Positions 1 to 47,661 of a stretch of 47,661 nucleotides of DNA are shown here, one piece after another. The notes under the pieces were generated by a model, which saw only the letters and a list, made by a program, of their open reading frames with translations, was not told the DNA's origin and did no database searches. The position numbers and the translations under genes were made by a program. Source of the DNA: a virus; the IMG/VR virus record IMGVR_UViG_3300031525_000014, positions 1 through 47,661 of that record; one strand, written 5' to 3'. Numbering within the stretch: position 1 is the first letter of the stretch; each line of letters opens with the position of its first letter.

Positions 1-1053
1 GAGCTGAACGTGATCAAGAAGCTCCCCAAGGAAGCCGGCGGGGTCCCGTGGATGTACGAGTCCTCGAAGTGTGCCCCGCAGGAAGCGCTCCGAAACCTTG
101 ATCGAGCCTTTGAGGGCTTCTTTCGTCGGTGTAAGAGCGGCTCGAAGCGGAAAGGCTTCCCTCGGTTCAAGTCTCGTAAGCGGGGCATCGGTAGCTTCAA
201 GTTCAGCGGAACGATTCATGTAGAAGAGCGACGGGTTCAGCTTCCCCGTCTCGGGAAGATCAAGCTCAAGCAACGCGGGTACCTCCCGACCTCGGGGGTG
301 AAGATCCTCTCAGCTTCGGTCTCGGAGCGAGCGGGGCGGTGGTTCGTTTCGATCCAGGTTGAACAGGGGCTACCGGATCCCGCACCCAAGCCCACGTCGG
401 TTCTCGGGATCGACGTTGGGATCAAGAATCTCGGGGTCACCAGCGAAGGCGAGGTCTTCTCCAACCCGAAGGCGCTCCTGGCAGCGCAGAAGCTTCTCCG
501 AGCGCGTCAGAAGTCTCTCGCGAGAAAGACCAAAGGATCGAACAACAGGAGGAAAACGGCCGCTAGGGTCGCCCGTCTACACGCTAGGATCTCCAATATC
601 CGGAGGGATTCGATCCACAAGATGACGACTGCGATCACCAAGCAGGCGTCGGTTCTCGTGATCGAGGATCTCAACGTCCTTGGGATGCTGAGAAACCACT
701 GTCTCGCCCGGTCTCTGTCGGATGCCTCCCTCGGGGAGATCCGCCGGCAGCTCACCTACAAGAGCAAGTGGCGCGGGGTCGAGCTTCGGGTAGCGGACCG
801 CTTCTATCCAAGCAGCAAGAGGTGCTCGGGGTGTGGAGCGGTCAAGGTCTCGCTCTCGTTGGCCGAGAGGGTCTACCGATGCGAGCTTTGTGGTCTCGTG
901 ATCGATCGAGACCTGAACGCTGCCCTCAACTTGAAAGATTTGGCCGGGAGTTCCCCGGTGCAAGCCTGTCGCCCTGGAGGCTCTGGTGCTGCTCTTACGA
1001 GCGGTACGAAACCTCTGGTTGGGCAGGAACCGAACCGGGAGGCTTCCTCGTGA
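1..1053 (+). CDS. tnpB: TnpB RNA-guided nuclease (5' end cut by window edge)
   Basis: IS200/IS605-family TnpB, an omega-RNA-guided DNA endonuclease. The frame is open from the first base, and family comparison suggests the first few dozen residues lie outside the window. The three RuvC acidic sites are present: Asp in GIDVG (about 405-420), Glu in VIEDLN (about 658-675) and Asp in DRDLNAALN (about 901-920). A zinc ribbon (CSGCG and CELCG) lies between the last two, so the enzyme looks intact. No TnpA is visible. The last 90-100 bases are nearly identical to the second copy at the far end, as expected where the gene overlaps its omega-RNA. Confidence 0.93.
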   Translation, partial: ELNVIKKLPKEAGGVPWMYESSKCAPQEALRNLDRAFEGFFRRCKSGSKRKGFPRFKSRKRGIGSFKFSGTIHVEERRVQLPRLGKIKLKQRGYLPTSGVKILSASVSERAGRWFVSIQVEQGLPDPAPKPTSVLGIDVGIKNLGVTSEGEVFSNPKALLAAQKLLRARQKSLARKTKGSNNRRKTAARVARLHARISNIRRDSIHKMTTAITKQASVLVIEDLNVLGMLRNHCLARSLSDASLGEIRRQLTYKSKWRGVELRVADRFYPSSKRCSGCGAVKVSLSLAERVYRCELCGLVIDRDLNAALNLKDLAGSSPVQACRPGGSGAALTSGTKPLVGQEPNREASS

Positions 1054-1074
1054 AGCAAACCGGCCCGGAGAACG
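965..1074 (+). ncRNA. omega-RNA 3' scaffold / transposon right end, copy A
   Basis: This segment overlaps the tnpB stop and ends in GGAGAACG. It contains a small hairpin GCTC-TTAC-GAGC (991-1002), a conserved core (1003-1040) and a second hairpin GCTTC-CTCGT-GAAGC (1042-1056). The same core recurs at 36733-36824 and 46758-46860. The guide would begin at about 1075 and run into the downstream gene. The structure is seen; the omega-RNA role is inferred from known TnpB biology. Confidence 0.7.
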
Positions 1075-1577
1075 TATTCGGTCCGTTCTTTCAAGTCGTC
1101 GACTGCGCGGCCGATGCCCCGCCGGCCGCGGCGGTCTCGCCCATCGACTTCCTCAACGCCCAGCTCACCCAAGTGACGCAGGAGCTCGACGAGGCGCTGG
1201 AGAAGCTCGAACGGATGCCGTGCGGTCACGCGCGGTTCGAGCAGCACCGAGAGATGCACGCGAGCGCTACGCCGTACTGCACGGTCTGCCGGATCAACCA
1301 CGACTACCGGGTACTCGAAGAAGAGGAAGCGCGTCTCGACCTAGCGCTCGAGAAGACCCAACAGGAACTCGATCGTGTCCGCACCGCGCTGCAAGAGGCC
1401 TCCGTGGTTGCGACGAAGGCCACCGATAGGCTTCTGGATTCCCTGCCCGGTCGGGTCCTTCGCCCGTTGCGCGAGGCGGTCGATGCGCTGCGCAAGTCCG
1501 GCGACATCGAGGGCGTGATGAACGCTCAGCGCGACATCATCGATGCAGCGCTTGTGCTGTTCCCAGAAGCAACCTAG
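1050..1577 (+). CDS. Coiled-coil protein with Cys/His cluster, 5' end at tnpB right end
   Basis: Function unknown. The frame runs from a GTG at 1050 inside the transposon right end. Two Glu-rich heptad stretches (about 1170-1220 and 1310-1420) flank a possible zinc site with CGH, H and CTVC elements (about 1215-1300). The apparent start lies in the omega-RNA segment, so the original N-terminus may have been replaced when the element inserted. A shorter in-frame start (GTG in QVTQEL, about 1171) is possible. It converges with the next minus-strand gene, and the two stop codons overlap. Confidence 0.6.
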   Translation: MKQTGPENVFGPFFQVVDCAADAPPAAAVSPIDFLNAQLTQVTQELDEALEKLERMPCGHARFEQHREMHASATPYCTVCRINHDYRVLEEEEARLDLALEKTQQELDRVRTALQEASVVATKATDRLLDSLPGRVLRPLREAVDALRKSGDIEGVMNAQRDIIDAALVLFPEAT

Positions 1578-2275
1578 CGATCAGCCCGTTCGGCACGGGC
1601 GATCATGTCGTCGTTCGCCGCCCTGTGGGCTTCCCTGTCGTGGTGATCTTCCGCGTGCGCGTGAGTCGACGCCATCAACGTGTTGCTGGCCTTCTTCCAC
1701 GCGTCCTTCGCGTCGGAGTGGGCTTGGGCTGCGTTCTGGTGAAGCTCTTCGAGGGTTTGGTCACCGCGAGTGACCCCCGCGTTAGCCAACTTCGTGGCAG
1801 CGTTAGCGGCCGCCGACGCGGTCTTCGCCGCGTTTTCCTTCGCCGATGTCTTCTGCGCCGCCACGTCTAGGGTCTTCGCGTCGCCTTGGTGCGCGGTCGC
1901 GGCCGCTTCGTGCGCCGTGGCCGCTTTGTCGTGTTGCTCGACGGCGTTCTCGTGGGCGTATGCCATGTCCGGCGTATCTGTCTTCTTCTGCTTCTCATGG
2001 TCCGCGGAGGCTTCCTTGTGGGCCCCCGCAGCCTTCAGGTGCGCGGCAGCCGCATCCTTGTGCGCGGAAGACGTACCCTTGTCCTGGGCCGCGCGCGTCG
2101 CGGCCCCAGCTGCTTGTGACAGTTTCGCCGCGGCCCCCGACTTCCCGCCGAGGTCTTCAGTTCCCGAACCGCGGCGCTCCGCCGCGTTACCCGCGCCGGT
2201 AGACGCGAACCGGCCGTGTTCATCACGCTCGGCCTTCGTCACCAGGAAGCTCAACCGCTTTCGAGTCGTTTCCAT
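1574..2275 (-). CDS. His/Ala-rich helical phage structural protein
   Basis: A 233-residue protein of unrecognised family. After about 15 residues comes RDEHGRFAST, a short motif also seen in three other proteins here. The rest is low-complexity helical sequence rich in Ala, His, Lys and Glu, with repeats of AAHxxAA type. The composition resembles the His/Ala-rich segments of the protease polyprotein upstream, which suggests a virion or scaffold-like role (inference). The ATG is preceded by TAAGGT seven bases upstream. Confidence 0.65.
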   Translation of the reverse strand: METTRKRLSFLVTKAERDEHGRFASTGAGNAAERRGSGTEDLGGKSGAAAKLSQAAGAATRAAQDKGTSSAHKDAAAAHLKAAGAHKEASADHEKQKKTDTPDMAYAHENAVEQHDKAATAHEAAATAHQGDAKTLDVAAQKTSAKENAAKTASAAANAATKLANAGVTRGDQTLEELHQNAAQAHSDAKDAWKKASNTLMASTHAHAEDHHDREAHRAANDDMIARAERADR

Positions 2276-2282
2276 CGCAGGT

Positions 2283-2288
2283 ACCTTA
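2283..2288 (-). promoter_or_regulatory. Leaderless-type -10 (TAAGGT) before 2275 start
   Basis: TANNNT hexamer 7 bases before the ATG. The surrounding GAGGTAAGG could alternatively act as a ribosome-binding site. Confidence 0.4.
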
Positions 2289-2303
2289 CCTCAAGCGGGT
2301 GTT

Positions 2304-3116
2304 TTAACGGAGACCGAGCGCTCGGAGCTTCTTTTCCACAGTTGAGCGGGCACGGCCGAGATCCCGGGGCCAGTCGACGACCTTGACGATCTCGAGGCGC
2401 TCGAGCGCCGCGTTGCGCGCGGGAGTCGGCTCGGGCTCGGCCTTCCAAAGACCGTTGACGCCAAGCCGGCTTCGCTCCGCCGTTTGCTCCGGGGGCGCCG
2501 CGCTGGGCTCCTGGCACTTCTTGACCCGGCCGTCCGCGACGTCATCGATTTGCTCCGCCGGCAGGACCTCGTTCCCCGCGTCGGCGTCGACGCCCGCCCG
2601 GAGGAACAAACCACGGGTCCGCGCCGACCGGGAGGAACTCGACTTGGCCGTGGGTCCCGCCGCGGGGGCCCCGGGTTCAACGATCTCGGCCAGCATCCAC
2701 AGCGGCTTGTTCAGTTCGTGCAGGACGTCATCGAGCACGCGGTACGTGTCGGGATCGCGCTCGCCCGCGACGCTCGCGCGCGTGCTGCTGAGCCGCCGCA
2801 CGACCGTCTGGAGCATCGTCCGGATCGCCGCCGCGACCGCGATGCCCGTGAGACCCTCGAACGACGGCGTGGGCAAGTCGGTCACGACGGTCTCGGCGAC
2901 GCCGCCCAGCGCCCGCACGCGCTCCATCACGGCGTCGGCATGCTCGGTCAGCAGCCCCTCGTAGAGCCGCTCGAGGAACCGATGGAGCGCCAGGAACTGC
3001 GGGCCCGTGACGTTCACGTGCGCGTTGTGCGCCGCCAACCCAAGCGCGTTCAGCTCCGAGGCACGCCGGTTCAGCTCCGCCACGAGAGAAGATCGCTCAA
3101 CGTCGGGCATCGTCAT
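2304..3116 (-). CDS. Dps-like ferritin with C-terminal extension
   Basis: The first about 160 residues follow the Dps/ferritin-like pattern: an N-terminal helix, AHNAHVNVTGPQFLALHRF, then HADAVMERVRALGG. The His-rich first helix pair and the Asp/Glu of the DAVMER segment correspond to Dps ferroxidase ligands. Dps proteins form 12-mers that bind DNA or oxidise iron. A non-Dps tail of about 110 residues follows (Ser/Arg-rich, then an acidic/basic helix). The gene lies among structural genes, so this may be a virion-associated or DNA-protecting form (inference). The start is the ATG at 3116; a GTG lies one codon upstream. Confidence 0.8.
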   Translation of the reverse strand: MTMPDVERSSLVAELNRRASELNALGLAAHNAHVNVTGPQFLALHRFLERLYEGLLTEHADAVMERVRALGGVAETVVTDLPTPSFEGLTGIAVAAAIRTMLQTVVRRLSSTRASVAGERDPDTYRVLDDVLHELNKPLWMLAEIVEPGAPAAGPTAKSSSSRSARTRGLFLRAGVDADAGNEVLPAEQIDDVADGRVKKCQEPSAAPPEQTAERSRLGVNGLWKAEPEPTPARNAALERLEIVKVVDWPRDLGRARSTVEKKLRALGLR

Positions 3117-3204
3117 CACCTTGTACCTCTACCAGCGAGACGCGCGGACCGCGAGTTCTTCGGACCAAGAGCTGCGCGCAGTTGAGAGCCAAAGGCGGAA
3201 AGAG

Positions 3205-6200
3205 CTAGACGGGCGTTCGCCTAGCCAAACCACTGATGCTCCAACCAGTGTACTGGCCCGCCTTGATCTGCGCCCAAATCTCGTCGTCGACCACCCTACA
3301 GGCGAGCAACCAAGTCCCCTTCGCGACCTTACGGCCGTTGATGATCAGGTCACAGGGTGCGATGTAACTTTCTACCGGTCGCAAATGCCCGTTCACGAGG
3401 ACCTTATGCTGGAGATCGATGTTCCGGTAGTCCTCCATCCAGCGGTGCGCCGACTTGGCGATCTCATCGGCGTCGTAAGTGTCGAATTGCGCGTCCACCG
3501 ACGGGGACGGCTTCAGCACAATTCCAAGGATGTACCGCTGCTCTACTGGAGCCGCGTCGTCGGCTTTCCCGACCTCGACGATCTCGACCTCGCGCTCGTC
3601 GGCCTTACGGACGTGGCGCTCGTTGATGAACCCTGGGTCGCCCGTACCCTCGGCTGCGGGCACGACCGGGATGAACGGCCGCGTCATCGAGTCCGCGGAG
3701 TCGCTGGCCTTCTGGGCGAGACCTTCGAGTGAGCGGTCTGGCGTCGGCGTGTTGCCCTCGGCGGCGCGCAACGCGGCGCGCACGTCAGGACCCGCGGCCT
3801 TTTGGGCGAACTTCCCGTCGTCCTCGCGTGGCTGGTCACCGCCAGACCCCGCGCCCTTGTCGTCCGCCTTTGAGCCGGTTCCGTCGGGCTTCGCCACCGC
3901 GACCTTCTCGGCGTGAGCCTGGCCCGCGTCGAGTTCTCCCTGGAGGTCGGCCCAAGCCTTCGGGTCGTCGATGTCCGAGTGGAGCCGGTCGAGCGCGTCG
4001 TGGGTCTTCTCGGCTGCGGTCTTGTGACCCTCGGCGGCCTCTTGGTGGCGCTCAACGCCCGCCTTGTCGCCCGCCTCGGCGGCCGCGACGGCGGCGCGCG
4101 CGTGCTCCGCCGCGGCTTGCTCGTGGTCCCCGGCGACCTTTGCGGCCGCGGCGGGGTCGGGCTTCGCGGCCTTGTCCCCGTTGAGCTTGTCTCCGCCGGG
4201 CTTCTTTCCGTCAGCGGCGATCTGCCGCGAGGTCGTGCCCGCGCGATCGGAGGCGTGCTGCGAGACGATGTCGAGTGCGTTGGACACGACGTTCAGCGTC
4301 GAGTGGAGCAGGCTCCGGGCATCGGTGATCTGTGCGGCCTCGTGCAGCAGGTCTAGCCCATGGCCCGCGCGGGGTGCGGCTCCGTTGGCCGTGCTACCGC
4401 TTCCCGAAGCGCGCGGGGTCTTACCGCCCGAAGCCGCCCGCGGGGCCCGGTCCTCGCCCGACAGGGGCGCACGGCGGTCGTGTTCGCTCACGCGCGCGCC
4501 GGTCGAGCGATGGTGCTCGTCGACGTGGACCGACGCCTTCGCGACCGCGGCCTCGTTGATGTCGTCGAGGAGCTTGCGCGCGGCAGCCGAGCACGACGCC
4601 TTCACGTCCGCCGGCAGGTTTGACTGCGGGATCCGCGCGAGCGCGTTGCGCACGTGGGCCGCGTCGGGCTTGCCGTCCGGACCCCGGACCGGGAAGTGCC
4701 GGAGCGTCTTGGGCGTCGTCTTGCCGTCGACCTTCTCGCCGCCGGACTCGACGTGGAGGAACGCGGAGTCCGGAAGGTCGTTTACCTCGGCAGAACTCCA
4801 CTCGGCTTTGCGAACCTCGGCGAGGTCGAGCGCCGCCGCCACTGAGTCCTCAAACGCGTCCGCCAGGAGCGCCTTCGTGACCTCGGCGGGTTCGAGACCC
4901 AACAGGGCCTTCACCATCTGCACCGACGTGGTCTGGATGCACTTCAAAGTCGCCGAGGGCTCGTGTTCTTCGAAGGCTGCCGCCGCCTTGTCGGCGTCCT
5001 CGAAGCCAAAGAGGATTGCGTACTCGGAAAACTGGCTGTCGGCTTTCTGGTGTACGGCCCATTGGGCGCGAGTATCGTTCGCCTTCGGCCCGAGGAAGAC
5101 GTCCAGGCCCGTCCCGACATCCCCCGCGATCCCGGGGATGAATCCGTAGTCGAACTTGTAGACCAAGTCGCCCAATTCACTCTTCTGAACGAACCCCGCG
5201 GGGCGGTCGACGTGGACCGGGACGCCTTGGTAGTCGACCTTCTTGATGACGGGACCGCGGGGTGCGCGTCCCGTCGGAAGTGGCTGGCCGGGGGCGTCGT
5301 AGCCCTCGGTGTGCCCCTCCTCGCCGACGACCTTCTGCGATACCGCGTAGCCCACGGGGGTGTCGCGCCGGACCGTGTAGCCCGCGCCGGGCTCGGCTCC
5401 GCCGACGCGCTCGTCAGGACCGGGAACCTGCGGGCTGTTCTTCGCCGCGGGCTCGATGCCGTCGTCCTCATCCGACGGGAGCTTCGCTCCCTTACCGGGC
5501 GCGGGAGGCCGCGGCTTTCCCGGAGCCTTCGGGGTCCTGGCCGCAACGCCGCTCTTCGGCGGCCCCGCCGTGGTGTCCGCGGGGTCCTCCCCAGGCGGGG
5601 CCTTGCCGTCGGGACCCGTCTGGTCCTCGCCCTGTCCGGCGAAGTCGCCCAGGCCCGCGCCTTCGGCGGAGTCCGTCGGCGCAACGCCACTCGTCAGGTC
5701 GTCCCAGTCCTTGTCGGTCATGGACGCCAACGCGTCCTGGATGCCGGCGAGGATCGTGTTGGTGAACAGCTCGGTCCCGTCGTCATCGCCGAGGTCGGCC
5801 TTGAACGTGACGCCGATGGCACGCTGGGCCGCGTGCTTCGCCAAGTGCTCGACCGTGTGTTCGGCCGCGTGAGCCGCCAGGTGGTGCGCCAGGGCCTCGG
5901 CAAAGTGCGGGACGGCGTGCTCGATCGCGGACCCAACGGCGTGTCCGACGCCGGGCAACGCGGCACCAACGGCGGCGAACGCGAGCTTGACCGCGACCTT
6001 GAGCGCGACGGTCCGCATCGCGGCCTTCTGCTCTGGCGTGACTTCTTTGCCCGTAACGGCGCTCTTGAGCCCCTGAGCCGCGGTCTTGACCAATCCGACC
6101 TCGTGCATGACCGCGCCCTTGAGCGCCTGGGGCGCGCCCTTGATCTTCTCGACCGCGGACGCCAGCGCGCCCTTGACCCCGGCGGCGAGCTTCGCCGCGC

Positions 6201-6696
6201 CCCCGGCGGCGCGCCACGCCGCGACCTCGGCCTTGTTCGGCTGGGTCAACGGGGTCGCGCGCGGGTCGGGTGAACCGTTCGGCTTGGCGCCCGCGGGACC
6301 CGCGTCGGGCTTGTCCCCAGCCGGCTTGGCGCCCGCGGCCCGACCCTTAGGCTCCTTCGCGGGGTTCACGTCGGTGTACTGGTTGTGATGCGCCTTGCTG
6401 ACGTCCCAGTCCTTCAGCAGGCGCGTGAACTTGTCCTCGTGCGCCTGGTCCGGGACCAGCATTCCACCCGAGGCCAAGTCGCTCTCGCCCACCGGACCCC
6501 CGGCGAGCTTGTGGAGCGACTGGACCGCCGACTTGGCCGCGCGGGCGAGCCGGTCCTGGGCAGCGCTTTGCGCCATCGCGATCTCGGCCGCGAGGTCACC
6601 CCGCAGGCTCCGCACGACCTGGCCCGCCCGGGCCGACAGCGCCGCGGGCGTGATCTCGGATTCCTCACGCGGCGTGAGCTTCGTCGGCAGGGGCAT
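3205..6696 (-). CDS. Polyprotein: pyrophosphatase-like domain, HFPV domain and S78-type prohead protease
   Basis: A 1163-residue multidomain structural protein. It has helical, Ala-rich segments (1-300) and a Pro/Gly linker (350-440). Next is a domain with DYGFIPG and GLDVFLGP (about 440-600) resembling the inorganic-pyrophosphatase-like module of phage polyvalent proteins. A DAAHVRNALARIPQ segment (630-715) of a type common in phage capsid-maturation proteins follows. After more Ala/His repeats and a PREDDGKFAQ motif, the C-terminal 130 residues match the XkdF/peptidase S78_2 prohead-protease pattern (RYILGIVLKP, QHKVLVNG, WLLACRVVDDEIW, GWSISG). The protease presumably matures the capsid, perhaps self-releasing upstream domains. 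Confidence 0.78.
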   Translation of the reverse strand: MPLPTKLTPREESEITPAALSARAGQVVRSLRGDLAAEIAMAQSAAQDRLARAAKSAVQSLHKLAGGPVGESDLASGGMLVPDQAHEDKFTRLLKDWDVSKAHHNQYTDVNPAKEPKGRAAGAKPAGDKPDAGPAGAKPNGSPDPRATPLTQPNKAEVAAWRAAGGAAKLAAGVKGALASAVEKIKGAPQALKGAVMHEVGLVKTAAQGLKSAVTGKEVTPEQKAAMRTVALKVAVKLAFAAVGAALPGVGHAVGSAIEHAVPHFAEALAHHLAAHAAEHTVEHLAKHAAQRAIGVTFKADLGDDDGTELFTNTILAGIQDALASMTDKDWDDLTSGVAPTDSAEGAGLGDFAGQGEDQTGPDGKAPPGEDPADTTAGPPKSGVAARTPKAPGKPRPPAPGKGAKLPSDEDDGIEPAAKNSPQVPGPDERVGGAEPGAGYTVRRDTPVGYAVSQKVVGEEGHTEGYDAPGQPLPTGRAPRGPVIKKVDYQGVPVHVDRPAGFVQKSELGDLVYKFDYGFIPGIAGDVGTGLDVFLGPKANDTRAQWAVHQKADSQFSEYAILFGFEDADKAAAAFEEHEPSATLKCIQTTSVQMVKALLGLEPAEVTKALLADAFEDSVAAALDLAEVRKAEWSSAEVNDLPDSAFLHVESGGEKVDGKTTPKTLRHFPVRGPDGKPDAAHVRNALARIPQSNLPADVKASCSAAARKLLDDINEAAVAKASVHVDEHHRSTGARVSEHDRRAPLSGEDRAPRAASGGKTPRASGSGSTANGAAPRAGHGLDLLHEAAQITDARSLLHSTLNVVSNALDIVSQHASDRAGTTSRQIAADGKKPGGDKLNGDKAAKPDPAAAAKVAGDHEQAAAEHARAAVAAAEAGDKAGVERHQEAAEGHKTAAEKTHDALDRLHSDIDDPKAWADLQGELDAGQAHAEKVAVAKPDGTGSKADDKGAGSGGDQPREDDGKFAQKAAGPDVRAALRAAEGNTPTPDRSLEGLAQKASDSADSMTRPFIPVVPAAEGTGDPGFINERHVRKADEREVEIVEVGKADDAAPVEQRYILGIVLKPSPSVDAQFDTYDADEIAKSAHRWMEDYRNIDLQHKVLVNGHLRPVESYIAPCDLIINGRKVAKGTWLLACRVVDDEIWAQIKAGQYTGWSISGLARRTPV

Positions 6697-6706
6697 GGTG
6701 GGGCGA

Positions 6707-6712
6707 AGCCTA
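6707..6712 (-). promoter_or_regulatory. -10-like TAGGCT before 6696 start
   Basis: TAGGCT 10 bases before the ATG of the polyprotein gene. A GTGACG about 18 bases further upstream could serve as a -35. Confidence 0.45.
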
Positions 6713-6766
6713 CATCGGAAGACGCCGCGGCGTCACCTCACCCGCGCTAAGGCGGCGCCGACCGGG

Positions 6767-6772
6767 TAAGAT
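6767..6772 (+). promoter_or_regulatory. -10-like TAAGAT before 6781 start
   Basis: TAAGAT lies 8 bases before the ATG, inside a CCGGGTAAGATGC context that also resembles the start-associated motif. Confidence 0.4.
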
Positions 6773-6780
6773 GCTTCGCG

Positions 6781-6978
6781 ATGCCCTACCGCCTGACGAT
6801 CGACCTTTCCGACGCCTACGCGGCGAAGCTCCGGGCGCTCGCGGAGACCCGGAAGCGGTCCCCCGAACAGTGCATCCTGGACTTCCTCGCGGCCTGTCAG
6901 CCCGGCGGGTCGGGTTGGCGTAACCCCGCGGACGACCACCACGAACGGGCAGACGAACCTGAAGGTGAAAAACCGTGA
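6781..6978 (+). CDS. Small ribbon-helix-helix-like protein
   Basis: A 65-residue protein. The first about 40 residues have the strand-helix-helix pattern of CopG/Arc-type DNA binders (YRLTIDLSDAYAAKLRALAE, then a second helix), followed by a hydrophilic acidic tail. It is first in a plus-strand trio whose second gene looks like a winged-helix protein, which fits a small regulatory cassette. The assignment rests on pattern only. Confidence 0.6.
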   Translation: MPYRLTIDLSDAYAAKLRALAETRKRSPEQCILDFLAACQPGGSGWRNPADDHHERADEPEGEKP

Positions 6979-7199
6979 CCCCGACGGCGTCTCAGCAGCG
7001 CGTGCTCGAGTGTCTACGGGCGACGCCGGGTTGGCTGAGCCGCATGGCGATCGTCCGCGCGACAGGCTTGGGCCGCGAAGTTGCGGCGGAGGCGCTACAC
7101 GCCCTACGACGCGCTGGCCTCGTGGAGCGGACGTTCGAGGACAGTGGGATCTGGCGATGGGTGCAAACGAGCACCCCCGGGGGTAAGGGGCCCGTATGA
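6975..7199 (+). CDS. Small winged helix-turn-helix protein
   Basis: A 74-residue protein starting at a GTG that overlaps the stop of the previous gene (GTGA). The sequence QQRVLECLRATPGWLSRMAIVRATGLGREVAAEALHALRRAGLVER fits a MarR/ArsR-style winged helix: helix, recognition helix, then an RAGLVER wing start. It is a likely DNA-binding regulator, translationally coupled to the ribbon-helix-helix gene. Its 3' end overlaps the next gene's start. Confidence 0.65.
   Translation: MTPTASQQRVLECLRATPGWLSRMAIVRATGLGREVAAEALHALRRAGLVERTFEDSGIWRWVQTSTPGGKGPV
7181..7193 (+). promoter_or_regulatory. Start-associated motif GGGTAAGGGGCCC
   Basis: Exact consensus copy, two bases before the ATG at 7196. It lies in the 3' end of the winged-helix gene and contains an AAGGGG Shine-Dalgarno-like core. 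Confidence 0.65.
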
Positions 7200-7435
7200 A
7201 GCCCGCCGAAGTAACGATGCCCGCCCCCGCCCGCATGACCAAGATGCTGAACGACGCCGCCTACGACGTGGAGCTGGTGGTGCGACGCCGCGCCGAGTCC
7301 ACTGCGGACCCTGACGCGCTCACGATGCCGTTCGAGATCCCGATCGGCGCCGATGAGCAGCGCAAGATCCAGGGCCTCATCGCCGCGAGCCAAGAGGGCG
7401 ACGAGGGCCCAAAGTTCGGACCGCCCGCGGAGTAG
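7196..7435 (+). CDS. Hypothetical 79-residue phage protein
   Basis: No family recognised. It is a soluble acidic protein with an amphipathic helix near residues 10-35 and a C-terminal segment rich in Glu, Gly and Pro. The ATG overlaps the previous stop and directly follows a start-associated motif. Its stop abuts the stop of the convergent HNH gene with no spacer, inside a 16-bp palindrome. Confidence 0.55.
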   Translation: MKPAEVTMPAPARMTKMLNDAAYDVELVVRRRAESTADPDALTMPFEIPIGADEQRKIQGLIAASQEGDEGPKFGPPAE

Positions 7436-7443
7436 CTACTCCG
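7428..7443. repeat. 16-bp perfect palindrome at convergent stops
   Basis: CGGAGTAGCTACTCCG is its own reverse complement. Its centre holds both stop codons (TAG on each strand) of the convergent genes ending at 7435 and 7436. Confidence 0.8.
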
Positions 7444-8068
7444 ACGAGAACTTTCCGTGGTCGTCGCGGTGGACGCCCGGGCCAGTCTTCGGCCTAGGGT
7501 TCCCACTCGTCGTTGCCATGTTTTTGAGGCCCTCGGCCACCGCTCGGGACAACGCAACCCCGCGTGCGCCGCCGTACTGAGCGCGGAACGCCTTCGCGGC
7601 CTCGGCGGCGCGCTTTCCCGCTTCCATGTCGATGACGCGCTTGGCCTGGTTCCGTAGGGCCTTCCAGTCGATCGTTACACCGGAGGCTTTGGCGTACGCG
7701 GTCCACTGCCGCGTCGTCTTGTCCTGCTTGGCGCTGTTACAGGACAAGCAGCAAGTCAGCATGTTCTTCGCGTCGGACCCGGCACCATCAAGGTTGCGCG
7801 CCAGGATGTGGTCGATCGTGAGCCCCACGCCCTGCCCAGTCGGGTCCTTCGTGTGGCAGTAGGCGCACGAGTGCCCATCGCGGGCGTACACGGCGTGGCG
7901 CGTGGGCTCATAAATCTTCACCGTTTTGGCGCTCTTGCGGAGGAACGCGAGGGCTTTGCGGGTCGCGCGGACCGCCTTCATCTCGTGACCCGGCGGCGCC
8001 ACGGCGTTCTCCGGCTGCGAGACCTCCTGGAGCTTCGCGGGCTCGGTACCTAGAAGGAAGTGGCGCAC
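7436..8068 (-). CDS. HNH endonuclease
   Basis: A 210-residue HNH nuclease. The zinc-binding CAYCHTKD and the CLSCNSAK pairs flank the catalytic LTIDHILARN (about residues 65-110), the standard HNH arrangement. The C-terminus is helical and ends in HRDDHGKFSSE, a version of the RDxxGKF motif found in three structural proteins here. HNH proteins near phage packaging genes may be homing endonucleases or packaging cofactors; this one lies far from the terminase, so I cannot choose between them. Confidence 0.88.
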   Translation of the reverse strand: MRHFLLGTEPAKLQEVSQPENAVAPPGHEMKAVRATRKALAFLRKSAKTVKIYEPTRHAVYARDGHSCAYCHTKDPTGQGVGLTIDHILARNLDGAGSDAKNMLTCCLSCNSAKQDKTTRQWTAYAKASGVTIDWKALRNQAKRVIDMEAGKRAAEAAKAFRAQYGGARGVALSRAVAEGLKNMATTSGNPRPKTGPGVHRDDHGKFSSE

Positions 8069-8080
8069 GGTCCGAGAGCG

Positions 8081-8989
8081 TCAGGCCGGGACGTAGCTGA
8101 CGCGGACCTGGACGGGGTTCTCGCCCAGCATCGCGACCTTGCCGTCGAAGATGTACGGGACGCTGTAGAATGTGTCCTGGTAGCAGTACACGACCGAGTC
8201 GACGTAAACCTCGCGGGGCCACGGTCCCTCGCCGCACATGTTCCCGGTCTCGGGCTTCGGCGGGTACCGGAGGTTGAGCGCGGCGCGGATCGCTCGCTCG
8301 ACGGTGTCGAACGAGGGCCCGACGGCCTTGGCGACGCCGCGCATGTCGAGCGCCTGGTCTTGCTTGGTGACCTCGCGGACCGGGACCACGCCACCCTCGA
8401 CCTTCCCGCGGTCGGTCGGCTCGGGCTCCTTGGTCTGCGCCCGGACGTCGTCGCCCGTGCTTCCCTTCTGAGCCTTGGCCTTCTCGGATTCTTCCTCCTT
8501 GGCGATCTTCGCGGCCTTCTCGATGGCATCGTCGCGGCGCGAAGGGTGGCCCTTGAACGCCGCCGCGAGGTCCTGGGGCCACGCCTTCGCAGAGGCTTCG
8601 AGCGCGGCCTTGGCCGCCATCTCGACCTCGGTCGAGTCCCCGCCGTCGTCGTCTTTCTTGGCGGGCGCGGGCGGCGCCTTCATCTTGCCCACGAGGTCGA
8701 GCGCGGCCTTGGCGGCGGCCGAGAGCTTGAGCGGGGTCTGCTCGCCCTGGATGTTGGCGGAGGCGTTGGGCTTGACCTCGTTGGCGTCCGCGGCGGTCGA
8801 CGAGTCGTGCGTCGTGGCCCAGGGCATCTCGGTCTTGGCCACCGGGATCAGTTCGTCGCCCCGCCGGTGCGTGAGGTCCTGTGCCGCCTTCGCGACGGAG
8901 CTGTACGTGGCGGTCACCGGGGCAGGCGCGACGCGCTCCCGGAGCCTACGCGCCTTCGCTTCTGCCGCGACGTCTTCGATGATGGCCAT
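8081..8989 (-). CDS. Phage structural protein, Lys/Glu-rich with C-terminal beta domain
   Basis: A 302-residue protein. The middle is charged and helical (Lys, Glu, Ala), like scaffold or head-associated proteins. The last about 85 residues form a compact domain (FDTVERAIRAALNLRYP, then PWPREVYVDSVVYCYQDTFYSVPY, then VQVRVSYVP). I recognise this as a tail domain that recurs in phage capsid/protease-type proteins, without a confident family name. It is transcribed from a divergent promoter region shared with the gene at 9070. Confidence 0.6.
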   Translation of the reverse strand: MAIIEDVAAEAKARRLRERVAPAPVTATYSSVAKAAQDLTHRRGDELIPVAKTEMPWATTHDSSTAADANEVKPNASANIQGEQTPLKLSAAAKAALDLVGKMKAPPAPAKKDDDGGDSTEVEMAAKAALEASAKAWPQDLAAAFKGHPSRRDDAIEKAAKIAKEEESEKAKAQKGSTGDDVRAQTKEPEPTDRGKVEGGVVPVREVTKQDQALDMRGVAKAVGPSFDTVERAIRAALNLRYPPKPETGNMCGEGPWPREVYVDSVVYCYQDTFYSVPYIFDGKVAMLGENPVQVRVSYVPA

Positions 8990-8996
8990 GTCGGGC

Positions 8997-9002
8997 AGCC
9001 TA
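8997..9002 (-). promoter_or_regulatory. -10 TAGGCT (leaderless) for 8989 gene
   Basis: TAGGCT lies 7 bases before the ATG. A TTGAAC sits 17 bases upstream of it, giving a good -35/-10 pair. Confidence 0.65.
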
Positions 9003-9056
9003 CACGCGCCCGCCTAGGTGTTCAACGTCGTGCTGTCCCGGCGCGCCCGGGCGAGG

Positions 9057-9062
9057 TAGGCT
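9057..9062 (+). promoter_or_regulatory. -10 TAGGCT (leaderless) for 9070 gene
   Basis: TAGGCT lies 7 bases before the ATG, identical to the divergent promoter arm. The -35 is weak. Confidence 0.55.
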
Positions 9063-9069
9063 GCCCGAC

Positions 9070-9504
9070 ATGGCCGACGACCCGTACCGTTACGCCGCCC
9101 CCACAGGGAACACACCAAAGAAGGACGGCGCCACGGCGTGGTCGGTCGCCGGGCCCCACGGCGAGGCCTGGATGCGGAGCCTGTCCCCGATCGACGCCAC
9201 GAACTTCAACGCGACCGGCGCGATCAACACGGTCCCGACGGGCTACTCGACCTATCCCAGCGCCCCCGGGATCGACCTCGTGGCGCTGAGCAAAGCGCGC
9301 AAGAGCGACTCAAATGGCGATGGCACCGGTGTGGGGCGCCGCGCCTCGGGGTTCCTCGCGGCCGACAGCACGGGCGGGACCGTCGTGTTTACGACAGGAT
9401 CGGGCCAGGTTGAGACCTGGGTCGTGCCGGCGGGCGGTGGGGCCTCGGTCGAGATGACGCACCTCGCCGCATACAGTGGCACGAACCTGATCGTGTTCTG
9501 GTGA
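9070..9504 (+). CDS. Gly/Thr-rich phage structural protein
   Basis: A 144-residue protein of unknown family, rich in Gly, Thr, Ser and Ala with predicted beta strands (GGTVVFTTGSGQVETWVVPAG near 95-120). It is a plausible small tail, decoration or adaptor protein preceding two tailspike-like genes on the same strand. Its stop overlaps the GTG of the next gene, implying translational coupling. Confidence 0.6.
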   Translation: MADDPYRYAAPTGNTPKKDGATAWSVAGPHGEAWMRSLSPIDATNFNATGAINTVPTGYSTYPSAPGIDLVALSKARKSDSNGDGTGVGRRASGFLAADSTGGTVVFTTGSGQVETWVVPAGGGASVEMTHLAAYSGTNLIVFW

Positions 9505-10808
9505 GCGCCGCGATGAACCGGCCAACGAAGCTCGCGCGAGGACTCGCGATCCTCGCGCTGGGCCTCACGATCGGTGCGTGCGGTCAGTGTGGCCCCGCAC
9601 CGACGCGCGTGGCGTCGACGTCGGAGACCAGCACGAGCGCCGGCAAGCTCGTCGTCCCGGAGGTGCAGTTCCCGGTGAACGGTCGGAGCCCGTGGCAACC
9701 CGGCGGTGTGGAGGGTCCCGGGGGGCCGTCCATCATCGCCTCCGCCAACTTCACCGCGCTGGCGACGAGCGGAGGGGTGTTCACCGTGCCCCCGTCGTGG
9801 CTGTCGATCTCGTGCGCGACGACGGGCCGAACGGTCCAAACGAGCGCCTCGACGATCGTGTCGGGAATCGGCGCGAACGCCTGGCGAGCCCGTAACGTCG
9901 GTAGCGGGCTTGGTCTATCCGTCGAGTCGAACCGTACCAATTTCGCCACATATGGAGCGTCCGGGACCTCGGGGTGGTCCACAAACGGGGCCACGATCAC
10001 GGCAGCATCCGGGCCAGACGGAACGGCGAATGCTGCCGTCACCGTCGCGTGGACCGCAGGCACGTCCGTCGCGGGATACGCCGGCGGAGGAGCCTCCAGC
10101 AATGCCGTCTCGTTTTGGGAGCGCGACTTGGGCGGGTCTCAGACCATCGGCTTTTTCGACATCCAAACAGGCTCACCGACGATGGTGCTCAATACCGCGC
10201 CGACATGGGCTCGGTACTCGACCTCTGCGTGGGCTGCTATCAGTCCACAAGGGCTGGGTTGGGGCTCGTGGTCGGGAGCGCCAAATCCAAACGGTTCTGG
10301 GACTGTGTGGGGATCGCAAATCGAGACAGGGCTATATCCGTCGAGCGTGATCCCAACGAACGGGTCTGAGGACATCCGCGCCGCTGACACGCTGAGCACG
10401 ACGACCGCGATCGCGCCGTCTGGGCGGCTCAACATGACCGAGGTCGTCGCGCCCAACTTCGCGAGCGGCGAGCAGGGTGTTGACTCGCCGATCCTTTGGT
10501 GGAGCTCGACGAATCAGATATACCTCCAGCAGAGCACCGGCAAGGTCGTCGTCGATGTCGGTGGCTCGCCGGTCCTCACGAGCGCGGCGCTCACGTGGTC
10601 GCGCGAGCAGGCGATTACCGTTGCCGTTCACCTCACGCCCTCCGGCGCGCTCTCCCTCACCGTGAGTGGAGCGACGACGGGCAACGGCACCGTCAACACC
10701 ACCGGCGTCGGCACCTTCAGCACGGGCGCGACCTCCTATCTGCTCGGTACGTCGAGCGGCGCGCAAGAATGCGCAGACCTCCGCAGCGTGAGCTTCGCGG
10801 CGCCATGA
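9501..10808 (+). CDS. Tail-fibre-like protein with lipoprotein signal
   Basis: A 435-residue protein from GTG 9501 (an ATG lies four codons in). The N-terminus has a lipoprotein signal: charged start, LARGLAILALGLTIGACG, with Cys in a lipobox. The rest is Gly/Ser/Thr-rich beta sequence with a carbohydrate-binding-like pattern: SNRTNFATYGASGTSGW, a jelly-roll-like middle, then IETGLYPSSVIPTNG. I compare this to the concanavalin-like domains of phage receptor-binding proteins. A lipidated tail-fibre homologue would sit on the host surface rather than on a virion. Its stop overlaps the next ATG. Confidence 0.65.
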   Translation: MSAAMNRPTKLARGLAILALGLTIGACGQCGPAPTRVASTSETSTSAGKLVVPEVQFPVNGRSPWQPGGVEGPGGPSIIASANFTALATSGGVFTVPPSWLSISCATTGRTVQTSASTIVSGIGANAWRARNVGSGLGLSVESNRTNFATYGASGTSGWSTNGATITAASGPDGTANAAVTVAWTAGTSVAGYAGGGASSNAVSFWERDLGGSQTIGFFDIQTGSPTMVLNTAPTWARYSTSAWAAISPQGLGWGSWSGAPNPNGSGTVWGSQIETGLYPSSVIPTNGSEDIRAADTLSTTTAIAPSGRLNMTEVVAPNFASGEQGVDSPILWWSSTNQIYLQQSTGKVVVDVGGSPVLTSAALTWSREQAITVAVHLTPSGALSLTVSGATTGNGTVNTTGVGTFSTGATSYLLGTSSGAQECADLRSVSFAAP

Positions 10809-12442
10809 TCATCGACCGATACCCGAAGCTTTCCGCCGCGCTCATGGTGGTCCTCTCGGTTACGTTGGCCGTATCCATCACGCAGCTCCTCGGACTTCTC
10901 GGGCTCGACGCCCGCGCCCCCGCGTACGCGCCTATTGCGCACCCCGTAACGGCACGCGTAACGACGTACAGCGACGCCACGGTGGTCGACACGGTCCTGG
11001 GGCCGCTGGACGGCGGGTTCCGCACCGGTGACCTCGCGACGCTGGCTCGCGGGTCGACCGGGCTGTCTGCGTCTACGGTGTTCGCGACCGGGGCCATGAC
11101 CGCAGGAGACGGCGCGGGAGGAACGTTTATCTGGGCCCCCTCGGCTCCCACGGCCGACGACGGCTGCACCGTGATCGTGCCAATCGACAGCTCTGGACAC
11201 CCGTCGCCTGGTGCGTGGGTCCGCCAGTGGTCCGGTCCGATCGACGTGCGCTGGTGTGGCGCAAGTAGCTTCGGATCCGCCGCCGCAAACACCGTCGCGA
11301 TCAACAACGCCTACAAGCTCGCCGTGGCGCGACAGAGCGCATACCTCGGCCAGTCCGCGGTGCTCCTCAGCGGCTCGTTTCGCATCTCCGGGACGATCCT
11401 GGTAGGGGCACCGGGTGGCGGTTACACCTCGGTCAGCACGATCGGGGAGGGCAATTTCGCGAGCGGGCTGCAATGGGATCCGTCTGACGAGGCACTCGAC
11501 GCCGGTGTGGGCGACGCGGGCACCGATGCCGGCGTCGACGGGTTGCCGGTCGCGCAGAACATCGCCGTGCTGTATTGGAACAATATCGGCGCGACGATGC
11601 GAAATGTTACGATCCAGTATGTCGGCGCGACACCCGCGACAAATTCTGTAGGGCTAGCGTTGTCTGGCCCGACCGCGTCGATGGATTCGAACCAAGACAC
11701 CTTCGACACAGTGACCGTGTACGGCTTCGCTACCGACGTGGCCGTTGGTGGCGTCAACACTGCGGTGGCGGGCCAAGACTGTGCGGCTCAGATCGCCTTC
11801 AACGATACCTATCTCGAGGGCGCGACCTATGCCGGAATCCAAGGCGGCGGGGACGGTAACTCTCTGGAGATCAGCTTCAAAAATGGCGGATTGGCCGGAA
11901 ACTACATTGGGGCTGCCCTGGGAACAGCGGGGGGTTGGTCATTCGAAGGCGGCGGCAGCAGTGGCAACACCTTCGCCACCTTCGTTTTCCTAAGCGAGTG
12001 GCAAGGTCCGTTCAGCTTGCGAGACTGGCGCTTTGAGATGGCAGCCGGCGAGATCGCGATGAGCGGCGCGACGCAAGCCACCGTTGACGGCTGCACATTC
12101 CAGATGACCGCCGCGCCGACTGGATACAACGTGCCGATCTCGCTGTCTGGATATACGGCTGCCAAGATCACAATCCGCAACTGCGCCTTCGCCAATAACT
12201 TCGGATCCGACTACCCCGAAATCGCGGCCCCGTCGAACACCACAGGGTCGGTTAGCGCGATCGAGTTCGTCAACAATCGACTCGATAACCCTGCTTCTGT
12301 GCCGTTCTTTTTGTACCCAGGTGGCGCATCCAACGGGATGCGCTACTCGATGTGGGGAAACTACCTCGACGGCGGGAATCAGGGGCTGCACATCGGCACG
12401 ATCGTCGACGGCGGAATGGTCGACTCGGTGTCGTCACCGTAG
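10805..12442 (+). CDS. Tailspike-like beta-helix protein with N-terminal membrane segment
   Basis: A 545-residue protein from ATG 10805, overlapping the previous stop (ATGA). Residues 8-34 form a hydrophobic helix (anchor or signal). There follows a pectate-lyase-type tailspike start (DLATLARGSTG, GDGAGGTFIW, GAWVRQWSGPIDVRWCGA), then a right-handed beta-helix with turn-rich repeats to the end. A DAGVGDAGTDAGVDG linker sits near residue 240, a style common in Myxococcota surface proteins. Like its neighbour it combines phage receptor-binding architecture with a secretion signal. Confidence 0.7.
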   Translation: MIIDRYPKLSAALMVVLSVTLAVSITQLLGLLGLDARAPAYAPIAHPVTARVTTYSDATVVDTVLGPLDGGFRTGDLATLARGSTGLSASTVFATGAMTAGDGAGGTFIWAPSAPTADDGCTVIVPIDSSGHPSPGAWVRQWSGPIDVRWCGASSFGSAAANTVAINNAYKLAVARQSAYLGQSAVLLSGSFRISGTILVGAPGGGYTSVSTIGEGNFASGLQWDPSDEALDAGVGDAGTDAGVDGLPVAQNIAVLYWNNIGATMRNVTIQYVGATPATNSVGLALSGPTASMDSNQDTFDTVTVYGFATDVAVGGVNTAVAGQDCAAQIAFNDTYLEGATYAGIQGGGDGNSLEISFKNGGLAGNYIGAALGTAGGWSFEGGGSSGNTFATFVFLSEWQGPFSLRDWRFEMAAGEIAMSGATQATVDGCTFQMTAAPTGYNVPISLSGYTAAKITIRNCAFANNFGSDYPEIAAPSNTTGSVSAIEFVNNRLDNPASVPFFLYPGGASNGMRYSMWGNYLDGGNQGLHIGTIVDGGMVDSVSSP

Positions 12443-12826
12443 CTAGCCGCGGGGCTTGGGCCGCTCGAGGACCAGTTCCGAGCCGGTCGCGCTCAACGTC
12501 CCACCGCACCCGTGGCACTTCACCGACTTGGTCGAGCGCATCGACGTCGGGTGTTCAAAGTCCCGCACGGCGGGCGTCGGGTTGGTCCGCGAGGGCTCGC
12601 CGACGGGCGCGCAGCTCGTCGTCACGCCGGACTCCTCGAGCCCCCAGTCGTCCGCCAGTACCATGATGGGCTTGCGGCACCCCGGGCAGCAGACGACGTA
12701 GCTGAAAGCCTTGCCCTTGTGGGCCCAGCGGCGTGCATCACCAGGCAGCATCTTCTGGGCACACCCCCACGGAGGGTACGGGCGGATCAGGGCTCGGACG
12801 ACCGGTTCGAGCGGGCTCAGTTTCAC
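12443..12826 (-). CDS. Zinc-ribbon hypothetical protein
   Basis: A 127-residue protein with two Cys pairs, CPGC (about 48) and CHGC (about 103), which could bind zinc; the function is unknown. It is last in a four-gene coupled set (13726 to 12443). Its GTG overlaps the previous stop, and its own stop abuts that of the convergent tailspike-like gene. Confidence 0.6.
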   Translation of the reverse strand: MKLSPLEPVVRALIRPYPPWGCAQKMLPGDARRWAHKGKAFSYVVCCPGCRKPIMVLADDWGLEESGVTTSCAPVGEPSRTNPTPAVRDFEHPTSMRSTKSVKCHGCGGTLSATGSELVLERPKPRG

Positions 12827-13086
12827 CGTCGACCCGAGCGCGCTGCGCGATAGATATCGACGGCGGCGTCCGTAGGGTCCGCGTCAAACCAACCGAGGTT
12901 TTCTTGGTCCGAAAACAGGACCCCGCGATACCCCTTGGGCGACGCCCGGACCGTGTCACCGATCCCGACCGCTTCAGTGTGGTACACGACCGCGATGCCT
13001 CGCGCGTCCAAGGCAGCCCACGTGTTGGAACCCCGCCAAGGTTTCGCCGGACCCCACGTCGCGCCAGGTAGGCGGGGGGCCGTCAC
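12823..13086 (-). CDS. Hypothetical 87-residue protein
   Basis: No family recognised. It is a small soluble protein with an SH3-like rhythm of short strands (IAVVYHTEAVGIGDTVRAS, YRGVLFSD). GTG start overlapping the upstream stop (GTGA). Confidence 0.55.
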   Translation of the reverse strand: MTAPRLPGATWGPAKPWRGSNTWAALDARGIAVVYHTEAVGIGDTVRASPKGYRGVLFSDQENLGWFDADPTDAAVDIYRAARSGRR

Positions 13087-13403
13087 GGCTCCACCATGAG
13101 CCGTGCGACCGTTGCGGTCAGTTCAGCCACACGACCGAGCGCGCTGTGTAGCTCCACCCGCAGACGCAGCGCCTCTTCCTCCCAGGTTTCGACCCGACCG
13201 ACACGGCCGTCCTCGAACGTGACCGAGGTCGCGCGGCCCCCGCGGTCGACATCACTGATCGGGTAGGTCTCGCGCGGCTGCTTGCGGCCGAAGCCTTGGC
13301 GTGGCGGGCGTTCGAGCCTGACCTGCGCCGAGGCCGACACGTACTCGGGCAGGGTCGCTAGACCGCCCTCGTGCCAAACGGGAACGTCGTGGTGCCGACC
13401 CAT
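13083..13403 (-). CDS. Hypothetical 106-residue protein with C-terminal coiled coil
   Basis: No family recognised. The middle has short beta strands (ATSVTFEDGRVGRVETW), and the last about 35 residues form a heptad-like helix (EEEALRLRVELHSALGRVAE). The ATG overlaps the upstream stop, and it is translationally coupled within the four-gene set. Confidence 0.55.
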   Translation of the reverse strand: MGRHHDVPVWHEGGLATLPEYVSASAQVRLERPPRQGFGRKQPRETYPISDVDRGGRATSVTFEDGRVGRVETWEEEALRLRVELHSALGRVAELTATVARLMVEP

Positions 13404-13726
13404 CAGCGCGTCTTCTTTGCGGGCTTCGGCTTCGCCGGCCGCACCGGAACCTGGAGGAAGTCTTTCACTTCCTTTCGGGTTGCCGCCAACCGCGCGAGCT
13501 GTAGCGCTTCGCCGAACCCTCGTGCGTACCCCGCGGCCTCCTCGAGCGTTGCGCCCCCGAAAAACACAGCATCGGGCGAGACTCCCAGGACCACGAGGTG
13601 TTCGGACGGACCGTACACGAAGAGGTGGTCGTAGCCGCGTTCGTTCGTCTTCGGTCCGTCGAGGTAGGGCGAAACCTTCACCCGGTTCAGAAGGCTGTTG
13701 AGCGTGTCGTAGTCGCGTGTGTTCAT
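13403..13726 (-). CDS. Hypothetical 107-residue protein
   Basis: First gene of a four-gene coupled run, directly after an exact start-associated motif. It has an alpha/beta pattern (YDHLFVYGPSEHLVVLGVSP, then a Gly/Ala helix) and a basic Pro/Lys tail. No family recognised. Confidence 0.6.
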   Translation of the reverse strand: MNTRDYDTLNSLLNRVKVSPYLDGPKTNERGYDHLFVYGPSEHLVVLGVSPDAVFFGGATLEEAAGYARGFGEALQLARLAATRKEVKDFLQVPVRPAKPKPAKKTR

Positions 13727-13730
13727 ACGC

Positions 13731-13743
13731 GGGCCCCTTACCC
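13731..13743 (-). promoter_or_regulatory. Start-associated motif GGGTAAGGGGCCC
   Basis: Exact consensus, 4 bases before the ATG at 13726. Confidence 0.65.
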
Positions 13744-13757
13744 GCCGCGGCGCGCGT

Positions 13758-15728
13758 TCATTCGCCCGAGGGCGTCACCCACTCAAGTAGCTTGGCCACC
13801 GAGACCTGGACCTTCGTGATGTTGTGGCGCTTGAAGTAGGCCGCGAGCGCGTCATCACCGCCTGGCTCGGCCGCGGCTCCACCGGAGCCCACTGAATTGG
13901 GGAGCGGCGCGCCCGCGGGGGCTGTCTTGGGTTCCTGGTCGTCGCCGGGCTTGCTCGCCCCCGGCGGGGGTCCGCCCGGAGGGGCCGAACCGTCGCCGCC
14001 AGGCTCTCCCGGTGCCCCCGGAGCGCCGCCCGCGGGGGGTGTGGCCGCGCCTCCGTCGAGGCCCATGATGCCCTGGAGCACGAGAGGAAATGGCGCGTCG
14101 GCCCAAGGGGTGTCCAGCTTCTTGAACTCCTTGTTGAGCGCTTCGCTCGCGGCGGCCCGGACCTCGTTGGTCGTCAGGCCCCCGGCGGTCGCCAACTGGG
14201 TCACGAGCGTAACCAACTGCGTCGGGTCCGAGGCGGGCGCGGAGTTGGTCTTGAACGTCCAGTACCGGATGCCCATGTCGGCCAACACGCGGCGGTTCAT
14301 CACGTGGTCGAACTGTTCCCGGAGCGGCTCGAAGACCTGCTGCTCCGCGAACTGGAGCACCGCCTGGGCCTGGGCCCGGTTGACCTCCTGCGATACGCCG
14401 CGGAGCAGCTCAGGCAGCCGGAACTGGCTGCCGATCTTGCTCGTCCCGTTCTTCTCGTACTCCTGGAACAGGGCATCCTTGAGCTGGGCCTCCGTGAGGG
14501 GTCGCAGCTCCACCTTGACGCGCGACGCGCTCGACATCGCCTGGGCCGGGTTGGACTCGGCCTCGATCAGCAGGACCGAATGGAAGTTGGCGCGGCCCTG
14601 GATGGTCTCCTTGAGATGGTTCTTGATGAGGTCCACGGCCCCCGCCTTGAGCGAGCCGCCGCTCACGAGGATGGCCATCGGCGGGATGCACTTCTGGTCG
14701 AAGTAGCTGAAGTTGATTTCCTCGGACGCGCGCAGCCCCAACACGTTCATCGTCGCCCCGACCCAGCGCGGGATCCCGTACGGTCCGATGGGGCTGAAGA
14801 CCGACCACCACAGGATCTCTGTGGCCTCGACCGCTAGCTCGCCCTCCTTGTCCTTCAACTCCTCGGGCGACGCATAAAAGTTGCCCGTCTTGGCCGACAA
14901 GATGCGGGTGTCGCCGAACTCCTTGAAGTACACGGCGATCAACCCGTTCACCAACTGCACGAACGTCCTGAAGCGCCGCGGGACCGGTACGGTCGTGTAC
15001 TTCAACGGGCTCATCTTCTGGGGCGTGTCGACCAGCACGTGCTCGATGTGGATCGGACGCAGCCGCATCGTCACGGCGTCGATGCGCTCGAATTGCTGGA
15101 TCTGGCGGTTGCCGTTCCGGATGACCTCCCAGTAGGCGTTGCCCGTCGTTTCCAGCTCCAGCCGGGTCTGCATCCTCATCTCAACGAACGAGGTCGTGGG
15201 GTTGCAGTAGGCGAAGAACCGCTCCAGCGCGAACTTCTCGCGTTTCATCTCCGCCCGCATGGTCTCAATCGTGGCCGTGACGTGGTCGTCGTCGACCGGG
15301 TCGACGCTGTGGTCGTAGATGCGCTGCATCAACAGCGCGTCCCGGACCAGATCGCTGGCGTCGGACTTGTCGAGGTCGATGACGGGAACGAGCGTGAACC
15401 CGTAGCCGTCGATGTTGGCTGCGTACGCATCGACGCAAGGACGGAGCGCCGAGCTGTTCTCCCACGTCCGCACCGTCGCCCACGGGTCGTACCGGGGGAT
15501 GAGCGCACCAGCTCCTAGGAACCAGTTCGCCTCGGATTCGACAGAAGGCCTGTTATTTCCAGCGGAAACCACCTCGGTACCGCTGACCGAGATGACGATC
15601 GCCTTCTCGACAGGGTCGCCGTTTTGATGGGTCGCTACAACACTTGAAGGCTGATTTTCCGAGGCCGACTTAACGACCTCTTGGTACTCGCCGGTGAGGG
15701 AACGGAGAAGGTCAGGTTCGATAGCCAT
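13758..15728 (-). CDS. Phage portal protein
   Basis: A 656-residue portal of the HK97/PBSX type. Residues about 75-130 hold the clip/wing entry pattern (WENSSALRPCVDAYAANIDGYG). The middle has FAYCNPTTSFVEMRMQ, the TGNAYWEVIRNGNRQIQQ strand pair and a long crown helix (VNRAQAQAVLQFAEQQVFEPLREQFDH) before a Pro/Gly/Ala-rich tail. It forms the dodecameric DNA channel at one capsid vertex and docks the terminase. The ATG is preceded by TAGGCT 9 bases upstream. Its neighbour upstream is a frameshifted GIY-YIG endonuclease, a common invader of such loci. Confidence 0.88.
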   Translation of the reverse strand: MAIEPDLLRSLTGEYQEVVKSASENQPSSVVATHQNGDPVEKAIVISVSGTEVVSAGNNRPSVESEANWFLGAGALIPRYDPWATVRTWENSSALRPCVDAYAANIDGYGFTLVPVIDLDKSDASDLVRDALLMQRIYDHSVDPVDDDHVTATIETMRAEMKREKFALERFFAYCNPTTSFVEMRMQTRLELETTGNAYWEVIRNGNRQIQQFERIDAVTMRLRPIHIEHVLVDTPQKMSPLKYTTVPVPRRFRTFVQLVNGLIAVYFKEFGDTRILSAKTGNFYASPEELKDKEGELAVEATEILWWSVFSPIGPYGIPRWVGATMNVLGLRASEEINFSYFDQKCIPPMAILVSGGSLKAGAVDLIKNHLKETIQGRANFHSVLLIEAESNPAQAMSSASRVKVELRPLTEAQLKDALFQEYEKNGTSKIGSQFRLPELLRGVSQEVNRAQAQAVLQFAEQQVFEPLREQFDHVMNRRVLADMGIRYWTFKTNSAPASDPTQLVTLVTQLATAGGLTTNEVRAAASEALNKEFKKLDTPWADAPFPLVLQGIMGLDGGAATPPAGGAPGAPGEPGGDGSAPPGGPPPGASKPGDDQEPKTAPAGAPLPNSVGSGGAAAEPGGDDALAAYFKRHNITKVQVSVAKLLEWVTPSGE

Positions 15729-15737
15729 CGCGGACCC

Positions 15738-15743
15738 AGCCTA
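15738..15743 (-). promoter_or_regulatory. -10-like TAGGCT before portal
   Basis: TAGGCT 9 bases before the ATG, within the short gap after the NUMOD fragment. Confidence 0.5.
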
Positions 15744-15754
15744 CCACGCGATGG

Positions 15755-16156
15755 CTACTGCTCGTCGACGTCGATCCAGCCCGGACCTCGGCGAGAGCTA
15801 GCCGCAGCGCTCATGCGGGCACGAGTCTCTTCCGGTACTCCGAAAACGCCGCGGTTGTGGGCGGGTCGCCCCTTTGCGGTAGCGCTAATCTTTTCTCTCG
15901 ATTCCGCCGACCACACACGTGTCCTGTTTCGCGCCGCGAGCGCGGCGCTGAAAGCTGGTCCCATCTTCTTACCAAGTTGGGCCGCTCCGATCTTCGCGCG
16001 TTGTTCGGCCGGGAGCGTCTTTCCTAGGTGTGACGCGCGCATCTTCGCCCTCGTCTCGTCGGTCGGGTGGCTCATCAGCTCGCGATGACGCGCGAGCTGC
16101 TCCGGCGTCCGCTTCTTTCCTCGGTTCGCGTCGCCGATCTTCTTCGGGCCGCTGGG
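15755..16156 (-). pseudogene. NUMOD3 repeat part of a frameshifted GIY-YIG homing endonuclease
   Basis: A frame beginning in or before the run of C at 16154-16156 reads PKKIGDANRGKKRTPEQL and continues through several NUMOD3-like DNA-binding repeats (RAKMRASHLGK, RAKIGAAQLGKK, REKISATAKGR, RARMSAAASS). An ATG at 16075 would start only its distal part. The upstream frame of the GIY-YIG domain ends at 16075, so the catalytic and DNA-binding halves are separated. Restoring one C at 16154-16156 would join them in a single frame. Confidence 0.75.
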
Positions 16157-16620
16157 TCCTCGAAGCGCTTCTTCTGCACCACGCTTCTCGCGAGAAGTGA
16201 CGCCGCGTAGCCCTCGGGGTCCATTAGGCGCCGCCTCGCGTGTCCGTCGCGGATCGCCTTCTTCGCCTCCTCGGATAGAGCCCCGCCTGCTCCGCCGAAC
16301 CGGCGGTTGAAGCCCTTCGGATCCATCGCGTCTAGCTCACGGATCCAGAAGGTCTCGGCCTCGTTGAGTTCACGCTGGGTCACGCCCTCCACGACCTCAA
16401 GGATCGTCTCCCGGAAGGCCCCACGGCCAACCTGTCGCAGGTAGAGGTCGAAGGGCGCGACCCTGCCGATGAGGTGGCCGCGCATGCGCGTCTCGAAGTC
16501 CCGCGCCTGGCCGACGTAGTGCCGACCCGTCGTGACCTCGGTCAGGAGGTAGATGACGGCGCGGGTGACGATCCTCGCCTCATGGGCAATCGTCCTGGCG
16601 CTCTTCTTGGCTGCTGCCAT
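16075..16620 (-). pseudogene. GIY-YIG homing endonuclease, catalytic part (frameshifted)
   Basis: The GIY-YIG core is seen as VIYLLTEVTTGRHYVGQ, followed by the catalytic Arg helix (RMRGHLIG) and Glu in NEAETFWIRELDA. After about residue 155 the frame reads an Arg/Ser-rich tail, while the alternative frame carries the expected NUMOD3 continuation. A single-base loss best explains this; ribosomal frameshifting is less likely. The gene starts at ATG 16620, eight bases after a start-associated motif. Confidence 0.8.
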
Positions 16621-16628
16621 ACGCGCGC

Positions 16629-16641
16629 GGGCTCCCTACCC
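16629..16641 (-). promoter_or_regulatory. Start-associated motif GGGTAGGGAGCCC
   Basis: Variant copy, 8 bases before the GIY-YIG ATG. It is very close to the cluster K mycobacteriophage SAS. Confidence 0.6.
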
Positions 16642-16643
16642 GA

Positions 16644-17357
16644 TCAAGCCCACGCCCTCACGCGCTCGTACTCGCGGAAGACCAGCGGGTACTGGCCACC
16701 GCCGAGGAGCTTCGCCTGGCGGGCCGCCTTGTCGCTCGGTCGTGTCATGTGGCCCCTGACGGCTTCGTAGCCGTGAAGGCACGCGAGCGCGGCCTTGAAC
16801 GATATCGCGGCCGTATCCTGGTTGTCCTGACCGGGGGCCTCGAACAGCGCGAGGATCGCGGCCCGGCGCGTGACGGCGTACGCCGGGTGTTGGCGCGCGT
16901 CCTCGGACAGCACCGCGTCGACCTCGGCCCGCAGGCGCTCGCGCGACGTACGGGAGTCTGTCGGTTTGGCCGCTTCGGGCTCGGGCACCACGTGCTCGTC
17001 GCGGACCAGCGGCCATCCAGCGACAGTGCTCGCGGGATAAGGAAGCTCCGTCGTGAGACCAGCCAACGTCCTGCCCACCAACGTTACCTCTTCGTACGCG
17101 CGGACGCGGTGGACCAGAACACTCGGAAGGACGCCCAGACCCGGCGGAGGGATCCGGACCTCGCCCAACATGACACGACCGTTCCGGGTTTCGATGCCGA
17201 TGCAAGACCAATCACGCCCGTGCAACAGCATCTGTGTGATGCCCCACAACGACGTCTTGAACGAAACGCGATCCCCTGGACCCACCCCGTCAACGGTGTA
17301 CTGCTCAGAGTCCTTCCCCCAAATCTGCCCAACCTCGACCCTGCTCGGCTTCGTCAT
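16644..17357 (-). CDS. Hypothetical 237-residue phage protein
   Basis: No confident family. The N-terminal about 60 residues (VEVGQIWGKDSEQYTVDGVG, VSFKTSLWG) look like a small beta-barrel domain often found in phage accessory proteins. The rest is helical, with a C-terminal KLLGGGQYPLVFREYERVRAWA. The start is ATG 17357, chosen because a start-associated motif precedes it. The start of an earlier in-frame extension overlaps the terminator and is rejected. Confidence 0.6.
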   Translation of the reverse strand: MTKPSRVEVGQIWGKDSEQYTVDGVGPGDRVSFKTSLWGITQMLLHGRDWSCIGIETRNGRVMLGEVRIPPPGLGVLPSVLVHRVRAYEEVTLVGRTLAGLTTELPYPASTVAGWPLVRDEHVVPEPEAAKPTDSRTSRERLRAEVDAVLSEDARQHPAYAVTRRAAILALFEAPGQDNQDTAAISFKAALACLHGYEAVRGHMTRPSDKAARQAKLLGGGQYPLVFREYERVRAWA

Positions 17358-17372
17358 CGTCGCACCTCCAGC

Positions 17373-17386
17373 GGCCCCCCTTACCC
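17373..17386 (-). promoter_or_regulatory. Start-associated motif GGGTAAGGGGGGCC
   Basis: 15 bases before ATG 17357. A GGAGG also lies between the motif and the start. Confidence 0.55.
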
Positions 17387-17392
17387 TGACGC

Positions 17393-17432
17393 CCAAAAGA
17401 AAGGGCCACCGAGGCGAAACCCTCGGTGGCCC
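17393..17432 (-). terminator. Intrinsic terminator
   Basis: A perfect 12-bp stem (17403-17414 with 17421-17432) and a 6-base loop are followed on the minus strand by TTTCTTTT. It ends the transcript of the gene at 17455-17802 just before the next start-associated motif. Confidence 0.9.
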
Positions 17433-17454
17433 TGATGCCTGGTCGCGAACGAGG

Positions 17455-17802
17455 TCAGCTCGCGGGTGCAGCCGGGGCGGGCGTGACCGGAGCCGCCGGA
17501 GCCGCGGGGGCTTGAGCGGGCGTGTTGGCCGTGATCGCAGCACCCAGCGCGGCCGCGCTGGTGTTGAGCTGCGTGACCAGCGAGGCGAGCGCCGCGGGGT
17601 CGGTCCCGGCGGCGGCGATCTGGGCCGCGAGGCCCTGGATGAGCGTGATCGCGCTCTGCTCGACCGTGACGGATGCGGCGACTTGAGCTTCGAGGGCGGT
17701 GAGGTCTGCCATGGTGTCTTCTCCTTGATTGAGGAGCAGCCGTAGCAGCTCCAGGACGGCGTCCAGCTTGGCCTCGATACGGTCGAGCTGCGACTTGTTC
17801 AC
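17455..17802 (-). CDS. Coiled-coil phage protein with possible internal start
   Basis: A 115-residue protein from GTG 17802. A 28-residue helix (SQLDRIEAKLDAVLELLRLLL) precedes an internal ATG at 17712 that has a strong AAGGAGA ribosome-binding site, so a shorter 85-residue product may be the main one. The remainder is an Ala/Thr-rich helical bundle (VEQSAITLIQGLAAQIAAAG) with a Pro/Ala tail, a pattern common in small phage proteins of unknown role. The unit ends at a strong terminator. Confidence 0.7.
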   Translation of the reverse strand: MNKSQLDRIEAKLDAVLELLRLLLNQGEDTMADLTALEAQVAASVTVEQSAITLIQGLAAQIAAAGTDPAALASLVTQLNTSAAALGAAITANTPAQAPAAPAAPVTPAPAAPAS

Positions 17803-17857
17803 CCGGGGTGAAGTAACGCACCGAGCGGGGCGCCGCAAGCGAACCCGGCGCCACGGG

Positions 17858-17870
17858 GGGTAAGGAGCCC
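17858..17870 (+). promoter_or_regulatory. Start-associated motif GGGTAAGGAGCCC
   Basis: 13 bases before ATG 17884; a GGAGG lies in between. Confidence 0.6.
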
Positions 17871-17883
17871 GGCGGAGGTCGTG

Positions 17884-18228
17884 ATGATCGAGATCAGCGG
17901 ACACAGCGACGACGTCGTGTGCATCGGGGGCGACGTGAACGATGAGGTAGCGCCGGGGGCGATCCTGTTGGTCGGGACCAAGCAGGCGGGCGTCGAGGTC
18001 AAGATGCAGTACCTGTCGACCGGCGTTTGGGCCGCGCGGGTGAGCCAGGTCGACGACGGCGCACCGATCCCGTGGCCTGTGTCGATCTGCGAGTCCGAGC
18101 CGACGGGGCTCAAGGACAACCGGACGCCGCCCTACACCGTGGTGGTCCGGATCGACTGCCCGCCCGGGACCCCGGTCTACCGAGGTTCTCTACGGCTCGG
18201 AGTCGCGAAGAAGAAGAGGGGTACGTGA
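17884..18228 (+). CDS. Hypothetical 114-residue protein
   Basis: No family recognised. It is a beta-rich small protein with a strand-turn pattern throughout and a basic C-terminal tail (VAKKKRG). The start is ATG 17884, with a GTG one codon upstream. It is first of a coupled plus-strand run to 19236, and its stop overlaps the next ATG. Confidence 0.6.
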   Translation: MIEISGHSDDVVCIGGDVNDEVAPGAILLVGTKQAGVEVKMQYLSTGVWAARVSQVDDGAPIPWPVSICESEPTGLKDNRTPPYTVVVRIDCPPGTPVYRGSLRLGVAKKKRGT

Positions 18229-18404
18229 TGCGCAAAGAGAACGAACCGTCGGACGGAAACCACGGGCCCGGGTGCGCCGCGACGATCGTCGCGGGCCTCG
18301 TCGTGTGGGCCTTCCTGTTCGGCGTCACGTGGGACGGGCGCCACTACGACGTCTCGTGTACGTGCCGCCGCGGCGTCGTGGTCAACCAGAAGGCCGCGCC
18401 GTGA
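18228..18404 (+). CDS. Small single-pass membrane protein
   Basis: A 58-residue protein with one hydrophobic helix (CAATIVAGLVVWAFLFGV, residues 15-34) and a Cys-rich tail (CTCRR). Function unknown. It overlaps its neighbours at both ends (ATGA and GTGA), indicating coupled translation. Confidence 0.6.
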   Translation: MRKENEPSDGNHGPGCAATIVAGLVVWAFLFGVTWDGRHYDVSCTCRRGVVVNQKAAP

Positions 18405-18841
18405 AGAACGTCACCTCATTGGTCGCCTCCCAACTCGTCTTCGACCGGGCGAAACCAGAGCACAACCAAGACCACCCGCGGGCGCTCTTGGTTGTGCCCT
18501 CGCTCGTATCCACGAGCGAGATGTGCGCGGCGGTGATGCTGGATCTGACGCGCCAGCACCCCGCGCTGGGGATTCGCCGGGCCGCGTCGGGGTCTCACTT
18601 GACAGTCGAGAGGGGCAGCACGTCGCCGCTCCTGGAAGTGCGGCACGTTCGAGACGACCTCGTAGGAAACCGATTGGACGTCGTGTTCGTCTGGGTCGAG
18701 GTGCGAGGCCTCAAGGAGGACCCGTCGTTGCTCGACCCCTGGTGGCGTCAGGTCGTCATGGGCCGGCTCGTCGCAGGCTACCGTGTCGTGCGATTCGGTG
18801 ATTCGTGGGGTGTACTAAAGGAGCGGGCGTGTTGGCCGTGA
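18401..18841 (+). CDS. Hypothetical 146-residue protein
   Basis: No family recognised. It is a mixed alpha/beta protein with an initial segment (NVTSLVASQLVFDRAKPEHN) followed by TSEMCAAVMLDL and a C-terminal beta part. Its first 120 bases contain two strong stem-loops in series. The start is GTG 18401, overlapping the upstream stop. Confidence 0.6.
   Translation: MKNVTSLVASQLVFDRAKPEHNQDHPRALLVVPSLVSTSEMCAAVMLDLTRQHPALGIRRAASGSHLTVERGSTSPLLEVRHVRDDLVGNRLDVVFVWVEVRGLKEDPSLLDPWWRQVVMGRLVAGYRVVRFGDSWGVLKERACWP
18460..18520 (+). other. Two tandem stem-loops inside a coding region
   Basis: The first has a 12-bp perfect stem (18460-18471 with 18486-18497) around a 14-base GC-rich loop. The second has a 9-bp perfect stem (18499-18507 with 18512-18520) around a 4-base loop. 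No U tract follows, so neither is an ordinary terminator. Confidence 0.75.
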
Positions 18842-19236
18842 AGTCCGCCGCGTGGGGCCCTGGTCCCTGGGACGATGAGCCCGACAGACTCGAGTGGGTG
18901 CATGCGGGCCTTCCTTGTGTCATCCGGCGCAACCGGACCATGGGTGTGCTCCTGGGTTACGTCGGGATCCCCACGGGGCATCGCGTGGCCTCGATGATGT
19001 TGGGCGCGTCGGAAGACCTTCGGGTCCACGACGGCGTCACGTTCCACCAGCACGGCTCGGTCGAGCTAGAGCTTGACCCCGATCTCTACTGGGTCGGATT
19101 CGACTGTGGCCATGCGGGCGACCTCTCGCCGTTACTCGGTCTATCCAGGTCCGGGTACGGGGTGTACCGCGACATCACGTACGTCCGCAGCGAGACCGAG
19201 CACCTCGCGGACCAGTTGGCCGCGCTCGACCGTTAG
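18829..19236 (+). CDS. Conserved phage protein with GFDCGHAGD motif
   Basis: A 135-residue protein of unknown function. The layout resembles a family seen in many phages: LPCVIRRN, GYVGIP, then WVGFDCGHAGDLSPL and YRDITYVRSETEHLADQLA at the C-terminus. The CGH could bind metal. The start is GTG 18829, chosen for the AAGGAG eight bases upstream. It converges with the minus-strand gene at 19233, and their ends overlap. Confidence 0.75.
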   Translation: MLAVKSAAWGPGPWDDEPDRLEWVHAGLPCVIRRNRTMGVLLGYVGIPTGHRVASMMLGASEDLRVHDGVTFHQHGSVELELDPDLYWVGFDCGHAGDLSPLLGLSRSGYGVYRDITYVRSETEHLADQLAALDR

Positions 19237-19604
19237 TCCGCCACCGTCTGGTCTGCGAGCGTCGGGTAGACCTCGACGCTGTAGCCCGCGACGCCGCGCG
19301 AGGAAGTCGGGAACGTCTCGACCAAACCTCCCGGGTACGTCACGAGCCACACGGCGTCATAGACCCCGGGGTACTGTGTATCCGCCGCCTCGAACGAGAC
19401 CGTGACCTGGTTGCCGTTGGTGCTGAACGGGCTGTTCGCGAGCGCGACCGCGGCGGGCGTAACCGAGTGCCGGGTCTGCCGATGCACCATGTTGAAGACG
19501 CACGTCGTGCCGCCCGGGATGATGACGTCGCTGCCGTCCTGGTTCTTCAACAGCACGACGAGGGGACGACCCGTGTCGCCGGAGCGGATGGTGAACTCAG
19601 CCAT
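19233..19604 (-). CDS. Baseplate/tail BppU-N-like protein
   Basis: A 123-residue protein resembling the N-terminal domain of phage baseplate upper proteins: FTIRSGDTGRPLVVLLKNQDG, TTCVFNMVHRQT, and a C-terminal PGVYDAVWLVTYPGGLVETFPTS. These domains attach receptor-binding proteins to the baseplate. It is encoded just after the Gly/Ala/Ser-rich tail protein. The ATG lies 6 bases after TAGCGT. Confidence 0.68.
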   Translation of the reverse strand: MAEFTIRSGDTGRPLVVLLKNQDGSDVIIPGGTTCVFNMVHRQTRHSVTPAAVALANSPFSTNGNQVTVSFEAADTQYPGVYDAVWLVTYPGGLVETFPTSSRGVAGYSVEVYPTLADQTVAD

Positions 19605-19610
19605 CCACCC

Positions 19611-19616
19611 ACGCTA
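19611..19616 (-). promoter_or_regulatory. -10-like TAGCGT before 19604 start
   Basis: TANNNT hexamer 6 bases before the ATG. Confidence 0.45.
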
Positions 19617-19618
19617 GC

Positions 19619-20842
19619 TCAGCTAGACCGCCGCCACACGCGTCGAGCGGTACCGCCGAGCGTCTTCACCTGGCGCGCGGGCTCGTTCGAGGACCAGACC
19701 CGCTTCGCCGCGCCGCCGAACGTCTTCACCCGACGCTCGGGCGGGCTGCTGGACCACACGTGCCGAGCGGCACCGCCGAGCGTCTCGACGGCGCGGACCG
19801 GGATCGGGACCGGCGGCGAGTACGGGATGTCGCCCGAGAGGTTCGCAACCGCGGCCGCTACGCCGGAGAGGTACCCCGCGCCCGCGAGCGCGGCGGAGAC
19901 CTCTGCGTCGGCATACGCCAGCCCAGAGAGCGCCCCCGCGCCCGCGACGCTCGCGTTCGTCGACGTACCCAGCGACACGGCGCCCGAGACCTGACGGATC
20001 ACGGTGGGAAGAGCCGTTTGGTTCGCGACCAGAGAAGCCGTGCCCGCTATAGCGGCGATCCCAACGATGCTGGCGGCCGAACCAGCCGCCAGCGTGGCCG
20101 CGCCCGACACGGCCGGCGTGATGGCCGACACCGCGGACAACGTTGCGGTCCCCGTGACGCTCGGCACCGCTGTCGTGCTCGTCGTCAACGCCACGGTCCC
20201 GGCGACGAGGGCGGACCCGGCCAACGAGCCCGCGACGGCGCCCGTAACGCCCGCGGACCCCGTGAGACCATCGGACGCGGACCCGGTCGCGGTCGCGCTC
20301 GCGCCCAAGGACGCAGCCCCGAAGATCCCCAGGGTCGCCAAAGACGTCGCTGAACTTGGCGCCGTTCCCGAGACCGCGCCGGCCCCGCGTGCGGTAGCCG
20401 ACGCAGACGACGTCGTCGCGATCGAGCCCGCGAGTGCGCCGCTTCCACCCAGCGTCCCAGAAGACGAGCAGGACTCCGCCGCGGTACCCGACAAAGAGCC
20501 AACGCCGCCCAGGACCGCTACAACCGACGTCGCAACCGACGCAGCACCCCCAAGCGCCCCCGCGCCGCGTGTCACGCCGGTAACGAACGCAGAGGCCGCA
20601 GCGGCCCCCGACACCGTCGAGGTCGCGGTGCTCGCCGCAGCCGCGGACGCAGCGCCCCCTAGTCCACCAACGCCAAACAGCGCCCCCGCGCTCACGGTCG
20701 CGGCTACGACGGTGCCCGTGAGCGTGACGGAGTCGAACGCGGTGGTCTTGTCGAACCAACTCGACTCCGCGGTTGCGGCCGTCGGGTCGAACCACCCGGC
20801 GCCGGTCTGGGTCTGGCCGAACCACCCGGCGCCCGCAGTCAT
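19619..20842 (-). CDS. Gly/Ala/Ser/Thr-rich repetitive tail protein
   Basis: A 407-residue low-complexity protein. The N-terminus has two WF repeats (GAGWFGQ, GAGWFDP), then about 300 residues of irregular GAGALSGTA-type beta repeats. The C-terminus has three copies of a unit of form VETLGGAARHVWSS. It is probably a fibrous or surface tail component (inference). A shorter relative with a damaged 3' end lies at 23140-23391. Confidence 0.65.
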   Translation of the reverse strand: MTAGAGWFGQTQTGAGWFDPTAATAESSWFDKTTAFDSVTLTGTVVAATVSAGALFGVGGLGGAASAAAASTATSTVSGAAAASAFVTGVTRGAGALGGAASVATSVVAVLGGVGSLSGTAAESCSSSGTLGGSGALAGSIATTSSASATARGAGAVSGTAPSSATSLATLGIFGAASLGASATATGSASDGLTGSAGVTGAVAGSLAGSALVAGTVALTTSTTAVPSVTGTATLSAVSAITPAVSGAATLAAGSAASIVGIAAIAGTASLVANQTALPTVIRQVSGAVSLGTSTNASVAGAGALSGLAYADAEVSAALAGAGYLSGVAAAVANLSGDIPYSPPVPIPVRAVETLGGAARHVWSSSPPERRVKTFGGAAKRVWSSNEPARQVKTLGGTARRVWRRSS

Positions 20843-20843
20843 G

Positions 20844-22331
20844 TCAGATCCAATAACCCTTGACCGTCACGCCGACCGTGATGGCACCCGTGCTCGTCAC
20901 GACGCCGAGGTTGCGCGCCACGATCGCGATGTGCTCGCTAGGGTTCGCCACCACCGGCGACTGCGTGAGGTCGAGGTCGATCGGGACCGACGAACCCAGC
21001 ACACCCACGGCGGCCGTTGTCGCGTAGGTGTCGATGCCGATGAAAATCTTCCTCGGCGCCTTGGTCGTGCCGGTCGCAAAGGATGCGCTCTCGCCCGTCG
21101 CCAGTGAGGTTGCGGTGTGACCGACGGCGAGCTGATACAGGAACGCCACCGGACCGCCCGCCAGGATGACCGAGACGCATCCTTGAATCTGCACGCCGGT
21201 GATGACGAACTTCCGCGGGACCTGAGAAACACCGCCCGCCGGAACCGTATAGTCGAACAGCAGTCCGTCGTTGTTCACCGCGTAGGTCGGAAGGATTGCC
21301 GCGATGCCCCCCAGCCCCGTGACGTTCGCGGTCGTGTTGTTCAACACGGCCGCAGTAGGGCCCGAGCCCGCAGCGGAGTTGGGAAGGTTTGCCGTCGAAC
21401 CGACGGTGCCGCCCTCCTGTCCCTGGTAGCCCATCAGGCCCGCCAGCCCGGCGAGATGGCTAGACGACAGGCCCGTCTGGAGGTCGGTCTGCTGAACGTG
21501 AATTCCGAACACCTTGAGCTGCGCTTGCGTGCCCGAAACGACGCCGCTGTTGCGCTGCTGCACGGTCACGGGCAGGGCACACGTCGACGAGGGCGCGCCG
21601 TTGCCCGCGGGGGTCGGGATGCTACCCACGAGCGTGTAGGGGCCGGTCCCCGACGTCGAGATCCAGAACTCCGTGACGAAGTCGGCAACGACGATACGGA
21701 GGTGGTAGGTGGTGCCGGCCGCCAGCGCAGCGCTGGCGACGGGGCCGATCGGGGTCTCGTTACCGTTGAAGTTGACGATTCCGTACGTCCCGGCGCTGGT
21801 GATGCGGAAGTAAAACCCGTCGACCGGTGTCGTCGTGGCGGTGGGTAGAAACGCGCCGATCTCGATGATCTGTCCGGCCTCGACCGGGGACACCCCCGCG
21901 ATGTTGACCACGAACCCCAGCACCAACTGGGCGCCGCCCTGCTGCTTGAAGTAAGGCCACGAACTCACCGCACAGCCCGTCGAGGTCGTGGCGGTCGAGT
22001 TGGCGTTCAGGAGCAGCGACCCGCCGGACTCCGTGACGGTCATGGTGGTGAAGAGGCACCTCCATTGGCCCGTCGCCTGGGCCGTGCCATTGAAGTCCCA
22101 ATCCAGGAGGGGCGTGGGCGAGCCGACCTGCGCCCGGTTGTCCACGGAGGACACGATCGGGCGCATGCTGCGCGTGCCCGTGATGCTGCCGTGGTCGTTC
22201 TCGCACGCCAAAGCCGCGAACCCGGCCTGCGCTTGGACGAGCGGCGTCGTAACGTTCAGGTTGTAGTTCGCGTCGACGTTGGCTTGGCCCGTCGTGCTGG
22301 AACCGCCTGTGATGACCGAGGGAAGAGGCAT
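20844..22331 (-). CDS. Tail/receptor-binding-type structural protein
   Basis: A 495-residue beta-rich protein. The N-terminus (ANVDANYNLNVTTPLVQAQAGFAALACENDHGSITG) is a recurrent phage tail opening. The middle has a jelly-roll-like carbohydrate-binding layout (PVDGFYFRITSAGTYGIVNF, TTYHLRIVVADFVTEFWIS). A C-terminal beta domain ends in VTVKGYWI. It is a probable minor tail or host-recognition protein. The ATG follows a strong TAAGGA ribosome-binding site. Confidence 0.65.
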   Translation of the reverse strand: MPLPSVITGGSSTTGQANVDANYNLNVTTPLVQAQAGFAALACENDHGSITGTRSMRPIVSSVDNRAQVGSPTPLLDWDFNGTAQATGQWRCLFTTMTVTESGGSLLLNANSTATTSTGCAVSSWPYFKQQGGAQLVLGFVVNIAGVSPVEAGQIIEIGAFLPTATTTPVDGFYFRITSAGTYGIVNFNGNETPIGPVASAALAAGTTYHLRIVVADFVTEFWISTSGTGPYTLVGSIPTPAGNGAPSSTCALPVTVQQRNSGVVSGTQAQLKVFGIHVQQTDLQTGLSSSHLAGLAGLMGYQGQEGGTVGSTANLPNSAAGSGPTAAVLNNTTANVTGLGGIAAILPTYAVNNDGLLFDYTVPAGGVSQVPRKFVITGVQIQGCVSVILAGGPVAFLYQLAVGHTATSLATGESASFATGTTKAPRKIFIGIDTYATTAAVGVLGSSVPIDLDLTQSPVVANPSEHIAIVARNLGVVTSTGAITVGVTVKGYWI

Positions 22332-22344
22332 GATCGTTTCCTTA

Positions 22345-23058
22345 CTACGTCCAGATCCAGCGGACGGTGAACGAACCAGAGAACGCGTCCACCGCGGTCG
22401 CGTCGATGTTGAACCCGACCCCGGCCGTTGGGACGCTGCATGTGAACGCGATGAAAAGGGCCGCGTATTGATGGTCAGCGGCGGTGTAGCTGCTCGACGT
22501 GTCCTCCATGAGGAACGCCTGGCACGTCGACGTCGACAGGATCGTTGTCTGCCCCGTCACCGCGACCGTCGCGGTGTTAGACCCGGGGGCTGCGCCGAAG
22601 TTGATCGTCGCCGTGCCGGTGTTCCCCGCGTTCGTTCCGTTGGTGCCGTTCGTCCCCGCAGTTCCCTGAAGACCTTGGACGCCGCGGGTGTTACCGTTCG
22701 AGTCCACGACGTAGAAGCCGATTGACTCGGCGTCGTAGAACAGCGTGTAGCCCGCTTGGAGCGGGACGCTGATGAGCGGGATCACCACCGACCCGTCGGT
22801 CTGCTCAACCGTAACCTGGCACGTCACGGACGCGTCCGTGTTGCGGAAGGCCATGAAGCGGCAGTTGCGCTCGGCCCCACTCGCGGGGCTCCCGACGATC
22901 GTCGTCGTCCCGGCCCCGGCGATGATCTGGTTCGGCGGCGACCCGGGCTGGTATGTGCCGTTCGAAAGTGCGTCGACGTAGTCCGCCTTGACCGCGATGG
23001 CCTGGGCCCCGCCGGTGATGAGCGTGATCAAGCTGGAAGTGTTGGACAGCAAGATCAT
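22345..23058 (-). CDS. Tail protein with short collagen-like segment
   Basis: A 237-residue protein. It has beta-rich N-terminal domains and a short Gly-X-Y run (about residues 130-150: GLQGTAGTNGTNGTN), a trimerisation element typical of tail fibres. The C-terminus (FTVRWIWT) ends like the neighbouring tail protein. The start is the internal ATG 23058, with TAGCCT 11 bases upstream, rather than a longer frame. Confidence 0.65.
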   Translation of the reverse strand: MILLSNTSSLITLITGGAQAIAVKADYVDALSNGTYQPGSPPNQIIAGAGTTTIVGSPASGAERNCRFMAFRNTDASVTCQVTVEQTDGSVVIPLISVPLQAGYTLFYDAESIGFYVVDSNGNTRGVQGLQGTAGTNGTNGTNAGNTGTATINFGAAPGSNTATVAVTGQTTILSTSTCQAFLMEDTSSSYTAADHQYAALFIAFTCSVPTAGVGFNIDATAVDAFSGSFTVRWIWT

Positions 23059-23069
23059 GGGCTGGGCGA

Positions 23070-23075
23070 AGGCTA
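23070..23075 (-). promoter_or_regulatory. -10-like TAGCCT before 23058 start
   Basis: TANNNT 11 bases before the ATG; the spacing is at the long end of the set. Confidence 0.35.
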
Positions 23076-23139
23076 CAGCCAGCGGCGCCGCGGGTCTACT
23101 GGCCGAGACCACTACTCCACGAAGGGGCCGCTGAGCGTG

Positions 23140-23391
23140 TCAACGCGGCGGACTTGGATCGGAAGCGGCGGATATCGCCCGAAAGAGACGCGCCGCCGCG
23201 ACGCCCGAAAGGTACCCGGCCCCCGAAAGCAGCGCGTAGGCCTGCGCCGAGGCTTCGACGGCCCCGGACAGGGTAAGGGTCGCGGCCGTGATAAGCGCGT
23301 CGAAGGCCGTGCTCATCACCGTCACGGTCGGCGTACCGACCGTGACGATCTGGAGCAGTTCGTTCGTCGCGTTGAGGGTCAGGTTCGCCAA
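23140..23391 (-). CDS. Short paralogue of the repetitive tail protein, frameshifted 3' end
   Basis: An 83-residue protein. Its LSGAGYLSGVAAA matches the 19619-20842 protein. After that point the frame diverges into ARLFRAISAAS, while other frames of the same DNA read LSGDI and then PLPIQVRRVDTLSGPF, which align to the paralogue. At least two small indels have shortened the product. The N-terminal part (LTLNATNELLQIVTVGTP) may still be used. It is a partial duplicate in the tail cluster. Confidence 0.55.
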   Translation of the reverse strand: MANLTLNATNELLQIVTVGTPTVTVMSTAFDALITAATLTLSGAVEASAQAYALLSGAGYLSGVAAARLFRAISAASDPSPPR

Positions 23392-23438
23392 GTGCCGCAG
23401 CCCTCGTTTCGCAGCTAACTACGCGGTATTGGTCAGGA

Positions 23439-24584
23439 TCACGTGAGAGACGCGGTCAAGGCCGAGATGGCGAAACTTGGCGTGATGCCGTTGGACACGG
23501 CGAGCGACGACGTCAGCGCCCCGAAGCCGTAGACGACCCCGGCGCCGCTCGTGAGCGAGCCGAAGGCGAAGTAGGTCTCGGTCTCGGACCCGCCGGTGGC
23601 GGCCGGGAACGTGATCGCCGCAGCGTTGACGGCGTTGATCGGGTTGTTGCCCGAGATGGTCCAACCGCCCGAAGACCGCGCGACCGCGACGCGGGCGTAG
23701 CTCGTGTACCCGGCCTCGCTGGTCGTCTGTGAACCGGTCTGCCCCGGGTTCGCCGTGTGGAGGCTGATGTAGAAGCTGCCCGCGCTCGAGCTGCCCTGGA
23801 TGACCGGCGCCTGGGCGAAATTGGTGTTCTGGAACACCAGGTCCCACATCGAGGTCTCGCCCGAGTTGCTCCAGGAGAACGACTGGCCGCCGAGCAGCCT
23901 CGCGATGTCCTCCATCGCCTCCTTGGCCGTGCCCCAGACCTTGCCAGCGAACTCGCGCAGCGGCTCGAACGGGTCGACCGCCGCGATCGACGCACAACCG
24001 TTGAGATCGATCGCGAGCCCGGAGCACTCGCGGTCGAGCGCCTCCCGCGCGAGACCGCCGCCAGTGGGCGGAGCGCCACCCCCGCGGACTGCGCGCTGAG
24101 ACGCCCTCTCCGCGAGGTGCTGCTTGAGGAGGCTGTCGATGCCTTGGCACGCCGAATCGACCAACACGTCCGTCGCGGCCCACAGGTCTTTGCCGTGTTG
24201 CTTCTGGACGAAGTGGATCGCGTCCTTGTGGTCGTCGGCGCGGCCCGTCCGGGCCCGCTCAGACGCAATCATGACCTCGGGCGTCAGTTGGCCGAAGAGC
24301 GACGCCACCCGGGTGGCGTGGTCCTGGTCTTTCGCGTTGCACTCCCGTTGGGCCAGCGCGGCGTCGTGGACCCGGTAGCCGTCCGCGTCCTCCACGATGC
24401 CTTCGAGGTTGAACACGCGGCTCGGCGGTGGCATCGGCAGCGGCGTCGGGTTCTGGGCGTGGATGAGGCTGTGGACCTCGGTGCGCGTGCCCTGGAGGGC
24501 CTCGGCCGGCTTGCGCCCGGCCGCGAGGTGCTCGGCGTAGATGCGCGTGACGTCGTCGGCCGTGACGGTGTGGACGAGGGCCAT
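23439..24584 (-). CDS. Phage tail protein with C-terminal beta fibre domain
   Basis: A 381-residue protein. The N-terminal 210 residues are helical and charged with a few Cys. The C-terminal domain carries the very common phage tail pattern FYISLHTANPGQTGSQ, then YARVAVARSSGGWTISG, then VYGFGALTSSLAVSNGITP, a virion-exposed beta fold. It is a probable minor tail or host-contact protein. The ATG lies 7 bases after TAGCCT. Confidence 0.75.
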   Translation of the reverse strand: MALVHTVTADDVTRIYAEHLAAGRKPAEALQGTRTEVHSLIHAQNPTPLPMPPPSRVFNLEGIVEDADGYRVHDAALAQRECNAKDQDHATRVASLFGQLTPEVMIASERARTGRADDHKDAIHFVQKQHGKDLWAATDVLVDSACQGIDSLLKQHLAERASQRAVRGGGAPPTGGGLAREALDRECSGLAIDLNGCASIAAVDPFEPLREFAGKVWGTAKEAMEDIARLLGGQSFSWSNSGETSMWDLVFQNTNFAQAPVIQGSSSAGSFYISLHTANPGQTGSQTTSEAGYTSYARVAVARSSGGWTISGNNPINAVNAAAITFPAATGGSETETYFAFGSLTSGAGVVYGFGALTSSLAVSNGITPSFAISALTASLT

Positions 24585-24591
24585 GGGCGCC

Positions 24592-24597
24592 AGGCTA
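24592..24597 (-). promoter_or_regulatory. -10-like TAGCCT before 24584 start
   Basis: TANNNT with a 7-base spacer. A TTCCCG about 18 bases upstream is a possible -35. Confidence 0.45.
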
Positions 24598-24643
24598 GCA
24601 CTTCGACGCCGTCGCCGGGAAGCTGCGAAGAGGGCGGGCCCCG

Positions 24644-25081
24644 CTACCGTCTTGAACGTGGCGGAGCTTCACCCGACGATGGTACCAGGGCCGCGGGCAT
24701 CAGGGAAACCTGCTCCAGTTCAGCGCTCGCGCCGAGCATGTCGAAGATGTCCGACTGAAAGAACCGGTATTCTCCGCCGCGGTATGGCCCCAGAAGCAGC
24801 GCCGAGGCCTCGAGCGAGTCGCGTAGACCGGGGTCTCGACCAACCGTCGCCAGAACATCGGCGAGCATCGGAAGATAAAACGGCGCGAAAACCTCACAAG
24901 CAACCGCGTAAGCCCAAAACGGGACCCAGACGTCTGATCGAGACGTCCCGTGGCCACGGACGACAACACGGCCGCCCGCGGCCTTTACAACCTCGCGTAC
25001 AACCCCTTCCCGGTGAACGTGACTTCGCTCGAGCAACCAGAGCCCCGCGGTCTGGGCGTCAGACCCCTCTCGACTCCTCAT
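24644..25081 (-). CDS. Hypothetical 145-residue protein
   Basis: No family recognised. It has an N-terminal charged helix, a hydrophobic middle (VWVPFWAYAVACEVFAPFYLPML, near 50-72) that could be one membrane or buried helix, and an acidic C-terminal part. The start is ATG 25081, which overlaps the stop of the small gene before it. Confidence 0.55.
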   Translation of the reverse strand: MRSREGSDAQTAGLWLLERSHVHREGVVREVVKAAGGRVVVRGHGTSRSDVWVPFWAYAVACEVFAPFYLPMLADVLATVGRDPGLRDSLEASALLLGPYRGGEYRFFQSDIFDMLGASAELEQVSLMPAALVPSSGEAPPRSRR

Positions 25082-25224
25082 CCCAACCCCAGGATCCGGC
25101 GAACATCTCGGTTTTCGACGTCGAACGTTAGGCACGTTCGACCAAGGAAGAATGTCAAGCCGCGAAACCGCTCCCGCGCGACCTGTAGCGCCGCTTCGTC
25201 CTGGTCCAGGCCGGTCGTCTTCAC
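25078..25224 (-). CDS. Small 48-residue protein (short gene)
   Basis: A GTG-started frame that follows a start-associated motif by 4 bases and overlaps the ATG of the next gene. The product is GLDQDEAALQVARERFRGL, then FFLGRTCLTFDVENRDVRRIL, a plausible folded small protein. No family recognised. Motif and coupling are the main evidence. Confidence 0.55.
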   Translation of the reverse strand: MKTTGLDQDEAALQVARERFRGLTFFLGRTCLTFDVENRDVRRILGLG

Positions 25225-25228
25225 GTCC

Positions 25229-25240
25229 GGATCCTTACCC
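25229..25240 (-). promoter_or_regulatory. Start-associated motif GGGTAAGGATCC
   Basis: Ten of the twelve bases match the consensus; 4 bases before GTG 25224. Confidence 0.5.
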
Positions 25241-25274
25241 TGGACACGGGCGATTCAGCCGAACACGCGGTCGC

Positions 25275-25955
25275 TCACGTCGAGGGCTCCGCGGGAACGC
25301 TCAGACAGACCCAAGAGGGCAGCGCCTTGAAGCGCGAGACGTCGCAGGGCTGCGCGATGCCCGGGACTGAGCCCTTGCTGGTGTACTGCCAGGCCAAGAC
25401 GTTCCCCGCCGGATCATCCCAAGCGCCCCACGGCGCGCACGGCGGTGGGTCCGACTGCGTGTACGACGGGACCCACAGCGGGTACTGCTTCAGCTCCGGG
25501 TGAGCCCCGAGGCCCATCGGGGTCGCAACCCACGCGGCCGTGTAGATGAGCGGCACGACATCGAGCGCGGTCGACACCGCGTCGAGGAAGTCCAGGAGCG
25601 TGTCGAGCGTCGGGATGCGTCCCGCGGCACCGACGGAGCGCTCCACGTCCACCATCGGGCAGAGCGTATGGCCACAGCCGTCAATGGTCGCGAGGAAGTG
25701 GGCCGCTTGGTCCCGACCCGCGCTGAAGGGGGAAAGAAAGTGATAGGCCGAGAGGGGCAAACCTGCCGCGACGACGCCCGCGGCATTCCTTGCGAACGTC
25801 TCGACGGTCGAGCCCGCGCCGGTCGCGCCTTCAGAGGCTTTTACCGCCACCCCGGCGACCTTCGGGTACAGCGAGCCCGCGACTCGGGCCCAGTCTGGAA
25901 GACCCTGCGAGGGCCCGATGTCCAACAGCGTGTAGGGTGCGTCCGGTGTCGCCAT
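25275..25955 (-). CDS. GH25 muramidase endolysin
   Basis: A 226-residue GH25-type lysozyme. Features are an N-terminal strand with the catalytic-region Asp (LLDIGPSQG), VAVKASEG at the second strand, PLSAYHFLSP, then the acidic MVDVERS (Asp-x-Glu), VPLIYTAAWV, PLWVPSY and LAWQYTSKGSVPG near the end. The enzyme cleaves peptidoglycan N-acetylmuramoyl bonds to release phage. No cell-wall-binding domain is seen. Candidate membrane genes (26960, 28518) lie within 4 kb. TTGATG and TAGTAT with an 18-base spacer form its promoter. Confidence 0.9.
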   Translation of the reverse strand: MATPDAPYTLLDIGPSQGLPDWARVAGSLYPKVAGVAVKASEGATGAGSTVETFARNAAGVVAAGLPLSAYHFLSPFSAGRDQAAHFLATIDGCGHTLCPMVDVERSVGAAGRIPTLDTLLDFLDAVSTALDVVPLIYTAAWVATPMGLGAHPELKQYPLWVPSYTQSDPPPCAPWGAWDDPAGNVLAWQYTSKGSVPGIAQPCDVSRFKALPSWVCLSVPAEPST

Positions 25956-25962
25956 GCCGGCG

Positions 25963-25968
25963 ATACTA
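25963..25968 (-). promoter_or_regulatory. -10 TAGTAT with -35 TTGATG for the endolysin
   Basis: TAGTAT is 7 bases before the ATG; TTGATG at 25987-25992 is 18 bases upstream. This is one of the best promoter pairs in the window and predicts a leaderless mRNA. Confidence 0.7.
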
Positions 25969-26274
25969 CACGCGCCGCAACGCAGGCATCAACCAAGCGG
26001 GCGGGTCGTCGCCCGCGGTCTGAACCAGCTCGAACGACACGCCGGCCTCCGAGCGGGTCACGAGCGCGCGCATGCCCCGGCCGCACGAGCCGCAGACGGC
26101 GCCCCGCTCGTACGCGGTCTCGGGGTCCGTGATTGCGTGCACGATGAAGTCCGGCTCGGCGCAGAACGGACAAGGCACGTGCACCTGGGCCTCGAAGCCG
26201 AACCCGCTGATGGTCGAGTTCCGGTGGAACTTCTCCTCGTACGCGGCAAACTCTGGGCTTTTCTCTGTCGTCAC
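25966..26274 (-). CDS. Zinc-binding hypothetical protein
   Basis: A 102-residue protein with CPFC and CGSCG pairs (about residues 35-38 and 62-66) flanking a beta region, consistent with a treble-clef or ribbon zinc fold. Function unknown. GTG start overlapping the upstream stop. Confidence 0.6.
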   Translation of the reverse strand: MTTEKSPEFAAYEEKFHRNSTISGFGFEAQVHVPCPFCAEPDFIVHAITDPETAYERGAVCGSCGRGMRALVTRSEAGVSFELVQTAGDDPPAWLMPALRRV

Positions 26275-26561
26275 TCGTCCTCCTGGTTTGTGGCGTCCTG
26301 GTCGACCACGATCTGCGTGACCCTGCGCTCCGCCGCCGACTGGACGATCTCTTGAACGAGGTCCGCGATGGGCCGGTCGTAGTCCTCAGGCGAGAGGAAC
26401 CACGTAGCCCAGTAGTCGCCAGGGTCTCGGTAACCGCCGAGGCACACCTGGAGCGCTGGGTTCCCCTCGTTGTCGATGACCATGAGCGCATGGCGCTCGC
26501 GCAGGACCTTCCGCGGGAAGGCCTCCTCGAGCTTCTGTAGGAACAGGAGAGCGTTGCGCAT
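26271..26561 (-). CDS. Hypothetical 96-residue protein
   Basis: No family recognised. It is an alpha/beta protein with HALMVIDNEGNPALQVCLGGY and YWATWFLSPEDYDRPIADLVQEIV and an acidic tail. It is first of a two-gene coupled set behind a start-associated motif. Confidence 0.55.
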   Translation of the reverse strand: MRNALLFLQKLEEAFPRKVLRERHALMVIDNEGNPALQVCLGGYRDPGDYWATWFLSPEDYDRPIADLVQEIVQSAAERRVTQIVVDQDATNQEDE

Positions 26562-26564
26562 ATC

Positions 26565-26576
26565 GGCCCCTTACCC
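26565..26576 (-). promoter_or_regulatory. Start-associated motif GGGTAAGGGGCC
   Basis: Preceded by a GC-rich CGCGGGG run and 3 bases before ATG 26561. Confidence 0.6.
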
Positions 26577-26591
26577 CCCGCGGCGCCGTCT

Positions 26592-26930
26592 TTAGAGCGC
26601 AGGGGGCCGGTCCACGGTCCGCGCCAGCTCAAAGTCGGCGTGGGCCATGAACAACTTGAACCCGTCGTGCTCATGGAACTTCGCCACTGACGCCACGACC
26701 ACGTGCGGGCTTGACCACCGGCGAAACAAACGCGCGTAGCTCAGCGCGACATCGCTCATGTCACGCAGCACCTTGCCCCACTCGACGTCTTGGGCCGCTT
26801 GGGCCCGGCCCCGCAGCCGGTCAGCGTAGTCGGTCGCGAGGCCCACGTGGGACCGCCACTGGCCCGTCGAGGCCCGGGGGGTCTTCTCGGGCTCCTCGGC
26901 CTTGTCGACACGGTCGTCCAGCTTGCTCAC
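26592..26930 (-). CDS. Hypothetical 112-residue helical protein
   Basis: Helical, with charged ends (KLDDRVDKAEEPEK) and a central region of ADRLRGRAQAAQDVEWG and VALSYARLFRRW. No family recognised. GTG start 7 bases after TATCGT. Confidence 0.55.
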   Translation of the reverse strand: MSKLDDRVDKAEEPEKTPRASTGQWRSHVGLATDYADRLRGRAQAAQDVEWGKVLRDMSDVALSYARLFRRWSSPHVVVASVAKFHEHDGFKLFMAHADFELARTVDRPPAL

Positions 26931-26937
26931 CCGGGCA

Positions 26938-26943
26938 ACGATA
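26938..26943 (-). promoter_or_regulatory. -10-like TATCGT before 26930 start
   Basis: TANNNT with a 7-base spacer to GTG. Confidence 0.45.
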
Positions 26944-26959
26944 GCAGAAGACGCCCCGG

Positions 26960-27271
26960 CTAGCCCCGCGCCTTCGCGTCGGGCGTCTCCGCGGTCGTGG
27001 TCGGTGCCGAGGGCATCGTGGTCGGGGAAGACCGGTCCGAGTCGGCTGGCGTGCCCCAGGACAGCGCCCCGCGCAGCCGTTGCACCAACAACGGGTGCTG
27101 CTCCAAGTCCTCGATGACCGCGAGCGCTATGCCGACGGGCACGTACGAGAGCTTCGCGGGCACGACAGGGCGCGGGACAACGTGCCGGTACACCGCCCAT
27201 ACCCCGCGCACGAACGCGTACCCCAGCCCGACCACCGCGAACGCCGTCTGGAGGTACTCGGGTGCCGACAT
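26960..27271 (-). CDS. Small membrane protein, holin candidate
   Basis: A 103-residue protein. One hydrophobic helix (YLQTAFAVVGLGYAFVRGVW, residues 6-26) and a weaker hydrophobic stretch (VPVGIALAVI) are followed by a Thr/Pro-rich polar tail. Its size and position about 1 kb upstream of the endolysin gene fit a holin. No family signature is visible, so this is context only. Confidence 0.55.
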   Translation of the reverse strand: MSAPEYLQTAFAVVGLGYAFVRGVWAVYRHVVPRPVVPAKLSYVPVGIALAVIEDLEQHPLLVQRLRGALSWGTPADSDRSSPTTMPSAPTTTAETPDAKARG

Positions 27272-27340
27272 CCTTGCTAGAGCATCACCCGAACCCGGCG
27301 CTACGTCGAGAGCCGATACGCCACACTGCGGTCATCCCGC

Positions 27341-28048
27341 TCACGAGGTCGTTGGAATCGGTGGTGGCGGGCCGTAGTCCCGGCGGGTCCGGGACGCGAG
27401 CGCGGGGAACCGCGCGCACTGAAGCTCGACCGCGTCGACCCAACCCGACCCGTCGAGGCGCGCGAGCCACCGAGGCACGAAGTCGTAGAAGCACTGGCTG
27501 TAATCTTGCTCGTCGAAAGCGTGGCGTCCGCCCGGGGTCTGATCCGGTTGGCCGTTGGGCTCGACGAACCCGAAGTTGCACGCGCCGTCCGCGCCCTGCT
27601 CCGACATCATAGGGTCGACGTACCAACATTTCATTGCGCCGCGGCCCCACTCGCCCGGAGCGTATCCCGCGACCTCGGCGTCGCGCAGGTCCTCGGCGCG
27701 CTCGAGGAACGCGAGCGTCCCCATGGCGTACGCGTCGGCCGCGGTCACGACCAGCTCTACTGGCTTTTGCTTCTTGGGCGCGGCCTTCCACACGGCCTGC
27801 GCCCACGCGACCGTCATCGAGGCCCACCCCTGCGCGCGGCAGAGCCGGACCTGCTCGCGGTAGCTACACGGCACCCGCATGACCCGGCCGCCCGCCTGGG
27901 GGAACGGCATCCTGAGGGCGTCGGTGGGCACGACCAACAGGACCCCGTCGGGCTCGTACGGGACCGTCACCCACGAGATCGGCTCCGCGACGCCGGCCGC
28001 GACCGCCGCGGCGAGCCCCCAGGAAGCCGGCGCGTTCGGGTTCCCCAT
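27341..28048 (-). CDS. Hypothetical 235-residue protein
   Basis: No family recognised. It has an N-terminal Ala-rich helix, then WVTVPYEPDGVLLVVPTDALRMPF, a helical middle and Cys/Trp-containing C-terminal segments. The ATG at 28048 overlaps the preceding stop (TGATG). An in-frame start 48 bases upstream is possible but would overlap the previous gene. Confidence 0.5.
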   Translation of the reverse strand: MGNPNAPASWGLAAAVAAGVAEPISWVTVPYEPDGVLLVVPTDALRMPFPQAGGRVMRVPCSYREQVRLCRAQGWASMTVAWAQAVWKAAPKKQKPVELVVTAADAYAMGTLAFLERAEDLRDAEVAGYAPGEWGRGAMKCWYVDPMMSEQGADGACNFGFVEPNGQPDQTPGGRHAFDEQDYSQCFYDFVPRWLARLDGSGWVDAVELQCARFPALASRTRRDYGPPPPIPTTS

Positions 28049-28275
28049 CACGGAAACACCGGGAAGTTTCCCAACGTCGTCGCCGTGCAGTTGCACAGCG
28101 CGGTGTATGCGGCGCGACGCGGACAGCTTGGCCCGTGTCTCAGCATCTCCTCGGCCAGCGCGCGCGAGAGCGCAACCGGGTCAGGTCGGGTCTCGCCCAC
28201 CCAGACGTACGAACTACAGTAGCAGGGTCGCATGTTGCACTTGCAGCAGAAACCGTCGTAGCTGATGTCGCTCAC
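28048..28275 (-). CDS. Cys-rich 75-residue protein
   Basis: A small protein with a Cys cluster (FCCKCNMRPCYCSSY) that could bind zinc, and a second Cys group later. Function unknown. GTG start 6 bases after TAGTCT. Confidence 0.55.
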   Translation of the reverse strand: MSDISYDGFCCKCNMRPCYCSSYVWVGETRPDPVALSRALAEEMLRHGPSCPRRAAYTALCNCTATTLGNFPVFP

Positions 28276-28281
28276 GGACCT

Positions 28282-28287
28282 AGACTA
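28282..28287 (-). promoter_or_regulatory. -10-like TAGTCT before 28275 start
   Basis: TANNNT with a 6-base spacer to GTG. Confidence 0.45.
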
Positions 28288-28302
28288 CCACGGGCCAGCC
28301 CG

Positions 28303-28518
28303 TCACGACTTCGGGTCGGTCGCGTCGCCGTGGGCTAGCACGACACCGCCGCCCAGCAGCGAGAACAGCATCTGGACATCTGCGAGCGTCAGCGTTAGTT
28401 GTCGGTTGGGCGGTGTTCCCTGGCGCGCGACCTCCAAGAGGTAGTCCGGGGCCTCGACGACAACGCTTCCGTCGCCGTTCACGGAAGCCGATAGCGCGGG
28501 GTTCGGGAGCTGGTGCAT
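28303..28518 (-). CDS. Hypothetical 71-residue protein
   Basis: A small beta/alpha protein (GSVVVEAPDYLLEVARQG, LTLTLADVQMLFSLLGGGV). ATG overlapping the previous stop. Last of a coupled set from 29164. No family recognised. Confidence 0.5.
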   Translation of the reverse strand: MHQLPNPALSASVNGDGSVVVEAPDYLLEVARQGTPPNRQLTLTLADVQMLFSLLGGGVVLAHGDATDPKS

Positions 28519-28817
28519 CAGACGGCTTTCGCGGCCGACACGAGGCCGACGCCGCCCGTAACGGCGCCGAGGATGGTCGCGACCGGGCCGAGGATCTTGG
28601 CAGCGAGCGCGAGCCACGCCTCGAAGCGCTCGAGCCCCGTCGGAACGTGCCCCGCCGCGGCCTCCTTCCACCCCTCGAGCTGAAGCTGAACCTCGCCCAG
28701 CGTCGAGACCCGGACGTCCTCCGCGGACTGCCCCGTGAGGCCCGCGAACGCGATCACACCCTGCTCGACCTCCTCCGGCGTCATCGGCTCCGCGTCGAAC
28801 GGCGTCAAGGTGGTCAC
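28518..28817 (-). CDS. Small protein with C-terminal membrane helix
   Basis: A 99-residue protein. The N-terminal about 65 residues are acidic and soluble (MTPEEVEQGVIAFAGLTGQ). The C-terminus is one long hydrophobic helix (AWLALAAKILGPVATILGAV). Its location in the lysis region makes it a second membrane-protein candidate for lysis. GTG overlaps the upstream stop. Confidence 0.55.
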   Translation of the reverse strand: MTTLTPFDAEPMTPEEVEQGVIAFAGLTGQSAEDVRVSTLGEVQLQLEGWKEAAAGHVPTGLERFEAWLALAAKILGPVATILGAVTGGVGLVSAAKAV

Positions 28818-29164
28818 TTCGATCGATCCTCGCCGGCTTGCGGCAAGACGACTGTCGTCACGACAGGCCCTTGCGCGACCCCGGGCGTGCACGGCGCGGG
28901 TAGGTCCTGGCCGCCGTCGACGCCGTTGCGTCGCAGGATGCCCTGAACCTCGGCGCGGGCAGGTCGCAGGTCGGCGCGGGCCCGGGCAACCCAGGGTGCT
29001 CCGGCGTCGCCCGGTACCTGGCCGAGGTCACACACCGCGGCGTCGATGAGCCGGCGGCTCGTGTCGAGCCCCGTGGTGTCTTGGGCGGCCAAGCCGTAGC
29101 AGCCAGCATCCACGACGCCGATCATGAACACCGCAGCGAACGCGAGACGGGACCCGGACTTCAT
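28814..29164 (-). CDS. Lipoprotein-like small protein, spanin candidate
   Basis: A 116-residue protein. Basic N-terminus, hydrophobic LAFAAVFMIGVVDAGC with Cys at a lipobox-like site, then a soluble, Pro-rich helical region. This resembles a small lysis-region lipoprotein such as an outer-membrane spanin subunit (inference). The start is ATG 29164, 6 bases after TAGGCT; a GTG two codons upstream is possible. Confidence 0.55.
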   Translation of the reverse strand: MKSGSRLAFAAVFMIGVVDAGCYGLAAQDTTGLDTSRRLIDAAVCDLGQVPGDAGAPWVARARADLRPARAEVQGILRRNGVDGGQDLPAPCTPGVAQGPVVTTVVLPQAGEDRSK

Positions 29165-29170
29165 CGCCAC

Positions 29171-29176
29171 AGCCTA
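29171..29176 (-). promoter_or_regulatory. -10-like TAGGCT before 29164 start
   Basis: TANNNT with a 6-base spacer to ATG. Confidence 0.5.
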
Positions 29177-29196
29177 CCAGGCACCACCGCGCCCCG

Positions 29197-29451
29197 CTAG
29201 CCCGCGGCGTCGCCCGAGACCGCCGCGAGATTGGCCAGGGCCGCCGCGGTCGCGGTCTGGGCCGCGGTGTAGCGCGCCTGGTCGTTCACGAGCTGCGCGG
29301 CTTGGGCCGCCGCCTGAGCGGTTACGAACGCGACCCGGTCGGCCGACGCCGCGACGTTCTGCTGCGCGACCGTAACGGCTTGGCCCGCCTGGGCCTCTGC
29401 CGTGAGGGCCGCCTGGTACTGCACCATCGCGGCGACGACTGCCTGGCTCAT
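29197..29451 (-). CDS. Ala/Gln-rich helical protein
   Basis: An 84-residue, almost entirely helical, Ala-rich protein (SQAVVAAMVQYQAALTAEAQ). No family recognised. ATG 7 bases after TACCTT. Confidence 0.55.
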   Translation of the reverse strand: MSQAVVAAMVQYQAALTAEAQAGQAVTVAQQNVAASADRVAFVTAQAAAQAAQLVNDQARYTAAQTATAAALANLAAVSGDAAG

Positions 29452-29458
29452 ACACGAC

Positions 29459-29464
29459 AAGGTA
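29459..29464 (-). promoter_or_regulatory. -10-like TACCTT before 29451 start
   Basis: TANNNT with a 7-base spacer to ATG. Confidence 0.45.
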
Positions 29465-29495
29465 CTGCACGCCCCGGCGGAACGGCAACCGCCCC

Positions 29496-29507
29496 GGGTA
29501 AGAGCCC
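29496..29507 (+). promoter_or_regulatory. Start-associated motif GGGTAAGAGCCC
   Basis: 4 bases before ATG 29512. It is shortened by one base relative to the consensus. Confidence 0.55.
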
Positions 29508-29511
29508 TTAT

Positions 29512-30027
29512 ATGACGCAGCCGAAGAACCCCGCGAAGGCTTACCAGGTCTTGTGGGAGAATAGCTTCATTGGTCCGTTCTACCGGGGACGGCGGCGCAC
29601 GCTGCTAGACCAAGGAGACTTCGTCGATGTTGATCTGCGCCCAGACCCCGCACCCCTGCTGAGCGAACTGTGCCGCCGGTTTCCGCAGACAACGCCATCG
29701 ATCGTCAACAGCAGCGCTGCCGACCCGATCCTTATCGTGTTTGAGCCGCGGGACCTACCGGTCCGCCGAGCGGCGAACCGTCTCCGCAAACCCCTGCGCG
29801 ATCTAAACGACGCCGGACACTACACGTCGTTCTTTGCGCTGGTCACGCGCGACCCCGCCGACACCCTGCTGCTCCAGGGTGCCTGGCTTCTCGACTCGCA
29901 GCTCTACTGGACCAACGAGGTTTCGAGCCCCGCGCGCCGCAGCTCCCGTGTACCCGGCTGGGACGGCGTCAAGCCCATCCTCGATCGCCTCACGGCCGCG
30001 GGTCGCGTCTTGCTCCGCTGCGACTAG
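29512..30027 (+). CDS. Hypothetical 171-residue protein
   Basis: The only plus-strand gene in a long minus-strand region. It is an alpha/beta protein with SIVNSSAADPILIVFEPRDL and FALVTRDPADTLLLQGAWLLDS. No family recognised. It converges with the terminase gene with 7 bases between the ends. Confidence 0.6.
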   Translation: MTQPKNPAKAYQVLWENSFIGPFYRGRRRTLLDQGDFVDVDLRPDPAPLLSELCRRFPQTTPSIVNSSAADPILIVFEPRDLPVRRAANRLRKPLRDLNDAGHYTSFFALVTRDPADTLLLQGAWLLDSQLYWTNEVSSPARRSSRVPGWDGVKPILDRLTAAGRVLLRCD

Positions 30028-30034
30028 TCGTTCG

Positions 30035-32848
30035 TTAGTCGGGCGAGATCACGCGCGCTCCGACGGAGCCCGCCTGGATCGCGTGTTGAATCGCGCACTG
30101 GCGCGCGAAGCACATCGCGGCGATGCGGTCGGGTGTGTGGGCCGCGGGGTCGTAGCTGAACAGGTTCGACAGCCACTCGCTGGTCTCGCGGTCGCGCTGC
30201 TTGCCGTCGTGACCCGTGGGGATGATCCACTTCTTGTTCATCATCTCGACCGCCACGGCCTCGACGACGAATTCGAGTGACGGGTTGACGCCCGAGCCGG
30301 TCCGGTAGGGCACGACCGTGATGGCGCTGCGTCGGCTTAGCATGTCCAACATGCCCAACTGCGCCCCGACGGACTCGACCATGACGATCGACCCGAAGCG
30401 CTCGGCCGCGCTCTCGACCTTCGCGATCGTGTCGGGGCTGGTCCACCGGCCCGCCTCGACCTCGAGCACCCGCCGGTCCCCGTTGGGCATGACCGCGATC
30501 GTGAAGATGCATGATAGGTCCGCCGCCGCCTTCTTGGAGAACGCCAAGTCCACGCCCGTGTAGATCCCGATGCGGTCCAGCGGACCCTCGGCGTGGTCCC
30601 CGAGGAGCCGCGCCGACTCAGCGGCAAGCTGCTGGTCGGCCCAGTCAGGGTGTCGCTCGAGCAGCTCATCGAACAGGTCCCCGGCCGAGTGACACGGGCG
30701 CAACCCCTCACCGCGCGCGCAACAAGCGTCCACCCACTCGCGCTTGAACCGCAAGCTCTCGTCGTCGCGCGCCTGGCACAACAGGGCCCGCGCGAACTCG
30801 AACGGCCCCATGTCCATGCGCTTCTGCTCGATGCGCTTCGGGGTCCACCGCTCGGGCCAGGCGACGACGCCCTGCTCGTCGTAAACCGGGAACCGGTACA
30901 ACGCGAAACCCGGCTTCTTGGAAAGCCGGTGAACGAGGTCGTCCGGGTGCCAAGCGTTACTGAGTACAACCACGCGGGCCGAGCCCGTGAGCCGGCCCAT
31001 CAGGGTCGCCTGCACCCAGTTCCATAGGTGGTCGCGCGGGGTCTGGGTCCGGGTGTTCTCCGAATCCAACACGTCGTCCAGGATCAGGTCGTCGATGCGG
31101 GCGCCGTGGATGTTGCCGAAGATGCCCGTGGCCTGGACGCTCGGGTCCTTCGCGAACACGGTCCGCTCGACCGTGAGCTGGTGCAGGTTGAACGGCATCC
31201 GGACGTCCTTGGACCGGACGAGGTTCGGGAAGACCTCGTGTAGCTCGTCGGACTGCTGAATGTACTGCCCGATGCTCCGGACGATCTTCTGGGCGAGCTG
31301 GCTCGTCTTGGTGACGATGACGACGCGGCGGTTGGGGTTGCGCCCCAGGTTCCACAGCGTCCGACCCACGGACATCTGCACGGTGTTGTGCGTGACGATG
31401 TAGTCGCGGCCCGCAACGTACGTGCAGTCCGGCGAGGCCTCCGGGTCTACCGCGATGCAGCGCATCGGCACCGTGTCGACCCGGTCGATCGCTACAACGC
31501 ACCGATACGTCACGCGCGCGCCCCGCGCCGAGACCTCGCCGGTCTCGTGCATCGCTCGCTTCCGCGGAGACCAAAAGACGGGGTCGTGACTCGTGAAGCA
31601 CACGCGCCAATTGGGCCCCATGTCCTGCCCGTTGAGCGTCGCCCGCTCCGTCGCGATGGTCGCCTTGATCCCGAGAGACCGCGCTAGCTCCAACACCGAG
31701 ACGGCCAAGCGCTGCGTCGTGCTCGAGAATTCTACCCGTGCGCCTGCCGCCGACCCGTCGGTGTCGAGTAGTCCCGCGAGCAAGTCGCGCCGCTGCTCGA
31801 CGGACCCGATGAGGTAGTCGGCCGGAACGTGCTTGTCCTCGAGCACGCCAACCTGCCGAAGCTTGTCCCGAAGACCCAACGCCCTAACGCCGCGCCGCCC
31901 GCCGCCGATCGTCACCGTTACCGCGTTCGAACCCCTCTTGTCGTACGGCCAAACGCTCACCGGCGGGAGCCCCAGAAGCTCGTGACACCGGTCGGCCACC
32001 GCGCGGTCCTCACCGTTGAACGTGACCGTAGCCTTGCCGACGGACCCGTTCCCAAGCCCGACCCCCAACACGTAAGGCGGCACCAGGTCCGCGCGCGCCG
32101 GGTCATCCACCGGCGCCGTCAGCGGGAGCCTCCAGTTGTAGAGGTCGTACCGCGACCCGTCGGCGCGTTTAGCCCCAGACCGCCGCGTCAAGCCCGCGTC
32201 GATCATTTCCTGCGTTGTCACGACGCGCCAACCGTCCTCCGAGAGTTCAGCTCGACTCGCGGCTTTGCGACGTGCCGCGCTCGCGGCCAAGCCATCGAGG
32301 AAAGCCTGCGACGGCGGCCGCTTCAGCTTACTCGGATCAGTGCGACGAGGTCGCTGTACCCGGCCGGTCTTTTCCGACGAGAGCCGGCCGACATCCGCCA
32401 AGTTGCGTGCGACCCAGCGGTGCTCGTCCGACGCCACGATCGAGGCCCCGTCGTCAAACGTGAGCCGGTAGGTGACGTGGTCTAGCTCGACGGGGCCCGC
32501 CCACGTCACGCGACACGCGCGGCCGTTGCGCCCGAAGACGACGTCGCCCGCAGCGAGGTCCCCCATGGTCCGCCAACCACCCGGCGTCGGGACCGGCGTG
32601 TCGACCGCGAGGTGCTTCCCGCTCTCAATCGCCGCAAGTATGAGTAATCGTTCATGTTTATCGAGAAGACCATGCCACGCGACGTGCTGCGGCGCGTTCG
32701 TGATGCGCTTGCCCGTCGACTCGTCGCGCAAGACGAACTGGTTGAACGCGACCGCGTTCGTCCGGGCCCGGACCGCAAGATTGCGCAGGACCTGATGGCC
32801 GACCGCGCTGTCGCGCGCGACCACGTGTTCTTCGGGCCAGTCAGCCAC
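30035..32848 (-). CDS. terL: Large terminase subunit, intein-containing precursor
   Basis: A 937-residue precursor with a 410-residue intein between Lys78 and Thr of the Walker A motif. The spliced 527-residue protein reads LLILAAIESGKTVQ at Walker A, then the Walker B site LDDLILDDVLD. The C-terminal nuclease starts at YTGVDLAFSKKAAADLSCIF and has the later acidic site in MVESVGA. It is the ATP-driven packaging motor and headful nuclease docking on the portal. The start is GTG 32848, with CGGAGG upstream and an 8-base overlap with the oxidoreductase gene. Splicing is needed for activity. Confidence 0.93.
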   Translation of the reverse strand: MADWPEEHVVARDSAVGHQVLRNLAVRARTNAVAFNQFVLRDESTGKRITNAPQHVAWHGLLDKHERLLILAAIESGKHLAVDTPVPTPGGWRTMGDLAAGDVVFGRNGRACRVTWAGPVELDHVTYRLTFDDGASIVASDEHRWVARNLADVGRLSSEKTGRVQRPRRTDPSKLKRPPSQAFLDGLAASAARRKAASRAELSEDGWRVVTTQEMIDAGLTRRSGAKRADGSRYDLYNWRLPLTAPVDDPARADLVPPYVLGVGLGNGSVGKATVTFNGEDRAVADRCHELLGLPPVSVWPYDKRGSNAVTVTIGGGRRGVRALGLRDKLRQVGVLEDKHVPADYLIGSVEQRRDLLAGLLDTDGSAAGARVEFSSTTQRLAVSVLELARSLGIKATIATERATLNGQDMGPNWRVCFTSHDPVFWSPRKRAMHETGEVSARGARVTYRCVVAIDRVDTVPMRCIAVDPEASPDCTYVAGRDYIVTHNTVQMSVGRTLWNLGRNPNRRVVIVTKTSQLAQKIVRSIGQYIQQSDELHEVFPNLVRSKDVRMPFNLHQLTVERTVFAKDPSVQATGIFGNIHGARIDDLILDDVLDSENTRTQTPRDHLWNWVQATLMGRLTGSARVVVLSNAWHPDDLVHRLSKKPGFALYRFPVYDEQGVVAWPERWTPKRIEQKRMDMGPFEFARALLCQARDDESLRFKREWVDACCARGEGLRPCHSAGDLFDELLERHPDWADQQLAAESARLLGDHAEGPLDRIGIYTGVDLAFSKKAAADLSCIFTIAVMPNGDRRVLEVEAGRWTSPDTIAKVESAAERFGSIVMVESVGAQLGMLDMLSRRSAITVVPYRTGSGVNPSLEFVVEAVAVEMMNKKWIIPTGHDGKQRDRETSEWLSNLFSYDPAAHTPDRIAAMCFARQCAIQHAIQAGSVGARVISPD
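31385..32614 (-). other. Class 3-type intein with degenerate LAGLIDADG nuclease
   Basis: A 410-residue intein from His-Leu-Ala-Val-Asp-Thr-Pro (no Cys1/Ser1) to Val-Thr-His-Asn, followed by Thr+1. The WCT marks of class 3 inteins are seen: Trp in SDEHRW (block B), Cys in MRCIAVD (block F) and Thr+1. Two LAGLIDADG-like motifs are present: YVLGVGLGNGS (about 32041-32082, Asp replaced by Asn) and LLAGLLDTDG (about 31757-31788). Self-splicing is likely; homing activity is doubtful. Confidence 0.85.
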
Positions 32849-33680
32849 GGAGCCTCCGCAGGACCTCGGCGGCGGCCCACCAAGCAAGCACACCGCCCAC
32901 GCGGCCCCCGCCGGTCGCGACCACGATACCGGGCGACGCCTCTCGCACGGTGGGCTCGGGCAGGACAGGGCGCATCCCCCAGATTGAACCACGATCCTCA
33001 AGCGTGCCCACAGCTTCTTGGAGCGGACCCAACGCCCGCACGCGCATTTTCTCTGTGTAGTCGTGCGCGCGCGATGGATCGCGCTCCAAAGTCTCGCCAA
33101 GCCGCACGACACCCAACCCCCACGAACGCGCCGCGTAGGCAAAGTACGACGTCACCGGGACCAGCATCGTCCGTGCGGGCGTTCGCTCCGCCTTGAACAA
33201 GAGACCGCGCCCGCCGAGCGCCTCGACGCCCACGAGGGCAAGCCCGCTTGCGTTCAGAATCTGGTCCGTCCAGACGCCCGCGGCGAGCACAACAAGCCCG
33301 CCCTCGACAACGTCGCCCCCCTGGAGGTGTACGCGGCCGCGCTCGACGCGCGTGACCTTCCCCGCAGCCCGCTCTGCGTAGAGCGCCAAAACGTCCTCGG
33401 GCCAGAACGTCGCCCAGTCCAACCGTGCCTTGCGTCCGACGACATCGGCACCGTCGAAGTCAAAAACAGCCCCGTGTTGCCGTCCGAGCGACTCGGCTGC
33501 GCGCGCTCGCTCGGCCCAAAGGCCCTTGTACCAAGAGCGCGCGTAATAGCCGCTCGCCGCTCGTGAGGCCGCGCTGGGCTCCGCCGAGTCGATCAAGGTA
33601 ACAGACGCGCCTGCGTCGGCCGCGACCCGCGCGATAGCGGTCCCCCAGAAGCCGCCGCCCACCACGACGAGGTCCTTCAA
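32841..33680 (-). CDS. FAD-dependent DAO-family oxidoreductase of the DNA hypermodification operon
   Basis: A 279-residue protein with an N-terminal Rossmann FAD site (LVVVGGGFWGTAIARVAADAG, then the ribose-binding acid in TLIDSAE). It has the DAO-family middle GLVVLAAGVWTD and a C-terminal FAD contact GIVVATGGGRVGGV. In phage thymidine-hypermodification loci a flavin-dependent lyase or oxidase acts on the amino-acid-modified base. Its neighbour at 33677 is a candidate amino-acid:DNA transferase. The start is TTG 33680, overlapping the upstream stop (TTGA). General amino-acid oxidase activity remains possible. Confidence 0.8.
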   Translation of the reverse strand: MKDLVVVGGGFWGTAIARVAADAGASVTLIDSAEPSAASRAASGYYARSWYKGLWAERARAAESLGRQHGAVFDFDGADVVGRKARLDWATFWPEDVLALYAERAAGKVTRVERGRVHLQGGDVVEGGLVVLAAGVWTDQILNASGLALVGVEALGGRGLLFKAERTPARTMLVPVTSYFAYAARSWGLGVVRLGETLERDPSRAHDYTEKMRVRALGPLQEAVGTLEDRGSIWGMRPVLPEPTVREASPGIVVATGGGRVGGVLAWWAAAEVLRRLRG

Positions 33681-34570
33681 AGCCCCACCAGCCTTCCGGT
33701 GTCCCGATAGACCGACTTCAGCACGGGCCGGACGCCAGACCAGCCCATCGCCTCGCCGCGGTAACGGGCGGGGAACGAAGCGGCGCGCGCAGCCCACCAT
33801 ACGGGGCCCAGGTTGTCGCGTACCAGCGTCTCTTGCTGTTCGTCGATGTCCTTGCCCAGGTAGTAATTCCCGCGGCACAGGCTGTTGTAATCGCACAACG
33901 CGGTCTCAAGCTGATCGAGCGCGTTGAGCCCCGCGCCGCCGTCTTGGGCGCGCTTGAGCAAGTCGTGCTGGCGCTGCGGGTCGCAGCACTCCTGCCAGGT
34001 CATGCCCGTGAGCCGCACCATCCCGGGGATCGGCCCCGCGGTCTCGCCCAACTTTGAGCCGATGTCGGGCGCCGTGATGGGCAGCCCGTGAACCGACTTC
34101 AACAAGTCGGCCCACTTGTAGCTCGCCCAAGGTCCCGCGTTCGGTACCGCCTCCAGCGCCGTCCGGACCTTCACCCAGCCCTCTTCCGGCGAGCCGCCCC
34201 GGGCGAGACCCGAGACCCAACCGTCGAGCGTCGCGGTGCCCACGGCTTCGAGTACCCCGTTGAGGAACGCCGCGGCTTTGGCTCGGCCAGCGTCGCCCCG
34301 GACGCCTCGACGCTCGATGCCGGTGGGCAACACCGGAAGCCGCGCAGGATCTATGGGCTCCGGAACGGGGTACACGAGCCCGACTTTTGCGGCGCTTCCG
34401 AGCGAGTACCAGGCCAAGTACAGGAGCGTCCGCCAAAGGCGGTCGGACTCCGGAAGATGCTGGTAGACGCGCGCCAACACGGGGTACGTCGGGTCCAGGT
34501 CACCCGACTCGACCTGCCCGCGGGAGAACCGGCAAAAGTCTCGGAACGAGTCGCGCCCGTGCAGCGTCAT
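33677..34570 (-). CDS. Amino-acid:DNA transferase-like (aGPT-PPlase clade)
   Basis: A 297-residue protein resembling alpha-glutamyl/putrescinyl-thymine pyrophosphorylase-type transferases. Residues 45-70 are aromatic-rich (LYLAWYSLGSAAK). There is an ERRGVRG segment at 86-92, a glycosylase-like helix-turn-helix NAGPWASYKWADLL at 144-157, and LCDYNSLCRGNYYLGKDID at 225-243, which I associate with this clade. Family members attach an amino acid to phosphorylated or pyrophosphorylated hydroxymethyl bases in DNA. ATG 34570 overlaps the acetyltransferase stop. Confidence depends on recalled motifs plus neighbours. Confidence 0.72.
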   Translation of the reverse strand: MTLHGRDSFRDFCRFSRGQVESGDLDPTYPVLARVYQHLPESDRLWRTLLYLAWYSLGSAAKVGLVYPVPEPIDPARLPVLPTGIERRGVRGDAGRAKAAAFLNGVLEAVGTATLDGWVSGLARGGSPEEGWVKVRTALEAVPNAGPWASYKWADLLKSVHGLPITAPDIGSKLGETAGPIPGMVRLTGMTWQECCDPQRQHDLLKRAQDGGAGLNALDQLETALCDYNSLCRGNYYLGKDIDEQQETLVRDNLGPVWWAARAASFPARYRGEAMGWSGVRPVLKSVYRDTGRLVGL

Positions 34571-35007
34571 GGGAACAGGTAGCAGCACAGGGCTCGGCGC
34601 TGATCGCTCTTGGCTCGCGCGCGCCCCATCAAGACGCCCCCGAGGCTGACGTAGAACGCGTTGCTCGCTAGGTTGGTGGCGTCGGTCTTGAGTTCAAGAG
34701 GTCGAGGCATAGAACCCACCAAGGCACGCGCGAACCCTTGACGCCGCGCCGCGGGCAGGACTCCAATCTCGCCCAGGACCGCGACGCCGTCGCGCGCCCG
34801 GACTCTGTAATGGGCGAACGCCGCACCCTCGACACCCACCCAGTGCTCGCGTGCGACCTTGTGGGGCGTCGACGTGCGCGCTTTCTGATAAACGTACCAG
34901 GCGCGCGCCCCCACGACGAACCAGGACCCGATGTCCGCCTCGACCGAGGTCCAGACACGCTTGAGCCACTCGGTGTCGGTGGGCTCGAGCCCACGAACAA
35001 CCGTCAC
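34567..35007 (-). CDS. GNAT acetyltransferase of the hypermodification operon
   Basis: A 146-residue GNAT. The acetyl-CoA motif A reads LGEIGVLPAARRQGFARALV and motif B reads TNLASNAFYVSLGGVLMGRA, the canonical order. In known phage loci an acetyltransferase can acetylate the amine left on the modified base; the flanking transferase and TET-like genes suggest that role here. GTG 35007 overlaps the upstream stop, and the end overlaps the next ATG. Another substrate is possible. Confidence 0.82.
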   Translation of the reverse strand: MTVVRGLEPTDTEWLKRVWTSVEADIGSWFVVGARAWYVYQKARTSTPHKVAREHWVGVEGAAFAHYRVRARDGVAVLGEIGVLPAARRQGFARALVGSMPRPLELKTDATNLASNAFYVSLGGVLMGRARAKSDQRRALCCYLFP

Positions 35008-35957
35008 GCGTCAGACTCCTCTGGCTCAACAACCTGGGGCTCGTCCTCCTCGTCCTCTTCGAGCGGCCCGCCGAGGGCCCCACGGAGGTTCTTCGCGCGC
35101 TCCCGCTCCTCCGCAGGGCTCAGGCAATCGAGCATGCCAGTGCGGAAGTAGAAAACTACCGAAATCCGCTCGTGGCCCCCGTGGTCTGGGTCGCCCGCGG
35201 GGCCGACGGCGCCGTGTATGGGCGTGTTGCCGTGGACCTCGTGCGGGTCGAACGCGATGACGTCACGGTCCTGGAGATCCACCGCGACGCCGAAGCGCGG
35301 GAATACCAATTCGCCCCCGCGATAGCTACCCTGACGCAAGACGCTGATGATGCCGAACCCCTCGGGTAGGTCGCCTGCGTCGCGATGGCAACCGCCAGCG
35401 AAGGTGTTGTTGACCGTGAGGGTCGTGAAGGGCGTGCCGGGGACCACGTACGCCGGGTGCGTCTTGGCGGCCGCCACCATTTGAGCCGCGTACCGGTCCG
35501 GCGCGACCGACTCGAACACCCGCGCGACCTGCTGGACGTATGGAAAGCACGCGGCCCACTCTTCCGGCCGCTCCATCGAGGCCGCGCAGGCCCGACAGTA
35601 CGGGATGCGCGCGTAGCGGTCCGACGAGCCTACGACGGCCGACGCTACAGGTTGACCACCAATGTTCGTGCGAGAAAGCTGGCCCGACGCCAAGACACGC
35701 TTGTTGCGACCAGAGGCGCCGAAGTGCCCACGGTTGTTGGTCTTGCGGTTGCGAAGCCAGTGAAGGAACGGGTAAGCGGCGTCCGCGGCCTCGCGGTTCA
35801 CGGCGGCGCGCCGGAGCGTCAACAGGCGCTCGCCTGACGGCTTGTAGACCGTGCAGTCGCCCTCGGCCTTCAGGACGATGTCCTGGGGCAGCATCCGGCG
35901 CCCCAGCATGGCCTCAACCTCTGCTGCGGGCCGCTGCCCTCTGAGCTGTACGATCAC
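35004..35957 (-). CDS. TET/JBP-family 2-oxoglutarate DNA dioxygenase
   Basis: A 317-residue dioxygenase of the TET/JBP type. The core reads FTTLTVNNTFAGGCHRDAGD, then GGELVFPRFGVAVDLQDRD, then VIAFDPHEVHGNTP, closely following the JBP/TET pattern. The Fe(II) ligands His191, Asp193 and His242 and the 2-oxoglutarate-binding Arg264 are all in place. Relatives hydroxylate methyl groups on thymine or 5-methylcytosine in DNA. An acidic tail follows. GTG 35957 overlaps the ParB-like stop. The substrate base is not determined by sequence. Confidence 0.88.
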   Translation of the reverse strand: MIVQLRGQRPAAEVEAMLGRRMLPQDIVLKAEGDCTVYKPSGERLLTLRRAAVNREAADAAYPFLHWLRNRKTNNRGHFGASGRNKRVLASGQLSRTNIGGQPVASAVVGSSDRYARIPYCRACAASMERPEEWAACFPYVQQVARVFESVAPDRYAAQMVAAAKTHPAYVVPGTPFTTLTVNNTFAGGCHRDAGDLPEGFGIISVLRQGSYRGGELVFPRFGVAVDLQDRDVIAFDPHEVHGNTPIHGAVGPAGDPDHGGHERISVVFYFRTGMLDCLSPAEERERAKNLRGALGGPLEEDEEDEPQVVEPEESDA

Positions 35958-36697
35958 GCTTCCCCGGGGAGCCCCGCGACAGCCTGCGCAACCGCGGCCA
36001 ACACGGCCTCCGTGACGTTCGGCGTACCCCAGGCGGCGTTGAGCCGCTGGCATTCCGCCAAGAACTTCGGCTGCGTCGTCGAATCCAGGTAGAGCTGCAC
36101 CATGCGAGTCTGCGCCACCCCCGCGTCAGGCGTGTCGCTACCCTGGTGGAGGTTCTGCCTCGGCTCGTCTTGCTCGCCCAGCGCAGGGTTTTCACCGTCA
36201 CCGACGGTCGACACCTCCATGGGCGCGACCGCCAGCATCTTCATCAGCTCCTCCTCACCGAAGCCGAGGTCGATCGCGCTCAGGGCCTCGCCCCCTTGGT
36301 CAAGGCCGCGCAGCAAGTCCTCCAGCTTCGTCGGGTCCCACTGGCCACGCTTCTGGTTCATCTTGACCGTGAGCTTCTTGGCCTCGGCCTCGGTCAAGCC
36401 GTTCAGGAAGACCATCGGACCGGACTTCAGCCCCAACTCGGTCGCGGCAGCCCAACGGTGCTCCCCGTCTACAATCAGGTCACGCTTCGCCCCGGTCTCG
36501 TCCGTCCCCCAGACAAGCAGCGCCTGGGACGCGAGCCAGCCGTCCTCGAGCAGGCCGTGCTTCAGGCTCTCGGCCTGGGCGGGCGTCATGACGTTCGGAT
36601 TGTACCCGTTGGGCTTGACGCTCTTGAGGGGTCGCATCACGACCTCGCCCACGACCCGGGCCTTCTTCTCCACCGCGGGCTCTTGCTCGACGCTCAT
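35954..36697 (-). CDS. ParB-like protein heading the hypermodification operon
   Basis: A 247-residue protein with an N-terminal ParB/sulfiredoxin-type domain: PLKSVKPNGYNPNVMTPAQAESLKHGLLEDGW, LLVWG and LIVDGEHRWAAATELG with the GEHR motif. The rest is helical (FGEEELMKML, AECQRLNAAWG). ParB-like proteins accompany several phage base-modification systems, as nuclease or DNA-binding partners. ATG 36697 is downstream of a promoter that overlaps the solo omega-RNA-like element. It is not a partition protein with visible partners here. Confidence 0.8.
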   Translation of the reverse strand: MSVEQEPAVEKKARVVGEVVMRPLKSVKPNGYNPNVMTPAQAESLKHGLLEDGWLASQALLVWGTDETGAKRDLIVDGEHRWAAATELGLKSGPMVFLNGLTEAEAKKLTVKMNQKRGQWDPTKLEDLLRGLDQGGEALSAIDLGFGEEELMKMLAVAPMEVSTVGDGENPALGEQDEPRQNLHQGSDTPDAGVAQTRMVQLYLDSTTQPKFLAECQRLNAAWGTPNVTEAVLAAVAQAVAGLPGEA

Positions 36698-36703
36698 GCC
36701 CGC

Positions 36704-36732
36704 ACTGTCTCAGAGACGTCTCAAACTTGCAA
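36704..36732 (-). promoter_or_regulatory. Promoter of the hypermodification operon with a palindromic spacer
   Basis: -35 TTGCAA (36727-36732), a 17-base spacer and -10-like GACAGT (36704-36709), then 6 bases to the ATG. The spacer contains the palindrome GAGACGTCTC (36713-36722), a possible operator. The -35 overlaps the expected first guide bases of the solo omega-RNA-like element. Confidence 0.5.
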
Positions 36733-36824
36733 CGTTCTCCGGGGGGTTCAGCAAGCTGATACCCGGTTCGGTTCCTGCCCAACCAGAGGTTTCGTACCAC
36801 GCTTACGCGCAGCACCAGAGCCGC
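36733..36824 (-). ncRNA. Solo omega-RNA-like element, no tnpB
   Basis: About 92 bases share the tnpB right-end core with copies A and B but lack a TnpB coding frame. Hairpin 1 (GCGC-GTAA-GCGT, 36799-36810) and hairpin 2 (TCAG-CTTG-CTGA, 36748-36759) use sequences different from those in copies A and B while keeping the fold, as expected for a structured RNA. The 3' end is GGAGAACG. The predicted guide would cover the promoter at 36704-36732. Confidence 0.62.
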
Positions 36825-36994
36825 CCCGGTACCGCCGCCCTGGCTTCCGCCTCTGTATTGAATACCCAGGCGAACTCAACCAACGGCGTGAACGAACGCG
36901 CGGCCGTGAGATCGCTGTTGCGTAGGTAGTAGTAGTACCCTGGCTTCTGTTCCGGACGACCTAGTTCACCCGCTCTGTATCGGACGACCCACAC
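36803..36994 (-). CDS. Small 63-residue protein ending inside the omega-RNA-like element
   Basis: From GTG 36994, right after the lipoprotein stop. The product WVVRYRAGELGRPEQKPGYY, then FAWVFNTEAEARAA, is a beta-alpha pattern seen in small phage proteins of unknown role. The last seven residues (RLWCCA and stop) are encoded by the omega-RNA-like element, so the gene's original C-terminus may have been replaced. Confidence 0.55.
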   Translation of the reverse strand: MWVVRYRAGELGRPEQKPGYYYYLRNSDLTAARSFTPLVEFAWVFNTEAEARAAVPGRLWCCA

Positions 36995-37002
36995 GGGGGC
37001 GG

Positions 37003-37758
37003 CTACTTGGAGCAGAGCGCGGGCGAGAACAACTTCCCCGGCCACTGCACGGCGAAGCCCGCTCGGGCGTCTCGGACACGCGCCTCGGCCGCGACGATGT
37101 CGTCGCCCGCTTCCTTGACCTCGTAGAGGTTGACGACGCCGAAGCGCGCGCCGTTCGCCCGGATGTGCGCGAGCCGGGCCTGCTGATACCGGAGGTTCGC
37201 GAGGGCGTCGCAAGTCGCACGCGCGTCGTTCGCGATATGCTCGGCCGTCCTTCGGACCATGCAAGCCCGGTCGGGTCGGCACGCCCGCTCCTCCACCAGG
37301 AGCTTCTCGTAAGCGTTGAGCGCCATCGAGAGCTTCACGTCGTCCGGCGGGGCCTCGTCGCACGTGTCCTTGAACGCGCTCCTCGCCAGGGTGAACCGCT
37401 CACGCGCGTCCGCTAGATCCCGCTCGCGCGACTCGATGTCGCCGAAGAACGGGTCGATGCGCGTGACGATCTCGACCGACGCCAGCTTGGCCTCAAGCGC
37501 CTTTCGGGCCTTCAGGCACTGCATCGCCTGCTGCCCGTCCGCCACGCCCTTGGCCGCCATCGCGAGGGCCTGCTGGTTGCGCGCGGCCTGTTCGTCACGC
37601 ATCCGCTGGAAGTTGGCCTCCCGGGCCTGCGCCCGGGCCTCGGGACTCGGGCCGGTTGTGTGCGGTGCGGGGTTGCGCTGCCCAACCGTGATACCGCCGA
37701 AGTCGCAACCTGCGCACGCGAGCAAAACGAAGAAGAGACCTAGCTGTAGCGGTTTCAT
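37003..37758 (-). CDS. Lipoprotein with coiled-coil body
   Basis: A 251-residue lipoprotein. The signal is LQLGLFFVLLACAGC with Cys at the lipobox, then a Pro-rich spacer and a long helical region with many Arg, Glu and Ala and several Cys (paired Cys near 80, 132, 159). A membrane-anchored protein is predicted; the function is unknown. ATG overlaps the preceding stop (TGATG). Coupled to the gene upstream. Confidence 0.7.
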   Translation of the reverse strand: MKPLQLGLFFVLLACAGCDFGGITVGQRNPAPHTTGPSPEARAQAREANFQRMRDEQAARNQQALAMAAKGVADGQQAMQCLKARKALEAKLASVEIVTRIDPFFGDIESRERDLADARERFTLARSAFKDTCDEAPPDDVKLSMALNAYEKLLVEERACRPDRACMVRRTAEHIANDARATCDALANLRYQQARLAHIRANGARFGVVNLYEVKEAGDDIVAAEARVRDARAGFAVQWPGKLFSPALCSK

Positions 37759-38222
37759 CAGACGGTTCCTTTGTTGGTCGTGACCTTGCGGCGCTGCTGC
37801 ACCGGGCGCACGGGTTTCGGGTAAGTCATTGACGAGCCGTCCGCGAACCTATCGCGAGCCGTCTTTGACGGGGTCTGCGAGGGTCGCGCCCAGGAGAACG
37901 CCTGGAACAGCACGGACCAGACGTCGTGGTAAACGTCGGCTCGTGCGTGCCCTTGCTTCGAAGCGACTGCGTTCTTGAAGTTGTCGTACTTGAGCCCCTC
38001 GAGCAGGAACCGCCCGACGAAGGCCGCGAGCGCGTCCCGCTTGACGACGACCCGGAACGGGTAGTCAGTCACGGCCGACGTCAGGACCTTCGAGGTTTCG
38101 AGCCCCGCGCGCCGCAACGCCAGGAGGTCCTCCCGGACGCGGGACCGGACCAACAGCTCATCCGCCGCCGCGGGCTGCTTGGAGACGACAGAGAAGACAC
38201 CAATGGGCAAAAAAATCCACAC
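37758..38222 (-). CDS. Conserved phage protein (WIF...YDNFK family pattern)
   Basis: A 154-residue protein from GTG 38222, which begins directly at WIFLPIGVFSVV, the usual N-terminus of this group. Other marks are LLVRSRVREDLLAL, DYPFRVVVKRDALAAF and GLKYDNFKNAV, then ADVYHDVWSVLFQA. Function unknown. Longer frames upstream add a hydrophobic segment but lack a ribosome-binding site. Confidence 0.65.
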   Translation of the reverse strand: MWIFLPIGVFSVVSKQPAAADELLVRSRVREDLLALRRAGLETSKVLTSAVTDYPFRVVVKRDALAAFVGRFLLEGLKYDNFKNAVASKQGHARADVYHDVWSVLFQAFSWARPSQTPSKTARDRFADGSSMTYPKPVRPVQQRRKVTTNKGTV

Positions 38223-38320
38223 GACGATGCTCAACCTTTCACGTAGCCCCTGGTGCCTCCCAATCAGCCGCGCGAGCCACCCCAGCGTGAACGCCATCCG
38301 CGGTGAGAGGCGCGGCCATG

Positions 38321-38527
38321 TCAGGCGTACCCCGCGTACCGATCCTCGCGGTCGCTGTCCCCGTCGCACTCGCGGCACAGGCCCACCTCCGGCGCCTCGG
38401 AGGCCGTCTCGCGCGTGCCATCGACGAGCACGAATCCGCGCGTGACGGCCTTGCGGCGGGGGTGCCGCACGCAATGTCTACGGTCCGCCTTGCCGCGCGC
38501 GGCCTCGCTCTCCGTGACGCGGATCAC
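38321..38527 (-). CDS. Small Cys/His protein
   Basis: A 68-residue protein with HCVRH and CREC elements that could bind one zinc ion, between charged segments. GTG overlaps the upstream stop. Function unknown. About 98 bases follow before the next start, with nothing I can identify. Confidence 0.55.
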   Translation of the reverse strand: MIRVTESEAARGKADRRHCVRHPRRKAVTRGFVLVDGTRETASEAPEVGLCRECDGDSDREDRYAGYA

Positions 38528-38841
38528 GAGAACACCTTGCCGTCTACGACGTAGACGGCCTCCGGCTCGACGCCGGGCGGCGCCGCCCCGTCCGGGACGT
38601 AGACCCAGACATCAATGGCTGGGTCTAGATACGCGAGGACCAGGCCCGTTCCGTGGATCTCGTTGAGGGATGCCTCGACGAGATCCTGACTTGGATCTCC
38701 CGCCAGGACGGCGGCGTCCTCGCCTCTCATGACGATTCCGCAGGAATCGCCGATGGCCTCCTCCCGGAGGCGCTGATCTGCTGCGGAGCGCGGCTCCGCG
38801 TCGTGGGACGCGACCCACGCGAGCGCTTGGCGGTTCGTCAC
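38524..38841 (-). CDS. Hypothetical 105-residue protein
   Basis: A beta-rich small protein (GTGLVLAYLDPAIDVWVYVP, AVYVVDGKVFS). GTG 38841 overlaps the upstream stop. Part of a coupled chain from 39525 to 38321. No family recognised. Confidence 0.55.
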   Translation of the reverse strand: MTNRQALAWVASHDAEPRSAADQRLREEAIGDSCGIVMRGEDAAVLAGDPSQDLVEASLNEIHGTGLVLAYLDPAIDVWVYVPDGAAPPGVEPEAVYVVDGKVFS

Positions 38842-39212
38842 GATGTCACCTCCGTGAGAGCAGCGAGAGCCGCTCTCTTGTCTTTTCTCGTAGTCCCCAC
38901 GTGTTCCCACATGCCGGAGCCCTCCACTCCGTCGTCGTGGGACAACCGACGGACCCAGCCGTCCATGCGCTCCGTGAGCGGCTGCCCGAGCCGGCGCGCG
39001 CGCTCCTCACGAGGCAGCGAGAGCCACGCCGCGAGCAGCGCCGTGCGAAGCACCCGGCCCTCCCCAGGGGGGCCAGCGTACCGCTCGCTGAGGTAGCAGC
39101 GAGGGTCACCGCAGTCGCCGCGGTCGATGCCGCAGGCCATGCATTCGTTGCTCTTCGCGATGCACGCGCTATGCGCGGGCATCCCATCGACGGTGGTGTC
39201 CGGGTCGATCAT
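38838..39212 (-). CDS. Cys-rich hypothetical protein
   Basis: A 124-residue protein. The N-terminal part has a Cys cluster (NECMACGIDRGDCGDPRC) suited to zinc binding; the rest is helical. Start ATG 39212. A longer TTG-initiated form in the same frame is possible. Confidence 0.55.
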   Translation of the reverse strand: MIDPDTTVDGMPAHSACIAKSNECMACGIDRGDCGDPRCYLSERYAGPPGEGRVLRTALLAAWLSLPREERARRLGQPLTERMDGWVRRLSHDDGVEGSGMWEHVGTTRKDKRAALAALTEVTS

Positions 39213-39279
39213 GATCTTATTCGCTTCCTTCTGCGCCTCGGCGCAGCACAACCGGCTGGGGCGAAACGACGGACCCGCG

Positions 39280-39525
39280 CTAGTCGCGCGCGAAGCTATG
39301 GAGGTCGCCGAGGCGGACAACGATCTTGCGCCCGTCCGCGGTCGTGACGTCGACCAGCGTATCGGGCGACTGGGCGTGGAAGGCGAAAACGTCCGACATC
39401 TCGACCTCGACCTCGGTGTGACCCGCGAGGCTCGTCGCGCCCGCGGCGTCGGTGACGACCTCGCCCCCAAGGAAGCAGCAGTGGATCGAGGTCTCGGTCA
39501 CCAGGTTCGTCGTCTCGTTGCTCAT
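39280..39525 (-). CDS. Hypothetical 81-residue protein
   Basis: First gene of an accessory chain. It is a beta-rich acidic protein (EVVTDAAGATSLAGHTEVEV, VDVTTADGRKIVVRLGDLHS). Its promoter is the AT-rich segment at 39533-39560. No family recognised. Confidence 0.6.
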   Translation of the reverse strand: MSNETTNLVTETSIHCCFLGGEVVTDAAGATSLAGHTEVEVEMSDVFAFHAQSPDTLVDVTTADGRKIVVRLGDLHSFARD

Positions 39526-39532
39526 GTCTAGA

Positions 39533-39560
39533 ACTATAAGACGAGTTAGGCAGAGCGCAA
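39533..39560 (-). promoter_or_regulatory. Sigma70-type promoter with leaderless start
   Basis: -35 TTGCGC (39555-39560), a 16-base spacer and -10 TATAGT (39533-39538), then 7 bases to ATG 39525. It lies in an unusually AT-rich stretch for this GC-rich sequence. Confidence 0.75.
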
Positions 39561-39591
39561 GTGTTAGAAGAGAATTAAGTTCAGGGGACGT

Positions 39592-40104
39592 CTATCTGGG
39601 TTCCCTCCCACACGGCCGCCAGACGACGACGACGCTCGCGAAAAACCCGCTGGCTCGGTACGGCCCCCCGGTCAGGAAGCGAACGCGGCCCCGGATGTAC
39701 CGGACCTCGGCGTGACCGATCACGTCCTCGTGCCACCACGCCAGGTCCGTCGATGCAGGCAGCAGGCCGACGACGAGCGCGCCGCGCGCAGCCTCGTTGC
39801 GAGCCTTCCTCGTCCAGGCGTAGACCTCGCGCCCGTAGGGCGGATTCATGAAGACCCTCTCTCCCGACCAACTCGCCGAGAGCCCGTCCGACGCCTCGTC
39901 GAAGTAGCGCGGACACTTCGCCGTCTGGGTGGTCGCGCAGGGGTCGAGCGTGAAGGCGAACTCCGCGTGAAGCGGGTCGAAGACCTCCGGCGGCGTCTCC
40001 CAATGCCGGCCATTTCCGTTGTACCGCCCATTGTTTTTCGCGCGCGCTCCGCCGAGTACCGCGGGGTTGTCGGTCGCGGCGATAGTTCTGCGGTTCGCAC
40101 TCAT
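39592..40104 (-). CDS. Dam-like adenine-N6 DNA methyltransferase
   Basis: A 170-residue enzyme of the phage Dam family. WETPPEVFDPLHAEFAFTLD, then DPCATTQTAKC (AdoMet region), and the catalytic NPPYG motif in ERVFMNPPYGREVYAW are all present; a VRYIRGRVRFLTG strand follows. It would methylate adenine in a short DNA motif, probably as self-protection or regulation. ATG 40104 overlaps the previous stop. The specificity cannot be read from sequence. Confidence 0.88.
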   Translation of the reverse strand: MSANRRTIAATDNPAVLGGARAKNNGRYNGNGRHWETPPEVFDPLHAEFAFTLDPCATTQTAKCPRYFDEASDGLSASWSGERVFMNPPYGREVYAWTRKARNEAARGALVVGLLPASTDLAWWHEDVIGHAEVRYIRGRVRFLTGGPYRASGFFASVVVVWRPCGREPR

Positions 40105-40541
40105 CAGGGGACGTACTTCCCGGCCGCTCGGCGGCGCAGGACCAGCTCGCCGAACGCGTGCTCGAAGTCCTGCCAGTGCTCGGCGTTGCGCTCGTGGAGC
40201 GCGATGAGGTCGCGCTCGCTGACGTAGGAACCGTCGTCCATCGCGGTGTCCATCCACGCCATCGCGCCCGGGATGTCCTCCTCGGGCGGGTACGGCTTCG
40301 GCTCCGGCGGCGACAAGCGCGGGGGCTCACGCACGGTCGCACCCACGAAGCCCGGGACATCCATGGTCTTGGGCCCCGTCGCGTGCTGCGTGTACTGCTT
40401 GAACCAGAGTCCGCGCCGGGAGCGCGTCAGCGGGTCGTCCGCGCCCTCGTCCAGCTCGATCTCCTTGTGGAACAGCTCGCCCGCCGCCTTGGCGAGCGAC
40501 GCGTCCGTGTAGCCCAGGATCGTCAGCTCTGCGTAGTACAT
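40104..40541 (-). CDS. Hypothetical 145-residue protein
   Basis: Helical N-terminus with AKAAGELFHKEIELDEG, a Pro-rich middle, and a C-terminal helix (LIALHERNAEHWQDFEHAFG). Coupled to the methyltransferase gene and preceded by a start-associated motif. No family recognised. Confidence 0.55.
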   Translation of the reverse strand: MYYAELTILGYTDASLAKAAGELFHKEIELDEGADDPLTRSRRGLWFKQYTQHATGPKTMDVPGFVGATVREPPRLSPPEPKPYPPEEDIPGAMAWMDTAMDDGSYVSERDLIALHERNAEHWQDFEHAFGELVLRRRAAGKYVP

Positions 40542-40556
40542 CTTGAGGCCTCCGCC

Positions 40557-40568
40557 GGTCCCTTACCC
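40557..40568 (-). promoter_or_regulatory. Start-associated motif GGGTAAGGGACC
   Basis: 15 bases before ATG 40541; a GGAGG lies between them. It immediately follows the stop of the preceding minus-strand gene (40582). Confidence 0.6.
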
Positions 40569-40581
40569 CCCGCGGGCCCCG

Positions 40582-43500
40582 TTAGTCGAAGTTGATGCCG
40601 CCTGCCTTCATCGCCTTGAACAGGCTCTCGCGGTCTTGGTACCCGTAGGTCTTACCCTTGTACTGGACATCGTGGTCCTCCTTGGGCAGCACCAGGCCGT
40701 TGTTGTGTCCCGGCCCCGCGATCATCTCGCGCTCGTGCTTGTAGGTTGAGGAGAACGTGCCGTCGTCCAGGACCTGGTCGAAGGCGGTGTGGTCGATCGG
40801 GCACTTCCACCGGAGCAACACACCATTATGGCCGGCGAAGAAGTCCTTGGAGTGCTTCTCTCCCATCGACCAGCTCGCCAGCTCCGCGTGTTTCTTGATC
40901 GTGACGGTGCTGACGGTGTCGTCCTTCCAAGCCTTGGCCATCTCGATGGCGGTCTCGGGCTCGTACTGCATGCCCCGCGTGAGGTCGAAATGCGTTGGGG
41001 CCTGGGCGTCCTTCACGCCCACATGCTCCAGCATCGCCTTCCACCGCGCCGCCCGCGTCTCGACCGCCGCCGCCATCGTGGCCTTGGTGTTCGGCAAGAC
41101 CGGCTGCCGAGGCGCGCCCTTCTCGGTCACGTCCGCGAACGCGGCGTAAACACGTCCGTGGGCACCGCCGTCGGAGTGGCCCTGCGCGGTCCACTCCTTA
41201 ACGATGCTCTTGATCGCGTCGTGGGTCGCGCTTGAGAGCCCGACCCCCTTGTTGACCGCGGCGATGGCTTTGTTTTGCTTCGTGGAGCTGACCGGTAGCT
41301 CGGCGAGCGCCGCGGCAACCTTGTCGTGGGCACCGCCGTCGATCGCGTTCTTCAGGCTCAAGACCTTCTCGGGCGGCGCGACCGGCTTGGGCTTCGACGC
41401 CTCGTACGCGTCGCTCGCCTCCTTCAAGAGGCGCCCGCGGGTCTCCAGCATCTCGACCACCTTGGCGTGGTCCTTGGGCGCGAGGTCCGGGATGCGGTCC
41501 TGGACGTACTTGGTCCAGCCGCCCGGCGCGGCCGCGAGCTTCGTGATGCGCTCGACCTGTTGCCGGAAGCCCGGGGCCTCGAACGCGTTCTTGACGCCCG
41601 CGGCCTCGAGCACCTTCGCGTACTGGGGCGCGACGGACTTGTCGAAGCTGCTCGTCAGCTCTCCGACCTCGAGCTTCCCGGGCTTGTCACCGCCCTGGGC
41701 CTTGAACAGCAACACGCCGCCGTTGTCGACGCGCGCGATCGAGCCGTCCGGGAGCTTGAGGACGTTGTCGCCGCTATACCCGATGACGTCCCGGTTCGCC
41801 AAGAAGACGTCGGCGGCGAACCCCTGGGCGACCTCGCGCGCGTCGCCCTTCGATGGCGACAGCCCCAGCGGCAAGCCCCCCGGGAGGATCGTCGACGCGT
41901 ACAGCGTCTTGCCCTCGTGCTGGAAGACTTGGCTCTCCGGCGCCTTCACGCCCAGGTCGTTATAAAGCTGGTTGGCGAGGTGCTCGACGTGGGCCTGCGA
42001 CGGGTTCGCATACTCCTTGATGTAGCGCTGGACGCCGTCGGTCCCGAGCCAGAAGCCGCTCTTGCCCAGGGCGTTGCTCCCGGCGGCGCCGCCGGTCTTG
42101 GTACCCAGGACGGTCGTGCCGACGCTCTTGACGGGCGGGGCGTAGTCCCGGCTGAGCAGATCGGGCTGCTTCGCCAGCTTGGGCCCCAGCTCCGCGAGGA
42201 TCTTCTTGTCGCGGTCCATGTTGAGAAGCCCCGCGGCGTCCTTCAGCGTCGTGAGCTTGACCGCTTGGGTCTCGGCCATGCCGCCGGGCGGCGCCTTCAG
42301 GCCGTCCCGAGGGTCACCGCCGACCCGCTGGGCGATGTAGTAGCGGGTCGTGCTGACGCTGCCCTTGTAGTCGCCCATGAGGCCGACGATCCGCACCTTC
42401 AGCCCGCTCTCCTCGTGGACCTCCTTGAGCGCGTTCTGCTGCGGCGTCAGGCTCTCGCCTGCGTCCATCTTGCCCTTGGGCCATGTGTTCTGCGCACCAC
42501 CGAAGTGGCCCTTGGGCTCGTAGATCCACATGCGCCCGTCAGGCTCCATGACGATGCAGCCGGTCGAGATGTGCGACCCGGTCGGCATCGGTCCCTCGCC
42601 GACCTCAACGTCCTGGGTGTGCTTCCAGAAGCCCCCCGCCTCGGAGTTCAACGGCACGCCGTTCAGCGTCGTCGGCGCTGGCGGTCCGAGAGCGATGCCA
42701 TCCGCGGAGACGCCCTTGTCCCCCCAGGCGCACAGTGCCTTCGGGTCCCCCAACGGGTTCGGGGGCTCCGGGGGCGACACCACGGGATCGGGCGGCGCCG
42801 GGGCTGCGACCTTCGCCGCATCGGCCTCGGCCCGGAGCGCCGCCTTGATGGCGGCCCCGTTGGCCTCGTTGTGCGCGTTGGCGGCGTTCACCAAGGCGTC
42901 GACGCCCGCGAGCCCGTGCTTGCCGTTCGTGGCGGACTCGGTCTTGATCGCGTTGACCAGCGCCTCGCGCGCGGTCTCGTGCGCGTCGGCGGCGGCCCGG
43001 TAGACCTCCGGGGTCTTCTCCAACTCCGCCTTGGCGGACAGTCTGTTGGCGTCGCGGCTGGCGTTGATCGCCGCGACCATCGCGACCTCATGGGCCGCGT
43101 GTTCCGGCTTGATGTCGCCCGCGCCCTTGACCAGGTAGTTCTTGCCCGCCCGGGCGTGAAAGTCCTTGGCCCGCTGGGCCGCGGCCGCGGTCATCTCGAG
43201 CTTCTTGAGCGCCTTGGCGTGCTGCTCCGGGGGCAGCGTCTTGAGCGTGGCGTCGATCTTCTTCAGCAGCGCCTCGTGGGCCGCGGCCGTGATGACCTTG
43301 CCGGCGACGACCTTGCCCAGCGCTTCGGCGTTCTGCGCGGCCTTCTTGGCCCCGGCGATGAACTTGCCGTGCTCGTCGCGGATGACCGTAGATTCGTCGA
43401 AGTCGCCCGCCTTCTCGACCGCGAAGCTCAGCTGCACCGGGGCCCACGCGGCGCGCAACGCGGCCTTGGTAACCTCGGGGTCAAGCGGGGGTGCGTTCGG

Positions 43501-43881
43501 TACGGGTGCGCCAAGTACACCGCGAGCGCGCGCCAGCGCCTTGAACAACCGGTCACCGGACGCCTCCGGGGGCGCCGCCTCGTGGACCGACCTGGACGCC
43601 GTGTTGTGCGCCGCGGTCTTCTCGAAGCGAGCCCCGACGAGCGCCCACGCAGCAGCCCCCCGCGCGTTCTCGGCTACGCCGGGCCCGTCGTCCGGTTTAG
43701 CCTCGGCGGGTGCCTGCTGGGCCTTCGCGACCGTTTGGAACGCCTGCGTGACCGCGGCCCACACGGTGTCGCTCAGGGCCTTCTCGACCACCGCGCGGGC
43801 CGCCGGGTCCGCCGCGCTCAACGCCTCCTTGGCCTGTGCCAACGCGGCGGCGATCTTGGTCTGGGCTTCGCTGGCGTCCAT
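40582..43881 (-). CDS. Giant polyvalent protein: NUDIX, kinase-like and ADP-ribosyltransferase domains
   Basis: A 1099-residue protein. An N-terminal helical region carries RDEHGKFIAGAKK (about 168). A NUDIX domain (about 435-560) has the box near 470-494 (GKMDAGESLTPQQNALKEVH, with two extra residues). A HipA/PI3K-like kinase fold (about 595-830) has NRDVIGYSGDN and DNGGVLLF. The C-terminal 130 residues look like an ADP-ribosyltransferase with Arg969, SWS at 1003-1005 and Glu1050-x-Glu1052. Such multi-enzyme proteins are thought to be packaged and injected to act on the host. Start ATG 43881, 7 bases after TACGGT. Confidence 0.78.
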   Translation of the reverse strand: MDASEAQTKIAAALAQAKEALSAADPAARAVVEKALSDTVWAAVTQAFQTVAKAQQAPAEAKPDDGPGVAENARGAAAWALVGARFEKTAAHNTASRSVHEAAPPEASGDRLFKALARARGVLGAPVPNAPPLDPEVTKAALRAAWAPVQLSFAVEKAGDFDESTVIRDEHGKFIAGAKKAAQNAEALGKVVAGKVITAAAHEALLKKIDATLKTLPPEQHAKALKKLEMTAAAAQRAKDFHARAGKNYLVKGAGDIKPEHAAHEVAMVAAINASRDANRLSAKAELEKTPEVYRAAADAHETAREALVNAIKTESATNGKHGLAGVDALVNAANAHNEANGAAIKAALRAEADAAKVAAPAPPDPVVSPPEPPNPLGDPKALCAWGDKGVSADGIALGPPAPTTLNGVPLNSEAGGFWKHTQDVEVGEGPMPTGSHISTGCIVMEPDGRMWIYEPKGHFGGAQNTWPKGKMDAGESLTPQQNALKEVHEESGLKVRIVGLMGDYKGSVSTTRYYIAQRVGGDPRDGLKAPPGGMAETQAVKLTTLKDAAGLLNMDRDKKILAELGPKLAKQPDLLSRDYAPPVKSVGTTVLGTKTGGAAGSNALGKSGFWLGTDGVQRYIKEYANPSQAHVEHLANQLYNDLGVKAPESQVFQHEGKTLYASTILPGGLPLGLSPSKGDAREVAQGFAADVFLANRDVIGYSGDNVLKLPDGSIARVDNGGVLLFKAQGGDKPGKLEVGELTSSFDKSVAPQYAKVLEAAGVKNAFEAPGFRQQVERITKLAAAPGGWTKYVQDRIPDLAPKDHAKVVEMLETRGRLLKEASDAYEASKPKPVAPPEKVLSLKNAIDGGAHDKVAAALAELPVSSTKQNKAIAAVNKGVGLSSATHDAIKSIVKEWTAQGHSDGGAHGRVYAAFADVTEKGAPRQPVLPNTKATMAAAVETRAARWKAMLEHVGVKDAQAPTHFDLTRGMQYEPETAIEMAKAWKDDTVSTVTIKKHAELASWSMGEKHSKDFFAGHNGVLLRWKCPIDHTAFDQVLDDGTFSSTYKHEREMIAGPGHNNGLVLPKEDHDVQYKGKTYGYQDRESLFKAMKAGGINFD

Positions 43882-43888
43882 CTCGCGC

Positions 43889-43894
43889 ACCGTA
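43889..43894 (-). promoter_or_regulatory. -10-like TACGGT before 43881 start
   Basis: TANNNT with a 7-base spacer. It supports ATG 43881 over the GTG nine bases upstream. Confidence 0.45.
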
Positions 43895-43903
43895 CCACGA
43901 TCG

Positions 43904-44191
43904 CTAACGACCTCGGGGGCGACCGCCCTTCCGACCGATCGCGCTCAGCTCCGCCGCGGACAGGTTCCGGGCCCGAGCCTCGCCGCCCCGTCGACCTAGC
44001 GCCCTCATGTGCTCCCGCGCGCTCTCCGCCAAGCAAGCCATCAGTTCGTTGGGCGTCACGGAATGCCGAACCATGCGCCGTACCGCCTCCACGGCACACG
44101 TTCGCGCCTCTTCCTCGGGCGTTGTGTTGTGTGATGCCCGCGCGATAAGTGCTTGGATCTGCGAGAGAATCTTTGGATCTGTCGGGCTCAT
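43904..44191 (-). CDS. DUF2786-like helical protein with Gly/Arg-rich tail
   Basis: A 95-residue protein. The first half (MSPTDPKILSQIQALIARAS, then PEEEARTCAVEAV) resembles small DUF2786-type phage proteins. The second half has LGRRGGEARARN and IGRKGGRPRGR, basic motifs typical of nucleic-acid binding. Start ATG 44191, 11 bases after TAGGTT. Confidence 0.6.
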   Translation of the reverse strand: MSPTDPKILSQIQALIARASHNTTPEEEARTCAVEAVRRMVRHSVTPNELMACLAESAREHMRALGRRGGEARARNLSAAELSAIGRKGGRPRGR

Positions 44192-44202
44192 GAGGTCGCG
44201 AT

Positions 44203-44208
44203 AACCTA
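44203..44208 (-). promoter_or_regulatory. -10-like TAGGTT before 44191 start
   Basis: TANNNT with an 11-base spacer; at the weak end of the set. Confidence 0.3.
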
Positions 44209-44322
44209 GCGGCTAGGTTTCACAACGTGATCGCCGATGTAGCCCAGGGGGTTCTCCGCCGTCATGGGCGCAACCCCTCCGGGGGAGCTTTCGATAAGCT
44301 CCGCGACCTCATCGTCGGTCAT
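44206..44322 (-). CDS. Small 38-residue protein coupled to the kinase
   Basis: ATG overlaps the kinase stop (ATGA). The product DDEVAELIESSPGGVAP, then LGYIGDHVVKPSR, is a short helix plus tail. No family recognised; plausible because of coupling. Confidence 0.4.
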   Translation of the reverse strand: MTDDEVAELIESSPGGVAPMTAENPLGYIGDHVVKPSR

Positions 44323-44920
44323 GTGGTTGGGTTGGGCTGGGCCGTGTCGAGGAACCCGATCAGCTCCGACAGCAGGTCCTGAACCGGCTGGGAGGCGTCG
44401 AACTGGTGCCCAAGATTCGGCCCAGTGCCCCAAGCCTCCGCAAACCGGCGGGACTTCGTCGCGCGGCCCAGCATCCAGTTGGGGTTCTGGTTCGAGCCCC
44501 GGGCGGCGCGCCTCTCCGCCAACAACGGCTCAGGCGCGACCAGGTGCGCGACCGCGAGCGTGGCCCCGGGGCCCGGTCGACATTGGCCCGCTACGGAGCT
44601 GCGGTCGAAGAACCGCGCGACCTTCTCGAGGCTAAACCGGTCACCGTCGAAGACGGTCAACGGGCAGCCGTGGAGCGCCGGGTCCGCGGCCCATGAGTCC
44701 AGCGAGGCCTCGACGCCGTTGTACGGGACCGTGTCGGCGCCGTCGAACGTTCCGCCCGTGTAGTGTCCCGCCGCGACCATAGCGCCCGGCACGACGGTCC
44801 ACTTGGGCTTGGGCGTGCCATAGCGAAGTTGACCGGAGTCGAGCCAATCGAGCAGCGCCCGAACCAACGTCGTCTTGCCGCACCCCGGCGCACCAACGAC
44901 CCATAGAATGGTGGGCGTCA

Positions 44921-44921
<1 letters not shown>
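44319..44921 (-). CDS. P-loop kinase resembling 5-hydroxymethyl-dU DNA kinase
   Basis: A 200-residue P-loop protein. Walker A is GAPGCGKTT (residues 10-18). Then come GHYTGGTFDGADTVPYN (52-68), a strand ending in a Walker B-like LTVFDGDRF (88-96) and NWMLGRATKSRRF (148-160). The G-x-Y/GADT region followed by the FDG segment fits the HMUDK family that phosphorylates 5-hydroxymethyluracil in phage DNA. Start GTG 44921, directly after a hexamer minisatellite; a longer frame through the repeat is also open. A generic nucleoside or polynucleotide kinase cannot be excluded. Confidence 0.68.
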
Positions 44922-45116
<195 letters not shown>

Positions 45117-45147
45117 GACTCGAAGCCTGCTCGCATGACCGCCGCGT

Positions 45148-45498
45148 TCACTTCGTCACCTTGGGCAATTCATGCAGCCACGGGAATGCGTCGCAGATAG
45201 CTCCACGCCCGACGACGAACCAACTCGGAGCCCGCTCGAACTCGTTGAGCTTACCGCTTGTCAGCATCTCCGAGAAGCGACCCGTGTCGGCCACCCACCC
45301 GCCGTCCTCCAGCGAGATCCAGTCACGGCCAACCGCCTTCACCCGTCCAATGTCGATCATCGTCACGGTGCGGATGAGTACTGCGTCCCCAGGGCCGAAC
45401 GGAAACGGAGGCGCCTTCTCCGCCGACGCAGCCTTCAGCACCGGCATCATCGCCTGAATCTCGCGCAACTGCTTCACCGTCAAATCGTCGATGTTCAT
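45148..45498 (-). CDS. Conserved small phage protein (MNIDDL type)
   Basis: A 116-residue protein: NIDDLTVKQLREIQAMM, FGPGDAVLIRTVTMIDIGRV, SLEDGGWVADTGRF and GRGAICDAFPWLHELP. It matches a widespread phage gene pattern of unknown function. ATG 45498 has AAAGGAAACGAC upstream. An upstream in-frame ATG at 45552 behind a start-associated motif could give a longer form. Confidence 0.7.
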   Translation of the reverse strand: MNIDDLTVKQLREIQAMMPVLKAASAEKAPPFPFGPGDAVLIRTVTMIDIGRVKAVGRDWISLEDGGWVADTGRFSEMLTSGKLNEFERAPSWFVVGRGAICDAFPWLHELPKVTK

Positions 45499-45556
45499 GT
45501 CGTTTCCTTTTCGTTGTCTAGCCCGGACAAGCCTCCGGACGCCGGTTCCCATGTCA

Positions 45557-45568
45557 GCTCCCTTACCC
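45557..45568 (-). promoter_or_regulatory. Start-associated motif GGGTAAGGGAGC
   Basis: 4 bases before ATG 45552 and 58 bases before the favoured start at 45498. Confidence 0.5.
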
Positions 45569-45832
45569 CGAGCCCGACGGCTCACCCTGGGTCCTCAGGA
45601 CCGTCGGCTCGTACCCGACCTCGGCAGCGTACGCGGTCGCCGCCTTGCGGCCCGCGACCTGCCCGTCGCGGTAGCCGCGTTGGTACGCCTCGGTGTCGGC
45701 GCCGCGCTCCACCCTCATCGCGCGCCTCCCGGCACCGTCCTGGAACCCGCGGCAGTACAGTTGGTACAGCTCCGCCGGTCGCCAGGCTCGCGGCGCGGCG
45801 TCAGTCAGCCCTTGGGCCAGTCGACGCGTCAC
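45563..45832 (-). CDS. Hypothetical 89-residue protein
   Basis: A helical protein with LYQLYCRGFQDGAG and AYQRGYRDGQVAGRKAATAY, a tyrosine/glycine periodic pattern common in small phage proteins. GTG 45832 overlaps the upstream stop. Function unknown. Confidence 0.6.
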   Translation of the reverse strand: MTRRLAQGLTDAAPRAWRPAELYQLYCRGFQDGAGRRAMRVERGADTEAYQRGYRDGQVAGRKAATAYAAEVGYEPTVLRTQGEPSGSG

Positions 45833-46077
45833 GCGCTCGCCCCGGCGTCGGGATCGACAGCCTTGTGGCCGCACACGCGGCACGTGAGGGTCATGCCTGG
45901 GCCGTGCTGAACGCCACACGCCGGGCAGTCGTGGAACCCGTACCGGAGCAACCTCCGCTGCCGCTCCTCGTTCGCGATCCGCATCCTTTCGATCCACGCC
46001 GGAGAGCCCCAATCCTCCTCGTACACCCAACCGGGCGGACGCTTCCAGCCCGGGTTGCGCTTCGGGTCCGCCGTCAT
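45829..46077 (-). CDS. Zinc-ribbon hypothetical protein
   Basis: An 82-residue protein with CPAC and CRVCGHK pairs after a basic Trp/Pro-rich N-terminus (PGWKRPPGWVYEEDWG). Likely binds one zinc; the role is unknown. ATG overlaps the upstream stop. Confidence 0.6.
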   Translation of the reverse strand: MTADPKRNPGWKRPPGWVYEEDWGSPAWIERMRIANEERQRRLLRYGFHDCPACGVQHGPGMTLTCRVCGHKAVDPDAGASA

Positions 46078-46346
46078 CGGACGTCCTCCGCGGCGAGTTC
46101 TTGGGCGAAGTAGTCCACGCTCGGTTCGGCGCGGACCTCGAAGCGCTGCTCCGGCGATCCCTCGCGGTCCTCCGCGACCATCACCACGTAGGTCGCGCCG
46201 CGCGCGAGGTCGTAGTCGCCGCGTTGGTCGTAGTTCTGGCCCCACTGTCGGGCCGCGGCCTCAGCGCTGACGGCTCGGATTGTCCCTGCACCGTCGCGGC
46301 CGCCGCCCAGCTCCGGACACCACACGATCCACGCCGTCACCGTCAT
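46074..46346 (-). CDS. Hypothetical 90-residue protein
   Basis: AWIVWCPELGGGRDGAGTIR, then SAEAAARQWGQNYDQRGDYD, then TYVVMVAEDREG: a small alpha/beta fold. Coupled to both neighbours (ATGA). No family recognised. Confidence 0.6.
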   Translation of the reverse strand: MTVTAWIVWCPELGGGRDGAGTIRAVSAEAAARQWGQNYDQRGDYDLARGATYVVMVAEDREGSPEQRFEVRAEPSVDYFAQELAAEDVR

Positions 46347-46744
46347 TTGTCCACCTTCTTCGTCAGCTCAGCCTCGGCCAACATACGCGCGGCCGCGAAG
46401 CCCGTGGTCTCGTACTCGACGCCGTCGAGCCGCACGAACTCTTCGGCCGCACTGGCGCCTTCGTGCTCAGCCCGTGAATAGAGGCTGAACGGGTACCACG
46501 ACACCGTCCGGTACGTGAACGACACGGTCCGACCGGGCTTATCGTAGCAGTACAGCGTAACCGACGCGCGTTGGGGTACCGCGTCGAACCGTTCCCACAG
46601 CGTCGGGCGGCCCGGCTCGTGCTCCGACCAGACCCAGATGACGCCGTCACACTGTCGGTCGCTTTGCACCCGGGTCGGGCAGAACTTCGTCCCCGCGACC
46701 TCGACGGAGAAGTTGTACCTCACGTACAGCAACGAGGGCGCCAC
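46343..46744 (-). CDS. Hypothetical 133-residue protein next to tnpB copy B
   Basis: A beta-rich protein (LLYVRYNFSVEVAGTKFCPT, VTLYCYDKPGRTVSFTYRTV). GTG 46744 lies a few bases after the right end of the second tnpB element, so the insertion separated this chain from whatever lay upstream. First of a coupled set down to 45148. Confidence 0.6.
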   Translation of the reverse strand: MAPSLLYVRYNFSVEVAGTKFCPTRVQSDRQCDGVIWVWSEHEPGRPTLWERFDAVPQRASVTLYCYDKPGRTVSFTYRTVSWYPFSLYSRAEHEGASAAEEFVRLDGVEYETTGFAAARMLAEAELTKKVDK

Positions 46745-46746
46745 GC

Positions 46747-46758
46747 GCTACCCCTTAC
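46747..46758 (-). promoter_or_regulatory. Truncated start-associated motif GTAAGGGGTAGC
   Basis: Only the TAAGGGG core remains; the 5' GGG seems replaced by the transposon end. The first base falls within the predicted guide of copy B. Confidence 0.45.
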
Positions 46759-46860
46759 GTTCTCCGGGGCCGGTTTGCTTCACGAGGAAGCCTCCCGGTT
46801 CGGTTCCTGCCCAACCAGAGGTTTCGTACCGCTCGTAAGAGCAGCACCAGAGCCTCCAGG
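46758..46860 (-). ncRNA. omega-RNA 3' scaffold / transposon right end, copy B
   Basis: Differs from copy A by one base over about 100 bases (an extra C before GGAGAACG). The guide would read into GTAAGGGG and the start of the 46343-46744 gene. Confidence 0.7.
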
Positions 46861-47661
46861 GCGACAGGCTTGCACCGGGGAACTCCCGGCCAAATCTTTC
46901 AAGTTGAGGGCAGCGTTCAGGTCTCGATCGATCACGAGACCACAACGCTCGCATCGGTAGACCCTCTCGCTCAACGAGAGCGAGGTCTTCACCGCCCCAC
47001 ACCCAGAACACCTCTTGCTGCTTGGGTAGAAGCGGTCCGCGGTCCTTAGCTCGACCCCACGCCACTGACTCTTGTAGGTGAGCTGTCGGTGGATCTCCCC
47101 GAGGGAGGCGTCCGACAGAGACCGGGCAAGACAGTGGTTTCTCAACATCCCGGCGACGTTGAGGTCTTCGATCACGATTACTGACGCCTGCTTGGTGATC
47201 GCAGTCGTCATCTTGTGGATCGAATCCCTCCGGATATTGGAGATCCTAGCGTGCAACCTCGCGACCTTCTGGGTCGCTTTCCTCCTGTTGTTGGACCCCT
47301 TCTGTTTCCTCGCGACCGCTTGTTGTCTCGCTCGGAGAAGCTTTTGAGCCGCCTGGAGAGCTTTTGGGTTGGCGAAGACCTCGCCTTCGCTGGTGACCGC
47401 CAAGCTCTTGATCCCAACGTCGACTCCGAGGATCGCCAGCTTCGGAGCGGGATCCGGTAGCTCTTGCTCCACCTGGATCGAGACGTACCAACGTCCCGCC
47501 TTCTCGGAGACCGAAGCTGAGAGGATCTTCACCCCCGAGGTCGGGAGGTACCCGCGTTGCTTGAGCTTGATCTTCCCTAGCCTTGGGAGCTGAACGAGAC
47601 GCTCCGAGACCTTGATCCCCTCGCTGAACTTGAAGCTACCGACGCCCCGCTTACGAGACTT
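46780..47661 (-). CDS. tnpB: TnpB RNA-guided nuclease (5' end cut by window edge)
   Basis: Second tnpB, inverted relative to the first and roughly 90 % alike in protein, with identical last about 60 residues. The RuvC acids (GVDVG, VIEDLN, DRDLN) and zinc ribbon (CSGCG, CERCG) are kept. About 60 more residues are missing at the N-terminus than in copy A because the window ends. The two copies share their 3' ends at DNA level, fitting selection on the overlapping omega-RNA. Confidence 0.92.
   Translation of the reverse strand, partial: KSRKRGVGSFKFSEGIKVSERLVQLPRLGKIKLKQRGYLPTSGVKILSASVSEKAGRWYVSIQVEQELPDPAPKLAILGVDVGIKSLAVTSEGEVFANPKALQAAQKLLRARQQAVARKQKGSNNRRKATQKVARLHARISNIRRDSIHKMTTAITKQASVIVIEDLNVAGMLRNHCLARSLSDASLGEIHRQLTYKSQWRGVELRTADRFYPSSKRCSGCGAVKTSLSLSERVYRCERCGLVIDRDLNAALNLKDLAGSSPVQACRPGGSGAALTSGTKPLVGQEPNREASS

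Follow-up and report, generated by a model that had tools for sequence, protein, structure and literature searches.

Among the tnpB right ends carried by the virus of IMG/VR record IMGVR_UViG_3300031525_000014 (47,661 nt; the whole stretch analyzed, hereafter the window, to which positions refer unless stated otherwise), one stands without a tnpB gene. This 94 nt element, which we name S, lies upstream of the phage DNA-modification genes and on the same strand. Is S a guide RNA that could be used in trans by the intact TnpB proteins of the phage, or is it what remains of a lost tnpB copy? The analyses described below indicate that S very probably derives from the 3′ end of a tnpB/omega-RNA copy that has otherwise disappeared, which would make it an ordinary relic rather than a functional guide.

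Table 1. Positions of S, its parts, its neighbors and related elements.
Feature	Position	Strand	Evidence or remark
Solo element S, 5′-truncated 3′ part of a tnpB omega-RNA (right end)	36732..36825	-	homology and covariance model
Variable hairpin P3a of S, 9 bp, GTAA loop	36794..36815	-	fold; re-paired relative to A, B and D
3′ hairpin of S, TCAG-CTTG-CTGA	36748..36759	-	version identical to that in copy D
Conserved scaffold end of S, CGGAGAACG, 3′ strand of pseudoknot	36733..36741	-	GUUC partner absent in S
Flank of S that would be guide, TTGCAAGTTTGAGACGTCTC...	36698..36732	-	reaches ATG of ParB-like gene
ParB-like (ParB_N) gene, downstream of S	35954..36697	-	Pfam PF02195, E 2.8e-5 (below curated cut-off); PHROG 620/498
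TET/JBP-family oxygenase gene, overlaps ParB-like gene	35004..36053	-	Pfam PF12851, E 5.8e-23
Probable amino acid:DNA transferase gene	33677..34588	-	Pfam PF18724, E 6.6e-7
Putative orphan 63-codon frame (MWVVRYRAGELG...)	36803..36994	-	stop TAA in P3a loop of S
tnpB copy A	10..1053	+	cut at contig start; full in G001, 112765-113988
tnpB copy B	46780..47661	-	cut at contig end; G001, about 159718-160940
tnpB copy C	G001, split over contig ends
Copy D (truncated tnpB)	G001, 85108-85296
Omega-RNA scaffold of A, complete	937..1075	+	107.2 bits
Omega-RNA scaffold of B, complete	46757..46896	-	108 bits
Omega-RNA scaffold of D, complete	G001, 85162-85296 (L105:1163-1297)	+	108.5 bits
Solo omega-RNA, Anaerolineales	L236:1501-1640		scaffold kept from stem 1 on
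Solo omega-RNAs, Thermoplasmata	L235, L242, L255:1501-1640/1643
GGGGTAAGGG sites	7180, 13735, 17378, 17857, 23270, 26568, 27196, 40560, 45560

A tnpB right end without tnpB

A 64 nt block of S (36762-36825) shares 91% identity with the right ends of both tnpB copy A and tnpB copy B (BLAST E-value 1.9e-20 each), and a 37 nt core is identical in the three elements, which may reflect recent truncation, gene conversion or selection. The frame of S still corresponds to a TnpB C-terminus (24 codons, amino acids 322-345, 75% identical). Only these C-terminal codons match, and the ~175 nt further upstream aligned to tnpB no better than shuffled sequences did. The in-frame homology runs into the right end and the 5′ part of the gene is gone, as in a truncated relic. 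The first-pass annotation was therefore right in recognizing on the minus strand a third tnpB right-end core that lacks a tnpB. The window gave no match to Rfam.

The ORFs at both ends of the window encode TnpB proteins with OrfB_IS605 and Cas12f1-like TNB domains (Pfam). Both A and B retain the RuvC D/E/D residues (GIDVG/GVDVG, VIEDLNV and DRDLNAA), and the same residues were found in an alignment of TnpB A to a solved TnpB-like nuclease. Judged by these residues, A and B would be cutters and not dead repressors.

Both the ParB-like protein encoded downstream of S and the core pattern led to a second record, IMGVR_UViG_3300037255_000025 (G001; 169,748 bp), which is 99.96% identical to the window over the 16 kb stretch around S that was compared. 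G001 contains five members of the family, namely tnpB copies A, B and C, the truncated copy D and the solo element S, and besides A, B and C it has three further, more distant tnpB genes. The five members form a graded series: A, B and C consist of a 407-codon tnpB plus scaffold, D keeps the last ~50 tnpB codons with a complete scaffold, and S, shorter again, has a partial scaffold. In copy D the same loss of tnpB seems to have proceeded less far.

Two Y1 transposase (TnpA) genes are present in G001 (19597-19959, minus strand; 35626-35988, plus strand). They are located beside two of the distant tnpB genes, and these pairs constitute complete-looking IS605-type elements within the phage. Copies A-C have no adjacent tnpA. 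The mutual homology of the phage tnpB copies begins no more than about 20 nt ahead of the start codon, without a typical left end; across the TnpB clade, too, homology among copies begins at or within ~20 nt of the start codon (L101:1266, L102:1939, L112:3001, L114:1382, L115-L127), and no left-end hairpin was found at the tnpB 5′ ends of this clade. Because homology starts at or near the start codon and there is no left end, a target-adjacent motif is not derivable from the 5′ flanks.

An omega-RNA model of the tnpB family

Sixteen related loci, not including S, were aligned at their tnpB 3′ ends, and a covariance model was derived from this alignment; its calibration was abbreviated, so that its bit scores hold but its E-values are rough. 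The consensus scaffold comprises stems 1 to 3 (CCGGG/CCCGG, as read in A; CCTGTC/GGCAGG; and CTGGAGG/CCTCTGG, respectively), a variable hairpin that we name P3a, a 3′ stem, and a GUUC/GAAC pseudoknot. Covariation was pronounced: 109 cells were changed on both sides versus 40 ± 5.5 in shuffles, and the observed score lay beyond that of every shuffle. The pseudoknot, in which GUUC of the stem 1 loop faces GAAC at the scaffold end, paired in 64 of 64 cells and in all 16 sequences, compared with 30-61% when the strands were slid. As its letters hardly vary, the pseudoknot rests on conservation and known structure. In A and B the tnpB ORF contains the 5′ half of the scaffold, which comprises stem 1 with the pseudoknot loop as well as the 5′ strand of stem 2.

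The model matched S with 36.3 bits (E-value 1.6e-7, rough for the reason given), but this is far below the 104-108 bits of the sister copies (C, 103.8 bits; A, B and D in Table 1). The description of S as an omega-RNA-like element thus holds for the 3′ half of the scaffold and not for a complete omega-RNA, the 5′ half being absent.

Applied to ten cellular genomes that encode related TnpBs, the covariance model detected many tnpB-linked scaffolds, plus complete solo ones. Four of the latter (L236, L235, L242 and L255) align with the model over its full length (34-82 bits) and have no tnpB in the 1.5 kb upstream of them, and the Thermoplasmata loci L235 and L242 resemble near-identical non-autonomous elements with differing guides. 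A complete solo guide RNA is thus possible in this TnpB family; in contrast to S, such an RNA has retained stems 1 and 2 and the pseudoknot. The genome of Ktedonospora formicarum (L145 / G020) has 108 omega-RNA matches of this family, many by broken tnpB genes, and forms a natural collection in which the frequency of solo guide RNA formation could be measured.

S lacks the 5′ half of the scaffold

The first letters of S fall within the 5′ strand of stem 3, so that nothing remains of stem 1, of the pseudoknot loop with its GUUC or of the 5′ strand of stem 2; stem 2 has broken pairs in the best covariance-model alignment, and about four of the seven pairs of stem 3 remain (counted by eye). A single AGTTC occurs upstream of S, but its closing stem has one of five pairs, and AGTTC was present in 17% of shuffles. 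A degenerate stem 1 proposed upstream of S by the model alignment was rejected, an equally loose helix being found in 15% of shuffles. When both were trimmed to the boundaries of S, S scored 17.1 + 8.3 bits versus 24.9 + 9.0 bits for A.

The hairpins that remain are paired. As noted in the first-pass annotation, both differ in sequence from those of A and B and still pair: the P3a strands GTGCTGCGC and GCGTGGTAC form nine out of nine pairs, and the 3′ hairpin is intact as well. The annotation had taken this re-pairing as selection for RNA structure, an interpretation that is undermined by copy C. The tnpB of C is 98.7% identical to that of B over 1 kb, yet its P3a consists of wholly different letters and is equally paired, so P3a changes fast in tnpB-linked copies. 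The tip of P3a in C (L113:856-995), CTCGTAAGAG, is the exact reverse complement of the tip in A, B and D, CTCTTACGAG, and the change possibly occurred by template switching within the hairpin (hairpin inversion). Because the intact copy C behaves alike, the re-paired hairpins of S are no sign of selection for a solo RNA, and no selection after tnpB loss is needed to account for them.

Guide region and downstream operon

The conserved part of S ends with ...CGGAGAACG at 36733, so that any guide starts at 36732, in agreement with the position given earlier. This putative guide (TTGCAAGTTTGAG...) is plain adjoining DNA. In the 170 kb G001 the 16 nt guide matched only its own locus at up to two mismatches, and one chance-like match appeared at three. 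An unrelated viral contig, L213, contains a 16-mer match, which was discarded as plausible by chance given the size of the collection. TnpB targets require a motif 5′ of the target. At the S guide's own locus the 5′ side is occupied by scaffold and not by a target-adjacent motif, and hence the guide should not target in cis.

A promoter had been proposed at TTGCAA/GACAGT; scanning for promoters and terminators around S gave nothing, with no sigma-70 promoter-like site in 36600-37100. The palindrome GAGACGTCTC has one exact copy (36713-36722) and, with one mismatch allowed, three sites versus 3.9 expected. The DNA-modification neighborhood assigned to this region was borne out by Pfam for the ParB-like, TET/JBP and probable amino acid:DNA transferase genes. 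The next possible start lies 35 nt from the scaffold end for S, 13 nt for B, 12 nt for C, 46 nt for D and 98 nt for A (the start being uncertain for A); a scaffold end near a gene start is common for this tnpB family in this phage.

Upstream, a putative 63-codon frame ends in S; no paralogues or homologues were found for it beyond this phage, and it may represent a gene that lost its own 3′ end to the relic. The string GGGGTAAGGG occurs nine times in the window with one mismatch allowed, versus 2.3 expected, and GTAAGGG-like strings occur near tnpB starts and directly after the scaffolds of B, C and D. GGGGTAAGGG/GTAAGGG is a possible ribosome-binding or promoter motif of the phage.

Origin of S and alternative explanations

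Truncation, an in-frame TnpB C-terminus and missing helices all fit the view that S is a relic, which the first-pass annotation had listed as one of two options. A former tnpB copy would have been located between an upstream gene and the ParB-like/TET operon, and a deletion would have removed tnpB together with the 5′ half of the scaffold to leave about 94 nt. The remnant consists of the variable hairpin, part of stem 3, the 3′ stem and the terminal GAACG, and would be transcribed passively, at most, as leader of the downstream operon. On the structural model such a remnant should not load TnpB, because it is unable to build stem 1, the pseudoknot and stem 2. We infer the deletion, as we do the lack of function, and do not see it directly, because the nearest ParB relatives are less than 40% identical and no empty or decayed site was found. 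Related phages with a decayed tnpB at the site of S were sought, and neither these nor relatives with an empty site or an intact tnpB turned up, there being no close relatives beyond the same population. Counted against a relic are the unchanged 37 nt core, the hairpins that are still paired, and the fact that S is known from one phage population, so that neutrality is not measurable.

An improbable alternative is that S is a cis-acting structured 5′ leader of the ParB-like operon, which would control, for example, mRNA stability or translation, independently of any guide function. S is indeed located close upstream of the start codon on the same strand, and a 96 nt piece containing it has a stable predicted fold (z -1.9; 9 of 200 shuffles were equally stable). 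This fold is, however, inherited from the parent omega-RNA, so that a new function is not needed to explain it, and it is conserved in no relative at this place. Moreover, P3a of S is predicted to be disrupted in longer transcripts: in those starting at 36930 or further upstream its probability was 0.07-0.14, as compared with 1.0 for P3a of A, C and D in predicted transcripts of at least 135 nt.

We consider it slightly less probable still that S functions as a guide RNA with which the intact TnpBs, in trans, would home on or cut genomes having a matching site that lacks S. Three tnpB genes of one family are present in the genome, S conserves the terminal GAACG and the 3′ half of the scaffold, complete solo omega-RNAs occur in other genomes of the TnpB family, and an inactive TldR locus has been proposed as a source of trans-acting gRNAs (PMC13418256). 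Against these points, S is missing stem 1, the partner strand of the pseudoknot and the 5′ strand of stem 2, none of which any of the 16 related omega-RNAs has lost; its score is low relative to the sister copies; and there is no promoter-like site around it. The idea retains a small chance, no empty-site relative having been found. A variant of it, in which S would be a minimized trans guide for the phage TnpBs despite the missing stems, or with a second RNA supplying them, and would act against rival phages with an S-less version of this operon leader, is very improbable.

Hardly credible is the proposal that S and TnpB repress the ParB-like/TET operon by a TldR-like, RNA-guided logic: S does lie upstream of that operon at the short distance given above, but B, C and D likewise end 12-46 nt from a gene start, the adjoining DNA is the guide's own template, flanked by scaffold and devoid of a target-adjacent motif, the RuvC residues are intact in A and B, unlike in TldRs, the guide has no distant target in the phage, and the scaffold of S is incomplete.

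Comparison with known systems

The relic interpretation of S implies that what passes convincingly for a solo guide RNA can be a remnant, as its conserved-looking part is the 3′ half of the scaffold only, and that apparent covariation also arises quickly among intact tnpB copies. Trans-acting guide RNA is a live question for copy D and for the complete solo omega-RNAs of Thermoplasmata and Anaerolineales. With its complete scaffold and ~50-codon tnpB, squeezed between two genes, D is a better candidate than S for a solo or trans guide RNA. The first 12 nt of the D guide (AAGGGTCGCGGC) match exactly positions 23275-23286 (plus strand), right after AGGGT; this match could be due to chance, helped by a recurrent GGGTAAGGG motif.

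Non-autonomous IS605-type elements (PATE/MITE-like) keep the right end without tnpB. S shares this feature, but it has no recognizable left end and its scaffold is incomplete; the Thermoplasmata loci L235 and L242 fit this kind much better.

TldRs are nuclease-dead TnpB repressors with a guide RNA, which are also found in prophages (PMC13418256). The phage resembles such systems in having a TnpB-family protein together with a guide RNA, and trans gRNAs have been suggested for them (PMC13418256). It differs from them in that A and B have kept the catalytic residues and that S is incomplete, with no distant target in the phage.

TnpB A matches the ISDra2-type TnpB (PDB 8h1j, 8bf8; PMC10097598) over residues 5-370 with 219 bits. 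In the ISDra2 complex, stem 1, the pseudoknot and stem 2 touch the WED/RuvC domains, and trimming of the RNA is tolerated only up to the start of stem 1 (PMC10097598). S is smaller than the shortest ISDra2 scaffold that still functions. S is unlike the ISDra2 omega-RNA in having the 3′ part only, without these three elements, whereas the scaffolds of A to D follow the same plan as that RNA: the loop of stem 1 pairs with the 3′ end, and stem 2, a stem 3 with variable tip, the 3′ stem and a 3′ guide are all present.
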